This document shows positions 1 to 64,000 of a DNA stretch of 64,000 nucleotides, piece by piece; the stretch's first letter is position 1; every line of letters begins with the position of its first letter. The notes beneath the pieces were generated by a model. It was not told the origin of the DNA, ran no database searches, and saw only the letters and a list, made by a program, of their open reading frames with translations. The DNA is from Actinomycetaceae bacterium (GTDB taxonomy: Bacteria; Actinomycetota; Actinomycetes; Actinomycetales; Actinomycetaceae). The stretch lies in assembly GCA_030532405.1 (NCBI GenBank), contig JAUNLF010000001.1, positions 124,001 to 188,000 on the forward strand, given 5' to 3'. A program made the translations under genes and the position numbers.

Positions 1-519
1 AGCCACTGACAAGCCGGCGCGGGTTGAGCGCTGCAAGTCAGCGCCCTCCGGATTAGACGTCAGTGCCAGAGCAAACAACCCCTTGCCGTGTTCGGCTGCA
101 AGCCGGGCGGTCTGATCGTAAGCGCCCGGCCCCATGTACGGCGACACCGTGATCGCGTCGGCCTCAAGCGGCGCCCCCTTTGGTAAGAACGCGTCGGCGT
201 AACCGGCCATCGTGGATCCAATATCCCCGCGCTTTACATCCAGCACGGTGAGGATTCCGCGTTCGCGCGCAGTACCCAGAACGTCCTCCAGGACAGCAAT
301 TCCCGCCGACCCAAAACGTTCAAAAAATGCTGACTGCGGTTTGATTGCAGCCGCGTTTTCAAGGCCGTCGAGGGCGCGGCTGGCGAACTCTTTGAGTCCG
401 TGAACCGTGTCGGGCAGACCCCAACGCTGTAGCAGTGCGGCGTGCGGGTCAATACCCGCGCACACCGGGCCGCGCTGGTCGATTGCGGCCTGTAGGCGAG
501 CGCCGAAAGACTCAGGCAT
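1..519 (-). CDS. pyrF: orotidine 5'-phosphate decarboxylase (partial, C-terminus outside window)
   Basis: Decarboxylates OMP to UMP, the last step of de novo pyrimidine synthesis. The frame reads M-P-E-S-F-G from an ATG at 519 and stays open to the left edge, so about 173 N-terminal residues are visible. CAGIDPH, the AIKPQ strand and the [10 protein letters not shown] segment match the long type-2 OMP decarboxylase family of actinobacteria; the D-x-K-x-x-D in VLDVKRGD carries the catalytic Lys/Asp residues. The start overlaps the end of carB by 8 bases, so the two are probably translationally coupled as the last visible gene of the pyr operon. Confidence 0.93.
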
Positions 520-3500
520 TTGAGGCCTCCCGCTTGTTGTGGCGATCTTCGCGTTCACGGTCGTAATCCTGCAAAGACTTCACGTCGCAGTGTCCGCCCC
601 GAATCACTTCGATTGCGCGAACCGCCGCGTTAAACGCCTGCATCGTGGTGACAATAGCTTTACCCGAGGAGGTCGTTGCCGCGCGGATCTTGTAGCCGTC
701 ACGGCGCTGGGACTGACCCTGCGGGGTGTTAACCACCATGTCCACCTGGCCGTTGTAGATCAGGTCGGTGATGGTGGGCTCGCCCTCTTGACGCTCCGAT
801 TCCTTGTGAACCACTTCAACGTCAATGCCGTTTCGGCGAAGCACCGACGCGGTTCCGGCGGTGGCTAGAACGCGGAAGCCCATCTCGACCAGTTTCACGA
901 CGGGGAACACGGCGTTGCGCTTGTCGGCGTCCGCGATCGAAATGAACACGGTGCCCTGCGTTGGCAGTCCGCCAAAGGCAGCTACCTGGGACTTTGCGTA
1001 GGCCGCGGGGAACGACAGGTCGTGGCCCATGACTTCGCCGGTGGAGCGCATTTCGGGGCCGAGGAGCGTGTCCACGACCTCGCCCTTTTCGTCGCGGAAC
1101 CGGTCGAACGGCAACACAGCTTCCTTAACGGCGATCGGCTCGTCCAGGTCGATCACGGACTGGTCGCGCATCGGCAGCTCGCCAGCCGCGCGCAGCTGCG
1201 CGATCGTCTGCCCCATCTGAATCTTCGCGGCCGCCCTGGCAAGCGCCACACCGGAGGCCTTCGACGCAAACGGAACCGTGCGCGATGCGCGCGGATTCGC
1301 CTCAATCACGTAGAGCACATCGGATGCCAGTGCGAACTGGATGTTCAACAATCCGCGCACACCCACCCCGTCGGCAATCGCCCTCGTGGATCGAACAATG
1401 CGGTCAATCTGACGCGACGACAGGGTCATTGGCGGCATAACGCACGCGGAGTCACCGGAGTGAATGCCGGCCTCCTCGATGTGCTCCATGATGCCGCCCA
1501 TGAACAGGTCGGTGCCGTCGTACAGCGCGTCCACGTCGATCTCGACGGCGTCATCCAAGAAGCGGTCGATCAAAAGCGGGCCGTTAGCGAACGACTCATC
1601 CCCCAGGCGCTGCAGGTAGTCGCGCAGACCGTCCTCGTCATACACGATTTCCATGCCACGGCCGCCAAGAACGAACGACGGGCGAGCCAAAACCGGGTAG
1701 CCAACCTTGTCAGCAACTTCCAAAGCCGCGGTCGGCGTCGTTGCAGTGCCGTGCGCGGGCGCGGGAAGGCCAACGTTGTCGAGGACGCGGCCGAACTCCT
1801 CGCGGTCTTCAGCCAAATCGATCGACTCGGGAGTCGTACCCACAATTGGCACGCCCGCCGCCTTCAAATCGTTAGCAAGGGACAGCGGAGTTTGACCACC
1901 AAGCTGCACCAACATGCCCGCGACGGGGCCTGCGGCCTGCTCGGTTTCATAGATTTCGAGGACGTCCTCAAGCGTGAGCGGCTCAAAATACAGGCGGTCG
2001 GAAATGTCGTAGTCGGTAGACACGGTCTCGGGGTTGCAGTTAATCATGATCGTGTCGTACTCAGATTCCAACGCCAACGTCGCGTGAACACAGGAGTAGT
2101 CGAACTCGATTCCCTGCCCAATCCTGTTCGGACCGGAGCCCAAGATGATCACGGCCGGACGGTCGCGCTGCTCAATCTCGGAAATATCTTCGTAAGTCGA
2201 GTAATAGTACGGCGTGCGCGCCTCGCACATTCCCGCACACGTATCCACGGCCTTGTAAACGGGGTGAATGTTGTAAGCGCGGCGAATCTCGCGAACCACT
2301 TCCTCTTGCATTCCGCGAAGGGACGCGATTTGCGCATCCGAAAAACCGTGCTTCTTAGCTTCTCGTAGCACATCCGCAGTGAGGGCGTCCGCGTCCATAA
2401 CTTCGCGCGCTATTTGCTCAAGCAACTGCAACTGGTCCACAAACCACGGGTCGATCGCGGTTGCATCACAAATCTGCTTAGTGGTCGCGCCCGCGCGGAT
2501 TGCCTGCTGCACCTCGATCAGGCGGCCCTCCGTCGGAGTTTGCATGCGCTGCAAGAGCTCACCAAGCTCGCCCTCGTTTGGCGCATCACCGTCCCAATGG
2601 AAGGTAACGCCCTTCTTGTCGATTGAACGCTGCGCTTTTTGGAGCGCTTCAGTGAAGTTACGGCCAATCGCCATCGCTTCACCCACCGACTTCATAGAGG
2701 TCGTGAGCGTCTTGTCGGACGCGGGGAACTTCTCGAACGCGAAGCGCGGCACCTTCACAACCACGTAGTCGATTGCCGGCGAATCCGCGGCCGTGCGGCC
2801 AGCCGCAATGTCGTTTGGAATTTCCGCGAGGTCGTAGCCAATCGCCAGGCGGGCTGCGATCTTTGCGATCGGGATGCCGGTCGCCTTGGAAGCCAGCGCC
2901 GAGGAACGCGACACGCGCGGGTTCATCTCGATAACCACGATGCGGCCATCCGCGGGATTCAGCGCGAACTGGATGTTACAACCACCCTGGTTCACACCCA
3001 CTTCGGTGATCACGTCAGTGCCGATCTTGTACAGGTTCTGAAGCTCTTCGTCAGTGAGCGTCAACGTCGGCGCAATCGTGATCGAGTCACCGGTGTGAAC
3101 ACCCATCGGGTCCACGTTTTCAATCGCGGTGATAATCATCGTGTGGCCGGTGCGGTCACGAATCAGTTCAAGCTCGATCTCTTTCCACCCCAGGATGGAT
3201 TCTTCAAGCAACACTTCGTTCGTAATCGAATCGCGCAGGCCGTGCCCCACAAAGCGGCGCAGTTCCTCCTCGTCGTGAGCAAAACCTGACCCCAGGCCAC
3301 CCATCGTGAACGAGGGGCGCACAACCAGCGGGTAGCCGAGCTCTTCGGCGGCCGCCAAAGCATCTTCCATCGAGTGCGCAATCCGCGACCTCGCGACCTC
3401 AGCCCCGCAACGCTCCACGGCATCCTTGAACGCGTCGCGGTCTTCACCCGCGTTAATCGCCTCGTACGTGGCGCCAATCATTTCGACGCCGTACTTTTCC

Positions 3501-3823
3501 AGCACGCCCGCCTCAACCAGGCCCATTGCGGTGTTCAGCGCGGTTTGTCCGCCCAGAGTCGGAAGTAGCGCGTCGGGGCGTTCCTTCGCAATAATTTTCT
3601 CGACGACTTCGACCGTGATCGGCTCGATGTAGGTAGCGTCCGCCATGTTCGGGTCCGTCATGATGGTTGCGGGGTTGGAGTTCACCAACACCACGCGCAC
3701 GCCCTCTTCTTTCAAAACGCGACACGCCTGCGACCCCGAGTAGTCAAACTCGCACGCCTGCCCTATAACGATCGGGCCGGATCCAATCACGAGGACGGAC
3801 TTAATATCTGTTCTCAGTGGCAT
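512..3823 (-). CDS. carB: carbamoyl-phosphate synthase large subunit
   Basis: Makes carbamoyl phosphate from bicarbonate, ammonia and two ATP for pyrimidine and arginine synthesis. The 1103 residues are normal for the family. Two homologous ATP-grasp halves are complete: the first starts with [17 protein letters not shown] and the second repeats it as [16 protein letters not shown] near residue 560. An MGS-like allosteric domain is at the C-terminus ([11 protein letters not shown] onward). The start overlaps the end of carA by 10 bases. The large subunit looks intact although its partner CarA lacks the glutaminase domain; ammonia would then have to be free or come from another amidotransferase. 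Confidence 0.97.
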
Positions 3824-4341
3824 TTGGCTTCTCCTTCACCGGCGTTCTTCACGCGCTGGACAAGTTCATTCACGATCGAGCGCGGAATCGGCGTGCTTTG
3901 CGACAGCTCACCGAGCGCCTCGGGCAGGCAATCCCCCGAAAAAATTCCAACCTTAACTTCCGGGTTGTTCACGGCAATGCGCGCGATCGCCCTCGTATCC
4001 ACGTGCGATACGCCAACGACGTTTTCATTTTTGAGGGCGGGCTCAAGCTCGCCTTCGGACTGCCAGTTGGACGCCAGGCGGGCTGGCTCTCGAAGCACCA
4101 GGCCGGCCGCGCAGTAGCTTTGCGACTTCGCGTCAGCCTCGTGCACTCCCACGTTGCCGATGTGAGGGCTGGTGAAAAGCACGATTGCGCCCTCATTTGC
4201 CGGATCTGTTAGGGCCTGCTGGTATGCGGTTACGGACGTGTCAACGACGAGGCGCCCGCACGCGCACCCCGACGCGGCCCAAGACAGGCCGCGAAACACG
4301 TGGCCCTGATCGGTAACTAAAACTGCTGGTAGCTGGCTCAT
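3814..4341 (-). CDS. carA: carbamoyl-phosphate synthase small subunit, N-terminal domain only
   Basis: The 175 residues align with the N-terminal small-chain domain of Car[21 protein letters not shown], a [10 protein letters not shown] segment, SPHIGNVG, and VDTRAIAR all have direct counterparts in E. coli CarA up to about residue 165. The class-I glutamine amidotransferase domain that normally follows (about 200 residues with the catalytic Cys-His-Glu triad) is absent. The frame stops and carB begins inside the last codons, so there is no frameshift remnant. The ATG start overlaps the pyrC stop (ATGA) with a GGAGG-type ribosome site; a longer frame upstream exists but would run back into pyrC. 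The enzyme may depend on ammonia or use a separate glutaminase; that part is inference. Confidence 0.88.
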
Positions 4342-5651
4342 CGGTCCTCCTTTGCAACCGGCTGGCCGCCGCGAACCGTGATAGCGCCGCGGTAAACGGT
4401 GTAGAGCACCTGCCCCTTCAGCGTCTGCCCCACGTACGGCGTATTCGTCGAGCGCGTCCACTGGCTATCGGGATCAACCGTGCGCTCCACGTCGGGATCA
4501 ACGAACGCGAGGTTCGCGAAGCTGCCGGCCTCAATCGGCTGGCCCTGCTCATCCGACACGCGACCGATCTCGGCGGGCTTTTCCGACATGACGCGTGCAA
4601 TGTCACGCCAGTTCATGCGCTCCGTTGCAACCATCGTGGTGATTAGCACGGGTAGCGCGGTCTCCAGGCCCGTCATACCAAACGCGCCTGCCTGCCATTC
4701 GCAGTCCTTCTTTTCCAAAGGATGCGGAGCGTGGTCCGTTCCAACCGTGTCGATCGTTCCATCAGCGAGGGCGTCTCGAAGCGCTTCCACGTCTTCGGCG
4801 CGGCGCAACGGTGGGTTTACCTTGTAGCGCGGATCGTATGTGCGCGCCTTTTCTTCGGTCAGGAACAAGTGGTGGGGCGTGGCTTCAGCGGTAACGTTGA
4901 TGCCCTTCTTCTTTGCCGCGCGGATCTGCTCCACAGAGCCCTTCGTGGAGGCGTGCAGCACGTGGTAACGCGAGCCCACGTGTTCGGTTAGAGCCACGTC
5001 GCGGGCGATGATCGCTTCCTCCGCGACCGCCGGCCAGCCGGCAAGCCCCAGTTCGGAAGAAAGGGGCGACTCGTTCATCTGCGCGCCGGCCGTCAAGTCC
5101 GGGTCCTGCGCGTGCTGGGCGATAACGCCGTCAAAGATTTTCACGTATTCCAACGCCCTGCGCATAAGTACGGGGTCGGATACGCACATGCCGTCGTCAG
5201 AAAATACGCGCACGCGCGCGCTCGACTCCGCCATCGGCCCCATAGCCGACAGTGTTTTACCTTCCAGCCCAACGGTTACCGCGCCAACCGGGTGCACATC
5301 CACCCAAGCGGCCGCATCTCCGAGGGCCTTCACTTGTTCAACAACCGAGGCCGTATCGGCCACGGGATTGGTATTCGCCATCGCGAACACGCACGTGTAA
5401 CCGCCCACCGCGGCCGCACGAGTTCCCGTGAATACCGTTTCGGCGTCCTCCTGCCCCGGTTCACGCAAGTGAGTGTGAAAATCGACCAGGCCCGGCAGGG
5501 CAACCAGTCCGGAAACGTCAATAACCTCAGCGTCTGGGACGGCGCGGGCAGCATCTTCACCCACCGCAACGATTCGATCGCCCTCAACGGCGATATCGGC
5601 GACATCTTCGCCGTACGGGCGCGCGCCTTTGAACAGGTACTGGTTACTCAT
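4338..5651 (-). CDS. pyrC: dihydroorotase
   Basis: Cyclises carbamoyl aspartate to dihydroorotate (third step of UMP synthesis). The 437-residue class-I amidohydrolase shows the metal-binding [10 protein letters not shown] near residue 60, [11 protein letters not shown], and the late [10 protein letters not shown] motif. I chose the ATG giving M-S-N-Q-Y; seven codons upstream is another possible start, but this one overlaps the pyrB stop by 8 bases in the same way as the other operon junctions. It sits between pyrB and carA and is probably co-transcribed. Confidence 0.96.
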
Positions 5652-6615
5652 TGATTGCCCCCTGGTTTGCAAGAAGTAGGTACAGCGCCGCCATGCGAAC
5701 GCTCACCCCGTTATTGACTTGTTGAACGATTACGGATTGGACGGAGTCGGCTGCCTGCGCGCAAATCTCCAGTCCGCGGTTGAGCGGGCCCGGATGCATG
5801 ATCGCGGTCTTTTTCGACAGGCGTTCGAAGCGGTCGATATCGAGGCCGTACGCGTGATGGTATTCGCCGGGCGACGGGAAGAAGCCGCCGCCTATCGAAC
5901 TCATGCGTTCGCGTTGAACGCGGAGCATAATCACCGCGTCGGGGTGGTCTGACAGTGCTTCATCGAGGTCGTACGTAACGTCGCACGGCCAGTTTTCAAC
6001 GCCTAGCGGCACGAGGGTGGGCGGGGCGACGAGGGTTACGCGGGCACCCAGTAGGGACATGAGTTGCACGTCGGAGCGGGCTACACGCGAATGCAGGATG
6101 TCGCCCACGATCACGACGTGAGCGCCGTCCAAGGTACTCCCCGACTCGGCGGGCGCGCCGTTGTTCGTGTAGTGGCGACGCAACGTCATAGCATCTAGCA
6201 GGGCTTGGGTCGGGTGCTGGTGAGTGCCATCCCCGGCGTTCAAAACCGGGCGGTGGATCCAACCGGCGTGAGCCAGGCGGTGCGCGGCCCCCGAAGACGA
6301 GTGCCGGACGACCACGGCGTCCGCCCCCATCGCCTGCAGTGTGAGTGCCGTGTCTTTTAGGGACTCGCCCTTGGATACCGAGGACCCCTTGGACGAAAAG
6401 TTGATCACGTCTGCCGACAAGCGCTTGGCCGCGGTTTCAAAAGACAGGCGCGTCCTGGTGGAGTCTTCAAAGAACAGGTTCACAACCGTCTTGCCGCGAA
6501 GCGTTGGTAGTTTTTTGACCGCGCGCGACTGGGTCGCAGCCATCGCTTCGGCAGTGTCAAGCAGTGTGAGGGCGTCTTCGAGAGTTAAGTCTTCGATCGA
6601 GATCAGGTGCTTCAT
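5644..6615 (-). CDS. pyrB: aspartate carbamoyltransferase catalytic subunit
   Basis: Transfers the carbamoyl group to aspartate. The 323 residues contain the carbamoyl-phosphate loop [13 protein letters not shown] (about residues 50-62), the [12 protein letters not shown] lid, the VVVRH strand and HPGPLNRG near the end, all diagnostic of ATCase. No pyrI regulatory subunit is visible in the window, as usual in actinobacteria. The start overlaps the pyrR stop (ATGA). Confidence 0.97.
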
Positions 6616-7151
6616 GCGTTCTCCCGGATAATCACCGCGTCGGTGTCATCAACTTCGCTCAGCGTTATATCCACGGATTCACTTCGCGAAGTCGGCAGGT
6701 TCTTGCCCACAAAGTCGGGCCTAATGGGAAGCTCGCGGTGACCGCGGTCAACGAGAACCGCAAGGCGAACCGCGGAGGGGCGGCCGATATCGAATAGCGC
6801 GTCCATGGCTGCTTTAACAGTTCGACCGGTGTACAGCACGTCATCAACTACGATGACTGTCTTTCCGTCAATGCCACCGCCGGGAATGCGCGTGGGGTGA
6901 GGTGTGCGGATCGGTTGTTCAGCCAGGTCATCGCGATACATCGTGATGTCTACGGATCCAGCTTCAATGCTTGCGCCCGTGATTTCAGAAATCTTGGCAG
7001 CTATCCGCCCCGCTAGTGGGACTCCCCTGGTCGGAATCCCAAGCACGACAATGTTAGAACCACCGTCAGTGCGTTCAATAATCTCGTACGAAATGCGCGC
7101 AATTGCTCGCGCAATCTGGTCCTCATTGAGGACGGTTTTTTGTGGTGTCAA
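6612..7151 (-). CDS. pyrR: PyrR bifunctional pyr-operon regulator / uracil phosphoribosyltransferase
   Basis: An RNA-binding regulator that represses the pyr operon when UMP is high and has uracil phosphoribosyltransferase activity. The 179 residues show the PRPP loop [13 protein letters not shown] near residue 95 and the family's [10 protein letters not shown] segment. The start is a TTG (M-T-P-Q-K) with AAGGAG nine bases upstream; the nearby GTG is out of frame and stops at once. It is the first gene of the pyr operon, and its own leader carries a PyrR-binding loop covering the ribosome site, which points to translational autoregulation. Confidence 0.95.
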
Positions 7152-7158
7152 TGCACCG

Positions 7159-7190
7159 CTCTCCTTACCCGCCTCTCTGGACGGCTTTAA
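7159..7190 (-). promoter_or_regulatory. PyrR-binding RNA leader overlapping the pyrR ribosome-binding site
   Basis: Read on the minus strand the leader carries GTCCAGAGAGGC followed by GGGTAAGGA, matching the conserved PyrR binding loop (UCCNGNGAGGC..GNNAAGG) known from Bacillus and mycobacteria. Flanking CCG and CGG can close a stem. The AAGGAG of the loop is also the Shine-Dalgarno of the TTG-started pyrR. No terminator/antiterminator lies between it and pyrR, so PyrR binding would block translation, as described for Mycobacterium smegmatis. Confidence 0.82.
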
Positions 7191-7213
7191 AGGATTGATT
7201 TATTTAATGTTAA

Positions 7214-7240
7214 CGCCCGAACCGGTCACCGGTTCGGGCG
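7214..7240 (-). terminator. hairpin terminator after nusB
   Basis: A perfect 13-bp inverted repeat (CGCCCGAACCGGT / ACCGGTTCGGGCG) follows the nusB stop by 7 bases and precedes the pyrR leader. The downstream T content is modest. It probably separates the efp-nusB transcript from the pyr operon. Confidence 0.7.
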
Positions 7241-7246
7241 TCTCAT

Positions 7247-7867
7247 TTACGGAGTATTCAATTGTGAATCAGCTTCGTCGGCCTGCTCGACCGCGTCGCC
7301 GTCAGGCCCCGGGTATTCGGTGGTCTGTTCAACGGTAGAAACCGTTTCCTCACCGTAGTCCCGCGCGAGGTCGACCGGTTCGTCTTCGTCACGCGGAGCT
7401 AAAGCGGCTTGGAAAGCATCATCGGTGGCCTGCACCTCGGCGGCTTCCTTACGAATAGCGTCGAGAATGCCATTCACAACCGACGGTGACTCATCCGTGG
7501 AAATATCCTTCGTGATCGTCACGGCCTCATCGATTGCAGTAATAGCGGGCACGTCATCGTTCCAAACGATCTCCCAAGTGCCAACCCGAAGCACCGCGCG
7601 GTCAGCGGAGGGCAACCGGTCGAAGTCACGCTTCGTAGTATGCACCTCAAGCAGGTCATCTATTTGATAGATGTGCGCAGCCACGCCCTCAATAATCTGA
7701 ATCGCATATTCAGGAAGGGGCGTCTGCGCGGCCGTGACCACCTTGCGCTCATCCAGAAGTTCCAGAATCGCGCCGGGTGTCATCTGACCGCGCTGGTCAG
7801 CCTCAAAAATCGTGTCGATCGCACGCTTACGGGCGCGCGTACGAGACGTGTAACGTCGTGAGCTCAT
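7247..7867 (-). CDS. nusB: transcription antitermination protein NusB
   Basis: Binds boxA RNA with NusE/S10 during rRNA antitermination. The 206 residues begin with SRRYTSRTRARKRAIDTIFEADQRG, the typical NusB opening (A-R..A...L/IFEADQR), and carry the core helices up to NGILDAIRKE. An acidic, low-complexity tail of about 65 residues (about residue 140 onward) extends beyond the E. coli length, as in several actinobacteria. The start shares the TAATG junction with efp. Confidence 0.93.
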   Translation of the reverse strand: MSSRRYTSRTRARKRAIDTIFEADQRGQMTPGAILELLDERKVVTAAQTPLPEYAIQIIEGVAAHIYQIDDLLEVHTTKRDFDRLPSADRAVLRVGTWEIVWNDDVPAITAIDEAVTITKDISTDESPSVVNGILDAIRKEAAEVQATDDAFQAALAPRDEDEPVDLARDYGEETVSTVEQTTEYPGPDGDAVEQADEADSQLNTP

Positions 7868-8430
7868 TAGTCGTTAACGCGACCTGCGTATTCACCGGTG
7901 CGGGTATCAATCTTGATGCGCGTACCCTGATCGACGAACAGCGGAACCTGAACCTCGTAGCCGGTCTCAACCGTTGCGGGCTTCGTGCCAGCATTCGAAC
8001 GGTCACCCTGCACGCCGGGCTCGGTGTAAGTAATCTCGAGGGTCACGTTCGCGGGAAGCTCAACGTAAAGCACGTTGCCTTCGTACATCGAAACAATGGC
8101 CTCTTGGTTCTCCACCATGTAGTTCTTCAAGTCGCCAACAACCTCGCCGGTAACCAGAATCTGGTCGTACGTGGAGGCATCCATGAAGACGTAGTCGTTG
8201 CCGTCCTGGTACAGGTAGATCATATCACGGCGGTCAACAGTGGCCGTTTCGACCTTGACTCCAGCATTGAAGGTCTTGTCGATGATCTTGCCAGACAGAA
8301 CGTTCTTGATCTTGGTACGCACGAATGCGGGGCCCTTGCCCGGCTTGACGTGCTGGAATTCGACGACCGACCAAAGCTGGTTGTCGATCTTTAGAACCAT
8401 TCCGTTCTTCAAGTCATTAGTAGTTGCCAC
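7867..8430 (-). CDS. efp: translation elongation factor P
   Basis: Relieves ribosome stalling at polyproline. The 187 residues have the KOW-like N domain ([28 protein letters not shown]), the OB domains and the C-terminal [12 protein letters not shown] signature. The loop lysine of PGKGPAF is present. An efp-nusB pair downstream of aro genes is a standard actinobacterial arrangement; the usual aroQ and pepP between aroB and efp are missing here. Confidence 0.97.
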
Positions 8431-8481
8431 GTATGTTCCTTACCCTACATAAGTTTCAGTTCGGCTTTAGGATACCCCTAA

Positions 8482-8988
8482 TCACGCCTGAAATGCGAGA
8501 ATGCGATCCGCGACGTACTGCGGTTTTGACAGTGAGGTATCAATCACCAAGTCGGCCAGGCCCTCGTAAGATTCGCGGTACTGCTGCACCATGTCACTCA
8601 AGATCCGCCGGGTCGGACCCATCGAAATCGAACGCGGCGCATTCAAACCAGTACGCCGCATCAGGGTTGAGGTATCAGCAAAAAGTTCAACCACCGTCAC
8701 GTCTTCGAGTTGCTTGATGCGCTCTTGCACCTTCGCCTCACGCGTCACACCCGGAGCCAAAACAAGCACGCCCTCCCGGTCCAAAATAACCTTCGCTACT
8801 TGAAGTGCCGCTACTTCGTAGGCTTCCTCCCCGTTTCGAATCAGAAAAATCGACGCGTCTTCGCCCACCGTTTCCAAAAAGACGTCTTCAAAATCGTGGA
8901 GGGCGAGGCCGGCACGCTCCGCGATCTGCTCGGCAACACTGGTTTTGCCGGCTCCGGAAACGCCGATAATTACGTAGCTCTTAGGCAC
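8482..8988 (-). CDS. shikimate-kinase-like P-loop protein, probably degenerate
   Basis: The 168 residues align with AroK: a Walker A GVSGAGKTS at the N-terminus, R-S-I-S where AroK has the lid R-P-L-L, and a late YRESYEGLADLVIDTS resembling R-x-x-L-Y-x-x-x-A. Several shikimate contacts differ from the canonical copy at 10107: the D-x-D pair reads D-F-E, the F-R of the substrate pocket reads A-Y, and the G-G-G motif reads A-P-G. The GTG start at 8988 overlaps the aroB stop by 8 bases with GGGAG upstream. It may be a paralogue with another substrate or a regulator; a standard shikimate kinase function is doubtful. Confidence 0.7.
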   Translation of the reverse strand: MPKSYVIIGVSGAGKTSVAEQIAERAGLALHDFEDVFLETVGEDASIFLIRNGEEAYEVAALQVAKVILDREGVLVLAPGVTREAKVQERIKQLEDVTVVELFADTSTLMRRTGLNAPRSISMGPTRRILSDMVQQYRESYEGLADLVIDTSLSKPQYVADRILAFQA

Positions 8989-10054
8989 TAACAACTCCCA
9001 TTGCGATGGCTGCTCGGTGCAGGACTTCAGGTTCGACAGTCTTAACACCCGAATGGTTCGAACCGCAGGTGAGTACCATCCTCACCTGGCTGGATCGGAC
9101 CTTCTTGTCGGAGGTCATGACCTCGATTAGGCTATCGAAGTTGTCGGACTTCCACGATATGGGCAGGCCCTGCTTCACCAGGGTTGACTCCTGGATTTTG
9201 CGCCATTCTTCCTTACAAAAGCCCATCTCTTGCGCGACGTGCGCCGCATACACGATGCCGATCGAGACAGCTTCACCGTGACGGATCTCGTAATTCTCAA
9301 GCTTTTCAATCACGTGCGCCAAAGTGTGGCCGTAGTTCAGAAGCTCGCGCATGCCGGATTCTTTGAGGTCGGAGCTCACGACTTCAGCTTTAACGCGCAC
9401 CGCTTTCTCAACCAGGTCAATGACCTCGGGGTCGCCCTTCTTGATGGGGCCGGCGTGTTCGACAACGTCCAGGATCGTGGAGTCACGGATAAATCCGCAC
9501 TTGATGACTTCGCCCATGCCCGCGTTGAACTCGGCGTCGGGCAGAGTGTCCAGCGTGTCAATGTCGGCAATGACCGCGATTGGCGAGTGGAATGCACCCG
9601 CCAGATTCTTTCCAAACGAGGTGTTTATCCCGGTCTTTCCACCAACCGCGGCGTCAACCATGCCCAGAAGTGTCGTTGGGACTTGGAGGACGGACACGCC
9701 CCGCAACCAGCTCGCCGCCACGAAGCCGGCCAGGTCGGTGGTGGCTCCCCCGCCAACTCCGACGATCAGGTCGCGCCTGCTGATATGCGCAGCACCCGCC
9801 GCGTCCCACGCGACCTCAAGCACGTCAACTGTCTTTCCAGCCTCGCCGTCGGGATGGATCAGGTAGCTTGGCTCAATGCGCGCGGCCTTCAAGATGTCGC
9901 CAACGCGCTTCGCGACCGCGGTCACCGATTCGGGGTGGATGATCAGGGCCCGCTCGTAGTCGTGGCGGTCCAAAGAAGCGGGAATCTCCTCTAGCGCGCC
10001 GCGCCCAATCTTCACTTGGTATTGGTGTTCTGCGGATACGTTCACAGTTCGCAT
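8981..10054 (-). CDS. aroB: 3-dehydroquinate synthase
   Basis: Converts DAHP to 3-dehydroquinate, second step of the shikimate pathway. The 357 residues show the NAD-binding GVGGGATTDLAGFVAASWLRG, the VGGKTGINTSFGKN segment and the metal-binding NYGHTLAHVIE and RHGEAVSIG motifs. I chose the ATG at 10054, ten bases after AGGAG; a GTG two codons upstream (10060) is equally possible. It lies downstream of aroK with a 52-base gap. Confidence 0.95.
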   Translation of the reverse strand: MRTVNVSAEHQYQVKIGRGALEEIPASLDRHDYERALIIHPESVTAVAKRVGDILKAARIEPSYLIHPDGEAGKTVDVLEVAWDAAGAAHISRRDLIVGVGGGATTDLAGFVAASWLRGVSVLQVPTTLLGMVDAAVGGKTGINTSFGKNLAGAFHSPIAVIADIDTLDTLPDAEFNAGMGEVIKCGFIRDSTILDVVEHAGPIKKGDPEVIDLVEKAVRVKAEVVSSDLKESGMRELLNYGHTLAHVIEKLENYEIRHGEAVSIGIVYAAHVAQEMGFCKEEWRKIQESTLVKQGLPISWKSDNFDSLIEVMTSDKKVRSSQVRMVLTCGSNHSGVKTVEPEVLHRAAIAMGVVSA

Positions 10055-10106
10055 TGTCACCTAGCTCCTCATTGACTGTTTATTTAAAACTTTGATCCCG
10101 GCCCGC

Positions 10107-10619
10107 TCAGGCTTTGGGCACGCGCGTCCTTATGGCATCTAGAACCCGCTGCGCGTTTTCCGGGGCCGGAAGGTTCGACACGCTCACCGTGACATCCGCG
10201 ACTTCCATGTAAAGGGGGCGGCGCCTTTGTGCGAGCGCGTCAAGTTTCGCGCGGGCGTCACCTGCCAGTAGCGGGCGGTGCGTTTTACCCGCAACCCGCC
10301 CTAGCGCGTCCTCGACCTCAATATCTAAAAACACGGTTACGGCATCTTGGAGTAGTTCGCGGTTTTGTTCGCGTTCCACGATGCCGCCCCCGGTTGCGAT
10401 CAAGGTGTCGGGCTTTTCAAGGCAGTCGCGAAGCGCGCGGGTTTCCACGTCGCGGAAGTGGGATTCGCCGCGTTCAAACAGCTGGGCGATAGTTTGCCCA
10501 CTGGACTGCTCGATATACGCATCCAGATCAATGAATGCTAAGCCGAGCTCCGGGGCTAAAATGCGGCCCAGTTTAGACTTTCCACTACCGGGAAGGCCCA
10601 CGAGGACGATCCCGGTCAC
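10107..10619 (-). CDS. aroK: shikimate kinase
   Basis: Phosphorylates shikimate. The 170 residues contain the full set of family residues: Walker A GLPGSGKSK, D-L-D (Mg and shikimate), F-R-D-V-E, ATGGGIV, the lid RPLL, and RRRPLYMEVAD. The GTG start overlaps the aroC stop (GTGA), so the two are probably translationally coupled. This is the canonical copy; a divergent relative lies after aroB. Confidence 0.95.
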   Translation of the reverse strand: MTGIVLVGLPGSGKSKLGRILAPELGLAFIDLDAYIEQSSGQTIAQLFERGESHFRDVETRALRDCLEKPDTLIATGGGIVEREQNRELLQDAVTVFLDIEVEDALGRVAGKTHRPLLAGDARAKLDALAQRRRPLYMEVADVTVSVSNLPAPENAQRVLDAIRTRVPKA

Positions 10620-11824
10620 GGCCTAACCCGACCTTCAACCCGATCGGTGTAGTCCCGCAGAGCGCTTTGAATACGTGCAAGCGAGCCGGATCCAAACATC
10701 TCCATCAAAGAGTTCGCAAGCGTCAGCGCCATCATCGCCTCGGCAATCACGGCTGCCGGAACCACCGCGGAAGCGTCGGAGCGCTGGTGAAGTGCCGGCG
10801 CCTGCTCCTTGGTTGCCAAGTCAATCGTCTTGCGAGCGCGTGGGACCGTCGAGATCGGCTTAAAACCAACGCGCGCCCGAATCGGCTCACCGTTTGACAT
10901 GCCGCCCTCGATACCGCCGGCGTGGTTTGTGGGGCGCGAAATACCGCCGTCAACAATAATTTCGTCGTGAGCGCGCGATCCTAGCGCTTCGGTCTGTTCG
11001 CTACCGGACCCGATTTCGACAGACTTTGCCGCTTGAATCGACATGAGGGCGCCAGCGAGGCGCGCGTCTAGCCGCTGATCCCACTGCGTGTAGGTGCCAA
11101 TACCGACGGGGACACCGTAGGCGATAACTTCCACGGTGCCGCCAATCGTGTCTCCTTGCTTGTGGGCCTCGTCAATTGCGCGCATAAAACGGGCTTCCGT
11201 GTCCGCGTCCAGCGTGCGTACCGGGCTTTCATCCAGGGCCTGCGCATCTTTGGCAAGCGGCTGGTCTGCGTTAGATTTTTCTGTTCCAACCGCAACCACG
11301 TGAGAGACGATTTCAATGCCTGCCACCTGCCGCAAGAACTCGCGTGCAACGTATCCGAGGGCGACTCGCATCGCGGTTTCCCGAGCTGACGCGCGTTCCA
11401 ACACCGGGCGGGCGTCCTCGTGGTCGAACTTCATCATTCCCGCAAAATCCGCGTGACCGGGACGAGGGCGAGTGAGCGGACGGTTCCTAGCGACCTCGCG
11501 TTCATCCCCTGTTCCGGCGTCAATCAGTAGGGCTTCACGCGGGACGGGGTCGGAGCTCATGACGACCTCCCACTTGGGCCACTCCGAATTGGCAACCTGA
11601 ATTGCAACCGGTGAGCCCATCGTGAGGCCGTGCCTTACTCCGCCAAGGATCTTCACGACGTCTTTTTCAAACTTTTGACGGGCACCGCGCCCGTGTCCAA
11701 GGCGCCTGCGTGCAAGTGCTGACGCAAGGCCCTCAGTGTTAATCTCTACCCCCGCGGGAACACCATCGATGATGCCGGTCAAGGCCTCGCCGTGGGATTC
11801 TCCCGCACTCATCCACCTAATCAT
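10616..11824 (-). CDS. aroC: chorismate synthase
   Basis: Forms chorismate from EPSP using reduced FMN. The 402 residues open with MIRWMSAGESHGEALTG, with the RRLGHGRG signature near residue 45, RPGHADFAG, RASARETA, and GGISNG-type SNGEPI near the end; the length is normal. The ATG at 11824 is preferred over the GTG two codons upstream because conserved AroC starts at M-[ILF]-[RK]-W/F. No strong ribosome site is visible. Confidence 0.96.
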   Translation of the reverse strand: MIRWMSAGESHGEALTGIIDGVPAGVEINTEGLASALARRRLGHGRGARQKFEKDVVKILGGVRHGLTMGSPVAIQVANSEWPKWEVVMSSDPVPREALLIDAGTGDEREVARNRPLTRPRPGHADFAGMMKFDHEDARPVLERASARETAMRVALGYVAREFLRQVAGIEIVSHVVAVGTEKSNADQPLAKDAQALDESPVRTLDADTEARFMRAIDEAHKQGDTIGGTVEVIAYGVPVGIGTYTQWDQRLDARLAGALMSIQAAKSVEIGSGSEQTEALGSRAHDEIIVDGGISRPTNHAGGIEGGMSNGEPIRARVGFKPISTVPRARKTIDLATKEQAPALHQRSDASAVVPAAVIAEAMMALTLANSLMEMFGSGSLARIQSALRDYTDRVEGRVRP

Positions 11825-11867
11825 GCACACCAGTTTGACATAACCGGGCCCGGCTAGGGCTGGGGTT

Positions 11868-12545
11868 TTACCACAGTGAGACGCCGCCGCCTGTTATGAA
11901 CCATGCGATTACAGCGCCGAGTACCAGGGACGGGCCGAACGGCACCGAACTTTTCCAGGTTGCCCTGCCGGTCAAAAGTAGGAATAGAGCGTAAGCCCCA
12001 CCGATCAGAAGGGCGCTGAGCAGCCCACCAAACGACACGCCCGCACCGTACAGTCCCAGCCATCCGCCGATGACGGGTGCGAGCTTCACATCGCCGCGGC
12101 CAACTCCCCCACCCATCAAGTTCAAAACCCACATGGGTAGCGCCCAAATGGCCATGCCAACCAAAATCGCAATGATAGACACCGTCGCCTTGTACTGAAC
12201 CAGTAGCAGGATCGAGCCAACTACCGCACCAAGCAAGGCCGCACCCGCGGCGAGGAATGTCAGCACATTGGGTAACTTATGCGTCCTCGCGTCCACTAAA
12301 ACCAGTAGCGAGAACAGGCCGGTAAGCGGCACCGTGGCCACCAGGAACGGATCTTTGTAGCCCAGCCCAAAGAAAACAGCCTGCACTACGGTTACCAAAA
12401 CACTTAAGAAAAGACCGCTCGGAGCCTTCTTCTTCGCGCTTCGAAAATAGGGCTCCAAGTAGCCGGGTGCTGAAAGTCCGGACCATACAGATACGGCAAT
12501 ACCCGCAATCGCGGCAAGCACGTAGGTGATGATTTGGAAAATCAT
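11868..12545 (-). CDS. A24-family prepilin peptidase (TadV/PilD-like)
   Basis: A 225-residue membrane protein with about seven hydrophobic segments. It has the two catalytic aspartate contexts of A24 aspartic proteases: VDARTHKLPN near residue 86 and the GxGD-type GVGRGDVKL near residue 150. There is no N-terminal zinc/methylase domain, so it is the short form. It overlaps aroE at its start (ATGA) and is followed by aroC. No prepilin, ATPase or Tad/Com gene is in the window, so its substrate is unknown; it may process pseudopilins encoded elsewhere. Confidence 0.85.
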   Translation of the reverse strand: MIFQIITYVLAAIAGIAVSVWSGLSAPGYLEPYFRSAKKKAPSGLFLSVLVTVVQAVFFGLGYKDPFLVATVPLTGLFSLLVLVDARTHKLPNVLTFLAAGAALLGAVVGSILLLVQYKATVSIIAILVGMAIWALPMWVLNLMGGGVGRGDVKLAPVIGGWLGLYGAGVSFGGLLSALLIGGAYALFLLLTGRATWKSSVPFGPSLVLGAVIAWFITGGGVSLW

Positions 12546-13372
12546 AGAGAAGAAAGTCCTGTAGCTTTCAGTAGCGCACTTCGCATGGCATCAACCGGTG
12601 CGGACCGCCCCGTCATGAGCTCAACCTGCTGGCACGCCTGGTGAAGCAACATCGAGTATCCGGACGCCACGCGCGCACCGCCCGCCCTCGCGGCCTTGGC
12701 AAGTTCACTCGGCCACGGGTCATACGCCGCATCCAACACGACGGCCCCCGGCTTCGGCTGATACAGCTTCGCCCACTGGTCCGCACGTCCACTCGGAAGC
12801 GTCGAGACAATCACATCCGCGCTGTTCATAGCGGCGATCGCACGAGCCTCATCGCGCCACGGAATATGGTTCGTGGTCACGCCCAGGCGCGTCTCGGCAA
12901 GCGCAATATATCCCGGGCCCGCAAAGTTACGAGCAACCACATCAACGTCACGAATATGCAGGTGGCCGAGGGCCGCCAACGCCGAAGAAGCCGTTGCGCG
13001 CGCCCCCAAAATCACCGCGCGACCACCTTCCGGTGCTCCCCCGGCCTCGCGGATCGCCTGCACGATACCGTACACGTCCGTATTAAAGCCCGACAGCACT
13101 TTCGAAGAAGGCACCACCGTATTCACCGCACCAACAGCCTCGGCAAGCGGTTCGATCGCATCCAACAGACCCATAATCTGCTGCTTATGCGGCATAGTCA
13201 CCGCGAGTCCCAGCACGTCCTCGTCAAGCGATTTAACAAAATCAGACAGGTCTGAGGGCGCTACTTCGAGTTTGGAAAACTCATGGTCAAGGCCAAGCTC
13301 AGCGTAAGCGGCGTTGTGAAGCACCGGGGATAGGCTGTGCGCAATCGGCTGGCCAATCACAAAGCTACGCAT
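12542..13372 (-). CDS. aroE: shikimate dehydrogenase
   Basis: Reduces 3-dehydroshikimate with NADPH. The 276 residues start MRSFVIGQPIAHSLSPVLHN, where the paired serines bind shikimate; TMPHK carries the catalytic lysine and GFNTD the partner Asp. The usual nucleotide loop G-A-G-G-A reads GARATA, a change common in actinobacterial members. The ATG at 13372 is chosen; a GTG at 13381 overlapping mltG is the alternative. Confidence 0.93.
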   Translation of the reverse strand: MRSFVIGQPIAHSLSPVLHNAAYAELGLDHEFSKLEVAPSDLSDFVKSLDEDVLGLAVTMPHKQQIMGLLDAIEPLAEAVGAVNTVVPSSKVLSGFNTDVYGIVQAIREAGGAPEGGRAVILGARATASSALAALGHLHIRDVDVVARNFAGPGYIALAETRLGVTTNHIPWRDEARAIAAMNSADVIVSTLPSGRADQWAKLYQPKPGAVVLDAAYDPWPSELAKAARAGGARVASGYSMLLHQACQQVELMTGRSAPVDAMRSALLKATGLSSL

Positions 13373-13374
13373 TG

Positions 13375-14814
13375 CTAACACTTACCGGGGTTATCCGAAC
13401 ACCACTGGTTGAACTCTTGACGGTTTTGCTCCTGTTCTGCCAGTGTTGCAGCGAACTTGGTTTCGCCGGTATCCAGGTCGATCGTGACGAAGTACAGCCA
13501 GTCACCCGGCTCCGGGTTCATCATTGATTCAAGTGCCAGATCGGACGGGCTCGAAATCGGCCCGGGCGGCAGGCCCTTGTGCTTGTACGTGTTGTACGGG
13601 TTAGATTCGTCGTTCAGTTCAGCCGCGGTCGGTACGCCACCAACCTTGCCGACACCGTAAAGCACAGTGGAGTCCATGTTCAAGAATCCAACCGTCTCCG
13701 CCTCCGGCTTCGTCAGGCGGTTTTCGATTACGCGTGCAACCTTCGGGTAGTACTGATCAATGTTGACTTCGCGTTCCAGGATCGACGCCTTGGTTAGCAG
13801 ATCCTGGCGTTGCCCTTCGGGGACGCCAAGCTCGTCGAGCTTAGTGATCGTCGCGGTCACCATGCGGTTCAAAACATCGGCCGGACCGTCGTCGGCGTGC
13901 ACTTCGTAGGTGCCCGGCGCGAGCCAGCCCTCCGCGTCGCCGCCCGCCTCAGCGGGCAAGCCAAGTGCTTGCGCGTCATCCATTGCGGCCTGCACCTCTT
14001 CGGACTTGAACTCGCCAAAGTTAGAGAGCCTCTCCACAACTTGCGCCTTGGTAAATCCGGGTGGAACCGTGATCGCGTTGGACGACCTATTAGCCGGGTC
14101 CAGCAGGGCGGCAAGGGCGTCAACCGCCCTCATTTCTTGCATCAGCGTGTAAGTTCCGGGTTGCAGTGAGTTAGCTGCCGCATTGTCGTTCCAGGCCTGC
14201 AAGAATGCGCCCTCGGACTTGATGACGTTCTCGCTGACCAGGTTTTTGCCAATAATGTCGCCGGAATCGCCGGGGTTTACGACGAACTCAACTACGCCGT
14301 GACCGGGGCCCGGGTAGTCCTCCGGCAGGGCTTCGGTCTGCCTACTCGACGAAATAGCGTTCCACGCGATGTAGACGCACGCCAAAATAATGACAATGAC
14401 AGCCGTGATGATGATGCCGGTTCGAATCTTCGCGTTTCGACGGCGTTTACGCACGCGGGCGCGCTCAACTTCTACGCGGCGCGACCGAGTTCCGGTGGTC
14501 AATGGATCGTGTGTTTCAGTGCGAACAGCCTGGCGGGAGCCGGCACCTCCGGCGGCGCGCCTGCGATTTTCGTCTTGACGAGGGCGCCTACGCTCCGGTG
14601 GGCGCTGCCGTGATTCGGGGGCACCTGTTTGCGCGGCGTGTCCACTGGCTTCGGCTTCGCGGCGCTGTTGGCGTGCGATGCGTCGCTGTTCCTTGCGAGC
14701 CTCTTCAGCCTCGCGAAGGCGGCGCTCCCTCATGATCTCGCGACGAGTCGGAAAACTCGAAGCGCGGCCCTGTTCTTCTTCGTTAGAACCGGAGCCGGGA
14801 AAATGTTCGCTCAC
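13375..14814 (-). CDS. mltG: endolytic murein transglycosylase MltG
   Basis: Cleaves nascent glycan strands at the membrane. In 479 residues there is a long, basic Q/R/E-rich cytoplasmic region (about 1-130), one membrane segment (IIITAVIVIILACVYIAW), a LysM-like part and the YceG domain with the catalytic glutamate in ASILEREV and N-M-D-S-T-V-L-Y-G near residue 385. The GTG start has AGGAG ten bases upstream. It sits between ruvX and aroE as in most actinobacteria. Confidence 0.94.
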   Translation of the reverse strand: MSEHFPGSGSNEEEQGRASSFPTRREIMRERRLREAEEARKEQRRIARQQRREAEASGHAAQTGAPESRQRPPERRRPRQDENRRRAAGGAGSRQAVRTETHDPLTTGTRSRRVEVERARVRKRRRNAKIRTGIIITAVIVIILACVYIAWNAISSSRQTEALPEDYPGPGHGVVEFVVNPGDSGDIIGKNLVSENVIKSEGAFLQAWNDNAAANSLQPGTYTLMQEMRAVDALAALLDPANRSSNAITVPPGFTKAQVVERLSNFGEFKSEEVQAAMDDAQALGLPAEAGGDAEGWLAPGTYEVHADDGPADVLNRMVTATITKLDELGVPEGQRQDLLTKASILEREVNIDQYYPKVARVIENRLTKPEAETVGFLNMDSTVLYGVGKVGGVPTAAELNDESNPYNTYKHKGLPPGPISSPSDLALESMMNPEPGDWLYFVTIDLDTGETKFAATLAEQEQNRQEFNQWCSDNPGKC

Positions 14815-14827
14815 TGATTGACTTCTC

Positions 14828-15301
14828 CTAGGACTGTCCGCGACTTACAGTTTCGCCTGGCAACTCACCTGTTTGCTCTTCGAAACTGATAGACGTTTCT
14901 AAAATAATAGCCGCCGCAAGTTGATCTATCTTGTCTTGACGCGCCCGATTGTCGATTCCTTGAGCCGCTAGCCGCGCGTGCGCCTGGTTGGTAGTCATGC
15001 GTTCGTCTACCAAACATATGCGAGGGCGTGGGAGCACCTGCTTTAGCTCGTGTGCTAGTTTGCGTGCGGCTTTTGCTGACCGGCCCGCCGCGCCTTTTAG
15101 GTGGCGCGGATATCCGATGGCGATTTCGATCGGGTTTAGCTCGTCAGCGATGTCGGCGAGCTCGTCGATGTGCTCACCGTACTTACCGACTTTGATTTGT
15201 GTTTTTGGAAAGACGACGCGGCCCTCGGGATCGGTAACCGCGACTCCGATTCTTACGGAGCCGTAGTCGATTCCCATCCTGGGGCCGCGTCGCCTGTTCA
15301 T
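14828..15301 (-). CDS. ruvX: RuvX/YqgF pre-16S rRNA nuclease family protein
   Basis: An RNase-H-fold nuclease that trims the 16S rRNA 5' end in E. coli. The 157 residues include GIDYGSVRIGVAV (first catalytic Asp), AIGYPRHLKG, LVDERMTT (catalytic Glu region) and IDQLAAAIILE (last Asp). The ATG start is 14 bases after the alaS stop. The alaS-ruvX-mltG order supports co-transcription. Confidence 0.93.
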   Translation of the reverse strand: MNRRRGPRMGIDYGSVRIGVAVTDPEGRVVFPKTQIKVGKYGEHIDELADIADELNPIEIAIGYPRHLKGAAGRSAKAARKLAHELKQVLPRPRICLVDERMTTNQAHARLAAQGIDNRARQDKIDQLAAAIILETSISFEEQTGELPGETVSRGQS

Positions 15302-15315
15302 GTTTATCCAAAAAC

Positions 15316-17997
15316 TTAGCGCAGCAAGGCTGTGATGGCTTCTACTGCCTCTGCGGTTGCAGTGGTGTCTTGGCCGCCGCCTTGCGCGATGTCGTCGCGG
15401 CCGCCGCCGCCACCCTTTAGGACCTTCGCTCCAGCCTTAACCAGAGCGCCGGCCTTCAGTCCGGCCTGGCGTGCAAGCTCGTTGGTTGCTACGACAAGTT
15501 GCAGGCGTTCACCCACGACGCCGATGCCGGCAACAACTGCGGGCTCGGCTTCGCCCAGGCGTTCGCGCACGTTGGTGACGAGGGCGCGAAGGGCGTCGGA
15601 GGACGGGAGCGCACCCAGGTCGGTCACGACCGCTACGGTGTCACCAATCTTGGTTGCGTTGTCGGCAAGTTGCGGGGCGCGCGCAACGAGCTGTGCTTCA
15701 CCCAGCTGTGCAACCTGCTTTTCCGCTTCCTTTAGTCGCTTCATGAGGCCTTCGATGCGGCCCGGCAGGTCGTCTGTGTTGGCACCGAGCATTGCGGATA
15801 GCTGTGATACCACGGCGTGCTCCTTGGCTTGGAAGCCGTACGCACCATCGCCGACGAGGGCGTCAATGCGACGCACACCCGAACCGATCGAGGATTCACC
15901 GAGCAACGCGACGCGCCCGATGTGACCCGTGGTGGGCACGTGCGTGCCCGCGCACAGCTCGAGGGACCAGCCTTCACCAATGTTGACGACGCGCACTTCG
16001 TTGCCGTATTTCTCGCCAAATAGTGCCATTGCACCCATCGCGCGGGCCTCGTCGATAGGCATGACCTTGTCGGTTACCGAGAGGTCTTCGGCAAGGCGCT
16101 GGTTGACGCGTTCCTCGATTCCGGACATCACATCGGAGGGCACCTGCGACGGGTGGTGGAAGTCGAAACGCATGCGCGACGGCGAGTTTTCTGAACCCGC
16201 CTGCGTGGCCTGTTCGCCGAGGAACTCGTGGAGTCCCTTGTGAACCATGTGTGTTGCCGTGTGCGCGCGGGCGATCGCTAGGCGACGCTCCGTGTCGATC
16301 TGCGCAACCGCGGGCTCATCGAGCGTGACGGTGCCTTCTAGTAGTCGGCCGCGGTGAACGGCGAGGCCCTTAACGGGTGCCTGCACGTCGTGTACGTCGA
16401 TGAGGGCGCCTCCGGCTGTACGGATGGTTCCGTGATCGGCCAGCTGGCCGCCCATTTCTGCGTAGAACGGGGTCTTGTCAAGGATGATCTCGACGTCCGC
16501 GGGGCCGGTTACGGCTTGTACGCCCTTGCCGCCGCTTACGATACCGGCGATCTTCGCGTTTGCGGTCGCATCGGTGTAGCCAACGAATAGGGAGCCACCG
16601 CCGAGCGCGTTTTGGAACTCGTGGTAGACGCGCGAGTCGACGTGGCCGGACTTCTTTGCCATGGCGTCGGCGCGGGCGCGCGCCTTCTGCTGCCCCATGA
16701 GTTCGCGGAAGCGCTCTTCGTCAACGCCCACACCCTGTTCGCGCGCCATTTCGAGGGTGAGGTCGATCGGGAAGCCGTACGTGTCGTGCAGGCGGAATGC
16801 GTCCTCGCCGGATAGAAGACTCGGGCCGCCCTTCTTCTTTGCGCTTGCAACAGCCGTGTCAAGAATCGTGGTGCCGGACGAAAGGGTACGGCGGAACGCT
16901 TCTTCTTCGGCATACGCAACATCGGCGATGCGGTCCCAATTGGTTTCAAGTTCAGGGTAGGTAGCCTTCATCGCGTCACGCGAGACCGGCATGAGGGTCG
17001 GAAGCGTCGCCGTGTCCACGCCGAGGAGGCGCATGGATCGGATTGCGCGGCGCATCAGGCGGCGAAGCACGTAGCCGCGGCCGTCGTTGCCGGGCAGAAC
17101 ACCGTCGTTGATGAGCATCATCGCGGAACGCACGTGGTCGGCAATAATGCGCATGCGAACGTCGTCCTCCGGGTCACCGCCCGCGGAATACTTGCGGCCC
17201 GAGAGCTGCTCGGTTGCCGTGATGACGGGGCGAACCTGGTCGGTCTCGTACATGTTCGCCTTGCCCTGCAAAACGAACGCCAAGCGTTCTAGGCCAGCGC
17301 CGGTGTCGATCGACTTTTCGTCTAGCTCGCCAAGTAGCTCAAAGTCAGAGCCCGAACCTTCGCCGCGCATGTACTGGTCGAACACGAGGTTCCAAACTTC
17401 CAGGTAGCGGTCGCCACCGGGATCCACGGTGCCGCCCACCGCGTCCGGGCCGTACTCGGGGCCGCGGTCGTAGTGGAACTCGGCGCAGGGGCCGGCCGGG
17501 CCGGGCTGACCCGTGTGCCAGAAGATCTCTTCTTGCTTAAGGAGAACCACGTGCTTGGGGTCGACACCAATGTGGTTTACAAGATGGTTGTAGGACTCAT
17601 CGTCGTGTTCCCACACGGTGATCCACATGCGGTCGCCATCCAGACCGTAGTTACCGTCCTCTTGGCGTCCGGTTAGTAGCTCCCACGCGTAGTCGATTGC
17701 GCCCTCTTTGAAGTAATCGCCAAACGAGAAGTTACCGTTCATCTGGAAGAACGTGCCGTGACGCGTTGTGCGCCCAACGTTGTCAATGTCGTTTGTGCGG
17801 ATGCATTTTTGGACGGATGCGACGCGCGGCCAAGGGGCTTTCTCGGTGCCAACAATGTACGGAATGAACGGCACCATTCCGGCGATCGTGAAAAGGATCG
17901 ACGGGTCGGGCGAAACCAAGGGTACCGATGGGCGAATTACGTGGTCGTTCTTTTCGAAGTAATCGAGCCATCGCTTGGCAATTTCAGAGGTCTGCAT
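15316..17997 (-). CDS. alaS: alanyl-tRNA synthetase
   Basis: Charges tRNA-Ala. The 893 residues cover the class-II catalytic domain (RWLDYFEKNDHVIRPSVPLVS, GMVPF, RTTRHGTFFQMNGNFSFGDYFK), the editing domain with its zinc ligands RAHTATHMVHKGLH and C-A-G-T-H, and the C-terminal Gly-rich C-Ala domain (GGGGGRDD). The start follows AAGGGG. A separate promoter lies just upstream. Confidence 0.98.
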   Translation of the reverse strand: MQTSEIAKRWLDYFEKNDHVIRPSVPLVSPDPSILFTIAGMVPFIPYIVGTEKAPWPRVASVQKCIRTNDIDNVGRTTRHGTFFQMNGNFSFGDYFKEGAIDYAWELLTGRQEDGNYGLDGDRMWITVWEHDDESYNHLVNHIGVDPKHVVLLKQEEIFWHTGQPGPAGPCAEFHYDRGPEYGPDAVGGTVDPGGDRYLEVWNLVFDQYMRGEGSGSDFELLGELDEKSIDTGAGLERLAFVLQGKANMYETDQVRPVITATEQLSGRKYSAGGDPEDDVRMRIIADHVRSAMMLINDGVLPGNDGRGYVLRRLMRRAIRSMRLLGVDTATLPTLMPVSRDAMKATYPELETNWDRIADVAYAEEEAFRRTLSSGTTILDTAVASAKKKGGPSLLSGEDAFRLHDTYGFPIDLTLEMAREQGVGVDEERFRELMGQQKARARADAMAKKSGHVDSRVYHEFQNALGGGSLFVGYTDATANAKIAGIVSGGKGVQAVTGPADVEIILDKTPFYAEMGGQLADHGTIRTAGGALIDVHDVQAPVKGLAVHRGRLLEGTVTLDEPAVAQIDTERRLAIARAHTATHMVHKGLHEFLGEQATQAGSENSPSRMRFDFHHPSQVPSDVMSGIEERVNQRLAEDLSVTDKVMPIDEARAMGAMALFGEKYGNEVRVVNIGEGWSLELCAGTHVPTTGHIGRVALLGESSIGSGVRRIDALVGDGAYGFQAKEHAVVSQLSAMLGANTDDLPGRIEGLMKRLKEAEKQVAQLGEAQLVARAPQLADNATKIGDTVAVVTDLGALPSSDALRALVTNVRERLGEAEPAVVAGIGVVGERLQLVVATNELARQAGLKAGALVKAGAKVLKGGGGGRDDIAQGGGQDTTATAEAVEAITALLR

Positions 17998-18039
17998 GAC
18001 ATCCCCTTGTCAAAGGTTGAAAGGATTCCAGCTGTGCCT

Positions 18040-18068
18040 ATCATACGCAAGTTTGCGCGGTGCCTTAA
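18040..18068 (-). promoter_or_regulatory. candidate alaS promoter
   Basis: On the minus strand a TATGAT -10 box (18045 to 18040) is preceded by TTAAGG at 17 bases spacing. It lies about 43 bases upstream of the alaS ATG. The -35 match is weak (3 of 6), so the call rests mainly on the -10. Confidence 0.45.
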
Positions 18069-18119
18069 AAATATACGAGGGCGTAGCTGTAGCCAAAAGT
18101 GCGGTTTTTGGTAAGCGAA

Positions 18120-18144
18120 CGCCCCGACTTGGGTAGCCGGGGCG
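18120..18144 (-). terminator. hairpin terminator after rpsD
   Basis: CGCCCCG and CGGGGCG arms (7 bp, GC only) flank an 11-base loop 19 bases past the rpsD stop. There is no strong T-tract; the assignment depends on position. Confidence 0.55.
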
Positions 18145-18162
18145 GACGCAAAAAGTTTAGGT

Positions 18163-18783
18163 TTAGCGCGAGTAGTACTCAACGACCAGCTGGTCGTCGC
18201 AGACTACCGGGATCTCTTCGCGCTCGGGTAGACGAACCAGGGTTGCGCGCAGACGCTCGAGGTCGACTTCAAGGTAGCCCGGAACCGGCGGGAGGACGTC
18301 CTTGTGGATGCCCTGCGCGGCGATTTCGAACGGGACCGTGGTCTGCGATGCGGGCTTGACCTGGATGGTCTGGCCGGGCTTCACGCGGTAGGACGGGCGG
18401 TCAACGATCTTGCCGTCCACCATGATGTGGCGGTGCACGACGACCTGGCGGGCCTGCGCGATGGTGCGGGCGAAGCCGGAGCGCAGAACGAGGGCGTCGA
18501 GGCGCTGCTCGAGGTGCTGGACCAGGTTCGAACCGGTCTTGCCTTCCATGCGAAGAGCTTCTTCGAAGGCGCGACGCATCTGGGCTTCGCGGATGCCGTA
18601 CTGTGCGCGGAGGCGCTGCTTTTCCTTTAGACGAACTGCGTAGTCGGATTCTTGACGACGACGTGCGCGTCCGTGCTCACCGGGGCCGTAGGGGCGCTTT
18701 TCGAAGTAGCGCTCGGCCTTCGGGGTTAGCGGTAGGCCGAGGGAGCGCGAGAGGCGCACCTGGCGGCGTGAACGATTAGCCAT
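18163..18783 (-). CDS. rpsD: 30S ribosomal protein S4
   Basis: Primary 16S rRNA-binding protein. The 206 residues begin MANRSRRQVRLSRSLGLPLTPKAERYFEKR, the zinc-free form lacking the N-terminal cysteines, with the S4 RNA-binding domain (RLDALVLRSGFARTIAQARQVVVHRH) at about residues 95-120. GGAAGG precedes the ATG. A stand-alone rpsD between rarA and alaS, away from the alpha operon, is typical for this phylum. Confidence 0.98.
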   Translation of the reverse strand: MANRSRRQVRLSRSLGLPLTPKAERYFEKRPYGPGEHGRARRRQESDYAVRLKEKQRLRAQYGIREAQMRRAFEEALRMEGKTGSNLVQHLEQRLDALVLRSGFARTIAQARQVVVHRHIMVDGKIVDRPSYRVKPGQTIQVKPASQTTVPFEIAAQGIHKDVLPPVPGYLEVDLERLRATLVRLPEREEIPVVCDDQLVVEYYSR

Positions 18784-18914
18784 AGGATTTACCTTCCTGT
18801 TTCTTGGAACGAATCATGCTTACCGCACTTGTTTTGCGGTTTGCACGGGGCCACCTCACCGCTTTCGCGGGGGCTGAGACCCCAGGTGTTGCCGAAATTG
18901 GCAACCACAAGATA

Positions 18915-20255
18915 TTAACGCATCTTAAGGCGCTCTTGCACCTTTGCTAGGCGTTTAGTGACGTTTGCCTCAAACCCGTTGTTTGTGGGTACGTAGTAGC
19001 GGGTGCCTTCCAGTTCGTCGGGCAGGTACTGTTGGGCTGCGATCGAGTACGGCTCGTCGTGCGCGTAAATGTAGCCCTGCCCGTGGCCGAGCTTTTTAGC
19101 ACCGGGATAGTGCGCGTCTCGAAGGTGCGCGGGTACGGGCCCGGATTTGCCGTCGTGAATATCTTTTGTCGCTGCCTCGATCGCCATGTAGGACGCGTTT
19201 GATTTAGGGGCGATCGCGACAGCGATTACGGCTTGCGCCAAGATTATGCGCGCTTCGGGCATGCCGATCATTTGGACGGCCTGCGCGGCGGCAACCGCCG
19301 TCTGTAGCGCGGTTGGGTCGGCTAGGCCCACGTCCTCCGACGCGGCGATCATGATTCGCCGGGCGATAAAGCGCGGGTCCTCCCCCGCTTCCAGCATTCG
19401 CGCCAAGTAGTGCACGGCGGCGTCCGCGTCTGATCCGCGCATTGACTTTATGAACGCGGATGCGACGTCGTAGTGTTCGTCTTCTCCGTAGCGTACGAGG
19501 GCGGCGTCCGCGGCCTTTGAAACATGATCCGCGGTTATTGCCGCGCTTCCGGCGTCAATTGCGGTGGCTGCCGCGGCTTCCAACAGGGTTAGGGATCGGC
19601 GCGCATCCGCACCCGCGAGACGCACGAGTAGTTCGCGGGCATCGTCCTCAATGTCGATTCTGGCGTCCAAACCGCGTTTGTCTGCCAGGGCGCGGTCGAT
19701 GAGCTTGGCGATGTCGTCGTCTCCGAGGGGCTCCAGGGTGAGTAGGATCGAGCGCGACAACAAGGGTGCAACCACGGAAAACGACGGGTTTTCGGTGGTG
19801 GCAGCGATCAGGGTGACCCACCTGTTTTCAACCGCGGGTAGCAGGGCGTCTTGCTGGGAACGCGAAAAGCGGTGAACCTCGTCGATAAACAGGATTGTTT
19901 CTTCACCCGACGCACCCAGGCGGCGCCTGGCGGCCGCAATCACCGCGCGAACTTCCTTCACGCCCGCCGACACGGCGGAGATTTCCTCAAAGTGGCGCCC
20001 CGAAGAGCGGGCAACGAGGTAGGCAAGAGTCGTCTTACCAACACCGGGAGGCCCCCACAAGACCACGGAAGATACCGCGCGCGACTGGTCCTGCGGCTCC
20101 AGCAGGCGCCGAAGCGGAGAGCCCGCCTGCAGCAGGTGGTCTTGGCCAAGCACGTCCTCAATCGATTGGGGGCGCATTCTCACCGCGAGGGGCGCTCGCG
20201 GGTCTAGTGCCGGGATTCCAAGTGGATCCATGCCAACCGATTCGAAGATATCCAT
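18915..20255 (-). CDS. rarA: replication-associated recombination ATPase RarA/MgsA
   Basis: A clamp-loader-like AAA+ ATPase acting at stalled forks. The 446 residues have [12 protein letters not shown] (Walker A, about 68-79), [21 protein letters not shown] (Walker B), an [10 protein letters not shown] sensor and the C-terminal tetramerisation region with [23 protein letters not shown] start; the gene precedes rpsD. Confidence 0.95.
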
Positions 20256-20344
20256 GCCTTTAGCCTAGCGAATACCGCGGACGAGGTACTCCCCCGGGGA
20301 GGAAACCTGTCCGCGGTATCGCGTGTTTTTATTAGGTTATGGTT

Positions 20345-20387
20345 CGAGGGCGTGCCCTCGGCGCGGTGCCAGCCTCTAGTTGGAGGC
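20345..20387 (-). terminator. two adjacent hairpins after yciO
   Basis: CGAGGGcgtgCCCTCG (20345-20360) is a perfect 6-bp stem with a 4-base loop, and GCCTCtagttgGAGGC (20372-20387) a 5-bp stem. Both lie 30-75 bases past the yciO stop, in the gap before rarA. The first also contains two copies of the over-represented GAGGGCG word in opposite orientation. Confidence 0.5.
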
Positions 20388-20417
20388 CCGCTACAGTTCT
20401 AGCCGGGCCGCCCGCGC

Positions 20418-21035
20418 TTACTGGAATAGTTCGGTGGTGCCGGCTCCCATGCGTACAACTTCGGGGGTTCCGGAGGTGAAGTCGATAACCGTGGTGGCGC
20501 CCTCGTTGCCGACGGGACCGCCGAGGACGAGGTCGACCTGGTTGCCGATGCGTTCCTCAACTGCTTCGCCGTCCCACATTGCTTCTTCTTCGCCGGGCAT
20601 GATCAGGGTGGAGCACAATACGGGCTGGCCGAGCGCTTCAACGATTGCCTGCGTGATCTTGTGGTCGGGGATGCGAACGCCGATCGTTTGCTTTTTCTTA
20701 TTCAGCGTCTGGCGGGGTACTTCTTTGGTTCCGCGCAGGATGAACGTGTACGGGCCGGGCGTTAGCGCCTTGATAGTGCGAAACGCTTTGTTGTCGACGA
20801 TGACAAGCTGGCCGAGTTGAGAGAAGTTATGGCACAGTAGCGAGAAATTGTGTTTTTCGTCGAGGTCGCGAATTTGGCGGATCTTGTCCAGCCCATCCTT
20901 GTTACCCATGGTTGTTGCGATCGCGTAACCAGAGTCGGTTGGCAGGGCGATTACTCCCCCGTCTTTTAAGAGTTCAACGGTTTTGTTAACGAAACGTACT
21001 TGCGGATTTTCCGGGTGAATCTCTACATATGTCAT
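20418..21035 (-). CDS. yciO: YciO family protein (Sua5/YrdC/TsaC fold)
   Basis: The 205 residues match E. coli YciO along their length: IHPENPQ, GGVIALPTDSGYA, IRDLDEKHNFSLLC, LTPGPYTFILRGTKEVPR, KKQTIGVRIP. The family binds RNA and nucleotides through the fold of the threonylcarbamoyl-adenylate synthases; weak synthase activity has been discussed for YciO, so the physiological role is uncertain. ATG at 21035 (M-T-Y-V-E) is chosen; three codons upstream is another ATG. There is no Shine-Dalgarno, while TACGAT lies 7 bases before the ATG, so a leaderless mRNA is possible. Confidence 0.88.
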   Translation of the reverse strand: MTYVEIHPENPQVRFVNKTVELLKDGGVIALPTDSGYAIATTMGNKDGLDKIRQIRDLDEKHNFSLLCHNFSQLGQLVIVDNKAFRTIKALTPGPYTFILRGTKEVPRQTLNKKKQTIGVRIPDHKITQAIVEALGQPVLCSTLIMPGEEEAMWDGEAVEERIGNQVDLVLGGPVGNEGATTVIDFTSGTPEVVRMGAGTTELFQ

Positions 21036-21124
21036 AGATAACATCGTAGCAATGTGGTGCCCGTCGCATTCCAAGTTGGTTACAAAGTCGTGAGTTTGAC
21101 CCGCGTTCGCTAATAATTGAGGTT

Positions 21125-21718
21125 ATGGACCTTATTTCAGCTCTTGGCCTTAGCTCCGCTTCGGGCCTGAATGCTTACATTCCGCTCGTGATTCTTGGAG
21201 CCTTGGACCGTTGGACTGACGTTATTAACCTGCCGGCTGGTTGGGATTGGTTGTCGTCGACGCCGGCACTCATTATTCTTGCTGTTCTTTTGATTATTGA
21301 GGTCGTAGCTGACAAGATCCCCGCCCTCGATTCTATGAACGATGTGATTCAGACTCTGATCAGGCCGGCGTCGGGTGGCATCGTGTTTTCGTCCGGTTTG
21401 GGTCAGGAGCAGGTTGTGGACGGCTCTGCTGGCTTCCCGTGGGGCACGTTCATTGTGGGTGTGGTGATTGCGCTGGTGATTCACCTGCTGAAGTCCCTCT
21501 CGCGTCCGGCTGCAAATGTCAGTACTGCCGGTATTGCCGCGCCCGCGTTGTCCACCGGTGAGGACGTGCTTGCTATCGGCCTTTCCTTGTTCTCGATCTA
21601 TTTGCCGATCCTGGTTTTGGTGTTGCTGGTCTTGCTGTTTGGGTCTGCGTTCTACCTGATCTCTAAGGTGCGACGGGCAAAACTTTTGCCTGTTGGGCGC
21701 TCGGATACTTCGTCGTAA
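21125..21718 (+). CDS. DUF4126 family integral membrane protein
   Basis: The 197 residues carry about five hydrophobic segments and the family's opening S-A-S-G-L-N-A-Y-I-P-L. GIVFSSGLG and the hydrophobic pair near residues 95-120 fit the domain. The function is unknown. It is transcribed divergently from yciO and converges on aspS, with a strong hairpin between them. Confidence 0.78.
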   Translation: MDLISALGLSSASGLNAYIPLVILGALDRWTDVINLPAGWDWLSSTPALIILAVLLIIEVVADKIPALDSMNDVIQTLIRPASGGIVFSSGLGQEQVVDGSAGFPWGTFIVGVVIALVIHLLKSLSRPAANVSTAGIAAPALSTGEDVLAIGLSLFSIYLPILVLVLLVLLFGSAFYLISKVRRAKLLPVGRSDTSS

Positions 21719-21820
21719 CGCGAGATTCCGCTAGCTTCGCGCCGATCGCGAGGCCCTTCTAACGCCTAGTCCTCTCTGGAGACGAACTAGATTTTGGGCC
21801 GCAAGGGCCGCAATTGCATT

Positions 21821-21848
21821 GCCCGGGCCGACATGAGTCGACCCGGGC
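21821..21848. terminator. shared hairpin between convergent DUF4126 gene and aspS
   Basis: Arms GCCCGGGCCGAC and GTCGACCCGGGC form a 12-bp stem with one mismatch and a 4-base loop, placed between the two convergent stop codons. It probably serves both directions. Confidence 0.65.
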
Positions 21849-21889
21849 AAAACTGTCGGGGTTGCGATTAGGACCCCGAGCTTAAGGCG

Positions 21890-23674
21890 TTACTCTTCGG
21901 AGTCGTCCTCGTCTTCTTCGGGCTCAAAGTCCACGCCGGTTTCGGCGCGCTGCTCGTCCGTGATCGGGGCGGGCGCTTCGGTGAGCGGGTCGTAGCCGCC
22001 ACCGGACTTGGGGAATGCAATGACGTCGCGGATGGATTCTGACTTGGTCAGTAGGGCGACGATGCGGTCCCAACCGAATGCGATGCCGCCGTGCGGAGGC
22101 GCACCGAACTTGAATGCGTCAAGCAAGAAGCCGAACTTCTCCTGGGCCTCCTCGGGTCCGATACCCATTACGTCAAAGACGCGTTCTTGCACGTCGCGAC
22201 GGTGAATACGGATTGATCCGCCACCGATCTCGTTGCCGTTGCAGACAATGTCGTAAGCGTATGCGAGGGCGTTGCCCGGGTCCTGCTCGAAGTTGTCGAT
22301 CCAGTCCGGGTTCGGCGAAGTAAACGCGTGGTGCACCGCGGTCCACTTCGAGTGGCCGAGGTCCACGTCGTCGTCCTGGCCGGCTTCCTTAAACAGCGGG
22401 GCGTCAACTACCCACACGAAGCTCCACGCGTCCTCATCGATCAGGCCGACGCGCTTGCCAACTTCCAAACGGACAGCGCCAAGCAGTGCGCGGCTGTCGG
22501 ATGCCTTTCCAGCGGCAAAGAAAATGCAGTCGCCGGGCTGGGCACCGGTAGCTTCAGCCAGTCCGGCGCGCTCAGCTTCCGAGATGTTCTTTGCAACGGG
22601 GCCACCAAGCTCGCCCTCATCGTTGATAGTTACGTACGCAAGGCCCTTCGCACCGCGCGAACGTGCCCACTCTTGCCACTTGTCGAACGTGCGGCGAGGC
22701 TGCGAAGCGCCGCCGGGCATTACGACAGCGCCGACGTACGGGTTTTGGAATACGCGGAACGGCGTGTCCTTGAAGAACTCCGTGAGGTCCGTGATTTCCA
22801 GGCCGAAACGCAGGTCCGGCTTGTCGGTGCCGTACTTTTCCATGGCGTCCTTGTAGGTCATCCGGGCAATCGGCGTTTCAATGTTGTAGTCGATTGTCTT
22901 CCAGACGGCCTTCAAGACGTCCTCGGCAACCGCGATAACGTCCTCCTGGTCGACGAAGGACATTTCGATGTCCAGCTGGGTGAACTCGGGCTGGCGGTCC
23001 GCGCGGAAGTCCTCATCGCGGTAGCAACGCGCAATCTGGTAGTAGCGCTCCATGCCACCAACCATGAGTAGCTGCTTAAACAGCTGCGGGGACTGGGGTA
23101 GCGCGTACCAGGACCCGGGTGCAAGGCGCGCCGGAACCAGGAAGTCACGCGCACCCTCGGGGGTGGAACGCGTCAGCGTCGGCGTTTCAATCTCAACAAA
23201 GTCATGGCCGTCGAGGACGTGCCTGGCCGCCTGGGAAACCTTTGAACGCAGGCGCAGGGCGTGCTGCGGCTTGGAGCGACGCAAATCCAGGTAGCGGTAG
23301 CGCAGGCGAGCTTCCTCGCCAACCTTGCCTGAATCTTCAGCGTGGTCGGAAACCTGGAACGGCAGTGCGGCAGAAGTATTCAAAATCTCAACGTCGTCGC
23401 CCAGAACTTCGATTTCACCGGTCGGGATGTTCGGGTTTTCGTTGCCCTCGGGGCGCAAGGAAACCTCGCCGGTAACCTTCAGCACAAACTCCGAGCGTAG
23501 CTGGTGGGCCACGTCCTCGTCCCTGACAACAACCTGTGCAATGCCACTCGCATCGCGCAGGTCGATGAAGACGACTCCGCCGTGGTCGCGGCGACGATCA
23601 ACCCATCCGGCGAGCGTTACAGTCTGCCCCTTCAAAGACGCGTTTAGAGATCCAATATTGTGTGTACGCAGCAT
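21890..23674 (-). CDS. aspS: aspartyl-tRNA synthetase
   Basis: A class-II synthetase of 594 residues: N-terminal OB domain ([22 protein letters not shown]), motif 2 [19 protein letters not shown], a bacterial GAD insertion and motif 3 [10 protein letters not shown]. The acidic tail ([11 protein letters not shown]) extends past motif 3. Whether it is discriminating cannot be decided by eye. AAGGA lies 7 bases before the ATG. Confidence 0.97.
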
Positions 23675-23727
23675 TCCGCGTTCCTTTCGTTGTGTGCGAC
23701 ACCGCGAGACGGGCGGGCGCTGCCTAC

Positions 23728-23755
23728 ATATTAAACCCGTTGCCAGTTTCGTAAA
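23728..23755 (-). promoter_or_regulatory. candidate aspS promoter
   Basis: On the minus strand TAATAT (-10) follows TTTACG by 16 bases, about 55 bases upstream of the aspS start. The -10 is convincing, the -35 weak. Confidence 0.4.
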
Positions 23756-23856
23756 AATATGCGCCTATGAGGGCGTGCTGGGGTCGCTTTGCGCATGAGG
23801 GGCGCGGTCCCTAGTGTTGATCTTGTGACGCAAGAGGAAAACTGGTTTGGAGGGGA

Positions 23857-25209
23857 ATGAAGCGCAAACAGATTGCTACTGAGCGTTTGCTTATGATCGG
23901 TTCGGTAGTTCTGATCACGAGCCTGGCCTTTGAAGCGCTAGCTACCACGAATGCCATGCCAACCGTTGTGGAGGATCTGGGTGGCGATCGGTGGTATTCG
24001 CTGGCCGCTGGAATGGTGTTGGCGGCGCAGATTGTCTCCACTACCGTTGCGGGCTGGTGGGCTGACCGCACGGGCGTGAAGATCCCGCTGTTTCTGGGGC
24101 TCACAATGTTCTCGGCGGGCGCGCTCGCGGCCGGCCTGGCTCCCGTCCTCGCCGTATTCATTATCGGCCGCGCAATCCAGGGCCTCGGCGCAGGCCTGAT
24201 TATGGTTCCCCTCTACGTCATGGTTGGCGCCCTCGTATCCGCGGAACGCCGACCCATGTTTTTTGCCGCGTTCTCCTTCGCCTGGGTGCTCCCCTCGATG
24301 ATCGGCCCGTCGATCGCGGGATACATCATCGAGCAGTGGGACTGGCGTCCCGTGTTCTGGCTGATCGTACCGATCGCACTGGTCGCCCTCGCGCCCCTAT
24401 TCCCCATTTTGAAACGTATGCCCGCGCACGAGTCCACGCGCGCGCCCATGCCTCGCACGCTCTACGCGGCGGTAGTAACCAGCATTGGTATCGTCTTGCT
24501 CCAAGTCGCGGGCGGCCTGACCGGACCGGCCATGCGGATGGCTGCTGCCGGCGGCCTTCTACTACTCGCGCTCGCCCTGCCCCGCCTACTACCCAAGGGC
24601 ACGTTCCGCGCCGTACGCGGAGTCCCGGCCATCGTTGCCACTCGAGGCACGCTCATGGGATCGCTAACCGGCGTTGAGTTCTTCTTGCCCCTGGTTCTAA
24701 GTCGCGTGCACGGCTGGACACCGGCGCAAACCGGCCTCGCAATCGCCATTGGTTCGGTCACTTGGACCATCGGGTCGTGGGCACAAACTCGAATCCACCT
24801 GTGGCAAACCCGCACGCGAGTTCCCGCCGCCGGATCGATCCTCACATTGGTCGGCAGCGCGATGGCACTAACAATGCCGTTTGCCTCGGTGTCCGTATAC
24901 GTATCGTTGGCTGGTTTCTCGCTGATGGGCCTCGGCCTGGGCCTCGCCCACTCCACCTCATCCGACCTGTCCCTTGGCGCAACAAAGCAAAGCCACCACG
25001 GTGACGTATCGGCGTCCCTGCAGTTAGCGGACGCCCTCGGGCCCGCACTAGCAATGGGAATCACGTCCATTGCCCTATCGGCTTGGAGTCACGTTTCCTC
25101 GCCCGCATCCGCGTATCTGCCGGCGCCGCTGGTGGCGGTTGCCCTCGCAATCTTGGCGGTCATTGCATCCGCGCGAGTAATCGGTTTGGAACACCGCAAA
25201 AACCTGTAA
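23857..25209 (+). CDS. MFS multidrug-type exporter (first of a tandem pair)
   Basis: The 450 residues have about 12 hydrophobic segments. Motif A is GWWADRTGVK (about residue 67), with the drug-exporter TTNAMPT region in helix 1 and GRAIQGLGAGLIMVPLY in helix 4. GGAGGGG precedes the ATG. It is closely similar to the next gene over its whole length (shared blocks AGGLTGPA/SGGLSGAS, PLVLSRVHGWTP, ATKQSHHGDVSASLQLAD/VTAQSKHGEISASVQLAD). The substrate is unknown; drug or metabolite export is inferred from the family. Confidence 0.85.
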   Translation: MKRKQIATERLLMIGSVVLITSLAFEALATTNAMPTVVEDLGGDRWYSLAAGMVLAAQIVSTTVAGWWADRTGVKIPLFLGLTMFSAGALAAGLAPVLAVFIIGRAIQGLGAGLIMVPLYVMVGALVSAERRPMFFAAFSFAWVLPSMIGPSIAGYIIEQWDWRPVFWLIVPIALVALAPLFPILKRMPAHESTRAPMPRTLYAAVVTSIGIVLLQVAGGLTGPAMRMAAAGGLLLLALALPRLLPKGTFRAVRGVPAIVATRGTLMGSLTGVEFFLPLVLSRVHGWTPAQTGLAIAIGSVTWTIGSWAQTRIHLWQTRTRVPAAGSILTLVGSAMALTMPFASVSVYVSLAGFSLMGLGLGLAHSTSSDLSLGATKQSHHGDVSASLQLADALGPALAMGITSIALSAWSHVSSPASAYLPAPLVAVALAILAVIASARVIGLEHRKNL

Positions 25210-25312
25210 GCAGAATCACCCGACTCACGCGCCCCGCTGGCGGCCGTGCGAACACCGACTTTGGCCCGTCATTTAGCGGTTTGCACACGCCTTTTCGCTG
25301 TCAGAAAAAGTG

Positions 25313-25343
25313 TTGCCGCCCCGGTAAGGCAAGCCTAGCCTTG
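25313..25343 (+). promoter_or_regulatory. promoter with overlapping DtxR/IdeR-type iron box
   Basis: TTGCCG (25313-25318) and TAGCCT (25336-25341) are 17 bases apart; six bases later the next gene starts with ATG, so the mRNA is probably leaderless. The palindrome TAAGGCAAGCCTAGCCTTG (25325-25343) covers the -10 and matches the DtxR/IdeR consensus TWAGGTWAGSCTWACCTWA at most positions. Metal-dependent repression is inferred. Confidence 0.65.
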
Positions 25344-25347
25344 GGGC

Positions 25348-26706
25348 ATGAGAACTGCAGAAAAGACAAAGTTTACACCGGTGGAGCACCTGCTACTGCT
25401 CGGTTCCCTGGTACTAATTCTTTCCCTCGCATTTGAGGGAACGGCAACGACAAATGCCATGCCGACCATCATCACCGAGCTTGGCGGCGACCAGTGGTAT
25501 TCGCTTGCCGCCGGCATGAAGATGGCGGGCCAGATCATCTCGATTGTGATCGCGGGATGGTGGGCGGACCGCTACGGGGCGGGTCGGCCACTGGTTGTTG
25601 GCATGATCGCGTTCGCGGCGGGAGCACTCCTGGCCGGTATGGCTCCGGCCCTGTGGATGTTTGTGGCTGGCCGCGCGATCGCGGGGCTCGGCTCGGGCCT
25701 GATCATGGTTCCGCTTTACGTAATGGTTGGCGGTATTGCATCGCCGGGGAAGCGTCCGACTTTCTTTGCAGTATTCTCATTTGGCTGGGCGCTGCCGGCG
25801 ATTGTTGGCCCGTCGATTGCGGGGTTCATCGTAGAGCTGTGGGGCTGGCGCCCTGTCTTTTGGCTTGTCGCCGTGGTCGCCCTTCTGGCGTTGGCTCCCC
25901 TGGCCCCTCTGTTCAAGCGTTTGCCTGAACACCGTGAGGTCAACACTCCCGCTCCCCCGGTCCTAGTCGGCGCGGTGCTAACTTCGATCGGCATCATGGC
26001 GCTTCAGGTTTCCGGCGGCCTGTCCGGAGCTTCCGCCCTCATTGCCATTGCGGTTGGTGTCGTCTTGATCGCGGTTTCAATGCCCGGATTGCTTCCAAAG
26101 GGGACATTCCGTGCGAAGGAGGGCGTGGCTGCCGTGGTTGGCATGCGCGTTGCCCTGATGGGTTCGATTACCGGTGTGCAGTTCTTCCTACCCCTGGTTC
26201 TAAGCCGCGTGCACGGTTGGACGCCGACCCAGACCGGGTGGGCTATTGCAATTGGCACTACGGCGTGGGCGATTGGCGCGTGGGCGCAAACCCAGGTGCG
26301 GCCGTGGGACAAGCGCACGCGTATCCCCGTTGTCGCTGCCGGCTTGCTGATTGCAGGGGCCGTGCTCGCCCTCACTATGCCACTCGTTTCGGTGCCCCCG
26401 TATGTTTCCGTCATTGGTATTTCACTAATGGGACTTGGCCAGGGCTTTGCGCACGCAACATCGTCCGACCTGGCGCTTGGCGTAACCGCGCAGTCCAAGC
26501 ACGGTGAGATTTCCGCGTCCGTCCAGCTTGCCGACTCGATCGGCCCCGCGCTGACGATGGGATTCATCTCCATCGCGTTCTCCGCGTGGGAGCGCCTAAC
26601 CGAATCCACCCCCTACATTGCGGCTCCAGGCGTGTCCTTGATCCTCGCGGTGCTCATGCTGTTCGCGGCACTTCGAATCATCGGCCTGCAGCGCCGACAG
26701 GACTAG
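25348..26706 (+). CDS. MFS multidrug-type exporter (second of a tandem pair, iron-box promoter)
   Basis: The 452 residues are a paralogue of the gene before it: same TTNAMPT helix, GGDQWYSLAAGM, motif A GWWADRYGAG, GRAIAGLGSGLIMVPLYVM and PLVLSRVHGWTPTQTG. About 12 hydrophobic segments. Unlike its twin it has its own promoter overlapped by an iron-box-like palindrome. Siderophore or xenosiderophore export is one possible role in such a setting, but the substrate cannot be read from the sequence. A strong terminator follows. Confidence 0.85.
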   Translation: MRTAEKTKFTPVEHLLLLGSLVLILSLAFEGTATTNAMPTIITELGGDQWYSLAAGMKMAGQIISIVIAGWWADRYGAGRPLVVGMIAFAAGALLAGMAPALWMFVAGRAIAGLGSGLIMVPLYVMVGGIASPGKRPTFFAVFSFGWALPAIVGPSIAGFIVELWGWRPVFWLVAVVALLALAPLAPLFKRLPEHREVNTPAPPVLVGAVLTSIGIMALQVSGGLSGASALIAIAVGVVLIAVSMPGLLPKGTFRAKEGVAAVVGMRVALMGSITGVQFFLPLVLSRVHGWTPTQTGWAIAIGTTAWAIGAWAQTQVRPWDKRTRIPVVAAGLLIAGAVLALTMPLVSVPPYVSVIGISLMGLGQGFAHATSSDLALGVTAQSKHGEISASVQLADSIGPALTMGFISIAFSAWERLTESTPYIAAPGVSLILAVLMLFAALRIIGLQRRQD

Positions 26707-26742
26707 CTGTAAGCAACTTCACCGCAATATTTCAATGATTTC

Positions 26743-26771
26743 GGCCCCCTAACGGATAAGGTTAGGGGGCC
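26743..26771 (+). terminator. strong hairpin terminator after the MFS pair
   Basis: GGCCCCCTAAC and GTTAGGGGGCC form a perfect 11-bp stem with a 7-base loop, 37 bases past the stop codon. Confidence 0.75.
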
Positions 26772-26850
26772 GCTAACCTCCAGTGTTGTGTATGGGTCCG
26801 CGCTTGCGGAAGTTGTAGTAGGGGGAACGCGGCGTTTGTTTTCTACATGA

Positions 26851-28827
26851 ATGGATGCCATGACTTCCCCAACTTTTTCCGATCTCAATTTGCCTGCCCC
26901 AATTCTGGATGCGGTTACCGAGCTCGGCTTTGAAGAGCCAACCCCGATTCAAGCTGAATCAATCCCACCCCTTTTAGAGGGCCGCGACATTGTTGGTGTC
27001 GCCCAGACGGGTACCGGCAAAACGGCTGCGTTCGGCCTGCCAATGCTCGCCCATATCGACCCCGATGGCGCTTACGTGCAGGCCATCGTACTGGCTCCCA
27101 CGCGTGAGCTCGCGTTGCAAAGTGCGAAGGCCATCGAATCTTTTGCCACCAACCTGCCCGGCATCTCCGTGGTCACCGTGTACGGCGGCGCGTCTTACAC
27201 GCCGCAGATTAAGGCGCTCGAGGGCGGTACCCAGGTCGTCGTGGGCACGCCCGGCCGCATTATTGACCTCATCGAGAAGGGCCACCTGGAGCTCGACCGC
27301 GTCCGCGTCCTCGTCCTGGATGAGGCCGACGAGATGCTGCGCATGGGCTTTGCCGAAGACGTCGAAACCATTGCCGCGACCATGCCGGAATCAGAAGACC
27401 GCGTGACCGCCCTCTTTTCTGCAACAATGCCACCGGCCATCGAACGCGTTGCCGACCAGTATTTGACCGACCCCGTCCACGTTGAGGTAGCCCCGCAGGC
27501 GTCAACCGCGGACACTCTCGAGCAGACCTACGCGATCGTGCCGTTTAAGCACAAGCTCGGCGCCCTATCGCGCGTCTTAGCGACCAGGGACGAGGACGCC
27601 GCGATCGTCTTCGTGCGTACCAGGGCTGACGTGGACGAGGTCTCCGCGGACATGACCCGCCGCGGATTCAAGACCGCCGGTATTTCCGGCGACGTGTCCC
27701 AGGCCGAACGCGAACGAATCATGCGCCGACTGCGCGATGGCTCCCTAGATGTCCTCATCGCAACAGACGTTGCCGCACGCGGCCTGGACGTGGCTCGCAT
27801 TGGCCTGGTTGTGAACTTTGATGTTCCGCGCGAACCCGACGCTTACGTTCACCGCGTGGGCCGCACCGGCCGCGCCGGCCGCGAAGGTCGCGCGCTTACT
27901 TTCTTTACGCCCCGCGAGGCTGGTCGCCTGCGTCGCATCGAAAAACTTACCGGCACCCCGATGACCGAGGTTGCCATACCGACACCTCGAGAGGTTTCCC
28001 GAGTTCGCGCGCAACGCCTACTGTCCAGCCTGGCCGAGCGCATCGAGGCGGGCCGCCTAGAGCTCTATCACGACCTCATCAACGAACTACTTCTTACCGA
28101 AGATATCGATATTGAGGACGTGGCTGCGGCCCTGTTGGCCCGCGCGATTGGTGACGCCGGCCCCTCCGGTGAGCCGGACCGCCGCGGCAGTGGGCGCGTT
28201 CGCCGCGAGGAGGTTGTGGACGACGAGGGCAACTTTGTGGCCGCCTCCTTTGAGGAGGGGCGCGAAGGGCCGAAGATGTCGAAGGCTCGCAAACGCGGCG
28301 GCGCCCGCCCAATGGAGTCCGGCTTTGCGTACCGCTACCGCATCGAGGTTGGTCGCAAAGACAACGTGAACCCCGGCGCGATTGTGGGGGCTATTACCGG
28401 TGAGGGCAACGTTGACGGCAAGGACCTGGGTCGAATCGACATTTACCCAACGTTCTCGCTGGTTGACATGTCCGCCCAGCTGTCTGAAAGCCAGGCGCGC
28501 CAAATCGGGCGCGCTACCATTGCTGGCCGTCAGCTTCGCATCCGCGAAGATCAGGGGCCGGGTGCCACCAAGTCCAAGCCTTCCAAAGATGACGATTCAC
28601 GCGTCGAGCACCGTGATCGCGGGGATCGTGATCGAGGACGTTCCGACTTCAAACACGCGCGCTCCGGCAAGCGGCGCGGACACATGGACAGCTCGGATAG
28701 GCGTCGCGGTGGGAGCCGCCGCTTCAACAAGCACGAGCGAGCTGGAAAGCGCGGATTTAAGTCGAGCTCAAACTTCAACCACGGTCGCAAGGGCCGCGGC
28801 CAGTTCGGCAAGAAGCGTTACCGCTAG
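26851..28827 (+). CDS. deaD: DEAD-box ATP-dependent RNA helicase, DeaD/CsdA type
   Basis: The 658 residues show AQTGTGKT (51-58), PTRELALQ (83-90), DEAD (157-160), SAT (190-192) and HRVGRTGR (about 333-340). A DbpA-like RNA-binding domain follows (about 488-562, YRIEVGRKDNVNPGAIVGAI) and then a highly basic R/G/K/S tail of about 90 residues. Long DeaD-type proteins act in ribosome assembly and mRNA decay, often in the cold. The ATG at 26851 has no clear ribosome site; an in-frame ATG three codons later is possible. Confidence 0.93.
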   Translation: MDAMTSPTFSDLNLPAPILDAVTELGFEEPTPIQAESIPPLLEGRDIVGVAQTGTGKTAAFGLPMLAHIDPDGAYVQAIVLAPTRELALQSAKAIESFATNLPGISVVTVYGGASYTPQIKALEGGTQVVVGTPGRIIDLIEKGHLELDRVRVLVLDEADEMLRMGFAEDVETIAATMPESEDRVTALFSATMPPAIERVADQYLTDPVHVEVAPQASTADTLEQTYAIVPFKHKLGALSRVLATRDEDAAIVFVRTRADVDEVSADMTRRGFKTAGISGDVSQAERERIMRRLRDGSLDVLIATDVAARGLDVARIGLVVNFDVPREPDAYVHRVGRTGRAGREGRALTFFTPREAGRLRRIEKLTGTPMTEVAIPTPREVSRVRAQRLLSSLAERIEAGRLELYHDLINELLLTEDIDIEDVAAALLARAIGDAGPSGEPDRRGSGRVRREEVVDDEGNFVAASFEEGREGPKMSKARKRGGARPMESGFAYRYRIEVGRKDNVNPGAIVGAITGEGNVDGKDLGRIDIYPTFSLVDMSAQLSESQARQIGRATIAGRQLRIREDQGPGATKSKPSKDDDSRVEHRDRGDRDRGRSDFKHARSGKRRGHMDSSDRRRGGSRRFNKHERAGKRGFKSSSNFNHGRKGRGQFGKKRYR

Positions 28828-28871
28828 AGCGCGGCGCCCGCGCGTTTTCATTGGTGAGTACCCGCACGGCC

Positions 28872-28900
28872 CTCTAGTCGGCCCGCGCGGCCGGCTAGAG
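28872..28900. terminator. hairpin between convergent helicase and GTPase genes
   Basis: CTCTAGTCGGCC and GGCCGGCTAGAG form a 12-bp stem (one wobble pair) with a 5-base loop. It overlaps the TAG stop of the GTPase gene on the minus strand and lies 45 bases past the helicase stop. Confidence 0.6.
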
Positions 28901-30490
28901 CCGGCTGAGAGTATCTGAGATCAATCTTTGACGCTGGTCCTCTTCTTTAAGGGGTAGCCACAGGTCGTCGTAGATGACGTCGGAGATTGATTCTGTGAGC
29001 GCGCGCGTGGCTTGGCGAGCTACTCGCGAGGCCACTATTCTCGCGATTGCTACCGACAACAGGGCCATGAGTAGTGTCCACGCTATGCCGCCTATCAGTA
29101 GCCACGTGGGAATGGGCAGCGCCCTAAACATTGGGGGCTCCCAGTCGATGTATAAGAATTCGCGCGCTAACCACAGGCCAAGTAGCCAGCCGCCACCGAC
29201 GATGGCGGCAAGCCAGCCCACCCACTGCAGGACGTTCATGAACTTCCACCAGCCGGATTTTTCGTGGCTGATACCAAGCTTGGTTGATGACACAGCGTGA
29301 GCGAGCTTGTCGGTTATCTGCGCACCCGCCCCCGTAGCAACTTGGCTCATATCGCGTGCCCAAACTCGCGGGCGTGCCTTTGCGTATCCGTCGGTCAGGT
29401 CGCGAAGGCGAACCTGCAGGGCAGACTCGGCGGCGGAACTAATCTGCATCGAGTGCGGCGCCCCGTCCCCACTGCCCAGGTGCAGACGCCTCAGGGGATC
29501 TGGTCGCAGCGTGCGAAGTTTGCGCAGCGGCAACCATGCCATGGCCTTGGACGCCCTGTGAATGTAGGCCTTGCGTACCGCTTGTGATACGACGGGAACT
29601 CCCGCGGCCGTAGCGCCCGCGGCGTAAAGTTGCGCTGTTACGTCACCCTCGGTGAACTTCGGAAGCCGGTCATGACTCTCGCCCAGGAACTTGCGCAAGC
29701 CGGTAACCATTTGATCAACGTCGGCGTTCAGCCGGGCGGCCTCCTCGCGTTGCACGCGCGCAACGTCGTTAATGCGCATGCGCAGGTGCTCAATACCCTC
29801 ACCCGTTAGGGACGAGACGGGAACTACCAGCGGGTTTGCAAGCCCGTCCTCTTCAAGTAAACGTTTCAAATCCGCCAAGACGACGCCCCGGTCTGCCTCG
29901 GTGAGCCTATCTACCTGCGACAGTGCAACTAGCGTTACCTTCGAATGGCCCGCAAGTGGTCGGATGAACTGCGTGTGCAGGACGTCGTCGGCATATTTTT
30001 GCGGATCAACAACCCACACGAGGACGTCCACGCGTTTGGCGAGTCGATCCACAAACTCGCGGTTTTCCAGATTAACCGAGTCGATGTCGGGTAGGTCCAC
30101 GACGGTTACGTTTTCAGAAAGTCCCCGGCCGGCTGGAACAAGAACCCGGTTTTTGACTCCCAACCAGTCCAGAATGCGCGTCGGTTCCGTGCCGGGCGCA
30201 GATGCGGCGAGAGCCGCCGTGGTGGTTGGGCGCCGCACCCCAACGGAAGCGAGGTCAGCGCCGAGGAGGGCGTTAAAAAGGCTCGACTTTCCAGATCCCG
30301 TGGCACCAATCAGTGCGACCACGGTGGTGTCGGCGTCAAGGCGCAGGCGCTCTTTGGCGATCTGAATGCGCTGGGCGTAGTCGACCCGCTCCTCGGGCGG
30401 CAGGTCGTCGCCTAAAAGTTCTACGACTTTAGACAGCTGTTCGACGCGCTTGTCGACGGGAGTGTCATCAACGCGGTTAAAAATCCTCAC
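28895..30490 (-). CDS. dynamin-like/YfjP-type membrane GTPase, second of a pair
   Basis: The 531 residues contain a P-loop GATGSGKSS (about 63-71), a switch threonine context RRPTTT, a G3 motif VDLPDID and a G4-like LSQVD. A long helical region follows, and two hydrophobic segments near residues 415-435 and 455-480 resemble the membrane hairpin of bacterial dynamin-like proteins. The GTG start overlaps the stop of the upstream GTPase (GTGA), so the two are translationally coupled. Paired membrane GTPases (DynA/DynB, IniA/IniC) act together in membrane remodelling; that role here is inferred. Confidence 0.72.
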   Translation of the reverse strand: MRIFNRVDDTPVDKRVEQLSKVVELLGDDLPPEERVDYAQRIQIAKERLRLDADTTVVALIGATGSGKSSLFNALLGADLASVGVRRPTTTAALAASAPGTEPTRILDWLGVKNRVLVPAGRGLSENVTVVDLPDIDSVNLENREFVDRLAKRVDVLVWVVDPQKYADDVLHTQFIRPLAGHSKVTLVALSQVDRLTEADRGVVLADLKRLLEEDGLANPLVVPVSSLTGEGIEHLRMRINDVARVQREEAARLNADVDQMVTGLRKFLGESHDRLPKFTEGDVTAQLYAAGATAAGVPVVSQAVRKAYIHRASKAMAWLPLRKLRTLRPDPLRRLHLGSGDGAPHSMQISSAAESALQVRLRDLTDGYAKARPRVWARDMSQVATGAGAQITDKLAHAVSSTKLGISHEKSGWWKFMNVLQWVGWLAAIVGGGWLLGLWLAREFLYIDWEPPMFRALPIPTWLLIGGIAWTLLMALLSVAIARIVASRVARQATRALTESISDVIYDDLWLPLKEEDQRQRLISDTLSRL

Positions 30491-32190
30491 CCGCTAACCT
30501 CCATGCCTTCCCACGCGGCACGCGCGCGTTCGGCCGCTTCAAAAACAGGTTCCGGAGCGCTCACGCGTGGTACCGCATCCAAGAACGGCCGTGTGGATTC
30601 AGCCAAAACTTCGCGCAGGTTGTCCAGCAGCGTTCGGTGCGCCTGCTTCGTCATCGACTGCACGGCCTGGTCGCCAAATACTGATTCGAGCAGGCGCTGG
30701 GCAAGCACAGATGTTGCGCCAGCCACCCCGACTTCTGCGCCCGTCAGGCCGCCGGTGGACGCGAATATTACGATCATTAGTGCGACGCCGAGGACGTTCA
30801 CGCCAATCGCTAGGAAACGCGCGGACATCTTGCGTGAACCGGCTTGGTCGCGAACCATATCCAGAAGCTGTTTTTGCCACTGGCGTGTCATCTGGGCGGC
30901 CAGGTCGTTGATTTCTCGCGCGGAGGCTGCGGGCACGTGGGCTTCAACATCTCGCATGGCTCGGCTTTGGCTCCAGGTGGATCGCACGGAGTCGTGTGCC
31001 CTCGCGATCTCATCGGATAACAGCGCGGTCAGGCCCTCGCCGATGGCTTGTTCGACGGGTTCTGTCTTAACCGGCCGGCCCGTCAAAAAGCCGGTGATGC
31101 GCGCTTTCACCCAAGAGATACCCTCATCGATTTTGCGCGATAGTTCCGCGGTTCCGACGACTTCTTGCCAGCGGGCCAAAACTTCGCCCCGCAGTAGAGA
31201 GCCATTTTGGGTTTGCTCGGCAACCCTGCGCACAGCCGCATCAATTTCGGCGTCAACAACTTGGGCGGCGTCGGTGGCGACCGTAGCCTGCTCGGCCAAT
31301 GCTTGAACCACGGCGTCGACGCTGTCAAGCAACTCAAAAACCGAGCCGTGCAAAGTGCGCTTTGCGGTGGCGGCACGAGACTGCGCGGTGTCGGTTAACG
31401 AAGACAACCAGTTCGTTAGAGGAAGCAAACTCTGGTGCGGAATCATACCGTCCACCAAAATCGTTTCCTCAATCGCGATCAGGGGTGCCCGCCCCAAGTT
31501 CGCGTCAGCCAGCATGCGCGACAAGTCGGCGCGCACCTCTTCAACAGCGTTCGCCGGCACCCGGTTTAACACGACCGCGACGGCGATGTTTCGCTTAGCG
31601 GCGTCCTCAAGCATCTTCCACGGCACAGCATCGGCGTACCGGGCCGCGGTTGTAACAAACACCCACAAGTCAGCTGCATCCAACAGCTGGCGCGCCAACA
31701 TGCGATTGTCTTCTACAACAGAATCGAGGTCGGGCGCATCCAGCAGGGCAAGACCCGGGCGAATCGCCTCGTTAGAGCGAAGCTCAAGTTCCCACACCGA
31801 TTCCGCGGTTGGCTGCGACGGCGGCGCATCAGCATCAATGCGGCGCCTCGGCAGTGTGGGCAAGATGCGGTCGGGCTCAAACCAGCGCGCATCTTCGGGC
31901 CGGTGAAGCAAAAGCGGGCGGCGCGTAGTCGGCCTGCGAGCCGATGACGCCGTCACCGTCTGGTTCACGAGCGAGTTCACGATCGTTGACTTTCCAGCCC
32001 CCGTGGAGCCACCAACCACGCACAGTAGCGGCGCATCCAAGTTGGAAAGCCTAGGCAGAATATGATCCTCAAGCCTGCGCACACCGCGCGAGCTCATCTG
32101 GCGAGCATCGCCCGCCCCCGGAAGCTCCAGAGGCAAGGACACGCCCTCAAGGACGCCCGCCAGGTCGGCTAAAGAATCATATTCTTCCAC
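30487..32190 (-). CDS. dynamin-like membrane GTPase, first of a pair
   Basis: The 567 residues have a P-loop GGSTGAGKSTI (about 60-70), switch ARRPTTRRP, G3 LLDAPDLD and a degenerate G4 LNRVP in place of N-K-x-D. The C-terminal half is helical with one strongly hydrophobic hairpin (FLAIGVNVLGVALMIVIFAS). The D-x-P-D switch is shared with its neighbour. GTG start 3 bases after the hisS stop. The pair may act as a heteromeric membrane-shaping machine, but lipid binding or partner cannot be shown by sequence alone. Confidence 0.72.
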   Translation of the reverse strand: MEEYDSLADLAGVLEGVSLPLELPGAGDARQMSSRGVRRLEDHILPRLSNLDAPLLCVVGGSTGAGKSTIVNSLVNQTVTASSARRPTTRRPLLLHRPEDARWFEPDRILPTLPRRRIDADAPPSQPTAESVWELELRSNEAIRPGLALLDAPDLDSVVEDNRMLARQLLDAADLWVFVTTAARYADAVPWKMLEDAAKRNIAVAVVLNRVPANAVEEVRADLSRMLADANLGRAPLIAIEETILVDGMIPHQSLLPLTNWLSSLTDTAQSRAATAKRTLHGSVFELLDSVDAVVQALAEQATVATDAAQVVDAEIDAAVRRVAEQTQNGSLLRGEVLARWQEVVGTAELSRKIDEGISWVKARITGFLTGRPVKTEPVEQAIGEGLTALLSDEIARAHDSVRSTWSQSRAMRDVEAHVPAASAREINDLAAQMTRQWQKQLLDMVRDQAGSRKMSARFLAIGVNVLGVALMIVIFASTGGLTGAEVGVAGATSVLAQRLLESVFGDQAVQSMTKQAHRTLLDNLREVLAESTRPFLDAVPRVSAPEPVFEAAERARAAWEGMEVSG

Positions 32191-32193
32191 GGC

Positions 32194-33531
32194 TCACTCC
32201 CCCGGTTTTACCGTTGGCAAAAGGTCGTTCGCGGGCGGCTCCCACGCCTTCGGGTCAGCACTCACCTGGTCGCCGGAGCGAATGTCCTTGACCTCGTGTG
32301 AGCCGTCCTCCCCAATGAACCAAACGTACGGAATTCCGCGCCTGTCAGCGTAACGAATCTGCTTGCCGAACTTTGCCGACGAGGGGGAAACCTCGGTTGG
32401 GATTCCGCGCGAACGCAAGTCGTGCGCGACGTCGTCGGAAGCCGAGCGTGATTCCTCGTTCATTACGGCCACGAGGACGCAGGTGGGAACCGACCGGGAC
32501 GCCACGGCCAGGTCGCTCGCCAGGATTCGCGACACCAGGCGCGACACGCCAATCGAAATGCCCACGCCCGGGAACGAGCGCTTCCCGTCGGACGCCAGCG
32601 AATCGTAGCGGCCGCCGGAGCAAATCGAGCCCAGATCCTCGTTGCCCTCCAGCATCGTTTCGTACACGGTACCCGTGTAGTAGTCCAAACCGCGCGCAAT
32701 CTTCAGCTCCGCGCGCACTCGGTGCGGGGCGCGCTTCGCCGCGGCCTGTAGCAGAGCGCCCAGTTCTTCCAAGCCCTCCTCGATCAGGTCATTCGACACG
32801 CCGAGCGCGCGAACACCATCCAAAACCTGCTCGTCATCACCCGAAAGCGACGCGAGCTCCAGCAAACGGTCGACCTGCTCCTGCTCAAAACCGAACTCGC
32901 GCATTTCGGCAGCCACGCCCTCGGGCCCAATCTTGTCGAGCTTATCGATGCTACGAAGCGCCTGTTCAACGTCAGTTACACCAATGCCTTCGCAAAAGCC
33001 CTGCACAACCTTGCGGTTGTTCACAAGGACAGTCACGGGCGGGATGGGAAGCTTGGACAGCGCCTCGATAATCACCAGCGGAATCTCCACTTCGTGGTGG
33101 AAAGCCAAAGTCCCATTCCCCACAATGTCAATATCAGCCTGCGTAAACTCGCGGAATCGACCGTCCTGAGGGCGTTCACCGCGCCACACCTTCTGGATCT
33201 GGTAGCGGCGGAACGGGAACGTCAAATTGCCAGCATTTTCGAGGACGTAGCGGGCAAACGGCACGGTCAGGTCAAAGTGCAGGCCGAGCGGACGCTCCTT
33301 CTTGTCGTGCCGGTCATTCCCACGGTCTTGCAAGCGCTCCAGCATGTAGACCTCCTTGGAGGTCTCCCCCTTGCGCTGCAACTCATCCAACGTCTCTACC
33401 GCGCGAGTCTCAAGGGAAGCAAAACCGTGAAGCTCAAACGTTTCACGCAGCTGATCCAAAATCGACAGCTCAACGATACGCTCGGCGGGAAGCCATTCGG
33501 GAAATCCGGAAAGTGAAGTGCGTGCAGGCAT
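32194..33531 (-). CDS. hisS: histidyl-tRNA synthetase
   Basis: A class-II synthetase of 445 residues with LRPLG-type GLHFDLTVPFARYV, motif 2 YQIQKVWRGERPQDGRFREFTQADID, the His-specific RGLDYYTGTVYE and motif 3 GVGISIGVSRL. The C-terminal anticodon-binding domain follows (VLVAVMNEES...). It heads a unit with the two GTPases. ATG start. Confidence 0.95.
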   Translation of the reverse strand: MPARTSLSGFPEWLPAERIVELSILDQLRETFELHGFASLETRAVETLDELQRKGETSKEVYMLERLQDRGNDRHDKKERPLGLHFDLTVPFARYVLENAGNLTFPFRRYQIQKVWRGERPQDGRFREFTQADIDIVGNGTLAFHHEVEIPLVIIEALSKLPIPPVTVLVNNRKVVQGFCEGIGVTDVEQALRSIDKLDKIGPEGVAAEMREFGFEQEQVDRLLELASLSGDDEQVLDGVRALGVSNDLIEEGLEELGALLQAAAKRAPHRVRAELKIARGLDYYTGTVYETMLEGNEDLGSICSGGRYDSLASDGKRSFPGVGISIGVSRLVSRILASDLAVASRSVPTCVLVAVMNEESRSASDDVAHDLRSRGIPTEVSPSSAKFGKQIRYADRRGIPYVWFIGEDGSHEVKDIRSGDQVSADPKAWEPPANDLLPTVKPGE

Positions 33532-33596
33532 AGTTTTATATTCTCAAATCTTTTCTACGTGGAAGTCGCGTTACAGCGCTGTTTTAACCACTTTTA

Positions 33597-34313
33597 TTAT
33601 CCCAGTTCTTTCGCGCGGCGAACATACGGGTTCGCCTGCTGTTCATGCGCCCAATGCGTGGCCGGACCGTGACCGGGCAACATCCAAGTCTTCGGGTCAA
33701 CCGAGTTCGCCAAAGTGCGCAGCGAATGACGCATCTGCGTCTCATCTCCACCCGGCAAATCGGTGCGCCCCACCGATCCCGCGAAAATCACGTCACCCAC
33801 CAGGGCAAGCGGCTGATCCGTCTGAAGCGGTTCCATGCCCGTCCTCGTTCCCGGAAGTTCAGCGTTCGTATCCAAATTGTCACCGCCCGGAATCGCGGTC
33901 AGGAAAATAGCGGACCCCTCCGTATGCCCCGGAGCGGGAATCATCAAAATCGGAAGGCCATCAACGAGCTCCATGATCTGCGACGGAATCGTCTCGATCT
34001 GCGCGGGCTTCACCCACTCTCCCACCGACACAAACCCCTTCGGCAAATGCGCCATCGGGTCATCCATCCTGTACAAATCCGGGCCCGGAACATAAACCGG
34101 AAGGTCGAACGCCGCCGCATCCCACACGTGGTCCGGGTGACCGTGGGTTAGCAAAACCGCCCTCGCATCCAAATCATTTTCCTGCAGATACGCCTCAATC
34201 GGCTCAGCGGTTCTAAAACCAGGATCAACGATCAGACTCTGATTCGTGTCACGCGGGGTAATAACATACGCGTTTTCGGCCATAATCGTTGATTCGATAC
34301 GTTCAATCCTCAT
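33597..34313 (-). CDS. metallo-beta-lactamase-fold hydrolase (glyoxalase-II-like)
   Basis: The 238 residues carry the HxHxDH zinc motif as LTHGHPDHVWD (about 55-65), then PAPGHTEGSAIFLT, a VGDVIFAGSVGRTDLPGGD stretch and LPGHGPATHWAHEQ, together giving all expected metal ligands. Such proteins hydrolyse thioesters in the glyoxalase pathway or are of unknown substrate. It lies just upstream of hisS, divergent from the DUF349 gene. Confidence 0.85.
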   Translation of the reverse strand: MRIERIESTIMAENAYVITPRDTNQSLIVDPGFRTAEPIEAYLQENDLDARAVLLTHGHPDHVWDAAAFDLPVYVPGPDLYRMDDPMAHLPKGFVSVGEWVKPAQIETIPSQIMELVDGLPILMIPAPGHTEGSAIFLTAIPGGDNLDTNAELPGTRTGMEPLQTDQPLALVGDVIFAGSVGRTDLPGGDETQMRHSLRTLANSVDPKTWMLPGHGPATHWAHEQQANPYVRRAKELG

Positions 34314-34517
34314 GGAACATACTCTATCGGAATCACCACTACCCGCATGAATCGATATCCGCGAGGACGCAGCTGGCTAAAACTCGCACAAAAACTTCTG
34401 GAAAAGTGGGTAATCACACTGATTCGACGTAGGATAAGACAGGTGGAGCGACACCTCCACTTTGCACATTGTCGTACGGTCCGGCATCTGCCAACCCCGT
34501 CCCCTGTTAGGAATACC

Positions 34518-35858
34518 GTGAGCGATCATATTGAAGACCCTGCAAACACCCAGGACTCCAATCCAGAAACCCAAGACGACGTAACACTACCGGCAGTGGT
34601 AGTCCCCGCGTCATCCAACGAAAACCCGGCCGACTTTGGTCGCGTTGATGAAGAAGGAAACGTCTGGGTCAAGGAGTCGGGTACCGAACGCAAAGTTGGG
34701 TCTTACCCGGATGCGGTGCCCGCTGATCCTCTAGCCCTGTACACCCGCCGTTACCTGGACCTGGAAGCCAAGGTCAACCTGTTCGAAATGCGCCTGCCCA
34801 CTTTGAACGGCAAGGAAATCGAACAGACTTTGAAGGCCCTAGACGAAGACGTCAAGGAGCCCGCGGCAGTTGGTAACCTCGACGGTCTTCGCGAACGAGT
34901 CCGAAAACTACATACCGCTGCTGAAGAACGCAAGGAAGAAGCCGTGCGCGAACGCGCCGCCGCAAAGCAACAGGCGCTCGCGGAGCGCGAGGCGGTTGTC
35001 GAGCAGGCCGAAGCTATCTCTAACCAGGATCCGGAGCGCACGCAGTGGAAGAACTCCGGCCAGCGTCTGCGTGACCTTCTAGAAGAGTGGAAAGAACTGC
35101 AGCGTCGCGGCCCGCGTTTGGACCGCGCCGACGAGGACGCCCTGTGGAAGCGTTTCAGCTCTGCACGCACCCAGTTTGACCGTCATCGCCGCCAGTTCTT
35201 CTCGGCCCTCGATGCCCGCCAGTCGGAGGCGAAGCGCATTAAGGAAGGCTTGATTGAAGAGGCCCTCGCGATGCAGAACTCGACCGATTGGGGTCGCACT
35301 TCGGCCGCCTACCGCGAACTCATGGATCGTTGGAAGCAGGCCGGCCGCGCATCGCGTAAGGAAGACGACGCGCTGTGGAAGCGTTTCCGCGCGGCCCAGC
35401 AAGTGTTCTTTGACGCTCGCCGTGAAAACTCCGAGGCTGTTGACAACCAGTACCGCGAAAACTTGAAGGTTAAGGAAGCTCTGCTCGGCGAAGCTGAAGC
35501 CCTCCTTCCGATCACCGACCTGGAAGCAACCCAAAAGAAGTTGCGTGACATTCAGGACCGTTGGGAAGAGGCCGGCCGCGTTCCCCGCGGTGATGTTGCC
35601 CGCGTTGAGGGCCGCATGCGCGCCGTGGAGAAGGCCGTGCGCGACGCCGAAGAGGAACAGTGGCGCCGTAGCGACCCGGAAACCAAGGCTCGCGCAGAGG
35701 GTATGCTCGGCCAGCTACAGGATTCGATCGCCCAGCTCGAAGCCGACCTCGCTAAGGCTGAAGCTGCCGGAGACACGGCCAAGGCCGAGTCGGTCCGCGA
35801 TGCCCTGGAGACCAAGCGTTCCTGGTACAACCAGATCGCCGGTTCCGTCGAAGAGTAA
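34518..35858 (+). CDS. DUF349 repeat protein
   Basis: A 446-residue, highly charged, helical protein. After an acidic lead of about 60 residues come several copies of the DUF349 unit of about 70-75 residues, each with a W-K/R-x-x-L/Q...LWKRF-R/S-x-A-x-x-x-F core (for example EDALWKRFSSARTQFD and DALWKRFRAAQQVFFD). The GTG at 34518 with AGGA upstream is chosen; an earlier in-frame ATG at 34347 would add a sequence unlike the rest. No enzymatic motif is seen and the function is unknown. It sits divergent to the hydrolase and convergent with rel. Confidence 0.8.
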   Translation: MSDHIEDPANTQDSNPETQDDVTLPAVVVPASSNENPADFGRVDEEGNVWVKESGTERKVGSYPDAVPADPLALYTRRYLDLEAKVNLFEMRLPTLNGKEIEQTLKALDEDVKEPAAVGNLDGLRERVRKLHTAAEERKEEAVRERAAAKQQALAEREAVVEQAEAISNQDPERTQWKNSGQRLRDLLEEWKELQRRGPRLDRADEDALWKRFSSARTQFDRHRRQFFSALDARQSEAKRIKEGLIEEALAMQNSTDWGRTSAAYRELMDRWKQAGRASRKEDDALWKRFRAAQQVFFDARRENSEAVDNQYRENLKVKEALLGEAEALLPITDLEATQKKLRDIQDRWEEAGRVPRGDVARVEGRMRAVEKAVRDAEEEQWRRSDPETKARAEGMLGQLQDSIAQLEADLAKAEAAGDTAKAESVRDALETKRSWYNQIAGSVEE

Positions 35859-35874
35859 TCCTCTAGCTTACTTA

Positions 35875-35909
35875 GTCGGGTTCTACCGTTTGGTAGGGCC
35901 CGACTTTTT
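35875..35909 (+). terminator. intrinsic terminator of the DUF349 gene, containing the rel stop codon
   Basis: A 13-bp stem (GTCGGGTTCTACC / GGTAGGGCCCGAC, two wobble pairs) with a 4-base loop is followed by TTTTT on the plus strand. The TAG stop of rel on the opposite strand (35885 to 35883) lies inside the stem. Confidence 0.8.
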
Positions 35910-38231
35910 GTTGCGCCCACCCTTCTTCGCGCCACCGTGAACGCGGGACGCTTCAAACACGCCATCCACGCGGCGAAGCGCGTTCAACGTGGCATTCAAG
36001 TGGGAGGACTCCGCCATTTCGATAGTGAACCTAACGGTTGCAATCCGGTCGCTAGAAGTCGACATGTTACCCGAGAGGATATTCACCTGGTATTCCGACA
36101 AAACGTCGGTGAGGTCGCCGAGCAACCTGGAGCGGTCCAGAGCCTTGATTTGAATCTTTACGAGGAAGTTAGCGGGTGCGGTAGTGTCCCACTCGACGGA
36201 AATAAACCGTTCGGGGTGCGAGCGCAACAGGGCTTGCGCGTTCGTGCACTCCGGCGAGTGCACCGAAACACCCTGACCGCGCGTTACAAACCCAATGATC
36301 TTGTCGCCGGGAACGGGCGTGCAACACTTGGCCATCTTGACCCACACGTCGTTTGCTCCCATGCCTTCAACGACAACGCCTGATCCTCCGCCGGAAACCT
36401 TCCTCGGGGCGGCCTGCCCCGGGGTCACAGCTTCCGCAAGCGTCTCTTCGGTACCCGAGTCCCCGCCCAGAGCGTCAATGATCTTTTGAACAACGTTTTG
36501 GGCGGAAATCTGGTTGTCACCAACCGCGGCGTACAGGGCGGAAATATCCCGGTAGCCCATTGAGGCCGAAATCGAGGTGAGCGTGTTGTGATTCATCAAC
36601 CGCTGCAGGGGCAGGTGCTGTTTGCGCATCGCGCGCGCCAGCTGTTCCTTGCCCAGCTCGGCTGCTTCTTCGCGGCGTTCCTTAGAGAACCACGCCCGAA
36701 TCTTCGAACGCGCCCTCGAGGACGCTACAAAATTCAACCAGTCACGGCTCGGACCCGCATTCGGGGACTTGGAGGTAAAGACCTCCACGATGTCACCACT
36801 TTCAAGCTGCGATTCAAGGTTCACCAGCTTGCCGTTTACACGCGCACCAACCGTGGTGTGCCCGACTTCGGTGTGAACCGCGTACGCAAAGTCAACGGGC
36901 GTAGCTCCCGCCGGCAATACTTGCACTTCACCCTTCGGGGTAAACACGTAAACTTCGTCGCCCGCAATCTCGTAGCGAAGTGAATCAAGGAACTCTTCCG
37001 GATCACCCGTTTCGCGTTCCATTTGAATGAGGCCGCGAAGCCAGTTCATCTGTTCCTCTGGCTTCATACGGTCCGCATCCATCTTGGATGAACCAGACGC
37101 GTTCGGATCCTGCTTGTACCGCCAGTGAGCGGCAACACCGTACTCGGCGCGCTCGTGCATCTCAAACGTGCGAACCTGAATCTCAACGGGTCGGCCGCCC
37201 GGGCCCATCACCGTTGTGTGCAGCGACTGGTACAGGTTGAACTTAGGGGTTGCAATATAGTCTTTGAACCGTCCGGGCATCGGCTGCCAGCGCGCGTGAA
37301 TCGCACCGATAACCGCGTAGCAGTCTCGGACCGAATCCACCAGCACGCGCACACCCACCAAGTCGTAGATGTCGTCAAACGCTTTGCCGCGCACAATCAT
37401 CTTTTGATAGATCGAGTAGTGATTCTTCGGCCTGCCTGAAACCGTGCCGCGCACATTGTTTTCGCGCAGGTCGTCCTCAATCGTCAAAATTACTTGGCGC
37501 AGATACTCATCGCGCTCGGGTGCGCGTTCGGTGACCAGGCGGTCGATTTCTTTGTAGATCTCGGGGTACAGCGTGATGAATGAGCGCTCTTCAAGTTCCC
37601 ACTTGATCGTATTCATGCCCAGCCGGTGCGCCAGCGGTGAGTAGATCTCTAGAGTTTCGCGGGCTTTGCGTTGGGCGGACTCGCGTGGAACGTACTCCCA
37701 CGTGCGAGCATTGTGCAGCCGGTCCCCCAGCTTAATGAGCAGCGTGCGGATGTCTTTCGACATTGCGACGATCATCTTACGCAATGTTTCAGACTGCGCG
37801 GCGGCACCGTACTTGACCTTGTCGAGCTTGGTAACACCGTCTACGAGTAGCGCAATGTTCGGGCCGAAGTCTTCGCTGAGTTGTTCGAGCGTGTACTCCG
37901 TGTCCTCTACCGTGTCGTGAAGTAGCGCGGCAACGAGGGTCGGCGGAGTCATTCCAATTTCAGCCAGGATTGTTGCAACCGCAACCGGGTGCGTAATGTA
38001 AGGTTCCCCCGATTTTCGGTACTGCCCCTCGTGGTATTTCTTCGCGGTTTCGTACGCACGCTCAATAACGTCAACCTCGACTTTGGGGTGGTGAGCGCGA
38101 ACGGCGCGGATCAACGGCTCAATTTCTGGTGCAGTTGAACGTCGGCGGGAACCGAACCAGAGCAGGCCGGAGCGAACCCGAGAACCGCTTACCGGGTTAG
38201 TAGCCTGCGAATCAACTGTGTGGGATGTCAT
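35883..38231 (-). CDS. rel: bifunctional (p)ppGpp synthetase/hydrolase Rel
   Basis: Makes and degrades the stringent-response alarmones. The 782 residues include the HD hydrolase domain (THPVAVATILAEIG, ALLHDTVEDTEYT, KLGDRLHNART), the synthetase domain (YQSLHTTVMGPGGRPVEIQ, EYGVAAHWRYK), a TGS domain (VFTPKGEVQVLPAGATPVDFAY), the CC/ZFD region (K-C-C-T-P-V-P-G-D) and a C-terminal ACT domain. It follows apt but is separated from it by a terminator. Confidence 0.97.
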   Translation of the reverse strand: MTSHTVDSQATNPVSGSRVRSGLLWFGSRRRSTAPEIEPLIRAVRAHHPKVEVDVIERAYETAKKYHEGQYRKSGEPYITHPVAVATILAEIGMTPPTLVAALLHDTVEDTEYTLEQLSEDFGPNIALLVDGVTKLDKVKYGAAAQSETLRKMIVAMSKDIRTLLIKLGDRLHNARTWEYVPRESAQRKARETLEIYSPLAHRLGMNTIKWELEERSFITLYPEIYKEIDRLVTERAPERDEYLRQVILTIEDDLRENNVRGTVSGRPKNHYSIYQKMIVRGKAFDDIYDLVGVRVLVDSVRDCYAVIGAIHARWQPMPGRFKDYIATPKFNLYQSLHTTVMGPGGRPVEIQVRTFEMHERAEYGVAAHWRYKQDPNASGSSKMDADRMKPEEQMNWLRGLIQMERETGDPEEFLDSLRYEIAGDEVYVFTPKGEVQVLPAGATPVDFAYAVHTEVGHTTVGARVNGKLVNLESQLESGDIVEVFTSKSPNAGPSRDWLNFVASSRARSKIRAWFSKERREEAAELGKEQLARAMRKQHLPLQRLMNHNTLTSISASMGYRDISALYAAVGDNQISAQNVVQKIIDALGGDSGTEETLAEAVTPGQAAPRKVSGGGSGVVVEGMGANDVWVKMAKCCTPVPGDKIIGFVTRGQGVSVHSPECTNAQALLRSHPERFISVEWDTTAPANFLVKIQIKALDRSRLLGDLTDVLSEYQVNILSGNMSTSSDRIATVRFTIEMAESSHLNATLNALRRVDGVFEASRVHGGAKKGGRNKKSGPTKR

Positions 38232-38271
38232 TCCCTAATGTTATCCCAAAGTAAAGTTTTCGTGCGCAAAC

Positions 38272-38306
38272 AAAACTGTCCCGCCTCCATTAGGCGGGAC
38301 AGTTTT
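38272..38306 (-). terminator. intrinsic terminator after apt
   Basis: AAAACTGTCCCGCCT and AGGCGGGACAGTTTT form a perfect 15-bp stem with a 5-base loop; on the minus strand it ends in TTTTG. It closes the yajC-secD-secF-apt transcript before rel. Confidence 0.85.
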
Positions 38307-38365
38307 ATGAAGTTATCGCAACAACAGCGGTTTTCGGAAGCTATAACCGCCCTTGTCGAGGGCCG

Positions 38366-38911
38366 TTAGAAGACCACCACGGACTCTACTGTTAGATCCG
38401 GTAGCTTCGTGCGGCCGTTCAGTCCAGCCAGTTCGAGCAGTACGGTCACTCCGACTACTTCAGCATTGCACTGCTGTAGCAGTTCAACTGCGGCCGCTGC
38501 CGTACCGCCGGTTGCCAACACGTCATCGATTACGAGGACGCGGCTGCCTTCCTGTACCGAATCCGGGCGAATCTCCATGCGAGCTTCACCGTATTCAAGC
38601 TGGTAGTCCACGCCGATCACGGGGCCGGGAAGCTTACCGGCCTTGCGGACGGTAATCATTCCTACGCCCAGTGCGGTTGCCAGCGGGGCGGCCAGAATGA
38701 AGCCGCGCGACTCCAGGCCCGCAATCGCATCGACCTTGCCACGGTAGTGGTCGGCAAACGTTTCAATGAGTTCGCCAAATGCTGCACCGTTGGCTAGTAG
38801 CGGCGTAATATCGCGGAACAAAACGCCGGGATCGGGAAAGTCAGGAATCTCGCGAAGATTGTCCTTGACCAGTGAGCCCAGCCGGTCGCGAAGCTCTTGT
38901 TCGTTGCTCAT
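38366..38911 (-). CDS. apt: adenine phosphoribosyltransferase
   Basis: Salvages adenine to AMP with PRPP. The 181 residues show FPDPGVLFRDITPLL, GLESRGFILAAPLA and the PRPP motif VLVIDDVLATGGTAAA. The start lies 4 bases after the secF stop. The secDF-apt-rel order is conserved in actinobacteria. Confidence 0.96.
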   Translation of the reverse strand: MSNEQELRDRLGSLVKDNLREIPDFPDPGVLFRDITPLLANGAAFGELIETFADHYRGKVDAIAGLESRGFILAAPLATALGVGMITVRKAGKLPGPVIGVDYQLEYGEARMEIRPDSVQEGSRVLVIDDVLATGGTAAAAVELLQQCNAEVVGVTVLLELAGLNGRTKLPDLTVESVVVF

Positions 38912-38915
38912 TGGA

Positions 38916-40025
38916 TTACTTCCTCTTTTTGCGCTTAGGTTGCGCTTGCTGTCCTAGGTGTCGTCCCGGCGTCGGCGTCGAGACCTGGAGTGCTTCTTGC
39001 TCCTTTGAAGCACCCTCGCTGTCGGTTTCCTTTGCCTCGCCAGACTGGACTTTTTCGCCGCGCGCGGCCAACACGCGCTTGGTGTGCTCGCCAATCTTTG
39101 CGCGACGCTCCTCCAAAATCACCAGAGCCGACGGAGCAATGAAGACGGAACTAAGTGTACCCACTGCCATACCTACAAAGAGGGCGAGCGAGATATCTGT
39201 TAGGGTTCCGGCTCCAAGTAGGAATGATCCTAGGAACAGAATCGAGCCGACCGGGAGCAGTGCAACGATCGACGTGTTGATCGAACGAACTAGGGTCTGG
39301 TTGACCGCGAGGTTCACCATTTCGCCGAACGTGTACTTGGACTGCATCGTGATGTTTGCCGTGAGTTCACGTACGCGGTCAAACACAACAACGGTGTCGT
39401 ACAGCGAGTAAGCCAAAATCGTGAGGAAGCCGATCACGGTTGCCGGCGATACTTCAACCTGCAGTAGAGAGAAGAATCCGACGGTTAGGAACATGTCGTG
39501 TGTAAGCGCCCAGAGCGCTGCGAGTGACATTGCCCAGGAGCGGAAGTACAGCGCCATCATGGCACCGACTAGTACCAGGAAGATCACGAGGGACTGCAGT
39601 GCCTTCTTAGTAACGTCCGCACCCCACGACGGGCCAATCACGGTTGCGTCCACGTCGCCGGGCTCAATCTGGTAAGCCTCGGCTAGTGCCTCGCGGATCT
39701 GCGGAGTCTGCTCTGCGGACACCTCGGGGCTTTGCACTCGCAGGCCGTTGGTGCCTAGCTGGGTGACCTTAACGCCCTCTGAAATTCCATTTTCGGCCAT
39801 GACGTCATACGCGATGGCTTGTTCCGTCGTGCCGACGTTTGCCAGCGAGAACTGGGAACCACCCTGGAACTCAATGGACGGGTTCAAACCGCGAATCACA
39901 AGGAGCAAGATGGCAATCACAATGACTGCCGCGCCGGTTACGACCGACTTCTTGCGGTTAGGAATGAACGGGTAGGACTTCTTACCCGAGTAGAGGCTGT
40001 TACCCCAAGACGCGATGGACATCAT
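38916..40025 (-). CDS. secF: protein translocase subunit SecF
   Basis: Part of the SecDF complex that uses the proton gradient to help release exported proteins. The 369 residues have six membrane segments, the opening IEFQGGSQF loop, SWGADVTKKALQ, LTHDMFLTVGFFS and the SINTSIVALLPVGSI helix. A charged cytoplasmic tail of about 65 residues (K/E-rich) ends the protein. The ATG overlaps the secD stop (ATGA). Confidence 0.96.
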   Translation of the reverse strand: MMSIASWGNSLYSGKKSYPFIPNRKKSVVTGAAVIVIAILLLVIRGLNPSIEFQGGSQFSLANVGTTEQAIAYDVMAENGISEGVKVTQLGTNGLRVQSPEVSAEQTPQIREALAEAYQIEPGDVDATVIGPSWGADVTKKALQSLVIFLVLVGAMMALYFRSWAMSLAALWALTHDMFLTVGFFSLLQVEVSPATVIGFLTILAYSLYDTVVVFDRVRELTANITMQSKYTFGEMVNLAVNQTLVRSINTSIVALLPVGSILFLGSFLLGAGTLTDISLALFVGMAVGTLSSVFIAPSALVILEERRAKIGEHTKRVLAARGEKVQSGEAKETDSEGASKEQEALQVSTPTPGRHLGQQAQPKRKKRK

Positions 40026-42064
40026 TTGTCAGTCTCCTTCCCGTCGGAGGTATCTGCATCCGTACCATCGGTCGGACTCACCTCTTTGTCTTCAACCGCA
40101 ACTGCGGTCTGGGTTGCTTCGGCCTCTTTAGCTGCCTGCTGTTCCTTCTCGCGTCGCAGCTGAGCAATCGACTGGCGTCCCATGTCCGGCACCGCCTGCT
40201 CCTGCGCGCCCGCCTTGCGCGCGGGCTTCGTGTGACGCTCCGGACCGCGCACGCGACCACGACCGGCGTAGACAGCCGCGGACTTAGCGCCCAAGTGCTC
40301 CGGATCCAGGCCGGAAAGCTTGTGGCCCTGACCAAAGAACTTGGTGCGAACCAACAGGACCATTGCCGGGTGCGTGAAGAACAGGATCACAGCCAGGTCA
40401 ACAATCGTTGTGAGGCCAAGGGTGAACGCGAAGCCCTGCACACCGCCAACAGCCAGAACGTACAGAACGGCGGCGGCAAGTAGGTTCACGAAGTCAGAAA
40501 CGATAATCGTACGGCGTGCGCGCTCCCAACCTTCGTTGACCGCATTGTGCAAAGTCTTACCGCTTCGAACCTCGTCACGGATCCTCTCGAAGTACACGAT
40601 GAACGAGTCCGCGGTAATACCAACCGCAACAATCAAACCGGCCACGCCTGCAAGTGAAAGTCTGTAGCCCATCAGCCACGACAAAAGCGTGATCGCCAGA
40701 TAGACGATTACACCCGCTACAAGCAGCGAGCCACCCGCCAGGATGGACAGGCCGCGGTATTGCCAAATCAAGTACAGCAACACGAGGATCAAACCAATAA
40801 CACCGGTGAGCACACCAGTGCGCAGGTGCTCGGCACCCAAGGTTGCCGAAATTCGCTGTTCGGACTCAACCGTGAAGTTGAGCGGAAGTGAACCGAACTG
40901 AAGCTGGTTTGCAAGAGCCCTGGAAGACTCGGCGGTGAAGTTACCTTCGATCATTGCCGAGCCGTTCGGAATCACGCTCTGCATGGTCGGCGCGGAAATG
41001 ACGTTCCCGTCCAGGACCACGGCGAAGCGGTTACGAACCGGATCAACCTGCTTTAGATCGACAAGGCGCTGAGATACTTCCGCGAACTTGTCGCTACCCT
41101 CGCCATCAAACTGGAGGCTTACGATCCACTTACCCGTGGACTGCCCCTGCTGGTTGGTGGCCATACCCGCGGTGGCCGAAGTTAGGTGGATACCCTCGAC
41201 GTCAACCGGGCCCAGAATGTACTTCTCGCCGCCCTCAACGTCACACGCGACAAGTGGCTTTGCCGGATCGTCGGTTGAACCCTTTGCGCGGGACTCGGGG
41301 TCTGCGCAGTCAGTAAGGAAGAACTCTTGCATCATGGATTCGGTGATCCAAGCGGGGTCGGAGTTATCGGCCGGTTCCTGCAACGGCTCTTCGGAGATCT
41401 CGCCGTCACCGTTAACATCGGCCAGCGTCGCGGCAAGCTCTTCTTGGCTCATATTCGCAAAATCAGCCGCCGGGTCTTCAGCCGGTGCTTCCTCGGTGGC
41501 TTCTGCGTCTTCGGTGGCCTGCGGCTCAGTTGCCTCGGGCTCAGTGGATTCTTCGGTTGCCTGCTCGGATTCCTCCGTAGCGTTCGGGTCCTTGGCTTCC
41601 TGATCCTCACTCGGCGCCTCGGAAGGCGTCGTGTCGTAATCAGCTGGGTTCACCGCGTTTGGTGCTCCCGCGATCAGGAGGGGACGGAAGTTCATGACGG
41701 CCGAAGACCGAACCAAGTTCAAGGTCTCTTCACTGGGTTCACCGGGCAGAGAAACCACAATGTTGCGGCCCGCCTGACTGGTGATTTCTGCTTCAGCAAC
41801 ACCGGATGCGTCAACGCGCTTACGGATAATCTCAATCGCCTGCTGAAGGTCTTCTTCCGAGACGATAACGTCCTTTTCGCTCTCGCCTTCGCGCGGTGTA
41901 GGAGTCAGGATCAGCTGCGTGCCGCCCTGCAGGTCCAAAGCTAGTTCGGGAGTCGCGCTGGCGCTTCCTCTAGCTATTCCAATACCAAGCGTTGCAATTA
42001 CAACGATGATGAGAACCCCAAGAGAGATTATCTTCTTCCCGGGCTTACTCGCTTTCTTAGCCAC
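40022..42064 (-). CDS. secD: protein translocase subunit SecD with an acidic insertion
   Basis: The 680 residues have the N-terminal membrane segment, ALDLQGGTQLIL, the P1 head, and the six-helix region with AGLIVAVGITADSFIVYFERIRDE. An insertion at about residues 144-240 separates the P1 parts: T/E/A/P-rich (TEEST, EPEATEPQATED) followed by DVNGDGEISEE, which resembles an EF-hand loop though position 12 is Pro. It is on the extracytoplasmic side. The C-terminal tail is charged. Length well above E. coli-type cores of the same region, but actinobacterial SecD proteins often carry inserts here. Confidence 0.95.
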   Translation of the reverse strand: MAKKASKPGKKIISLGVLIIVVIATLGIGIARGSASATPELALDLQGGTQLILTPTPREGESEKDVIVSEEDLQQAIEIIRKRVDASGVAEAEITSQAGRNIVVSLPGEPSEETLNLVRSSAVMNFRPLLIAGAPNAVNPADYDTTPSEAPSEDQEAKDPNATEESEQATEESTEPEATEPQATEDAEATEEAPAEDPAADFANMSQEELAATLADVNGDGEISEEPLQEPADNSDPAWITESMMQEFFLTDCADPESRAKGSTDDPAKPLVACDVEGGEKYILGPVDVEGIHLTSATAGMATNQQGQSTGKWIVSLQFDGEGSDKFAEVSQRLVDLKQVDPVRNRFAVVLDGNVISAPTMQSVIPNGSAMIEGNFTAESSRALANQLQFGSLPLNFTVESEQRISATLGAEHLRTGVLTGVIGLILVLLYLIWQYRGLSILAGGSLLVAGVIVYLAITLLSWLMGYRLSLAGVAGLIVAVGITADSFIVYFERIRDEVRSGKTLHNAVNEGWERARRTIIVSDFVNLLAAAVLYVLAVGGVQGFAFTLGLTTIVDLAVILFFTHPAMVLLVRTKFFGQGHKLSGLDPEHLGAKSAAVYAGRGRVRGPERHTKPARKAGAQEQAVPDMGRQSIAQLRREKEQQAAKEAEATQTAVAVEDKEVSPTDGTDADTSDGKETDK

Positions 42065-42106
42065 TGTGGTTCCTCGATACTAATTTGAGCTAGGGATGTT
42101 TAATGC

Positions 42107-42616
42107 CTAGTTTTTGGGATCTTCTGCTGAGTTCTTTTGCGTTCCGGTGAACGAGTCATCCCAGAGGTCTTCGGAGTCTTCCTCGACAGCTTCATCTGCG
42201 GCGGGCTCCGCGGTGGTGCCGCCCTCAGTCGGCTCATCCGTCGGTACTACATCATCGGTGGTCGGCTGAGCTTCAGTTTCGCTAGCCTCAACCGTTTCCG
42301 CGTCTACCGGGTCCGTTAGCTCCTGCACGTCCTCTTCAAGCGAGGCGTCCTCATCATTTTCAAACGGCGGGTCGGTTACAACTGCGATGGCGCGACGATC
42401 CCAGTAGCTTTCTTCACCACTTGGGGACTGCAAAATGTAGACGTCGCCATCAACGTCCGAAACGATGCCGTAAAAGCCTGCGGTGGTACGAACCCACACG
42501 CCGGGCTCAATCTGGGCGTGCATTTGTCGAATCTGTTCTTCTTGCTTCTTACGACCGCGCGACGAAAAGAACATCATCGCGACCATGAAGACCAACAGAA
42601 TCAATATGATTTCCAA
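42107..42616 (-). CDS. yajC: preprotein translocase subunit YajC
   Basis: A small membrane partner of SecDF. One N-terminal helix (ILILLVFMVAMMFFSSR) is followed by a GRKKQEEQIRQMHAQIEPGVWVRTTAGFYGIV domain and an acidic tail of about 80 residues. Start: a TTG at 42616 placed seven bases after AGGAG; the upstream TTG (42631) that lengthens the frame lies in front of that ribosome site. It precedes secD by 42 bases. Confidence 0.9.
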   Translation of the reverse strand: MEIILILLVFMVAMMFFSSRGRKKQEEQIRQMHAQIEPGVWVRTTAGFYGIVSDVDGDVYILQSPSGEESYWDRRAIAVVTDPPFENDEDASLEEDVQELTDPVDAETVEASETEAQPTTDDVVPTDEPTEGGTTAEPAADEAVEEDSEDLWDDSFTGTQKNSAEDPKN

Positions 42617-42698
42617 CGGTTTACTCCTCAAAAGCTAGGTGTATCCTAGGCGATTCTAAAGGTATTGAGCCTCTAATGCACCTTTGTCCCGTGTGTTT

Positions 42699-43727
42699 TT
42701 AGGAAAATAATGTGTCGTCGGCCGGCGGTTTGAGCCCCAGGTGTTCCCAGGCTTGCGCTGTGGCAGCTCTGCCGCGAGGCGTGCGAATCATGAAGCCTTC
42801 GCGCACCAGGTAGGGTTCGGCCACCGTTTCAACGGTTTCGGCTTCCTCCCCCACCGTCACAGCGAGTGTGGCCAATCCAACAGGGCCACCGCCAAAGCGT
42901 TTGCACAGTGCTTCTAAAACGGCGCGGTCTAGCCGGTCTAAGCCCTTTGGGTCAACCTCGAAAAGTTTCAACGCTGCATTTGCCGATTCGAGGTCGATTG
43001 TTCCGTCGCCGTGCACCTGCGAATAGTCAACCACGCGGCGCAGCAACCGGTTGGCGATACGCGGTGTTCCGCGTGACCGGCGCGCGATTTCGGCGCCCGC
43101 GTCCTTGTGGATCGCCATGTCTAGCAGGCGGGCGGATCGGAATACAACCTGTTCTAGTTCGGCGGGTTCGTAGTACTCCAGGTGGGCGGTGAATCCGAAC
43201 CGGTCGCGAAGCGGCGCGGGTAGCAGGCCGGAGCGGGTCGTTGCTCCAACTACCGTGAACGGGGGCAAAGTAAGCGGGATCGAGGTCGCGCCCGGCCCCT
43301 TACCCACGATGATGTCGACGCGGAAGTCCTCCATTGCCAGGTACAGCATTTCTTCGGCTGTGCGCGCTAGGCGGTGGATTTCGTCGATGAACAATATGTC
43401 GCCCTCTTGAAGTGACGACAAAATTGCGGCAAGGTCACCGGCGTGCTGGATCGCGGGCCCGGAAGTAAGCCGCAGCGAAGCGCCCATTTCGTTTGCAACG
43501 ATCATGGCGAGCGTGGTTTTACCAAGCCCGGGAGGGCCCGCCAGCAGGATGTGGTCCGGCGTTACTTCGCGGTTTTGCGCAGCTGACAACACGAGGTCGA
43601 GTTGGGCGCGCACAGTCCCCTGCCCGATGAAGTCTTGCAGTCTTTTAGGCCGAAGCGCCGCCTCCGCCGCGCGTTCGATGTCGTCGGCGCCCTCGGTCAC
43701 AATGCGGTCACTGGAAATGTCATCCAC
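42699..43727 (-). CDS. ruvB: Holliday junction branch migration helicase RuvB
   Basis: Motor of the RuvAB branch-migration complex. The 342 residues have [19 protein letters not shown] (Walker A), LFIDEIHRL (Walker B), [18 protein letters not shown] (sensor 1) and a winged-helix C-terminus ([18 protein letters not shown]). The GTG start overlaps the ruvA stop, preceded by GGGAGGC. Confidence 0.97.
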
Positions 43728-44307
43728 GGTTGCCTCCCAGGTTTACAAGCGCCGCACGGAGCATATCTGACGCATTCATTCCCATACCGCTGAACTGCGC
43801 GACGGCTCCTTCGGCCTGCTGTTTTTGCCATCCGAGGCTGACCAGAGCCTTCACGACCTCGTCAGCCACATCGTCGTTTACGGCGGGCGCATCGAATGAA
43901 GCGGATGCCGGGCCGAGTTTGTCTCCAATATCCAAAATCATGCGCTGCGCCGACTTCTTTCCGATACCCGGAATCTTTTGCAAGCGTTTTTCGTCCCGAT
44001 CCGCGAGGGCGGAGCGAAGCTCATCGGGAGTGAACGTATCCAGCGCGGCGATGGCAGTGCGGGGCCCGACCCCGGTCACGGTCTGCAAGATCTCAAAGGT
44101 TTCGGACTCGTCCTCGGACAAGAATCCAAAAAGCGTCATGGATTCTTCGCGCACAACCAGGTTCGTGTGCAGCTCAATATCGAGGCCGTGACGAACCGTG
44201 GCTATCGACCTGGCCGGCATGTAGACGCGGAACCCAAGGTTTTGAGACAGCACGACGATGTGGTCGGACTTAATCTTTTGGACCTTGCCGATGAGGTAGG
44301 AAATCAT
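43720..44307 (-). CDS. ruvA: Holliday junction DNA-binding subunit RuvA
   Basis: Tetrameric junction-binding partner of RuvB. The 195 residues show the OB fold, helix-hairpin-helix [15 protein letters not shown] and [17 protein letters not shown], and the RuvB-binding C-terminal domain ([16 protein letters not shown]). ATG start; follows ruvC by 36 bases. Confidence 0.97.
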
Positions 44308-44343
44308 GGACGCTCCTTTGTTGGGGCTGGGCTGGCATCCAGC

Positions 44344-44976
44344 CTAGCGCCTACCCTGGACACGCGGATCTACCGCACCCTTGCGCCGAGTTTGCGCAAG
44401 CGCGTCCGCCCACTGCTTTTGCGCGGCCGTCATGCGTCCGCGGGAGGACACGCCGCCGGATAGGGACACGTTAATGTCGCCGTCTTGCTGCGCGCCCTGC
44501 AGGCCGGTGCCGCGCCACGCGTGACAAATCGCGATGGCGAGGGCGTCCGCGGCGTCGGCGGGTTTAGGCGGTTTCGGCAATCCCAAGATGCGCGCCACCA
44601 TGTGTTGAACCTGCGCCTTACCCGCCGTGCCCGAACCGGTGATCGCGGCTTTAACCTCCGAGGGCGTGTGCACGGCGAGCGGCAGGCCCGCGCGCCCTAC
44701 GCACAGCATCGCCGCGCCCATCACCTGCATGGTGGTGGTCACCGACTGCAGGTTGTCCTGGGCGAAAACGCGTTCGATAGCTACGACCTCGGGATCATAT
44801 TTCTTGATCGCCAGGTCGATGGCGTCCGCGATTTTTGACAGGCGAAAGTGAGTGGCAAGGCTTTGCGGGCTACGGGCTACCTCGAAGTGAACGAGGCTGG
44901 TTCGACGCGTGTCATCAACGTCGATCACGCCAATGCCGCACCGGGTTAGACCCGGGTCGATACCTAAAACACGCAC
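44344..44976 (-). CDS. ruvC: Holliday junction resolvase RuvC
   Basis: The 210 residues open with MRVLGIDPGLTRCGIGVID, where the Asp is the first catalytic residue; AIERVFAQDNLQSV holds the glutamate and DAADALAIAICHAW the late aspartates. A C-terminal extension beyond about residue 175 is basic and not conserved. GTG start. Confidence 0.96.
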   Translation of the reverse strand: MRVLGIDPGLTRCGIGVIDVDDTRRTSLVHFEVARSPQSLATHFRLSKIADAIDLAIKKYDPEVVAIERVFAQDNLQSVTTTMQVMGAAMLCVGRAGLPLAVHTPSEVKAAITGSGTAGKAQVQHMVARILGLPKPPKPADAADALAIAICHAWRGTGLQGAQQDGDINVSLSGGVSSRGRMTAAQKQWADALAQTRRKGAVDPRVQGRR

Positions 44977-44995
44977 TTATATTCAGCCTAAAGTT

Positions 44996-45757
44996 TTAGT
45001 CTTCTTGCTGAAGCTGCTTCAAAACGTCGTCGGAAGCGGTGAAGTTAGTGAAGATTTCCTGCACGTCGTCGGAGTCCTCCAACGCGTCAACAAGCTTCAT
45101 AACCTTCTGCACGCCTTCAAGATCCAGCTCCACCTTGGTGGCCGGCACGAAGCCGCCCTCGGCAGAGTTGTAATCGATCTCGTTTTCCTGCAGCGCCTTA
45201 CGAACGGCAACGAGGTCGTTAGGTTCGGTGATGACCTGGAATACTTCGCCCTCGTCGGCAACTTCTTCAGCGCCCGCATCGAGCACAGCCATCAGGAGCT
45301 CGTCCTCGTCGGACACGGCTTCCTTCGGGACCTCAACGATGCCCTTGCGAGTAAACATGTAGGCAACCGAACCCGGGTCGGCCAGGTTTCCGCCGTTGCG
45401 CGTGAAGGCGGTGCGAACTTCGGAGGCGGCGCGGTTGCGGTTGTCCGTCAAGCACTCAACTAGGACGGCAACACCGCTCGGGCCGTAACCCTCGTACATG
45501 ATGGTTTCCCAGTCGGAGCCGGAGGCGTCTTCACCGGAGCCGCGCTTCACTGCGCGTTCAATATTGTTGGCCGGTACCGAGTTCTTTTTCGCCTTTTGAA
45601 TGGCGTCGTAAAGAGTCGGGTTCGCGTCGGGGTCTCCGCCGCCAGTGCGTGCCGCTACCTCAATGTTCTTAATAAGGCGTCCGAAAAGCTTGCCGCGTTT
45701 TGCGTCAAGTGCGGCCTTCTTGTGCTTAGTAGTGGCCCACTTAGAGTGCCCTGCCAT
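44996..45757 (-). CDS. yebC: YebC/PmpR family transcriptional regulator
   Basis: The 253 residues begin [25 protein letters not shown] and contain [22 protein letters not shown], both diagnostic. Members bind DNA or act in translation of difficult peptides. GGAGG precedes the ATG. It stands upstream of ruvCAB as in many bacteria. Confidence 0.96.
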
Positions 45758-45801
45758 TAATTTCCTCCATAGAACTTCCGGGTCCGCATCCAGCGGAGCC
45801 G

Positions 45802-46338
45802 CTAATCATTGTACTCATCGATCTTAACGCACCTGCCGTCCCACCCGTTTATTAGCCATTTTTGAAGCAAGTTGGGTAGGGATTCGGGGTATATTCGGTC
45901 GCGTTTTTCTATGTCGCGGATTTGTTCCAAACTTAGCCATTGCATGTCGTCGAGTAGGTTTTTCTCGTCGCTACTCCACCCGTCGCGGTGTACCGCAAAC
46001 CCTTCTACTTTGGCTAGGAAGAAGTATTCTTTTTGTCGCCTTGTGCGGTCTGCAAAATAGAACTTTGAGTCTCGATATATTACCGGGCCAATGAGGGCGC
46101 CCTCGTCAAGCTTGTATCCGGTTTCTTCAAAGCATTCGCGTACGGCAGCAGCTTTTGCGGACTCCCCCGGTTCGCGGCCACCGCCGACGGTGAACCACCA
46201 TTCGTGTTTTGGATCGCTGCCGTCGTGGCCTTTAACTAAGAGGGCGCGGTCGTCCTCGTCGATCAAAATTATTCGAGCGGCGTCGCGCGTTGGTAGCCCG
46301 TCGGGCCCGATCGGCCACTCGTGTTCACTACTTAGCAT
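45802..46338 (-). CDS. NUDIX hydrolase
   Basis: The 178 residues hold the Nudix box as [24 protein letters not shown] (about 52-75) with all key Glu residues. Substrate unknown. In mycobacteria a NUDIX/membrane gene also lies downstream of pimA, which suggests a conserved neighbourhood. Base composition is slightly lower in GC than neighbours. Confidence 0.85.
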
Positions 46339-46344
46339 TAGGTT

Positions 46345-46860
46345 TCACTCGATGCGGTCATCAAAGTCGAAGGTTTGCGGCATTTTCGCGTGGCCGGCAA
46401 GGTGGAAGATCAGCACGTCCGGGCTTGTGCGTAGCCGCTGGGTTTGCGCGACCTGCTGGTTGTAAAACCGGCGGGCGGCGCCCAGTTCAAACGCGTTGGT
46501 CTGAAGCTCTTTGGTCAGTGTGTGCAGGCGCGGGTCGTCGTTTGCAAATCGGGGCAGGTACGAGTCGCGAATCCACCGCGTGATTGCAGATTCTGTCGTA
46601 GCGCTGTGTCCGAGGGCGCCCGGAGCTTGCGTATTTAACAGTTTGCGCAAGCTATTCGCGGCGTGCTCATCGATTTGGCGAACAGTGCTTTCGGCCTCCA
46701 GCAATATGGCCCGGCGAGCGGTCAGATGACGGTTCACAGTGACTTCCGCCTGCTTAACCTGACGGTGCAAGCGGTCAACGCGCCTCGCCCTCGTAATCAA
46801 CCACACTGCCAACAGGGCCAACACGACAATAATCACGCCTGAAACTACGGGCCAGTTCAC
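46345..46860 (-). CDS. LemA-like membrane protein
   Basis: The 171 residues have one N-terminal membrane helix (VVSGVIIVVLALLAVWLI) and then a helical cytoplasmic or surface part. ELGAARRFYNQQVAQTQRL and the final F-rich stretch recall the LemA family motif (A-R-x-x-Y-N-x-x-V). Function unknown. The GTG start overlaps the pimA stop (GTGA). Confidence 0.6.
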   Translation of the reverse strand: MNWPVVSGVIIVVLALLAVWLITRARRVDRLHRQVKQAEVTVNRHLTARRAILLEAESTVRQIDEHAANSLRKLLNTQAPGALGHSATTESAITRWIRDSYLPRFANDDPRLHTLTKELQTNAFELGAARRFYNQQVAQTQRLRTSPDVLIFHLAGHAKMPQTFDFDDRIE

Positions 46861-48128
46861 TGCTTATCCTTCCCGCTCTTGGCTGCCTTGCGGCCGAGCG
46901 CGCGTTTTCCGTCTTCTTTCACAGCATCACCACTAGGCGCCGGCTTCGCGCCGTCCTTTGCACCGTTCAGACCGAGGGTTTGACGCACGTTATCAAGCAA
47001 AGTGTCGGTGTTTTCTACCTCAACACTCGCCGAGCCGATCACCGTTGAATACACGGCCAGAATCTTGTCTGTTACGACTCCCCAGTCGTACATCTTCGAA
47101 GCCTCGTGGCCGATCGCGGCAAGTTGCTTGCGCTCCTTTGGATTATCCAGCGCATGGTTGATCACGGCCGCCAGGTCATCAGAATCTGCCGATGTAAACA
47201 AATAGCCCAGCTGGCCACCGTTTAGCACCAGGCGGAAAGCTTCAATATCACTTGCGATCACGCACGTGCCCGCCGACATGGCCTCAACCAAGACAATGCC
47301 GAACGACTCTCCCCCGGTCTGCGGTGCAACGTAAGCTGTTGCACCGTGGTACAGCGAGTTTCGCTGCTCTGGCTTCACATCACCCACGAACTCCACGTTG
47401 TCTGGATACTTTTCCACCAACTGTTGCACCGGGGTGTCGTCGCCGCGTCCTCCAATCAAAAAACGCACATTCGGATGTGCCGCAACCACGCCACCAATCG
47501 CGCCGGCAAGCACGTGCAGGCCCTTGCGCGGCTCGTCCAGTCGGCCCAACCAAAAGATCACCGGAGCCTCGTCGGTGCCCTTCCACTTCGGAGTATCCGG
47601 GGCGGTGGCAAGCGGCTCGCGGTACACGCCGTTCGGAATAATGACCGCGTCACCACCCTGATGCTCAACCAGAGTGCGGCGAGCCTCATTCGAAACCGCG
47701 ATGCGCCCCGCAATCCGATCCAAAAGCGGACGCAAAATAGGCACGGCCAGTTCCATCGCGCGCGACCTCGTCATCGACGTGTGGAACGTAGCCACAATCG
47801 GACACTTCGCGTTCGCCAAAGCAATCAGAGAAATCGACGGAGCAAGCGGCTCGTGGATATGCACAACGTCAAAACCGCGATCCAGCCACGCCCTCGTTTC
47901 ACGAATCGCTTTCGGACCAAGCGACAACTGCGCAACAGAACCGTTGTACTTCACCGAATACGACCCCGAAACAGCCGTGACGAAGTCGGGAACCTCCGCC
48001 GTTTCAACGGGAGCCAAAACATTCACGTCGTGGCCGCGGCGAATCAACTCCGTGGCAAGGTCACTAACGTGATACTGAACGCCACCGGGAGCATCGTAAG
48101 AATACGGGCAGACGATTCCAATCTTCAT
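46857..48128 (-). CDS. pimA: GT4 phosphatidylinositol alpha-mannosyltransferase PimA
   Basis: Adds the first mannose to phosphatidylinositol. The 423 residues begin MKIGIVCPYSYDAPGGVQYHV, with a GT-B fold: HIHEPLAPSISLIAL, FWLGRLDEPRKGLHVL and the E-x7-E region SFGIVLVEAMSAGTCVIAS. A charged tail of about 45 residues follows. It is directly downstream of the acyltransferase gene (ATGA overlap) and pgsA, matching the pgsA-patA-pimA locus of mycobacteria. Confidence 0.93.
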   Translation of the reverse strand: MKIGIVCPYSYDAPGGVQYHVSDLATELIRRGHDVNVLAPVETAEVPDFVTAVSGSYSVKYNGSVAQLSLGPKAIRETRAWLDRGFDVVHIHEPLAPSISLIALANAKCPIVATFHTSMTRSRAMELAVPILRPLLDRIAGRIAVSNEARRTLVEHQGGDAVIIPNGVYREPLATAPDTPKWKGTDEAPVIFWLGRLDEPRKGLHVLAGAIGGVVAAHPNVRFLIGGRGDDTPVQQLVEKYPDNVEFVGDVKPEQRNSLYHGATAYVAPQTGGESFGIVLVEAMSAGTCVIASDIEAFRLVLNGGQLGYLFTSADSDDLAAVINHALDNPKERKQLAAIGHEASKMYDWGVVTDKILAVYSTVIGSASVEVENTDTLLDNVRQTLGLNGAKDGAKPAPSGDAVKEDGKRALGRKAAKSGKDKQ

Positions 48129-49126
48129 ACCTCACCACTTTCCGATCCGGACTCTAAATCACGCGCGTGACGAGCGTGACGCTCGCGCGCCCTCGCGAGC
48201 CGGTCTGGATCCAAATCCTGCACAAACAAAGGCTGCAGCATGTGCCAGTCTGCCAGATGACTTTGGATTAGCGGCACCACCGTGTCTACCCACGCCTGCG
48301 TGTCGGCCTCCACCGCTCCCGTGGTTTTCACAGGCCGCAAGTGAAGCGTGTATCGCCCTCCCGCCGGGCGGCTGGACGCGGACCCACTGCCGCTTTCTCC
48401 GGTGCGCTTCCCCGCACGTGCTCGACTACCTTTCGCGTCCTTGTCGAGTCGGCTGAACGACATGTGGTTAACCCACAGCGGGCGGTTCAGCTCTTTCGCC
48501 AGTGCCGCCGGCCCCGCCGCAACCAGCGCCCGGTGGCCGCCAAAATCGACCTCAAGGCCACCGCCGGTAATGTCCCGGTCGGCAAGAAGCGGCACGAGGA
48601 CGTTTCGGCCCTCCACCTGCTCGCGCAGTTGCTTAAAGATTCCGCGTTTTGCCGGCAAAATCTCCATGCCTAGCGACTGCCTGGTCTGAACAAAAAAGTC
48701 GTAGAGTTCCGGTGGCTTAACGACCTCGGCGACGGTAACAACTTTGGCGAGTTCAAAACTTGCCCAGGCTCCCGCCAAATCCCAGTTTCCCGAGTGTGTC
48801 ATTGCCACCACCACGGGGCCGCTTTCCAAATCTTTGAGCAGCTCCTCGTGATACTCGGCGTCAACCGCGGAACGGATTTGCTCCTCACTCCAGCGGTGCA
48901 GTGACGGTGTCTCCGCGAACATCTGGAAGTAGGCGGCAAACGCGCGGGATACGTGCGTATCAGTTAGAGGCGCGTCGCTTAGCCGCTGATGATTCTTCAC
49001 CAACTGCGCTTTGGACCCCGTTGGTAGCAGTCCGGTTACGTGTCCCGCCGCGCTTCCCAGTTTGGAAGCAAGCGGGGCGGGAACGTTGCCGAGGGCGTTA
49101 AAAAGCGGAACCAGGGCGCGGCTCAA
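48125..49126 (-). CDS. patA: phosphatidylinositol mannoside acyltransferase (PatA-like)
   Basis: Acylates PIM mannose. The 333 residues have the H-x4-D motif as THSGNWDLAG (about 132-139), LADRDITGGGLEVDFGG and the late PVR-type region. The TTG start has GGAGGC seven bases upstream and lies 3 bases past the pgsA stop. The 3' end overlaps pimA by 4 bases. Confidence 0.88.
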   Translation of the reverse strand: MSRALVPLFNALGNVPAPLASKLGSAAGHVTGLLPTGSKAQLVKNHQRLSDAPLTDTHVSRAFAAYFQMFAETPSLHRWSEEQIRSAVDAEYHEELLKDLESGPVVVAMTHSGNWDLAGAWASFELAKVVTVAEVVKPPELYDFFVQTRQSLGMEILPAKRGIFKQLREQVEGRNVLVPLLADRDITGGGLEVDFGGHRALVAAGPAALAKELNRPLWVNHMSFSRLDKDAKGSRARAGKRTGESGSGSASSRPAGGRYTLHLRPVKTTGAVEADTQAWVDTVVPLIQSHLADWHMLQPLFVQDLDPDRLARARERHARHARDLESGSESGEV

Positions 49127-49129
49127 TAC

Positions 49130-49747
49130 TTACGCCTCCAGTTCACGCTTAGCAGCAAAGATTCTCTGGCCGACCGTGAACATGGACGCAAACGCCACCC
49201 ACGTGAGGCCAACGCCCAGAATCCACATCGGTAGCTCCAAGCCAACTAGGAATGTCGCCAGAAGTACTACGACGAGCCTGTCGGTGCGCTCCGCGATCCC
49301 AACCTTCGCCTGTGCCCCCACCGATTCGGCTCGAGCGCGCGCGTAGGGAACGGTTGCCGCCCCCACAATCGTGATCAGCCCGGCTATCAGCAGCCACGTC
49401 CTCATGGAAGATGGCGCCATCGAAACTGCAATCCAATACACAATTGAACTGAATACAGCTCCGTCTCCGATTCGATCCAATGTTGAATCCAAAAAGGCGC
49501 CAAACTCGGAGGCTTCCCCGGTAAGTCGGGCTAAAGTGCCATCCAGAGAGTCTGCGAAAAGTACCAGCGCAACTACGATCGGACCCCAAACCCACTTGCC
49601 CGTTGCAAGCAACGCGGCCGACACCGCCACGGTTGCTACGGTGCCCGTGACGGTCACGTGGTTGGGGCGAACGCCAAGTTTAGCCAGCCCTCGCGCCGGC
49701 GCGGTGAATACTTTGCGTGCGAGGTCTCGGCCGTGGTTTCCAAGCAT
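49130..49747 (-). CDS. pgsA: phosphatidylinositol phosphate synthase (CDP-alcohol phosphatidyltransferase)
   Basis: Transfers inositol phosphate from CDP-diacylglycerol. The 205 residues include the class motif D-S-L-D-G-T-L-A-R...G-A-F-L-D-S-T-L-D (about 67-89) with all four metal aspartates, and about five hydrophobic segments. The neighbours patA and pimA indicate the inositol-phosphate substrate. ATG start 2 bases after the HIT stop. Confidence 0.92.
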   Translation of the reverse strand: MLGNHGRDLARKVFTAPARGLAKLGVRPNHVTVTGTVATVAVSAALLATGKWVWGPIVVALVLFADSLDGTLARLTGEASEFGAFLDSTLDRIGDGAVFSSIVYWIAVSMAPSSMRTWLLIAGLITIVGAATVPYARARAESVGAQAKVGIAERTDRLVVVLLATFLVGLELPMWILGVGLTWVAFASMFTVGQRIFAAKRELEA

Positions 49748-49749
49748 TT

Positions 49750-50304
49750 TTACTCGACCAGGTCCCAGTTGTCGGCAAGCAGTGTCCTTGCATCCTCGAT
49801 CAGTTGCGGCACGGCTTTAGTTTGCGCGATGATCGGCAAGAAGTTCGCATCCCCACCGTACCTGGGTACGACGTGTTGATGCAGGTGAGCTGCGATTCCA
49901 GCGCCCGCGACCTCCCCCTGATTCATTCCCAGGTTGAAGCCCTGCGCGTGGACGACCTTTTCCAAAACCTTCATCGCGCGGGCGGTGAGGGCTGAAATCT
50001 CGTCCCGCTCAGCCGTCGTCAAATCCGGGTACCAAGACGTGTGCCTGTACGGGCAGATCAGCAGGTGTCCGGAGTTATACGGAAATAGGTTCATGAGGAC
50101 GAACGCGTGCTCGCCTCGATGGACGATCAGGCCCTGATCGTCGCTTACCTTCGGGGCGTGGCAGAACGGGCAGTCAGCGCTTTCGTGAGTGCGGGGTTTC
50201 TCCCCGCCCTCCACGTATGCCATTCGGTGTGGCGTCCACAGCCTTTGAAACGGGTCTGGAACGCCCGCGAAGTCAAAAGAGCTTTCTACCTGGTCGGTGC
50301 GCAT
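49750..50304 (-). CDS. HIT family protein (Ap4A phosphorylase-like)
   Basis: The 184 residues have the histidine triad AHLHQHVVPRYGGD (about 136-149), a C-P-F-C pair near residue 46 and N-L-F-P-Y-N-S-G-H-L-L-I-C-P. The mycobacterial orthologue next to pgsA cleaves diadenosine polyphosphates. It shares a TAATG junction with thrS. Confidence 0.92.
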   Translation of the reverse strand: MRTDQVESSFDFAGVPDPFQRLWTPHRMAYVEGGEKPRTHESADCPFCHAPKVSDDQGLIVHRGEHAFVLMNLFPYNSGHLLICPYRHTSWYPDLTTAERDEISALTARAMKVLEKVVHAQGFNLGMNQGEVAGAGIAAHLHQHVVPRYGGDANFLPIIAQTKAVPQLIEDARTLLADNWDLVE

Positions 50305-52301
50305 TAGTCGTTTCTTCGCTCCCTGATAGCCGTTAGGATTCGCTCGATCGCTTCGTCTACGGGCACGCCGTTGTCTTGGCTACCGTCGCGGAAGCGGAAG
50401 GAAACAGCGCCCGCATCCACGTCCTCACCACCGGCGATGAGCGTGAAGGGGATCTTTTCCTTTGACGCGTTGCGGATCTTCTTGCCGAAGCGGTCGTCGG
50501 AGTGGTCAACCTCAACGCGTACGCCCTCCGCGCGTAGTCGCTTCGCGATGTCTTCAAGGTAGTCACCAAAGACGTCGGCAACCGGGATTGCACGCACCTG
50601 AACGGGTGCGAGCCAGGCCGGGAATGCGCCCGCGTAGTGCTCGGTTAGTACCGCGAAGAAGCGCTCAATCGAGCCGAACAGTGCGCGGTGGATCATGACG
50701 GGGCGCTTGCGCGTGCCGTCAGCCGCCGTGTATTCAAGGTCGAAGCGTTCGGGCAGGTTGAAGTCCAGCTGGATGGTTGACATCTGCCAGGTGCGACCGA
50801 TCGCGTCCTTCGCCTGTACCGAAATCTTCGGGCCGTAGAACGCCGCGCCACCCGGATCCGGAACCAGGTCCAGGCCGGATGCGGTTGCTACTTCCTCAAG
50901 CGTGCGAGTTGCTTCTTCCCAGGTCTCGTCATCGCCCACAAACTTTTCGGGATCCTTCGTGGACAGCTCCAGGTAGAAGTCGTCCAGACCGTAGTCGCGT
51001 AGCAAATCGAGGACGAAAGTGAGTAGCTCGGTGAGCTCGTCCTTCATCTGCTCGCGCGTGCAGTAAATGTGCGCGTCATCCTGGGTGAAGCCACGTCCTC
51101 GGGCAAGACCGTGAACTACACCCGACTTTTCGTAGCGGTAAACCGTGCCGAACTCGAACAGGCGCAGCGGTAGCTCGCGGTAGGAGCGTCCGCGCGACGC
51201 GAAGATCAGGTTGTGCATCGGGCAGTTCATCGGCTTCAGGTAGTAATCCTGTCCAGCCTTCGTGATTTGACCGGTTTCAGGGTCGACCTCTTCGTCAATG
51301 TGAAGGGGCGGGTACATGCCTTCCTTGTACCAGCTGAGGTGACCGGACTTTTCAAACAGCGCACCCTTCGTGATGTGGGGCGTGTAGACGAAGTCGTAGC
51401 CGGCTTCGATGTGGCGGCGGCGCGAGTACTGTTCCATCTCCATGCGCACAATGCCGCCCTTGGGGTGGAACGCGGCCAGGCCGGATCCGATTTCGTCGGG
51501 GAAAGAGAACAGGTCTAGTTCCGTGCCGAGCTTGCGGTGGTCGCGCTTTTCGGCCTCTTCCAGGCGGTGAACGTAGGCGTTAAGTTCGTCCTTTGTAGGC
51601 CACGCGGTGCCGTAAATGCGTTGCAGTTGCGCATTGTTTTGGTTGCCCAGCCAGTACGCCGCCGAGGTCTTCATCAGTTTGAAGCCGTTACCGATTAGTT
51701 TCGTGGACGGGATGTGCGGGCCGCGGCAAAGGTCGGTCCAAACGGTTTCGTCCTTGCGGTTGCGGTTGTCGTACATGGTCAGCTCGGAGCCGCCCACTTC
51801 AACGGATGCGCCCTCCGCGTTTGCGTCGCCCTTGGCGGTAACCAGGTATAGCTTGTGCGGCTGGTCGGCGAGTTCTTGCTCGGCCTCCTCCTGGGTTACA
51901 ACGCGGCGGCGGAAAACTTGACCTTCCTTCACGATGCGCTTCATGCGCTTTTCGATCTGTTTTAGGTCTTCCGGCGTGAATGGGTCAACGTTTCCGAAGT
52001 CGTAGTAGAAGCCGTCGGTGATTGGCGGGCCGATGCCCAGGTCCACCTGCGGGTTGAGTTCTTGTACGGCCTGCGCCATGACGTGCGTGCACGAGTGTCG
52101 CAAGATTGCGAGCCCAGCTTCGGAGTTAATGTCGATGCCCTCAACCTGCGCGCCGTCGGGAATCGGCAGGTAGAGGTCTTTTTCTTCACCGTTTACGCGC
52201 ATCGCGATGATGCCAGGCTGCTTTTCAAAAAATTGCGTACCTGTTGTGCCCTGCTCCAAGACGACATTTTCACCATCTACTACCGCCCGAATCTCGGCCA
52301 C
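50304..52301 (-). CDS. thrS: threonyl-tRNA synthetase
   Basis: The 665 residues comprise a TGS domain, the editing domain ([12 protein letters not shown] with HxxxH and a later C-x3-H), the class-II core ([49 protein letters not shown]) and an anticodon-binding domain. GTG start with AGGAGAAACCT upstream. A promoter is visible; no T-box leader is seen. Confidence 0.98.
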
Positions 52302-52339
52302 AGGTTTCTCCTAACGGTTGACACATGCATTCCGCACTA

Positions 52340-52369
52340 ATCCTACCCCTACACTCCAAGGGCGTCGAA
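52340..52369 (-). promoter_or_regulatory. candidate thrS promoter
   Basis: TTCGAC (52369 to 52364) and TAGGAT (52345 to 52340) are separated by 18 bases, about 40 bases upstream of the thrS start. Both boxes fit sigma-A-type sites. Confidence 0.55.
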
Positions 52370-52489
52370 ACCCGCGCGAGTTTTGTAACCAACCCGGGTT
52401 ACGTATAGAAGTATTCCCCGTTCACGAGGGCGCCCACTCAACCGGGCATGCTCCGCGGGTTTTGTGCGCAACCCTAAGCGGCGAATACC

Positions 52490-53539
52490 TTAGCGGTGTT
52501 TGCCAAGCGCCACCTTGGCTAGCTTGCTTCCTCTACGGATCGTCTCCTTGCCTCGCTTTGCCGCGACGAGCGCGTTATAGGTTGCGCGACGAACCGGCAA
52601 GTCCCATGCTCCATCAACCTCGACGTCGTCCTTAGCGAAGCGACGCTTGTAGATGCCTAGGTTATACAGCTCCGGACACCTCGTAGAGTCAACGCCCATC
52701 AAGTCGAGGGTCTCAACCCCCTCCTCACCGAGCTTTCGCGCAGCCCAGAAATCCAGGTACTCCGACGCCAAGACCTCGCGGCCCTTTTGACTGTGCGCAC
52801 CGTAGTAAGCGCACGCCCTCCTGTCATTTACTAAAGCGATCAGCCACGCGACTATCTCGCCCTCGTACTCGACCCCAAACAGGCGCGCGCAGTCCGGACC
52901 TAACGCATCCAGCATGTTCCAGTAGACGTCTGCGGGGTGCACGCTAACCCCATCCCGGTCCGCCGTCTCGCAAAGCACCCGGTAGAGCGATTCAAAGTCT
53001 TTGCGCGAAATGCCGGTTAAGTCCTTAGCTTGCGCGCCCCCCTCCGTGATCCTCTTGATGGATCGGCGTACCGACCTCCTGCCATCTTTTGGCATGTGTT
53101 GCAGGATTTCTTCCTGATCGCCGCGCCCCGTGTTAACAAGAACGGTGCGATCATATGTAAGAGTTTGAAGCAGATCTCGAAGGTCCGGCGCCGAGTATTT
53201 GGCGTGAAGGCGAATGAACGCGACCTTCGGGTCGACCTTGCGAACTTCTTCAACGAGGGCGTCGCGCAATGCCTGCTCATTTGAAGGCGACTGTGACCTG
53301 AACCAGACGGGTCCCTTCTTAGCCCACAGGAACTTAACGCCGCGAATGTCATACTCAGAAAGTGCGACCACGGCAAGCACATTGTTACCTTTAGAGAAGG
53401 CGTACCGCCCAAAAACCTTCCTGCCACAGCGCTTGTCGAATTCATCCCAGGCAGCAGATTGCTCGGCCGGTAAAGCGTGCACGCCGGCAGCTGCCACTCG
53501 CATTTCTTCCGCGGTGATTCGCGTGAGCTTGAAGGTCAC
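52490..53539 (-). CDS. FemABX-family peptidyltransferase
   Basis: The 349 residues fit the two-GNAT-domain Fem fold: AKKGPVWFRSQSPSN, GRRSVRRSIKRITEGG, a coiled segment, YYGAHSQKGREVLASEYLDFWA and LDLMGVDSTRCPELYNLGIYKRRFA. Such enzymes add amino acids from aminoacyl-tRNA to the peptidoglycan stem. GTG start with GGAG five bases upstream. It lies between thrS and a tRNA cluster, consistent with but not proof of tRNA use. Confidence 0.85.
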   Translation of the reverse strand: MTFKLTRITAEEMRVAAAGVHALPAEQSAAWDEFDKRCGRKVFGRYAFSKGNNVLAVVALSEYDIRGVKFLWAKKGPVWFRSQSPSNEQALRDALVEEVRKVDPKVAFIRLHAKYSAPDLRDLLQTLTYDRTVLVNTGRGDQEEILQHMPKDGRRSVRRSIKRITEGGAQAKDLTGISRKDFESLYRVLCETADRDGVSVHPADVYWNMLDALGPDCARLFGVEYEGEIVAWLIALVNDRRACAYYGAHSQKGREVLASEYLDFWAARKLGEEGVETLDLMGVDSTRCPELYNLGIYKRRFAKDDVEVDGAWDLPVRRATYNALVAAKRGKETIRRGSKLAKVALGKHR

Positions 53540-53718
53540 TTGGACTCCAGATCAGGTTGGTTCAGAAGCATTCGACAATAATCGAAGCAACACCCGATTG
53601 TAGACCGAGCCCCCGCGCCCCGTTGGGATTTTAATGACGAAAACGCAGAATTCACCCTAAAACGGAACCGAATTGTGAATTGTGCAAGCGAAGATTAGAA
53701 CCTTGAGTTCGATTGCGG

Positions 53719-53790
53719 TGGGCGATACTGGGTTCGAACCAGTGACCTCTTCCGTGTGAAGGAAGCGCGCTACCACTGCGCCAATCGCCC
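53719..53790 (-). tRNA. tRNA-Val(CAC)
   Basis: A full cloverleaf of 72 bases: acceptor GGGCGAT/ATCGCCC, D-stem GCGC, anticodon stem CTTCC/GGAAG with loop TTCACAC (anticodon CAC, U33 present), T-loop TTCGAAC. Only CC of the CCA end is encoded. Confidence 0.97.
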
Positions 53791-53791
53791 G

Positions 53792-53862
53792 AGGTGGGTA
53801 CCGGATTCGAACCGGTGTATACGGCTTTGCAGGCCGCTGCCTAGCCACTCGGCCAACCCACC
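53792..53862 (-). tRNA. tRNA-Cys(GCA)
   Basis: A 71-base cloverleaf: acceptor GGTGGGT pairing with ACCCACC, anticodon loop CTGCAAA (GCA), T-arm CCGGTTCGAATCCGG. It is one base from tRNA-Val(CAC). Confidence 0.96.
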
Positions 53863-53892
53863 AGGTTTGAAGACCTAGGCGGCCTCAAATGG

Positions 53893-53965
53893 AGCGGATG
53901 ACGGGACTCGAACCCGCGACCCTCACCTTGGCAAGGTGATGCTCTACCAACTGAGCCACATCCGC
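53893..53965 (-). tRNA. tRNA-Gly(GCC), copy 1
   Basis: A 73-base cloverleaf: acceptor GCGGATG/CATCCGC, anticodon loop TTGCCAA (GCC). Position 53890-53892 encodes CCA. The sequence is identical to the copy at 58706 over 75 bases of flank-inclusive match. Confidence 0.97.
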
Positions 53966-53970
53966 AATAT

Positions 53971-54005
53971 GGGCGCACCACCGGCTGTTGCCATTTGGTG
54001 CACCC
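53971..54005 (-). terminator. hairpin after the metal ATPase gene
   Basis: GGGCGCACCA and TGGTGCACCC form a 10-bp stem (one mismatch) with a 15-base loop, 50 bases past the ATPase stop and just before tRNA-Gly. T-tract absent. Confidence 0.5.
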
Positions 54006-54053
54006 AGTACTTTACGCCAGATTCTGAAATGGACCAAATCGGGTGAGCGTGAT

Positions 54054-55961
54054 TCACGCCCTTCGAGTCAGAGCGTCCACAGATGCACGCCGCGCACGTT
54101 CTGCCCGCTTCGGGTTTGCCGCCAGAACTTCGTCGATCGGCTTCTCCCCTTTACCGGGACGCGCCGCCAGCAGAGCCCACAAGATACAAGCCAGGTCTAC
54201 GACCTCCTGCATGAAAGCGCCCACAACCGCCGGCATCATGCCCGTCGCACCGATCAGCATCAGCACCACCGACAGGCCGACACCAATACCGATTGCCTGC
54301 ATTGCAACCTTCATAGTGCGTTGACCGATGCCGATCGACCGGGCGGCTCGGTAAATGTCGTCGAGCATGACAACCACGTCGGCGGACTCCGACGCCGCCG
54401 ACGATCCGCGTGCCCCCATAGCGATTCCCACGTCGGCAGTAGTCAATACGGGCGCATCGTTAACACCGTCGCCAATCGCAACTACGGGGTGTTCAGCGTG
54501 CTTGATAGCTTCCACCTTCTGATTGGGAAGCAGGGAGTGATTAACTTCATCAATACCAACTTCACGCGCGATAGTCTTCGCGGTGACCTCCGAATCACCG
54601 GTGATCATCATGACGTGGTTCACGCCAAGTTCCTTAAACGTCGCAACGGTTATGCCCGCGTCAACCCGCAGAGTGTCTTCCATCGCGAATGCTCCCACCC
54701 ACTGTTCATCCACGCGGATGTGGATCAGGATCTGCCCGGGTTTGGGTTGCGGTGCGCGCCCTTCGGTGTCTAACCATCGGCCCGAACCGACCTCGACGGT
54801 ATGACCACCGACCTTGCCGGTCACCCCGGCGCCGGTGACTTCTGACACGTCTGAGGCAGCCGGGATATCCAGGTCGAACTCTTTTGCCGCCGTGACGACA
54901 GCGGCTGCAAGGGGATGCGCGGAGTGGGCCTCCACGGCGGCAGCCTTGGTGAGGATTTCCTCACCGTCCACGCCCTCAGCTACAACGATTTGCGACAGTT
55001 CGGGGTGACCGTAGGTGAGCGTGCCCGTCTTGTCCATGGCCACGGTACGGATCTTGGATAGGCGCTCTAGCGTGCCCGAATCCTTGACGATGATCCCTTC
55101 CTTTGCCGCCCGGTTCATGCCCCCCAGGAACGCTACAGGGGCCGCTATTAGTAGCGGACACGGTGTTGCCACTACGAGTACTTGCGCGATGCGAACGGGG
55201 TCTGCGGACATCCAGTAAGCAGCTGCTGCGATGACGAATGCGATGAGTGTAAACGGGACCGCAACCCTGTCTGCCAACCGCACGACGGGGGCCTGCGAGT
55301 CCTGCGCTTCGCGTACCAGTTCGATGATCTTTTGATACTCCGAGTCGGCTGCGCGAGCCGTTGCTCTCATGACGATCGCATCGGAACCGTTTACACCACC
55401 GGAGAGGATTTCGTCACCCTTCTTATGCTCAACCGGTAGTGGTTCACCGGTTAGTGAAGATTCTTCCGTATACGCGAGTTCAGATTCCAAAATGCCATCA
55501 ACAGGCACTACTTCACCGGGACGTACAAGCAGGCGTTCCCCTACTTCCACCCGGTCGATTTCGACATCGTTTGGAACTTCATTGTCGTCGAGGACGTGAG
55601 CCACGGTTGGCGCGCCCTCAAGCAGGCCCGTCAGCTGCGAGCGGGCCCTTAGCCCCGCGTAGTCTTCTAAAGATTCGCCACCCGACAGCATTAAACACAC
55701 GATGAGGGCGGCCCAGTACTCGCCGACCAAGACGGTTGAAACTATTGCCGTGATAGCTAGTAGGTCAACTCCCCACGCGCCGTTCATTATTTCCTTAACC
55801 ATGTCCCACGACAGGATCGCCGCCATCACGAGGGCGAATGCGGACACGTACCAACGCACCCACGGCACGTTTGACAGCTCCAGAATGCCGGCTGTTACGC
55901 CTACAAATAGGGTGGCTGCAAGCTCGGGGTAAGACTTGAAAAACCGAAGTACTGAACTCAT
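54054..55961 (-). CDS. P1B-type heavy-metal ATPase, TPCP (P1B-5-like) subgroup
   Basis: A metal-exporting P-type ATPase of 635 residues. It has TEESSLTGEP (actuator, SLTGEP), the phosphorylation motif DKTGTLT, MITGD and GDGVNDAPVL. The transmembrane metal motif reads ATPCPLLIAAPVA; TPC defines subgroup 1B-5, whose studied members move iron and nickel. No N-terminal metal-binding domain or C-terminal hemerythrin is present. A DtxR/IdeR-like site lies upstream, which supports iron as substrate or signal (inference). It is on the minus strand between two tRNA clusters. Confidence 0.88.
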   Translation of the reverse strand: MSSVLRFFKSYPELAATLFVGVTAGILELSNVPWVRWYVSAFALVMAAILSWDMVKEIMNGAWGVDLLAITAIVSTVLVGEYWAALIVCLMLSGGESLEDYAGLRARSQLTGLLEGAPTVAHVLDDNEVPNDVEIDRVEVGERLLVRPGEVVPVDGILESELAYTEESSLTGEPLPVEHKKGDEILSGGVNGSDAIVMRATARAADSEYQKIIELVREAQDSQAPVVRLADRVAVPFTLIAFVIAAAAYWMSADPVRIAQVLVVATPCPLLIAAPVAFLGGMNRAAKEGIIVKDSGTLERLSKIRTVAMDKTGTLTYGHPELSQIVVAEGVDGEEILTKAAAVEAHSAHPLAAAVVTAAKEFDLDIPAASDVSEVTGAGVTGKVGGHTVEVGSGRWLDTEGRAPQPKPGQILIHIRVDEQWVGAFAMEDTLRVDAGITVATFKELGVNHVMMITGDSEVTAKTIAREVGIDEVNHSLLPNQKVEAIKHAEHPVVAIGDGVNDAPVLTTADVGIAMGARGSSAASESADVVVMLDDIYRAARSIGIGQRTMKVAMQAIGIGVGLSVVLMLIGATGMMPAVVGAFMQEVVDLACILWALLAARPGKGEKPIDEVLAANPKRAERARRASVDALTRRA

Positions 55962-55999
55962 ACATTCATTGTCAGCGTCGCTGAAAAATACTTCCAGCT

Positions 56000-56018
56000 T
56001 GGGAAGGCTTGCCTACTT
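56000..56018 (-). promoter_or_regulatory. DtxR/IdeR-like box upstream of the metal ATPase
   Basis: Read on the minus strand, AGGCAAGCCTTCCCA matches AGGTWAGSCTWACCT at about 12 of 15 positions, around 45 bases upstream of the ATPase ATG. The left half (AGGCAAGCCT) is the same as in the site before the second MFS gene at 25325. Confidence 0.5.
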
Positions 56019-56052
56019 TCTTCTCGGGCGGCCTCACTACCTGCAATTGAGT

Positions 56053-56093
56053 GGTGGCTGAGCGCTCAACCGTTAGTTGAATGCTCAGCCACC
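56053..56093 (-). terminator. hairpin terminator after the LSKTG surface-protein gene
   Basis: GGTGGCTGAGC and GCTCAGCCACC form a perfect 11-bp stem, extended inside by a TCAAC/GTTGA pair, about 30 bases past the stop codon. It isolates this gene from the ATPase. Confidence 0.7.
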
Positions 56094-56122
56094 TTGCGTT
56101 GTCAGCTATCTAGCGACGCTTG

Positions 56123-58405
56123 TTACGCGGTCTTACGCCTAACTAAAACGAGTGCGGCGCCCGCTATGGCAAGTATTGCTGCAACTGGCCACACGGGGGT
56201 AATACCCGTCTTAGATAGCGTCGGCTCGGACGGCTTCACAGGCTTGGTAGTCGGTACTGCCGAAGGTTCTGACGAAGTCGGTTCCGTGATAGTCGGCACG
56301 GTAGCCGGCTCCGTGGTAGGGGCCTGCGTCGTTGGAGCTACCGTCGTTGTCGGCGCTGTGGACGGTTCGGTGGTAGTCGTCTCCGGCGAAGTCGGCTCCG
56401 TTGTTGATTCGGTAGTCGGCTCCGTAGTTGTCGGCACGGTTGTCGGTTCCGTAGTCGGTTCGGTAGTCGGCTCCGGAGTTGTAGGAACGGTATTAGTCTC
56501 GGTAGTCGGAACTGGGGTTACTGACGTTGTGGTTTGTTCAGTATTTGTCGGTTCCGATGTTGTCGGCGGCTCAGTTGGTGGCGGAGGCATCTTATAGTTG
56601 GTTGAGGATACACTGCCGGGAACGGTCATGGAGACTAGATTGCCTGATGCATCTTTGCCCGCCTGTACGGGGACTTCTAACGGGAGGTATTCGTTCAAGA
56701 TTTCGTAACCCTCTGGCGCCTTCAATTCGCGCACGAAGTAGCTTCCCGGTTCGAGCGCCGGATCTCCGGTGGGAGCGAACTTGCCGTCTTCTCCGGTCTT
56801 AAAGGTCCCATCGTCTGCGAATCCATCCAGCACAACTTTGCGCAAGAGCTTTGTTTCGCAATCGGTTGGCTCGTTAGCGAGCATATCTCTTAGTTCGTCA
56901 TCATCTTTGGGAGTGCGAACCTTGCAGACCTTGACTTCTTTAGCTCCCTCCAGATCTGGCTCAATGCCGCACGCGGTCGGCTGATCATCGACTAACTCGT
57001 AGAGCTCAAATTGTGCGCCCTCCAGTGGCTCACCATCACCATTTGTCTTGCTCAGCTCGAACGAACCGGGGTTCGGCTTATACGTGAAGTACATGTGCTG
57101 AGTCTCAACGCCCGGAGTCTTGTGGTAGGAGTACTCAAAATTCGGGACCGCTAATTTCTTATATCCGGGCATACCCAACTTGCCCTCAGGATGAATCGGA
57201 ATATCGTTGTCTACATAGGTGTAGCCTGGGATTTCCTTCTCGATAGATTTAAGAGTCGGCTTGTAGGGAATGTTCTTATCGCCGTGATGGCTGAAGGTAT
57301 TGGTTACCTTGTCCCAAAGCATTAGTTTCAGGCCCGACGTAGAATCCCACGTCCCCGGCTGGCCAATATAAAACTCGTACGGATAGTACGCCAGGGCCAA
57401 CGAGCCTGCGCCGTCCTCAAATCTCGTGTTGGAAGGGTTCTTAACTACTCCCTTTAACTCAGGGTAAATCTCGGTGATGTTTTGGTCGGCGAGTACGGGA
57501 GACAAGTGCTGGTTGGGTGCCTCTAAGCACTGAATGGTCGTGTAGGTAGACCCCTCGATTTCACCCCCCCACTTCGCGAGCGGACGATTCGGAAGTTTTA
57601 GGTTCGGGTCATCGATGTCTACAGCTGCACGGTATTCAGAATCAAGTACGTACCGAAAGTCAGCGTCGGCGGGAATGTTCACCACGAGACCATTTGCTAC
57701 GACTCCAATAGAGCCACCCTGTGTGTCTCCCGTTGAGCCGGTGCCAATTGACATCCCCGCGTGATCGGCATCCGCCGGCAAATATGCGTCCCATTGGAAA
57801 ACATGCACCTCATCGTTGTGGAACTCATCATCAAACACGTGGTGCCTAGGTACGAAAAACTGCCGCGGATTGTTGGATTTAAACTGTTCCCAGGTCCCAT
57901 CAGGATTCTTCTCGACGACGTCGTCCTGACTGAAAGTGTTGTAGACGTCTGGGCTCACCAGTTCACCGTCAAGCTTAAAGTTCTCTACAGGCTTCCAGTG
58001 GTAGTACATGTTGCTTTCGGCACGCTTCCAAAACTGCCAAGTAACACCAACTCTAAACTGAAGTGTGGGCGACATGTTCGGGTCAACTTCGTTGTACTTG
58101 AACGTCATTGTTGTGCGAACCCCGTCGCAGGGATATAACTTGGCAGAAAATGGACGCGTGGGCAAAAGCGTAACTTCGTGATCTTCTGACCTTATGCAGC
58201 CGTCTCCGGGATCGCCGGGCTTCCAGTTTGGATCCACTTCGCCGTGAATCCACTCGTAGTCAAGGTCATAGTCAGGAAACGGCCGCTCGGCAGCATTAGC
58301 TGGAGCACCCAATGGTTGCGTCGCAAACAATGTTGTCAACAAAAAGAACGCGCTTATAAATAAAGCAATCATTCGTTTTGAGGCTTGCGTCTTGTTCTTA
58401 AACAA
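56123..58405 (-). CDS. cell-wall-anchored surface protein with SpaA-like domain and LSKTG sorting signal
   Basis: The 760 residues begin with a signal peptide (about 1-38, cleavage near ANA-A). A large N-terminal part (about 40-450) has no family I recognise. A CnaB/SpaA-like domain follows (about 450-610): FELSKTNGDGEPLEGAQFELY with its lysine and the E-box YFVRELKAPEGY, consistent with an internal isopeptide bond. A T/P/E-rich stalk (about 610-735), the sorting motif LSKTG, a hydrophobic helix and R-R-K-T-A close the protein. A TTG at 58405 is preferred because AGGTGA precedes it; the GTG at 58414 lies inside that ribosome site. No sortase is in the window. Lower GC than neighbours suggests transfer. 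Confidence 0.85.
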   Translation of the reverse strand: MFKNKTQASKRMIALFISAFFLLTTLFATQPLGAPANAAERPFPDYDLDYEWIHGEVDPNWKPGDPGDGCIRSEDHEVTLLPTRPFSAKLYPCDGVRTTMTFKYNEVDPNMSPTLQFRVGVTWQFWKRAESNMYYHWKPVENFKLDGELVSPDVYNTFSQDDVVEKNPDGTWEQFKSNNPRQFFVPRHHVFDDEFHNDEVHVFQWDAYLPADADHAGMSIGTGSTGDTQGGSIGVVANGLVVNIPADADFRYVLDSEYRAAVDIDDPNLKLPNRPLAKWGGEIEGSTYTTIQCLEAPNQHLSPVLADQNITEIYPELKGVVKNPSNTRFEDGAGSLALAYYPYEFYIGQPGTWDSTSGLKLMLWDKVTNTFSHHGDKNIPYKPTLKSIEKEIPGYTYVDNDIPIHPEGKLGMPGYKKLAVPNFEYSYHKTPGVETQHMYFTYKPNPGSFELSKTNGDGEPLEGAQFELYELVDDQPTACGIEPDLEGAKEVKVCKVRTPKDDDELRDMLANEPTDCETKLLRKVVLDGFADDGTFKTGEDGKFAPTGDPALEPGSYFVRELKAPEGYEILNEYLPLEVPVQAGKDASGNLVSMTVPGSVSSTNYKMPPPPTEPPTTSEPTNTEQTTTSVTPVPTTETNTVPTTPEPTTEPTTEPTTVPTTTEPTTESTTEPTSPETTTTEPSTAPTTTVAPTTQAPTTEPATVPTITEPTSSEPSAVPTTKPVKPSEPTLSKTGITPVWPVAAILAIAGAALVLVRRKTA
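56290..56575 (-). repeat. imperfect tandem repeats encoding the T/P/E stalk
   Basis: On the plus strand the words GTCGGCTCCGT and GTAGTCGG recur with 9-18 base spacing, encoding TTEPTTEP, TTVPTTTEP and related units on the minus strand. Copies are imperfect but long enough for slippage or recombination to vary length. Confidence 0.7.
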
Positions 58406-58491
58406 TTTGGTCACCTCTTCTGAAAAATACCCCGGAATTTTTCGGAAATCACATGTGGAGGGGGTTTTTCCAGGCTACGCCCATAAAATAT

Positions 58492-58504
58492 GGGACATAA
58501 GGCC
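58492..58504. other. short palindrome upstream of the surface-protein gene
   Basis: Around 58480-58495 the plus strand reads CCATA-AAA-TATGG, a 5-bp inverted repeat about 75 bases upstream of the start. It may be an operator, or chance in an AT-rich patch; placement is approximate to a few bases. Confidence 0.25.
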
Positions 58505-58545
58505 TATGCAATAATTGGTTGCGTATAGTAAGTCACAAATGAGAT

Positions 58546-58584
58546 AGCCAGCAACCAGATCGCCTTAGGATCTGAATGCTGGCT
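58546..58584 (-). terminator. terminator of the Gly-Val tRNA transcript
   Basis: AGCCAGCA and TGCTGGCT (8 bp) enclose a second pair AGATC/GATCT, about 50 bases past tRNA-Val(GAC) on the minus strand. Confidence 0.6.
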
Positions 58585-58632
58585 GAATATACTTGGTTAT
58601 TTGTTTTGGAGCGGAGTAACCACTCGAAATGG

Positions 58633-58704
58633 TGGGCGATACTGGATTCGAACCAGTGACCCCTTCCGTGTCGAGGAAGTGCGCTACCGCTGCGCCAATC
58701 GCCC
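58633..58704 (-). tRNA. tRNA-Val(GAC) with C at position 33
   Basis: A 72-base cloverleaf: acceptor GGGCGAT/ATCGCCC, anticodon stem CTTCC/GGAAG, loop TCGACAC. The anticodon is GAC (Val), but the base before it (position 33) is C where tRNAs almost always have U; tRNA-Val(CAC) at 53719 has U33. All other stems pair perfectly. Confidence 0.93.
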
Positions 58705-58779
58705 GAGCGGATGACGGGACTCGAACCCGCGACCCTCACCTTGGCAAGGTGATGCTCTACCAACTGAGCCACATCCGCA
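58705..58779. repeat. 75-bp direct repeat (second copy of tRNA-Gly region)
   Basis: Bases 58705-58779 are identical to 53892-53966 in the same orientation, 4813 bases apart. Recombination between them would remove the metal ATPase, the surface protein and tRNA-Val(GAC). Confidence 0.95.
58706..58778 (-). tRNA. tRNA-Gly(GCC), copy 2
   Basis: Identical in all 73 bases to copy 1 at 53893, but CCA is not encoded here. It is one base upstream of tRNA-Val(GAC). Confidence 0.97.
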
Positions 58780-58871
58780 TTTGATCTTTCGATCTTGTTC
58801 GCTTCTTTCGAAGTGCAACGTGGAAAAGCTTAACCGAGTTTTCGCCTTTTAGCAAAACTGACTAAAGCAAC

Positions 58872-58901
58872 CCCGCATCCGCGTGATCTAGCGGGTTTTT
58901 T
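58872..58901 (+). terminator. terminator-like hairpin in the leader of the sensor-kinase gene
   Basis: CCCGC / GCGGG arms with an inner ATC/GAT pair and a 3-base bulge are followed by TTTTTT on the plus strand, ending 29 bases before the kinase ATG. No plus-strand gene lies upstream that it could end, so it may be an attenuator or the end of a small RNA. Confidence 0.5.
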
Positions 58902-58929
58902 CAAATTTTCAAAAAAGCGTGGAAAGATT

Positions 58930-59769
58930 ATGACGGTGATCTTAGTAACTTCCCCGACGGCTTTACACGCCTTCAGCATCATCGTCCTCGGGTTTTTCGC
59001 GATAGGTGCAACTGTGTTGACGGTGCGCGCCGTTAGACGGCACCGCTCAAAAAGCATAGATGCGCTGTCAAACGTGGATGTTCTGGCTCACGAGATCCGC
59101 ACTCCGCTCTCATTAATCAAAGGAGCTGCTGAACTGCTTGACGCAGCAGGGCCCCTAACCAGTGAGCAACAGCAGTTCGCGAACACTATCAAATCCAACT
59201 CCGAACACGTGATCGCGATAGCGGAAGACTTCCTCACCCTCGCGAAACTCGACGCCTCCGGCGGAGCGCTCGACATGCGAGCATTCGACCTTAGAGCCTT
59301 TGTTCGAGACGCCGCGAAAGAATTGCGCGCAGTCAACGACTTCCCGCTGCTCCTCACTGATTCGGGCGAGCCCCTATACATCACTGCGGATCCCACGCTC
59401 ATAAAACACGTGCTATGGAACCTCATGAACAACGCCGCAAGACACGCCGGGCCGCAAAGCCAAATCCTCGTTAGAACCTACAAGAGCGCAAACATGTACG
59501 GGATTGAGGTGCGAGACTCCGGGTACGGAATCGAACCGTCCAAACGTGACGAAGTGTTCCGCCCCTTCACAAAGGCCGACGTCGTCTCCCCTATCGCAAC
59601 GGGGCAGGGAGCCGGACTTGGCCTCGCAATCGTCCAACGCATCGTTGAGCTCCACGAGGGTGAAGTACTAGTAGATAGCCTGTGGGGACGCGGAACTTCC
59701 ATCCACGTGCTTCTGCCCAAAACCGTTCCATCAAGACAAAGGAGGCGCAAGTGGCTCCCCTCGCACTGA
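58930..59769 (+). CDS. sensor histidine kinase without extracellular sensor domain
   Basis: The 279 residues have one N-terminal membrane helix (IIVLGFFAIGATVLTV), a HisKA domain with the phosphorylated histidine in HEIRTPLSLI, and the ATPase N box NLMNNAARHA, G1 DSGYGI and G2 GQGAGLGLAIV. There is no periplasmic domain, so it probably senses within the membrane or through a partner such as the solute-binding protein encoded 3 kb downstream. The end overlaps the regulator gene by 19 bases. Confidence 0.9.
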   Translation: MTVILVTSPTALHAFSIIVLGFFAIGATVLTVRAVRRHRSKSIDALSNVDVLAHEIRTPLSLIKGAAELLDAAGPLTSEQQQFANTIKSNSEHVIAIAEDFLTLAKLDASGGALDMRAFDLRAFVRDAAKELRAVNDFPLLLTDSGEPLYITADPTLIKHVLWNLMNNAARHAGPQSQILVRTYKSANMYGIEVRDSGYGIEPSKRDEVFRPFTKADVVSPIATGQGAGLGLAIVQRIVELHEGEVLVDSLWGRGTSIHVLLPKTVPSRQRRRKWLPSH

Positions 59770-60425
59770 TAGTCGACGACGAGCAACAAATGAGCGAAAT
59801 CGTGAGCTTCGCCCTCCAAACCGCCGGATTTGAAACCGCGGTAGCACACGACGGACACGGCGCTTGGCAACTATTCAAAAGCCGCCCGGTAGACATCGTG
59901 ATCCTAGACATCATGCTTCCAGACATCTCCGGCTCCACACTCGCCCAGCGGATCCGCGTAACATCCGACGTGCCCATACTGATGCTCACCGCCCTCGGGG
60001 ACGTAAAACAGCGAGTCGCCGGCCTCGAAGCCGGCGCCGATGACTACATGGCCAAACCTTTCTCACCCCAAGAACTCATCCTGCGCGCTAAATCCCTCGT
60101 GCGACGCGCAACCCCACCCGCAAAAGAAAAGCCCGAAGCAGTTGGGCCACTCACCCTCCAGGCAGACGAAGTGTTCCTCAACGGCACCCTGCTCAGCCTC
60201 ACAGAAATCGAAAACAAACTCCTCCACGTGCTCATAAACCACCGCGGAGAAGTCGTGCCCGTGCGCACACTACTAAACGAAGTTTGGGACACCACCTCAT
60301 CGGCCGGCGGACGCAACATGGTGAAAACCACTGTCTACCGCCTGCGCAAAAAACTCCTCGCCGCGGGGCTGCCCGAAAACGCGATCCAATCCGTGCGCGG
60401 ACGAGGCTACACACTCACGCTCTAG
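59751..60425 (+). CDS. OmpR/PhoB-family response regulator
   Basis: The 224 residues hold a receiver domain (LIVDDEQQ, phospho-acceptor in IVILDIMLP, MLTALG, KPFSPQEL) and a winged-helix DNA-binding domain (TEIENKLLHVLINHRGEVV, VYRLRKKL, VRGRGYTL). The GTG at 59751 is chosen because GGAGG lies 5 bases upstream. It forms an operon with the kinase and lies just upstream of the transporter gene, where repeated sites occur. Confidence 0.92.
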   Translation: MAPLALIVDDEQQMSEIVSFALQTAGFETAVAHDGHGAWQLFKSRPVDIVILDIMLPDISGSTLAQRIRVTSDVPILMLTALGDVKQRVAGLEAGADDYMAKPFSPQELILRAKSLVRRATPPAKEKPEAVGPLTLQADEVFLNGTLLSLTEIENKLLHVLINHRGEVVPVRTLLNEVWDTTSSAGGRNMVKTTVYRLRKKLLAAGLPENAIQSVRGRGYTLTL

Positions 60426-60461
60426 GATGACTACGCCCCTAAGATCGTGCCAAAAGCGAAA

Positions 60462-60508
60462 GTAACAGCACTGTTACCGACTGTTACCACCGCGAAAAGA
60501 AGAGTTAC
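60462..60508 (+). promoter_or_regulatory. candidate operator for the response regulator, upstream of the OPA transporter
   Basis: GTAACAG (60462) is followed by CTGTTAC twice with a 10-base period (60471, 60481) and by GTTAC at 60504, two helical turns further. Tandem direct repeats of this spacing are typical of OmpR/PhoB-type regulators. It lies about 75-115 bases upstream of the transporter start. Confidence 0.6.
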
Positions 60509-60578
60509 TCCCTACTCGCAAAACTAGAAGTAAAGGCCAAAGGCCAACAACTAGTCAATCCGCACAAGGGAGTTCGAG

Positions 60579-61958
60579 ATGGCAAATCTTTCAATTCCAA
60601 ACTGGCTACGCGCGCCAGAGCCCGCGCCGCGCCTGCCCAAAGAAGTCGTAGACAAAAAATACCCGAGCCTAAGGCTCCAAGTATTCCTAGGCATCTTCAT
60701 CGGCTACGCGGGCTTCTACCTAATCCGCAACAACATCTCGGCCGTAGCGCCCCTCTTGATCGAAGACACCGGCATCAACACCGTCGGCATCGGCGTCATC
60801 GCAAACGCCGTGCTCTTCTCGTACGGGCTTTCCAAGTTCTTCTCCGCGATGCTGTCCGACCGCTCCAACGCGCGCTACTTCCTCCCCCTCGGCCTCGCAC
60901 TGTCAGCCATCATGAACCTCCTCGTCGCCTTCGTGCCCTGGGCAACCGCCTCGGTTGGCATTTTCGCGACGGTAATGTTCATCAACGGCTGGTTCCAAGG
61001 CATGGGATGGCCTCCGTCTGGCCGCGTACTCGTACACTGGTTCTCGACCTCCGAACGCGGCTGGAAAACCTCCCTGTGGAACACCGCACACAACGTTGGC
61101 GGCGCCGGCCTCCCCGCCCTCATCGGCGCAGGTCTTGCGTGGACCGGCAACCAGTGGCAGGCAGCCTTCTGGGTACCCGCAGTCGTTGCGCTCGTCGTCT
61201 CTGTAATCGCCTTCTTCCTCATCCGCGACACGCCGGCCTCCATGGGCCTACCCCCGATTGAGGAATACCGCAACGACCCCGCGAAGGTTAGCGCGGAAGG
61301 CGGCGAAAAGATGTCGGCCAAGGAGCTCATCTTCAAGCACGTACTCACCAACCGCACGATCGTGATGCTCGCCGTTGCAAACGTGTTCGTTTACTCGCTG
61401 CGCTACGGTGTGCTCTCGTGGATCACCGTGTTCCTCGCGGACAAGCACAACGCTGAGATCGGCTCCGGCCTCGTCGGCTACGCCGTCTTTGAACTCGCCG
61501 GCATTCTCGGCACCATCATCTGCGGCTGGATGTCAGACACCATCTTCAAGGGCTACCGCTCCGGCGCCGGCATCCTATTCACCGTGCTCACCGCAATCTC
61601 CATCGCGGCCTACTGGCTCGCACCCGTTGGTACCCCGATGTGGATTCTCATCACCCTCGTCGGCCTCATCGGCGGCCTCATTTACGGTCCCGTCATGCTG
61701 ATTGGCCTGCAGGCCATCGACCTTTCACCAAGCAACGTTGCAGGTACCGCCGCGGGCTTCACCGGCCTGTTCGGCTACCTCCTTGGCGCAACGCTCGCTT
61801 CGACCGGCGTTGGCGTAATCGTCCACAACTTCGGTTGGGACGCGACCTTCATCTGCTTCATCGTCTTCGCAGTCATCACCGTCGTGCTCTTCCAAATCGT
61901 TGGCGTTCAAGAAAAGAAGCTCATGGCTAAGCGCCAAAACGTAGAGCCCACTAAATAA
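60579..61958 (+). CDS. organophosphate:phosphate antiporter (GlpT/UhpT/PgtP-type MFS)
   Basis: The 459 residues form 12 hydrophobic segments. FIGYAGFYLIRNNISAVAPLL corresponds to the first-helix G-Y-x-x-Y-x-x-R-x-N region of GlpT/UhpT, and YSLRYGVLSWITVFLADK to the second substrate-binding arginine region. FQGMGWPPSGRVLVHWFS is a further family signature. These proteins exchange a phosphorylated compound (glycerol phosphate, hexose phosphate or phosphoglycerate) for phosphate; the exact substrate cannot be fixed by eye. GGGAG precedes the ATG. Confidence 0.88.
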   Translation: MANLSIPNWLRAPEPAPRLPKEVVDKKYPSLRLQVFLGIFIGYAGFYLIRNNISAVAPLLIEDTGINTVGIGVIANAVLFSYGLSKFFSAMLSDRSNARYFLPLGLALSAIMNLLVAFVPWATASVGIFATVMFINGWFQGMGWPPSGRVLVHWFSTSERGWKTSLWNTAHNVGGAGLPALIGAGLAWTGNQWQAAFWVPAVVALVVSVIAFFLIRDTPASMGLPPIEEYRNDPAKVSAEGGEKMSAKELIFKHVLTNRTIVMLAVANVFVYSLRYGVLSWITVFLADKHNAEIGSGLVGYAVFELAGILGTIICGWMSDTIFKGYRSGAGILFTVLTAISIAAYWLAPVGTPMWILITLVGLIGGLIYGPVMLIGLQAIDLSPSNVAGTAAGFTGLFGYLLGATLASTGVGVIVHNFGWDATFICFIVFAVITVVLFQIVGVQEKKLMAKRQNVEPTK

Positions 61959-61984
61959 CAGACCACCTGGGTAATGGGAAACAC

Positions 61985-62015
61985 AGTGAGGCGCGGCGCT
62001 ACGCCGCGCCTCACT
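61985..62015 (+). terminator. 14-bp perfect hairpin between transporter and solute-binding protein genes
   Basis: AGTGAGGCGCGGCG and CGCCGCGCCTCACT pair perfectly around a 3-base loop. There is no T-tract. It may end the transporter transcript, or stabilise or attenuate transcription into the next gene. Confidence 0.55.
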
Positions 62016-62027
62016 ACACTTATACCT

Positions 62028-63050
62028 ATGCGCACCTTCCGCCGCGGCGTCCTCGCACTACTCCTATGTAGCCTACTGCTCCCGTCCTGCGCGCCAGCCT
62101 CGGGCCTGGTCTTTTTGTGTTCGAACGAAGAGTCCGTGTGCGAACAGTGGCGCGAAGACTTTGCGGCGCAGGAGGGCGTAAGCGCGCAATTCCTTCGGCT
62201 ACCAACATCCGAAGCGCTCGCACGCATATCATCTTCAAAAGGCCGTCCCGAGTTTGATGCCTGGGTGGGAGGACCCTCAGACTCGTACGTTGTCGCTGCA
62301 AGGAGGGGCCTGCTCGAGCCCTACACACCACAGCACTGGGACTCGATTCCCACCCCCTTCAAAGATGAGGCAGGCAACTGGTTTGGCGTATACGGCTCCG
62401 TACTCGCACTGTGTTCAAATCCACGCGTACTTAAAGAGCAGGGGCTCGCGCAGCCAAGCAGTTGGGTCGATCTCGAAGACGAGGCTTACCGCAGCTGGAT
62501 TTCCGCCTCATCGCCGCTAACTTCCGGCACCGCTTTCACCGCGCTGTGGACGCAGGCCCAAATCTTCGGTGACGAGGCGCCCACACACCTTAGGAAGGTG
62601 TACTCAAACGTTCAACGCTTCACCCACTCCGGAGCTGCTCCCGCAGATATAGTCGCCAGCGGCAAAGCCGCGGTCGCCATCTCATTCGAACCGTACTGTT
62701 TCAAACACAACCAGCAACCCGGCGACCGGGATCAAGGTGATCAACTAACCATCGTCTTCCCATCGGAGGGCACCTTCTACGAAGTAGGCGCAGCCGCCCT
62801 CCTAAATGGAAGTCGCAATCCACGCAGTGCAAAACAGTTTCTTGACTGGCTCTCGGGTGCCCCCGGTCAGCTTTCGACCACGCGCTCGGGCGTTCCGCAA
62901 AAACCAATCAGCACAGAACTTGCCGGCAACCTAGAGGAATTCCTCCACACGACCGACGTGCGCGTGATCGACGCCGACGCCACTGCCATCGCGAAAGACC
63001 GCGAAAAGTGGACCAAGTGGACGCTGGATGAGATTGAGTTCTCCAAATGA
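62028..63050 (+). CDS. lipoprotein extracellular solute-binding protein (Fbp/AfuA/HptA-like)
   Basis: The 340 residues start with MRTFRRGVLALLLCSLLLPSC, a lipoprotein signal with L-P-S-C as lipobox. The ATG at 62028 is used because earlier starts lie in the hairpin. The mature part fits the family-1 binding fold (FLCSNEES, EFDAWVGGPSD, GVYGSVLALCSNPRVLKEQG, W-D-L/SWVDLEDEAYR, ASGKAAVAISFEP, SAKQFLDWLSG). Relatives bind iron(III), sugar phosphates or serve as sensors in Hpt/Pgt systems. The stop overlaps the permease start. Confidence 0.85.
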   Translation: MRTFRRGVLALLLCSLLLPSCAPASGLVFLCSNEESVCEQWREDFAAQEGVSAQFLRLPTSEALARISSSKGRPEFDAWVGGPSDSYVVAARRGLLEPYTPQHWDSIPTPFKDEAGNWFGVYGSVLALCSNPRVLKEQGLAQPSSWVDLEDEAYRSWISASSPLTSGTAFTALWTQAQIFGDEAPTHLRKVYSNVQRFTHSGAAPADIVASGKAAVAISFEPYCFKHNQQPGDRDQGDQLTIVFPSEGTFYEVGAAALLNGSRNPRSAKQFLDWLSGAPGQLSTTRSGVPQKPISTELAGNLEEFLHTTDVRVIDADATAIAKDREKWTKWTLDEIEFSK

Positions 63051-64000
63051 GAGTACAAACTACCTCAAAGATCGCGGATTTTGCCGCGAGCGCTGTTCTT
63101 ATCTTCACGGGCGCGGTTTCGCTGGTTTATCCGGCTTTGGTGCTCGTGGTTAGATCAGTCAGTGCGGGTCGGGCGTCGAGTGTTTCGGTCTTTAGTATTT
63201 GGCGCGCGGTGTTTTGGTCTGTTTTGGATTCTGCTGTTGTGGCTTCGGTGGCCGTGTTGGTTGCGGCGGTGCTCGCGGTTGTTGTTCGCGGTTTGCCGCT
63301 TCGTTTAGGGCGCGTGTTTGACGTGTTGCTGATTGCCCCTGCGACTGTTTCACCTTTTGTGGTAAGTTCCGCACTTTCCGTTGGTTTTGGTCGTGAGGGT
63401 TTGTGGGAGATGGGCGCGACTTCACCGTTTACTGGGGCGGTTGCGGTGCTTGGCGCCTTCACGGTTGCTCTTGGACCGTTTGCGTATGCGCTACTGCGAA
63501 TCTCGGTGTCGACAGTTCATCCCGGCCTGATCGACACCTACCGGGTTTTGGGTGTTTCGGAGTGGAAGATTTTGCGCAACGCGGCGTGGCCCAAGGTGCG
63601 CAGAGCGATTCCGATTGCCTGGATGGTTGTGTTCGTGCTTGCAATCTCAGACCCGGTTGTGCCCTCCCTGCTCGCCTCACCCCATCCGAATGCGGCTCGA
63701 TCAGTGTGGATTCTCGCAACCGCCGTTGGTGATACAACCGGGGCGGCCCGCCTCTCCGTGTGCCTGCTCGTAGCCACCTTCGCCGTTGGCGGCGCCGCGT
63801 TTCTTTTGAGTCGCCCCCGAGGCGTGCTCGAAACGTTCAGCATGCACTCACAGGCGAGTAGTCGCTATTCGCTCTCTCAACCCGTTGGAGTGCCCATCGC
63901 GCCGCGCCTGCTCCTCGTCGCGTTTGCCTCCATATTCACCTTCCTGCCATTCCTCCTCATGCTCCTCACCGCAGACGAGATTCGCCCCGAATCATTCGCC
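63047..64000 (+). CDS. ABC transporter permease, Fbp/Afu type (partial, C-terminus outside window)
   Basis: The ATG overlaps the binding-protein stop (ATGA) and the frame is open for 318 codons to the window edge. It shows several hydrophobic segments and the EAA-loop YRVLGVSEWKILRNAAWPKVRRAIP at about residues 168-192. Around residue 250 a second set of helices begins, consistent with the double-domain permeases of Fbp/Afu systems. Codons in roughly the first 200 residues end in T or G far more often than those that follow. Confidence 0.87.
   Translation, partial: MRVQTTSKIADFAASAVLIFTGAVSLVYPALVLVVRSVSAGRASSVSVFSIWRAVFWSVLDSAVVASVAVLVAAVLAVVVRGLPLRLGRVFDVLLIAPATVSPFVVSSALSVGFGREGLWEMGATSPFTGAVAVLGAFTVALGPFAYALLRISVSTVHPGLIDTYRVLGVSEWKILRNAAWPKVRRAIPIAWMVVFVLAISDPVVPSLLASPHPNAARSVWILATAVGDTTGAARLSVCLLVATFAVGGAAFLLSRPRGVLETFSMHSQASSRYSLSQPVGVPIAPRLLLVAFASIFTFLPFLLMLLTADEIRPESFA

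Follow-up and report, generated by a model that had tools for sequence, protein, structure and literature searches.

Introduction

Bacterial carbamoyl-phosphate synthetase (CPS) II is described in a review as a heterodimer of a glutaminase and a synthase, or as a single fused chain (PMC6022934), and a passage of another review takes glutamine as the nitrogen donor for all bacterial CPSases (PMC6245113). According to the latter source CPS is able to use free ammonia, although for the E. coli enzyme this occurs only at a very high, probably unphysiological level. External ammonia is the substrate of human CPS1, in which the catalytic Cys is missing, and the path proposed in the passages on its structure runs along the interface of the small and large moieties (PMC4655335). 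A convergent shift of CPS towards ammonia has been reported for the CPS III of the fish Oreochromis (Alcolapia) (PMC7657897), and the single-domain NAD synthetase, which has no glutaminase, is described as having ammonia as its physiological donor (PMC3376133). Among the matches listed in the open-licence literature, none described a bacterial CarA that naturally lacks the glutaminase domain.

We analysed a stretch of 64,000 nucleotides (the window) from an Actinomycetaceae bacterium, which encodes such a protein beside carB. We propose, with a probability of roughly three in four, that this is an ammonia-fed bacterial CPS in which the remaining CarA N-terminal domain would act as a structural subunit on CarB. 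In comparison with the E. coli CarA-CarB enzyme (CPS II), CarB is a full member and the short CarA corresponds to the N-terminal domain of CarA; the glutaminase domain is absent, however, and with it Cys269 and His353 (numbering as in the passages of PMC6245113), while a patch on CarB has been lost and Cys232 of CarB has been lost in one subclade. The likeness to vertebrate CPS1 is that the N-domain of the small subunit is kept with no working glutaminase (PMC4655335, in the passages on that enzyme), ammonia use being in our case deduced from sequence. CPS1, which needs N-acetylglutamate, differs in being one chain and in having a dead glutaminase domain (Cys to Ser), whereas here the domain is deleted, so that the inactive glutaminase-like domain retained in CPS I is missing. 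The fish example differs in being a fish enzyme. The single-domain NAD synthetase is taken as ancestral in the source passage (PMC3376133), whereas here the glutaminase was lost secondarily. We regard this CPS, with its shortened small subunit, as a variant of a known enzyme, and not a new kind.

A CarA reduced to its N-terminal domain

The genes of the pyr cluster in the window are as follows:

512..3823, minus strand, carB, full-length synthase subunit of 1103 aa, by domain matches
3814..4341, minus strand, short carA, CPSase small-chain N-terminal domain only, 175 aa, ATG at 4341
4338..5651, minus strand, pyrC, dihydroorotase, with a 4-base overlap with short carA (named from sequence)
5644..6615, minus strand, pyrB, aspartate carbamoyltransferase (named from sequence)
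6612..7151, minus strand, pyrR, first gene of the cluster (named from sequence)

The order is thus pyrR-pyrB-pyrC-short carA-carB, and a pyrF-type decarboxylase gene after carB extends past the left edge of the window. We observed that the short CarA matched PF00988 over residues 8-122 (109.7 bits, cut-off 27; profile positions 1-115 of 126), with a short tail beyond this domain. The Pfam domain search of the protein gave no GATase domain, and the class-I Cys-His-Glu was not present. The protein has the N-terminal CPSase small-chain domain of the glutamine-hydrolysing CarA family TIGR01368 and lacks its GATase domain, and it scored 109.2 bits against the NCBIfam cut-off of 307.35. The first-pass annotation had described a CarA cut down to its N-terminal domain that stops within the first codons of carB, and both statements were correct, the overlap with carB being 10 bases (3814-3823). 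It had also put the loss at about 200 residues. The loss itself was confirmed; its size was not, as the part aligned with the short CarA covers residues 5-151 of the 382 residues of E. coli CarA, leaving about 230 residues absent. Since short carA overlaps both pyrC and carB, there is no space for a glutaminase remnant, in agreement with the earlier reading.

CarB, which had been called full length, is indeed so: its 1103 residues carry PF02786, PF02787 and PF02142, as expected of the full-length two-half ATP-grasp enzyme with its allosteric domain, and it scored 1346 bits against the cut-off of 1027 for NCBIfam TIGR01369. The genome (2.23 Mb, 99.7% complete) had a single PF00988 match in a whole-genome profile search, the short carA itself; a second full carA, for which a search had been suggested, was not found. 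The companion search for an unassigned class-I GATase (E up to 1) gave five candidates, namely GuaA, HisH, PurQ, a GatD-like protein that falls below its own NCBIfam cut-off, and a PRK07567-type protein (P0001). All five belong to other families, and together with the lack of a second carA this supports the earlier claim of a CPS without a glutaminase of its own.

The truncation arose at least twice

When carA was compared in related genomes, as the first-pass annotation had proposed, the truncation was found to be common to 10 of the 11 members of the genus. Each of the 11 genomes has one PF00988 match. Ten lie at the same place and are short, with 158-175 aa counted from the likely start, and the sister species G003 keeps a full carA (396 aa). 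In nine of the short-CarA genomes, pyrR, pyrB and pyrC lie ahead of the short carA; in G002, the remaining one, the contig breaks off within pyrC. As nine further genomes of the genus carry the same truncation, a sequencing or assembly error, or chance, is ruled out.

In an order-wide draw, 381 of 396 genomes had a PF00988 match. With the E-value standing in for CarA length, best E-values above 1e-40 were confined to two genera, the present one (G000, G001) and a second (G035, G154, G264). The three proteins of the second genus, read directly, are 129-136 aa long from the likely start (22-46 residues shorter than those of the first genus), and pyrB and pyrC are not adjacent to the short carA in two of the three genomes. 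Three genomes (G015, G033 and G126) had a carB with no PF00988 match anywhere in the genome. The carA-less loci are L084, L085 and L088. By eye, the carB of G033 and G126 lies between pyrC-like and pyrK-, pyrD- and pyrF-like frames, unlike the operon of the window, and its product is distant from the other CarBs in the tree.

CarB trees were built from 35 rows, chosen from genomes with CarB (54 of the 59 of one search, plus a second search and L090). The short-CarA rows formed two separate groups, each on a starred branch, both with the 35 rows and with 24 rows from which the patch region (see below) had been removed. G003 was sister to the other ten members of the genus, and the window's subclade (G000, G001, G002, G004 and G010) had a support of 100/100. 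Forcing the short-CarA rows into one clade was rejected by the AU test (p 7.6e-64; 24 CarB rows, patch region removed), which rules out a single origin of the truncation. Deletion of the glutaminase thus took place on at least two occasions, with different end points.

Short CarA is under purifying selection

The dN/dS of the short CarA was 0.06-0.22 (6 pairs), which corresponds to purifying selection, and the gene is open in 10/10 genomes of the genus, so that it does not look like a pseudogene. It evolves faster than CarB, for which values of 0.04-0.08 were obtained in five of six pairs that could be computed; across the computable pairs of CarB, PyrB and PyrC the range was 0.02-0.08. These values are rough, because dS was high in several pairs (above 1 in many), and some pairs could not be computed.

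For the CarA N-domain, we used 62 columns with a conservation of 95% or more among full CarA proteins (the full CarA frame was from 27 of up to 32 loci, with G003 perhaps counted twice, as L012 and L039). All 13 short proteins keep the core, that is Y40, PHxGNxG, R84, S91 and DTRA; the complete set of kept residues is A6, G13, G18, G25, Y40, P59, H60, G62, N63, G65, G80, R84, S91 and D115 to A118. All 13 are changed at other columns conserved in full CarA, e.g. F33, M37, Y49 and W77, and the columns lost could include contacts to CarB. The N-domain of CarA is said to have been described as an interaction domain by Guillou in 1989.

We also considered whether the short CarA has taken on a role outside CPS (e.g. 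in regulation), with CarB working alone on ammonia. The many changed CarA columns would fit this, as would the genomes in which CarB occurs with no PF00988 match (G015, G033 and G126), from which CarB alone may suffice and the N-domain may be dispensable. However, the short carA keeps its place beside carB, in the order also seen in G003, the sister with full CarA, and the core motifs of the N-domain are retained in 13/13, so that we consider a role outside CPS unlikely.

Our preferred reading remains that of an ammonia-fed CPS. With the glutaminase half deleted from CarA, catalysis in this enzyme would fall to CarB, and free ammonia would be the nitrogen donor. The short CarA would bind CarB, hold it in its active form as a small structural subunit and help in the use of ammonia, probably by lining a path for external ammonia to the carboxyphosphate site. 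With CarB capped by the N-domain alone, part of the interface between small and large subunits would be kept and the rest opened.

A patch on CarB is eroded

The CarB patch that is eroded in the genus maps for the most part to two stretches of the window:

2987..3148, minus strand, CarB patch part 1, residues 226-279 (columns 226, 227, 230, 258, 262, 265, 269, 273, 278 and 279)
2771..2806, minus strand, CarB patch part 2, residues 340-351 (columns 340, 343, 344, 347, 348 and 351)

We used CarB columns 1-1000, because many full rows stop near residue 1000. There were 422 columns invariant in 17 full-CarA rows, and 18 of these were changed in at least 8 of the 10 CarBs of the first genus; 17 of the 18 fall at residues 226-351. 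These patch columns were defined from the first genus alone (an earlier region test had bounds set by eye from both genera). In the second genus, 12-13 of the 18 patch columns were changed vs 16-17 of the 404 elsewhere, and in G015, which has no CarA match, 15 of 18 vs 21 of 404, the changes at the other invariant columns thus amounting to 4-5%. The excess was weaker in G033 and G126, whose CarBs are very divergent (12/16 and 10/16 patch changes vs 104/398 and 103/398 elsewhere). When the 17 full-CarA rows were left out one at a time, 0-2 of 18-20 patch columns were changed. G034 and G029, which are divergent but have a full CarA, were kept out of the conserved-column set and scored apart; these rows had 5/17 and 3/17 changed, with no enrichment.

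The CarB of the window retains Asp258 and Gln262 of the patch, and outside the patch region it deviates at 5 of 365 invariant columns. The spacing of residues 258, 262, 265, 269 and 273 is that of one face of a helix. Kim and Raushel reportedly placed Arg265 of CarB in the tunnel wall (in 2004). Residue 232, within residues 226-279, is Thr in all five members of the window's subclade, and the remaining 30 of the 35 rows have Cys. We take it to be the gate position of CPS1, Cys648 (mapped by offset). Cys648 is given as the gate residue, in CPS1 numbering, in a passage on the human enzyme (PMC4655335), and a review describes contacts of the small subunit with the carboxyphosphate and oligomerisation domains (PMC6245113). 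The simplest reading is that the glutaminase and the ammonia that it releases formerly depended on the eroded surface, and that this constraint would now be gone. The patch would then be the former surface for docking of the glutaminase and delivery of ammonia.

This erosion also speaks against the possibility that a glutaminase encoded elsewhere feeds ammonia to CarB in trans, docked on the short CarA, since the patch that is conserved with full CarA is the one that has eroded. The conservation of the short CarA is as expected of a docking platform, and the free-standing class-I GATase P0001 (NCBIfam PRK07567) has an intact Cys and HPE motif. To our knowledge, P0001 has no known partner; the other GATase candidates belong to families with known partners (GatD being below its NCBIfam cut-off). 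However, homologues of P0001 (E <1e-40) were present in the full-CarA G003 and in 16 of the 23 full-CarA genomes searched, while P0001 was not found in 4 of the 10 short-CarA genomes: G005, G006 and G009 gave weak GuaA-like matches only, and G004 (89% complete) gave none. In addition, the homologues of G007 (L209) and G008 (L207) have one stop codon each inside the match. The distribution of P0001 does not track the loss of the CarA glutaminase; we thus disfavour it as the partner of CarB and, within the reach of the glutaminase profiles PF00117, PF13507 and PF13522, hold supply in trans to be improbable. Among the three alternatives initially offered, free ammonia and a structural role of the remaining domain are therefore the best supported, and the amidotransferase in trans is not.

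Other amidotransferases in the window's subclade

We examined the other glutamine-dependent enzymes of the genome and its relatives. In GuaA of the 4/4 subclade genomes with guaA, Ser has taken the place of the Cys, and Met, Arg or Leu that of the His; both residues are kept in 15/15 others (in G004, the profile search gave no GMP synthetase match). In PurQ, the Cys is changed to Gly and the His of the HPE motif is replaced in 5/5 subclade genomes, and both are kept in 10/10 others. By eye, the neighbours of purQ are purC-, purS- and purL-like frames. The N-terminal Cys of PurF is present in 10/10 rows (G010, which was outside the searched set, is not among them); in the four subclade rows, STDT has become ATGT or ATGS and HNGN has become NNGN, and the usual STDT and HNGN are kept in 6/6 others. 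The Asp lost is presumably a residue of the glutamine site. The passages on PurF name Arg73, Thr76 and Gly102.

In two pairs with dead sites, the glutaminase domain of GuaA had dN/dS values of 0.17 and 0.21 vs 0.02 and 0.09 for the synthase part, while three intact pairs gave 0.02-0.07 vs about 0.02. For PurQ, the values were 0.08 and 0.18 in dead pairs, and 0.06 and 0.04 in two intact pairs. The dead domains are thus under looser constraint, yet still constrained. HisH (Cys and HPE), the GatD-like protein (Cys) and the PRK07567-type GATase (Cys) retain these residues, so that glutamine is used elsewhere in the same genome.

External ammonia can serve GMP synthetases in vitro (PMC10526850, in a passage on these enzymes), and judging from the replaced residues, the nitrogen of purines probably also comes from free ammonia in the window's subclade. 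The other aligned short-CarA genomes of the genus have both GuaA and PurQ intact, and GuaA is intact in the second genus. A general economy of ammonia is thus not supported for those genomes, and CPS therefore changed first and the purine enzymes later, in one subclade. On balance, we lean towards a lineage of Actinomycetaceae that moved the nitrogen of de novo nucleotide synthesis stepwise from glutamine to free ammonia: the CarA glutaminase would have been deleted, then the sites of GuaA, PurQ and probably PurF dismantled, with the histidine and cell-wall amidotransferases left intact and the leftover domains serving as structural subunits.

The dead glutaminase sites could also indicate a decaying pathway, in which pyrimidines and purines are taken up and the genes are relics. 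The same genomes have several dead sites, the short CarA evolves faster than CarB, and 17 of 36 genomes, among them 11/11 of the genus, had no match to CTP synthase (PF06418; 14/14 controls matched). Against this stand the low dN/dS of CarB, PyrB and PyrC and of the synthase domains of GuaA (0.02-0.09), the syntenic cluster with its open frames, and the few deviations of the window's CarB outside the patch region, and decay appears to us a doubtful explanation.

Under the reading that we prefer, these genomes would run against the view of glutamine as the physiological donor, which is given in a review of 2018. They would also be natural repeated experiments on the role of the CarA N-domain without a glutaminase and on the CarB residues that serve glutamine-derived ammonia. 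Both dead proteins still score above their NCBIfam cut-offs, GuaA under the name 'glutamine-hydrolyzing GMP synthase' and PurQ as 'PurQ', so that the change would escape automatic annotation as well as metabolic models.

Some further observations were made in these genomes. Among ten members of the genus searched with PF13522 (G000-G009), a GlmS-like class-II GATase was seen by eye only in G003, G007 and G008; the other seven had PurF alone, or PurF and an AsnB-like protein. G033 and G126 have extra partial C-terminal pieces of GMP synthetase within about 22 kb of a longer guaA, three of the four with stops. In two genomes of the second genus, a single frame (L047 13962-15527; L086 2542-4125) covers shikimate kinase and AroB, an apparent fusion, and in the window these are separate genes. 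At 23857-26706 of the window, two adjacent frames of about 450 aa have similar first residues and appear by eye to be a tandem pair of transporters.
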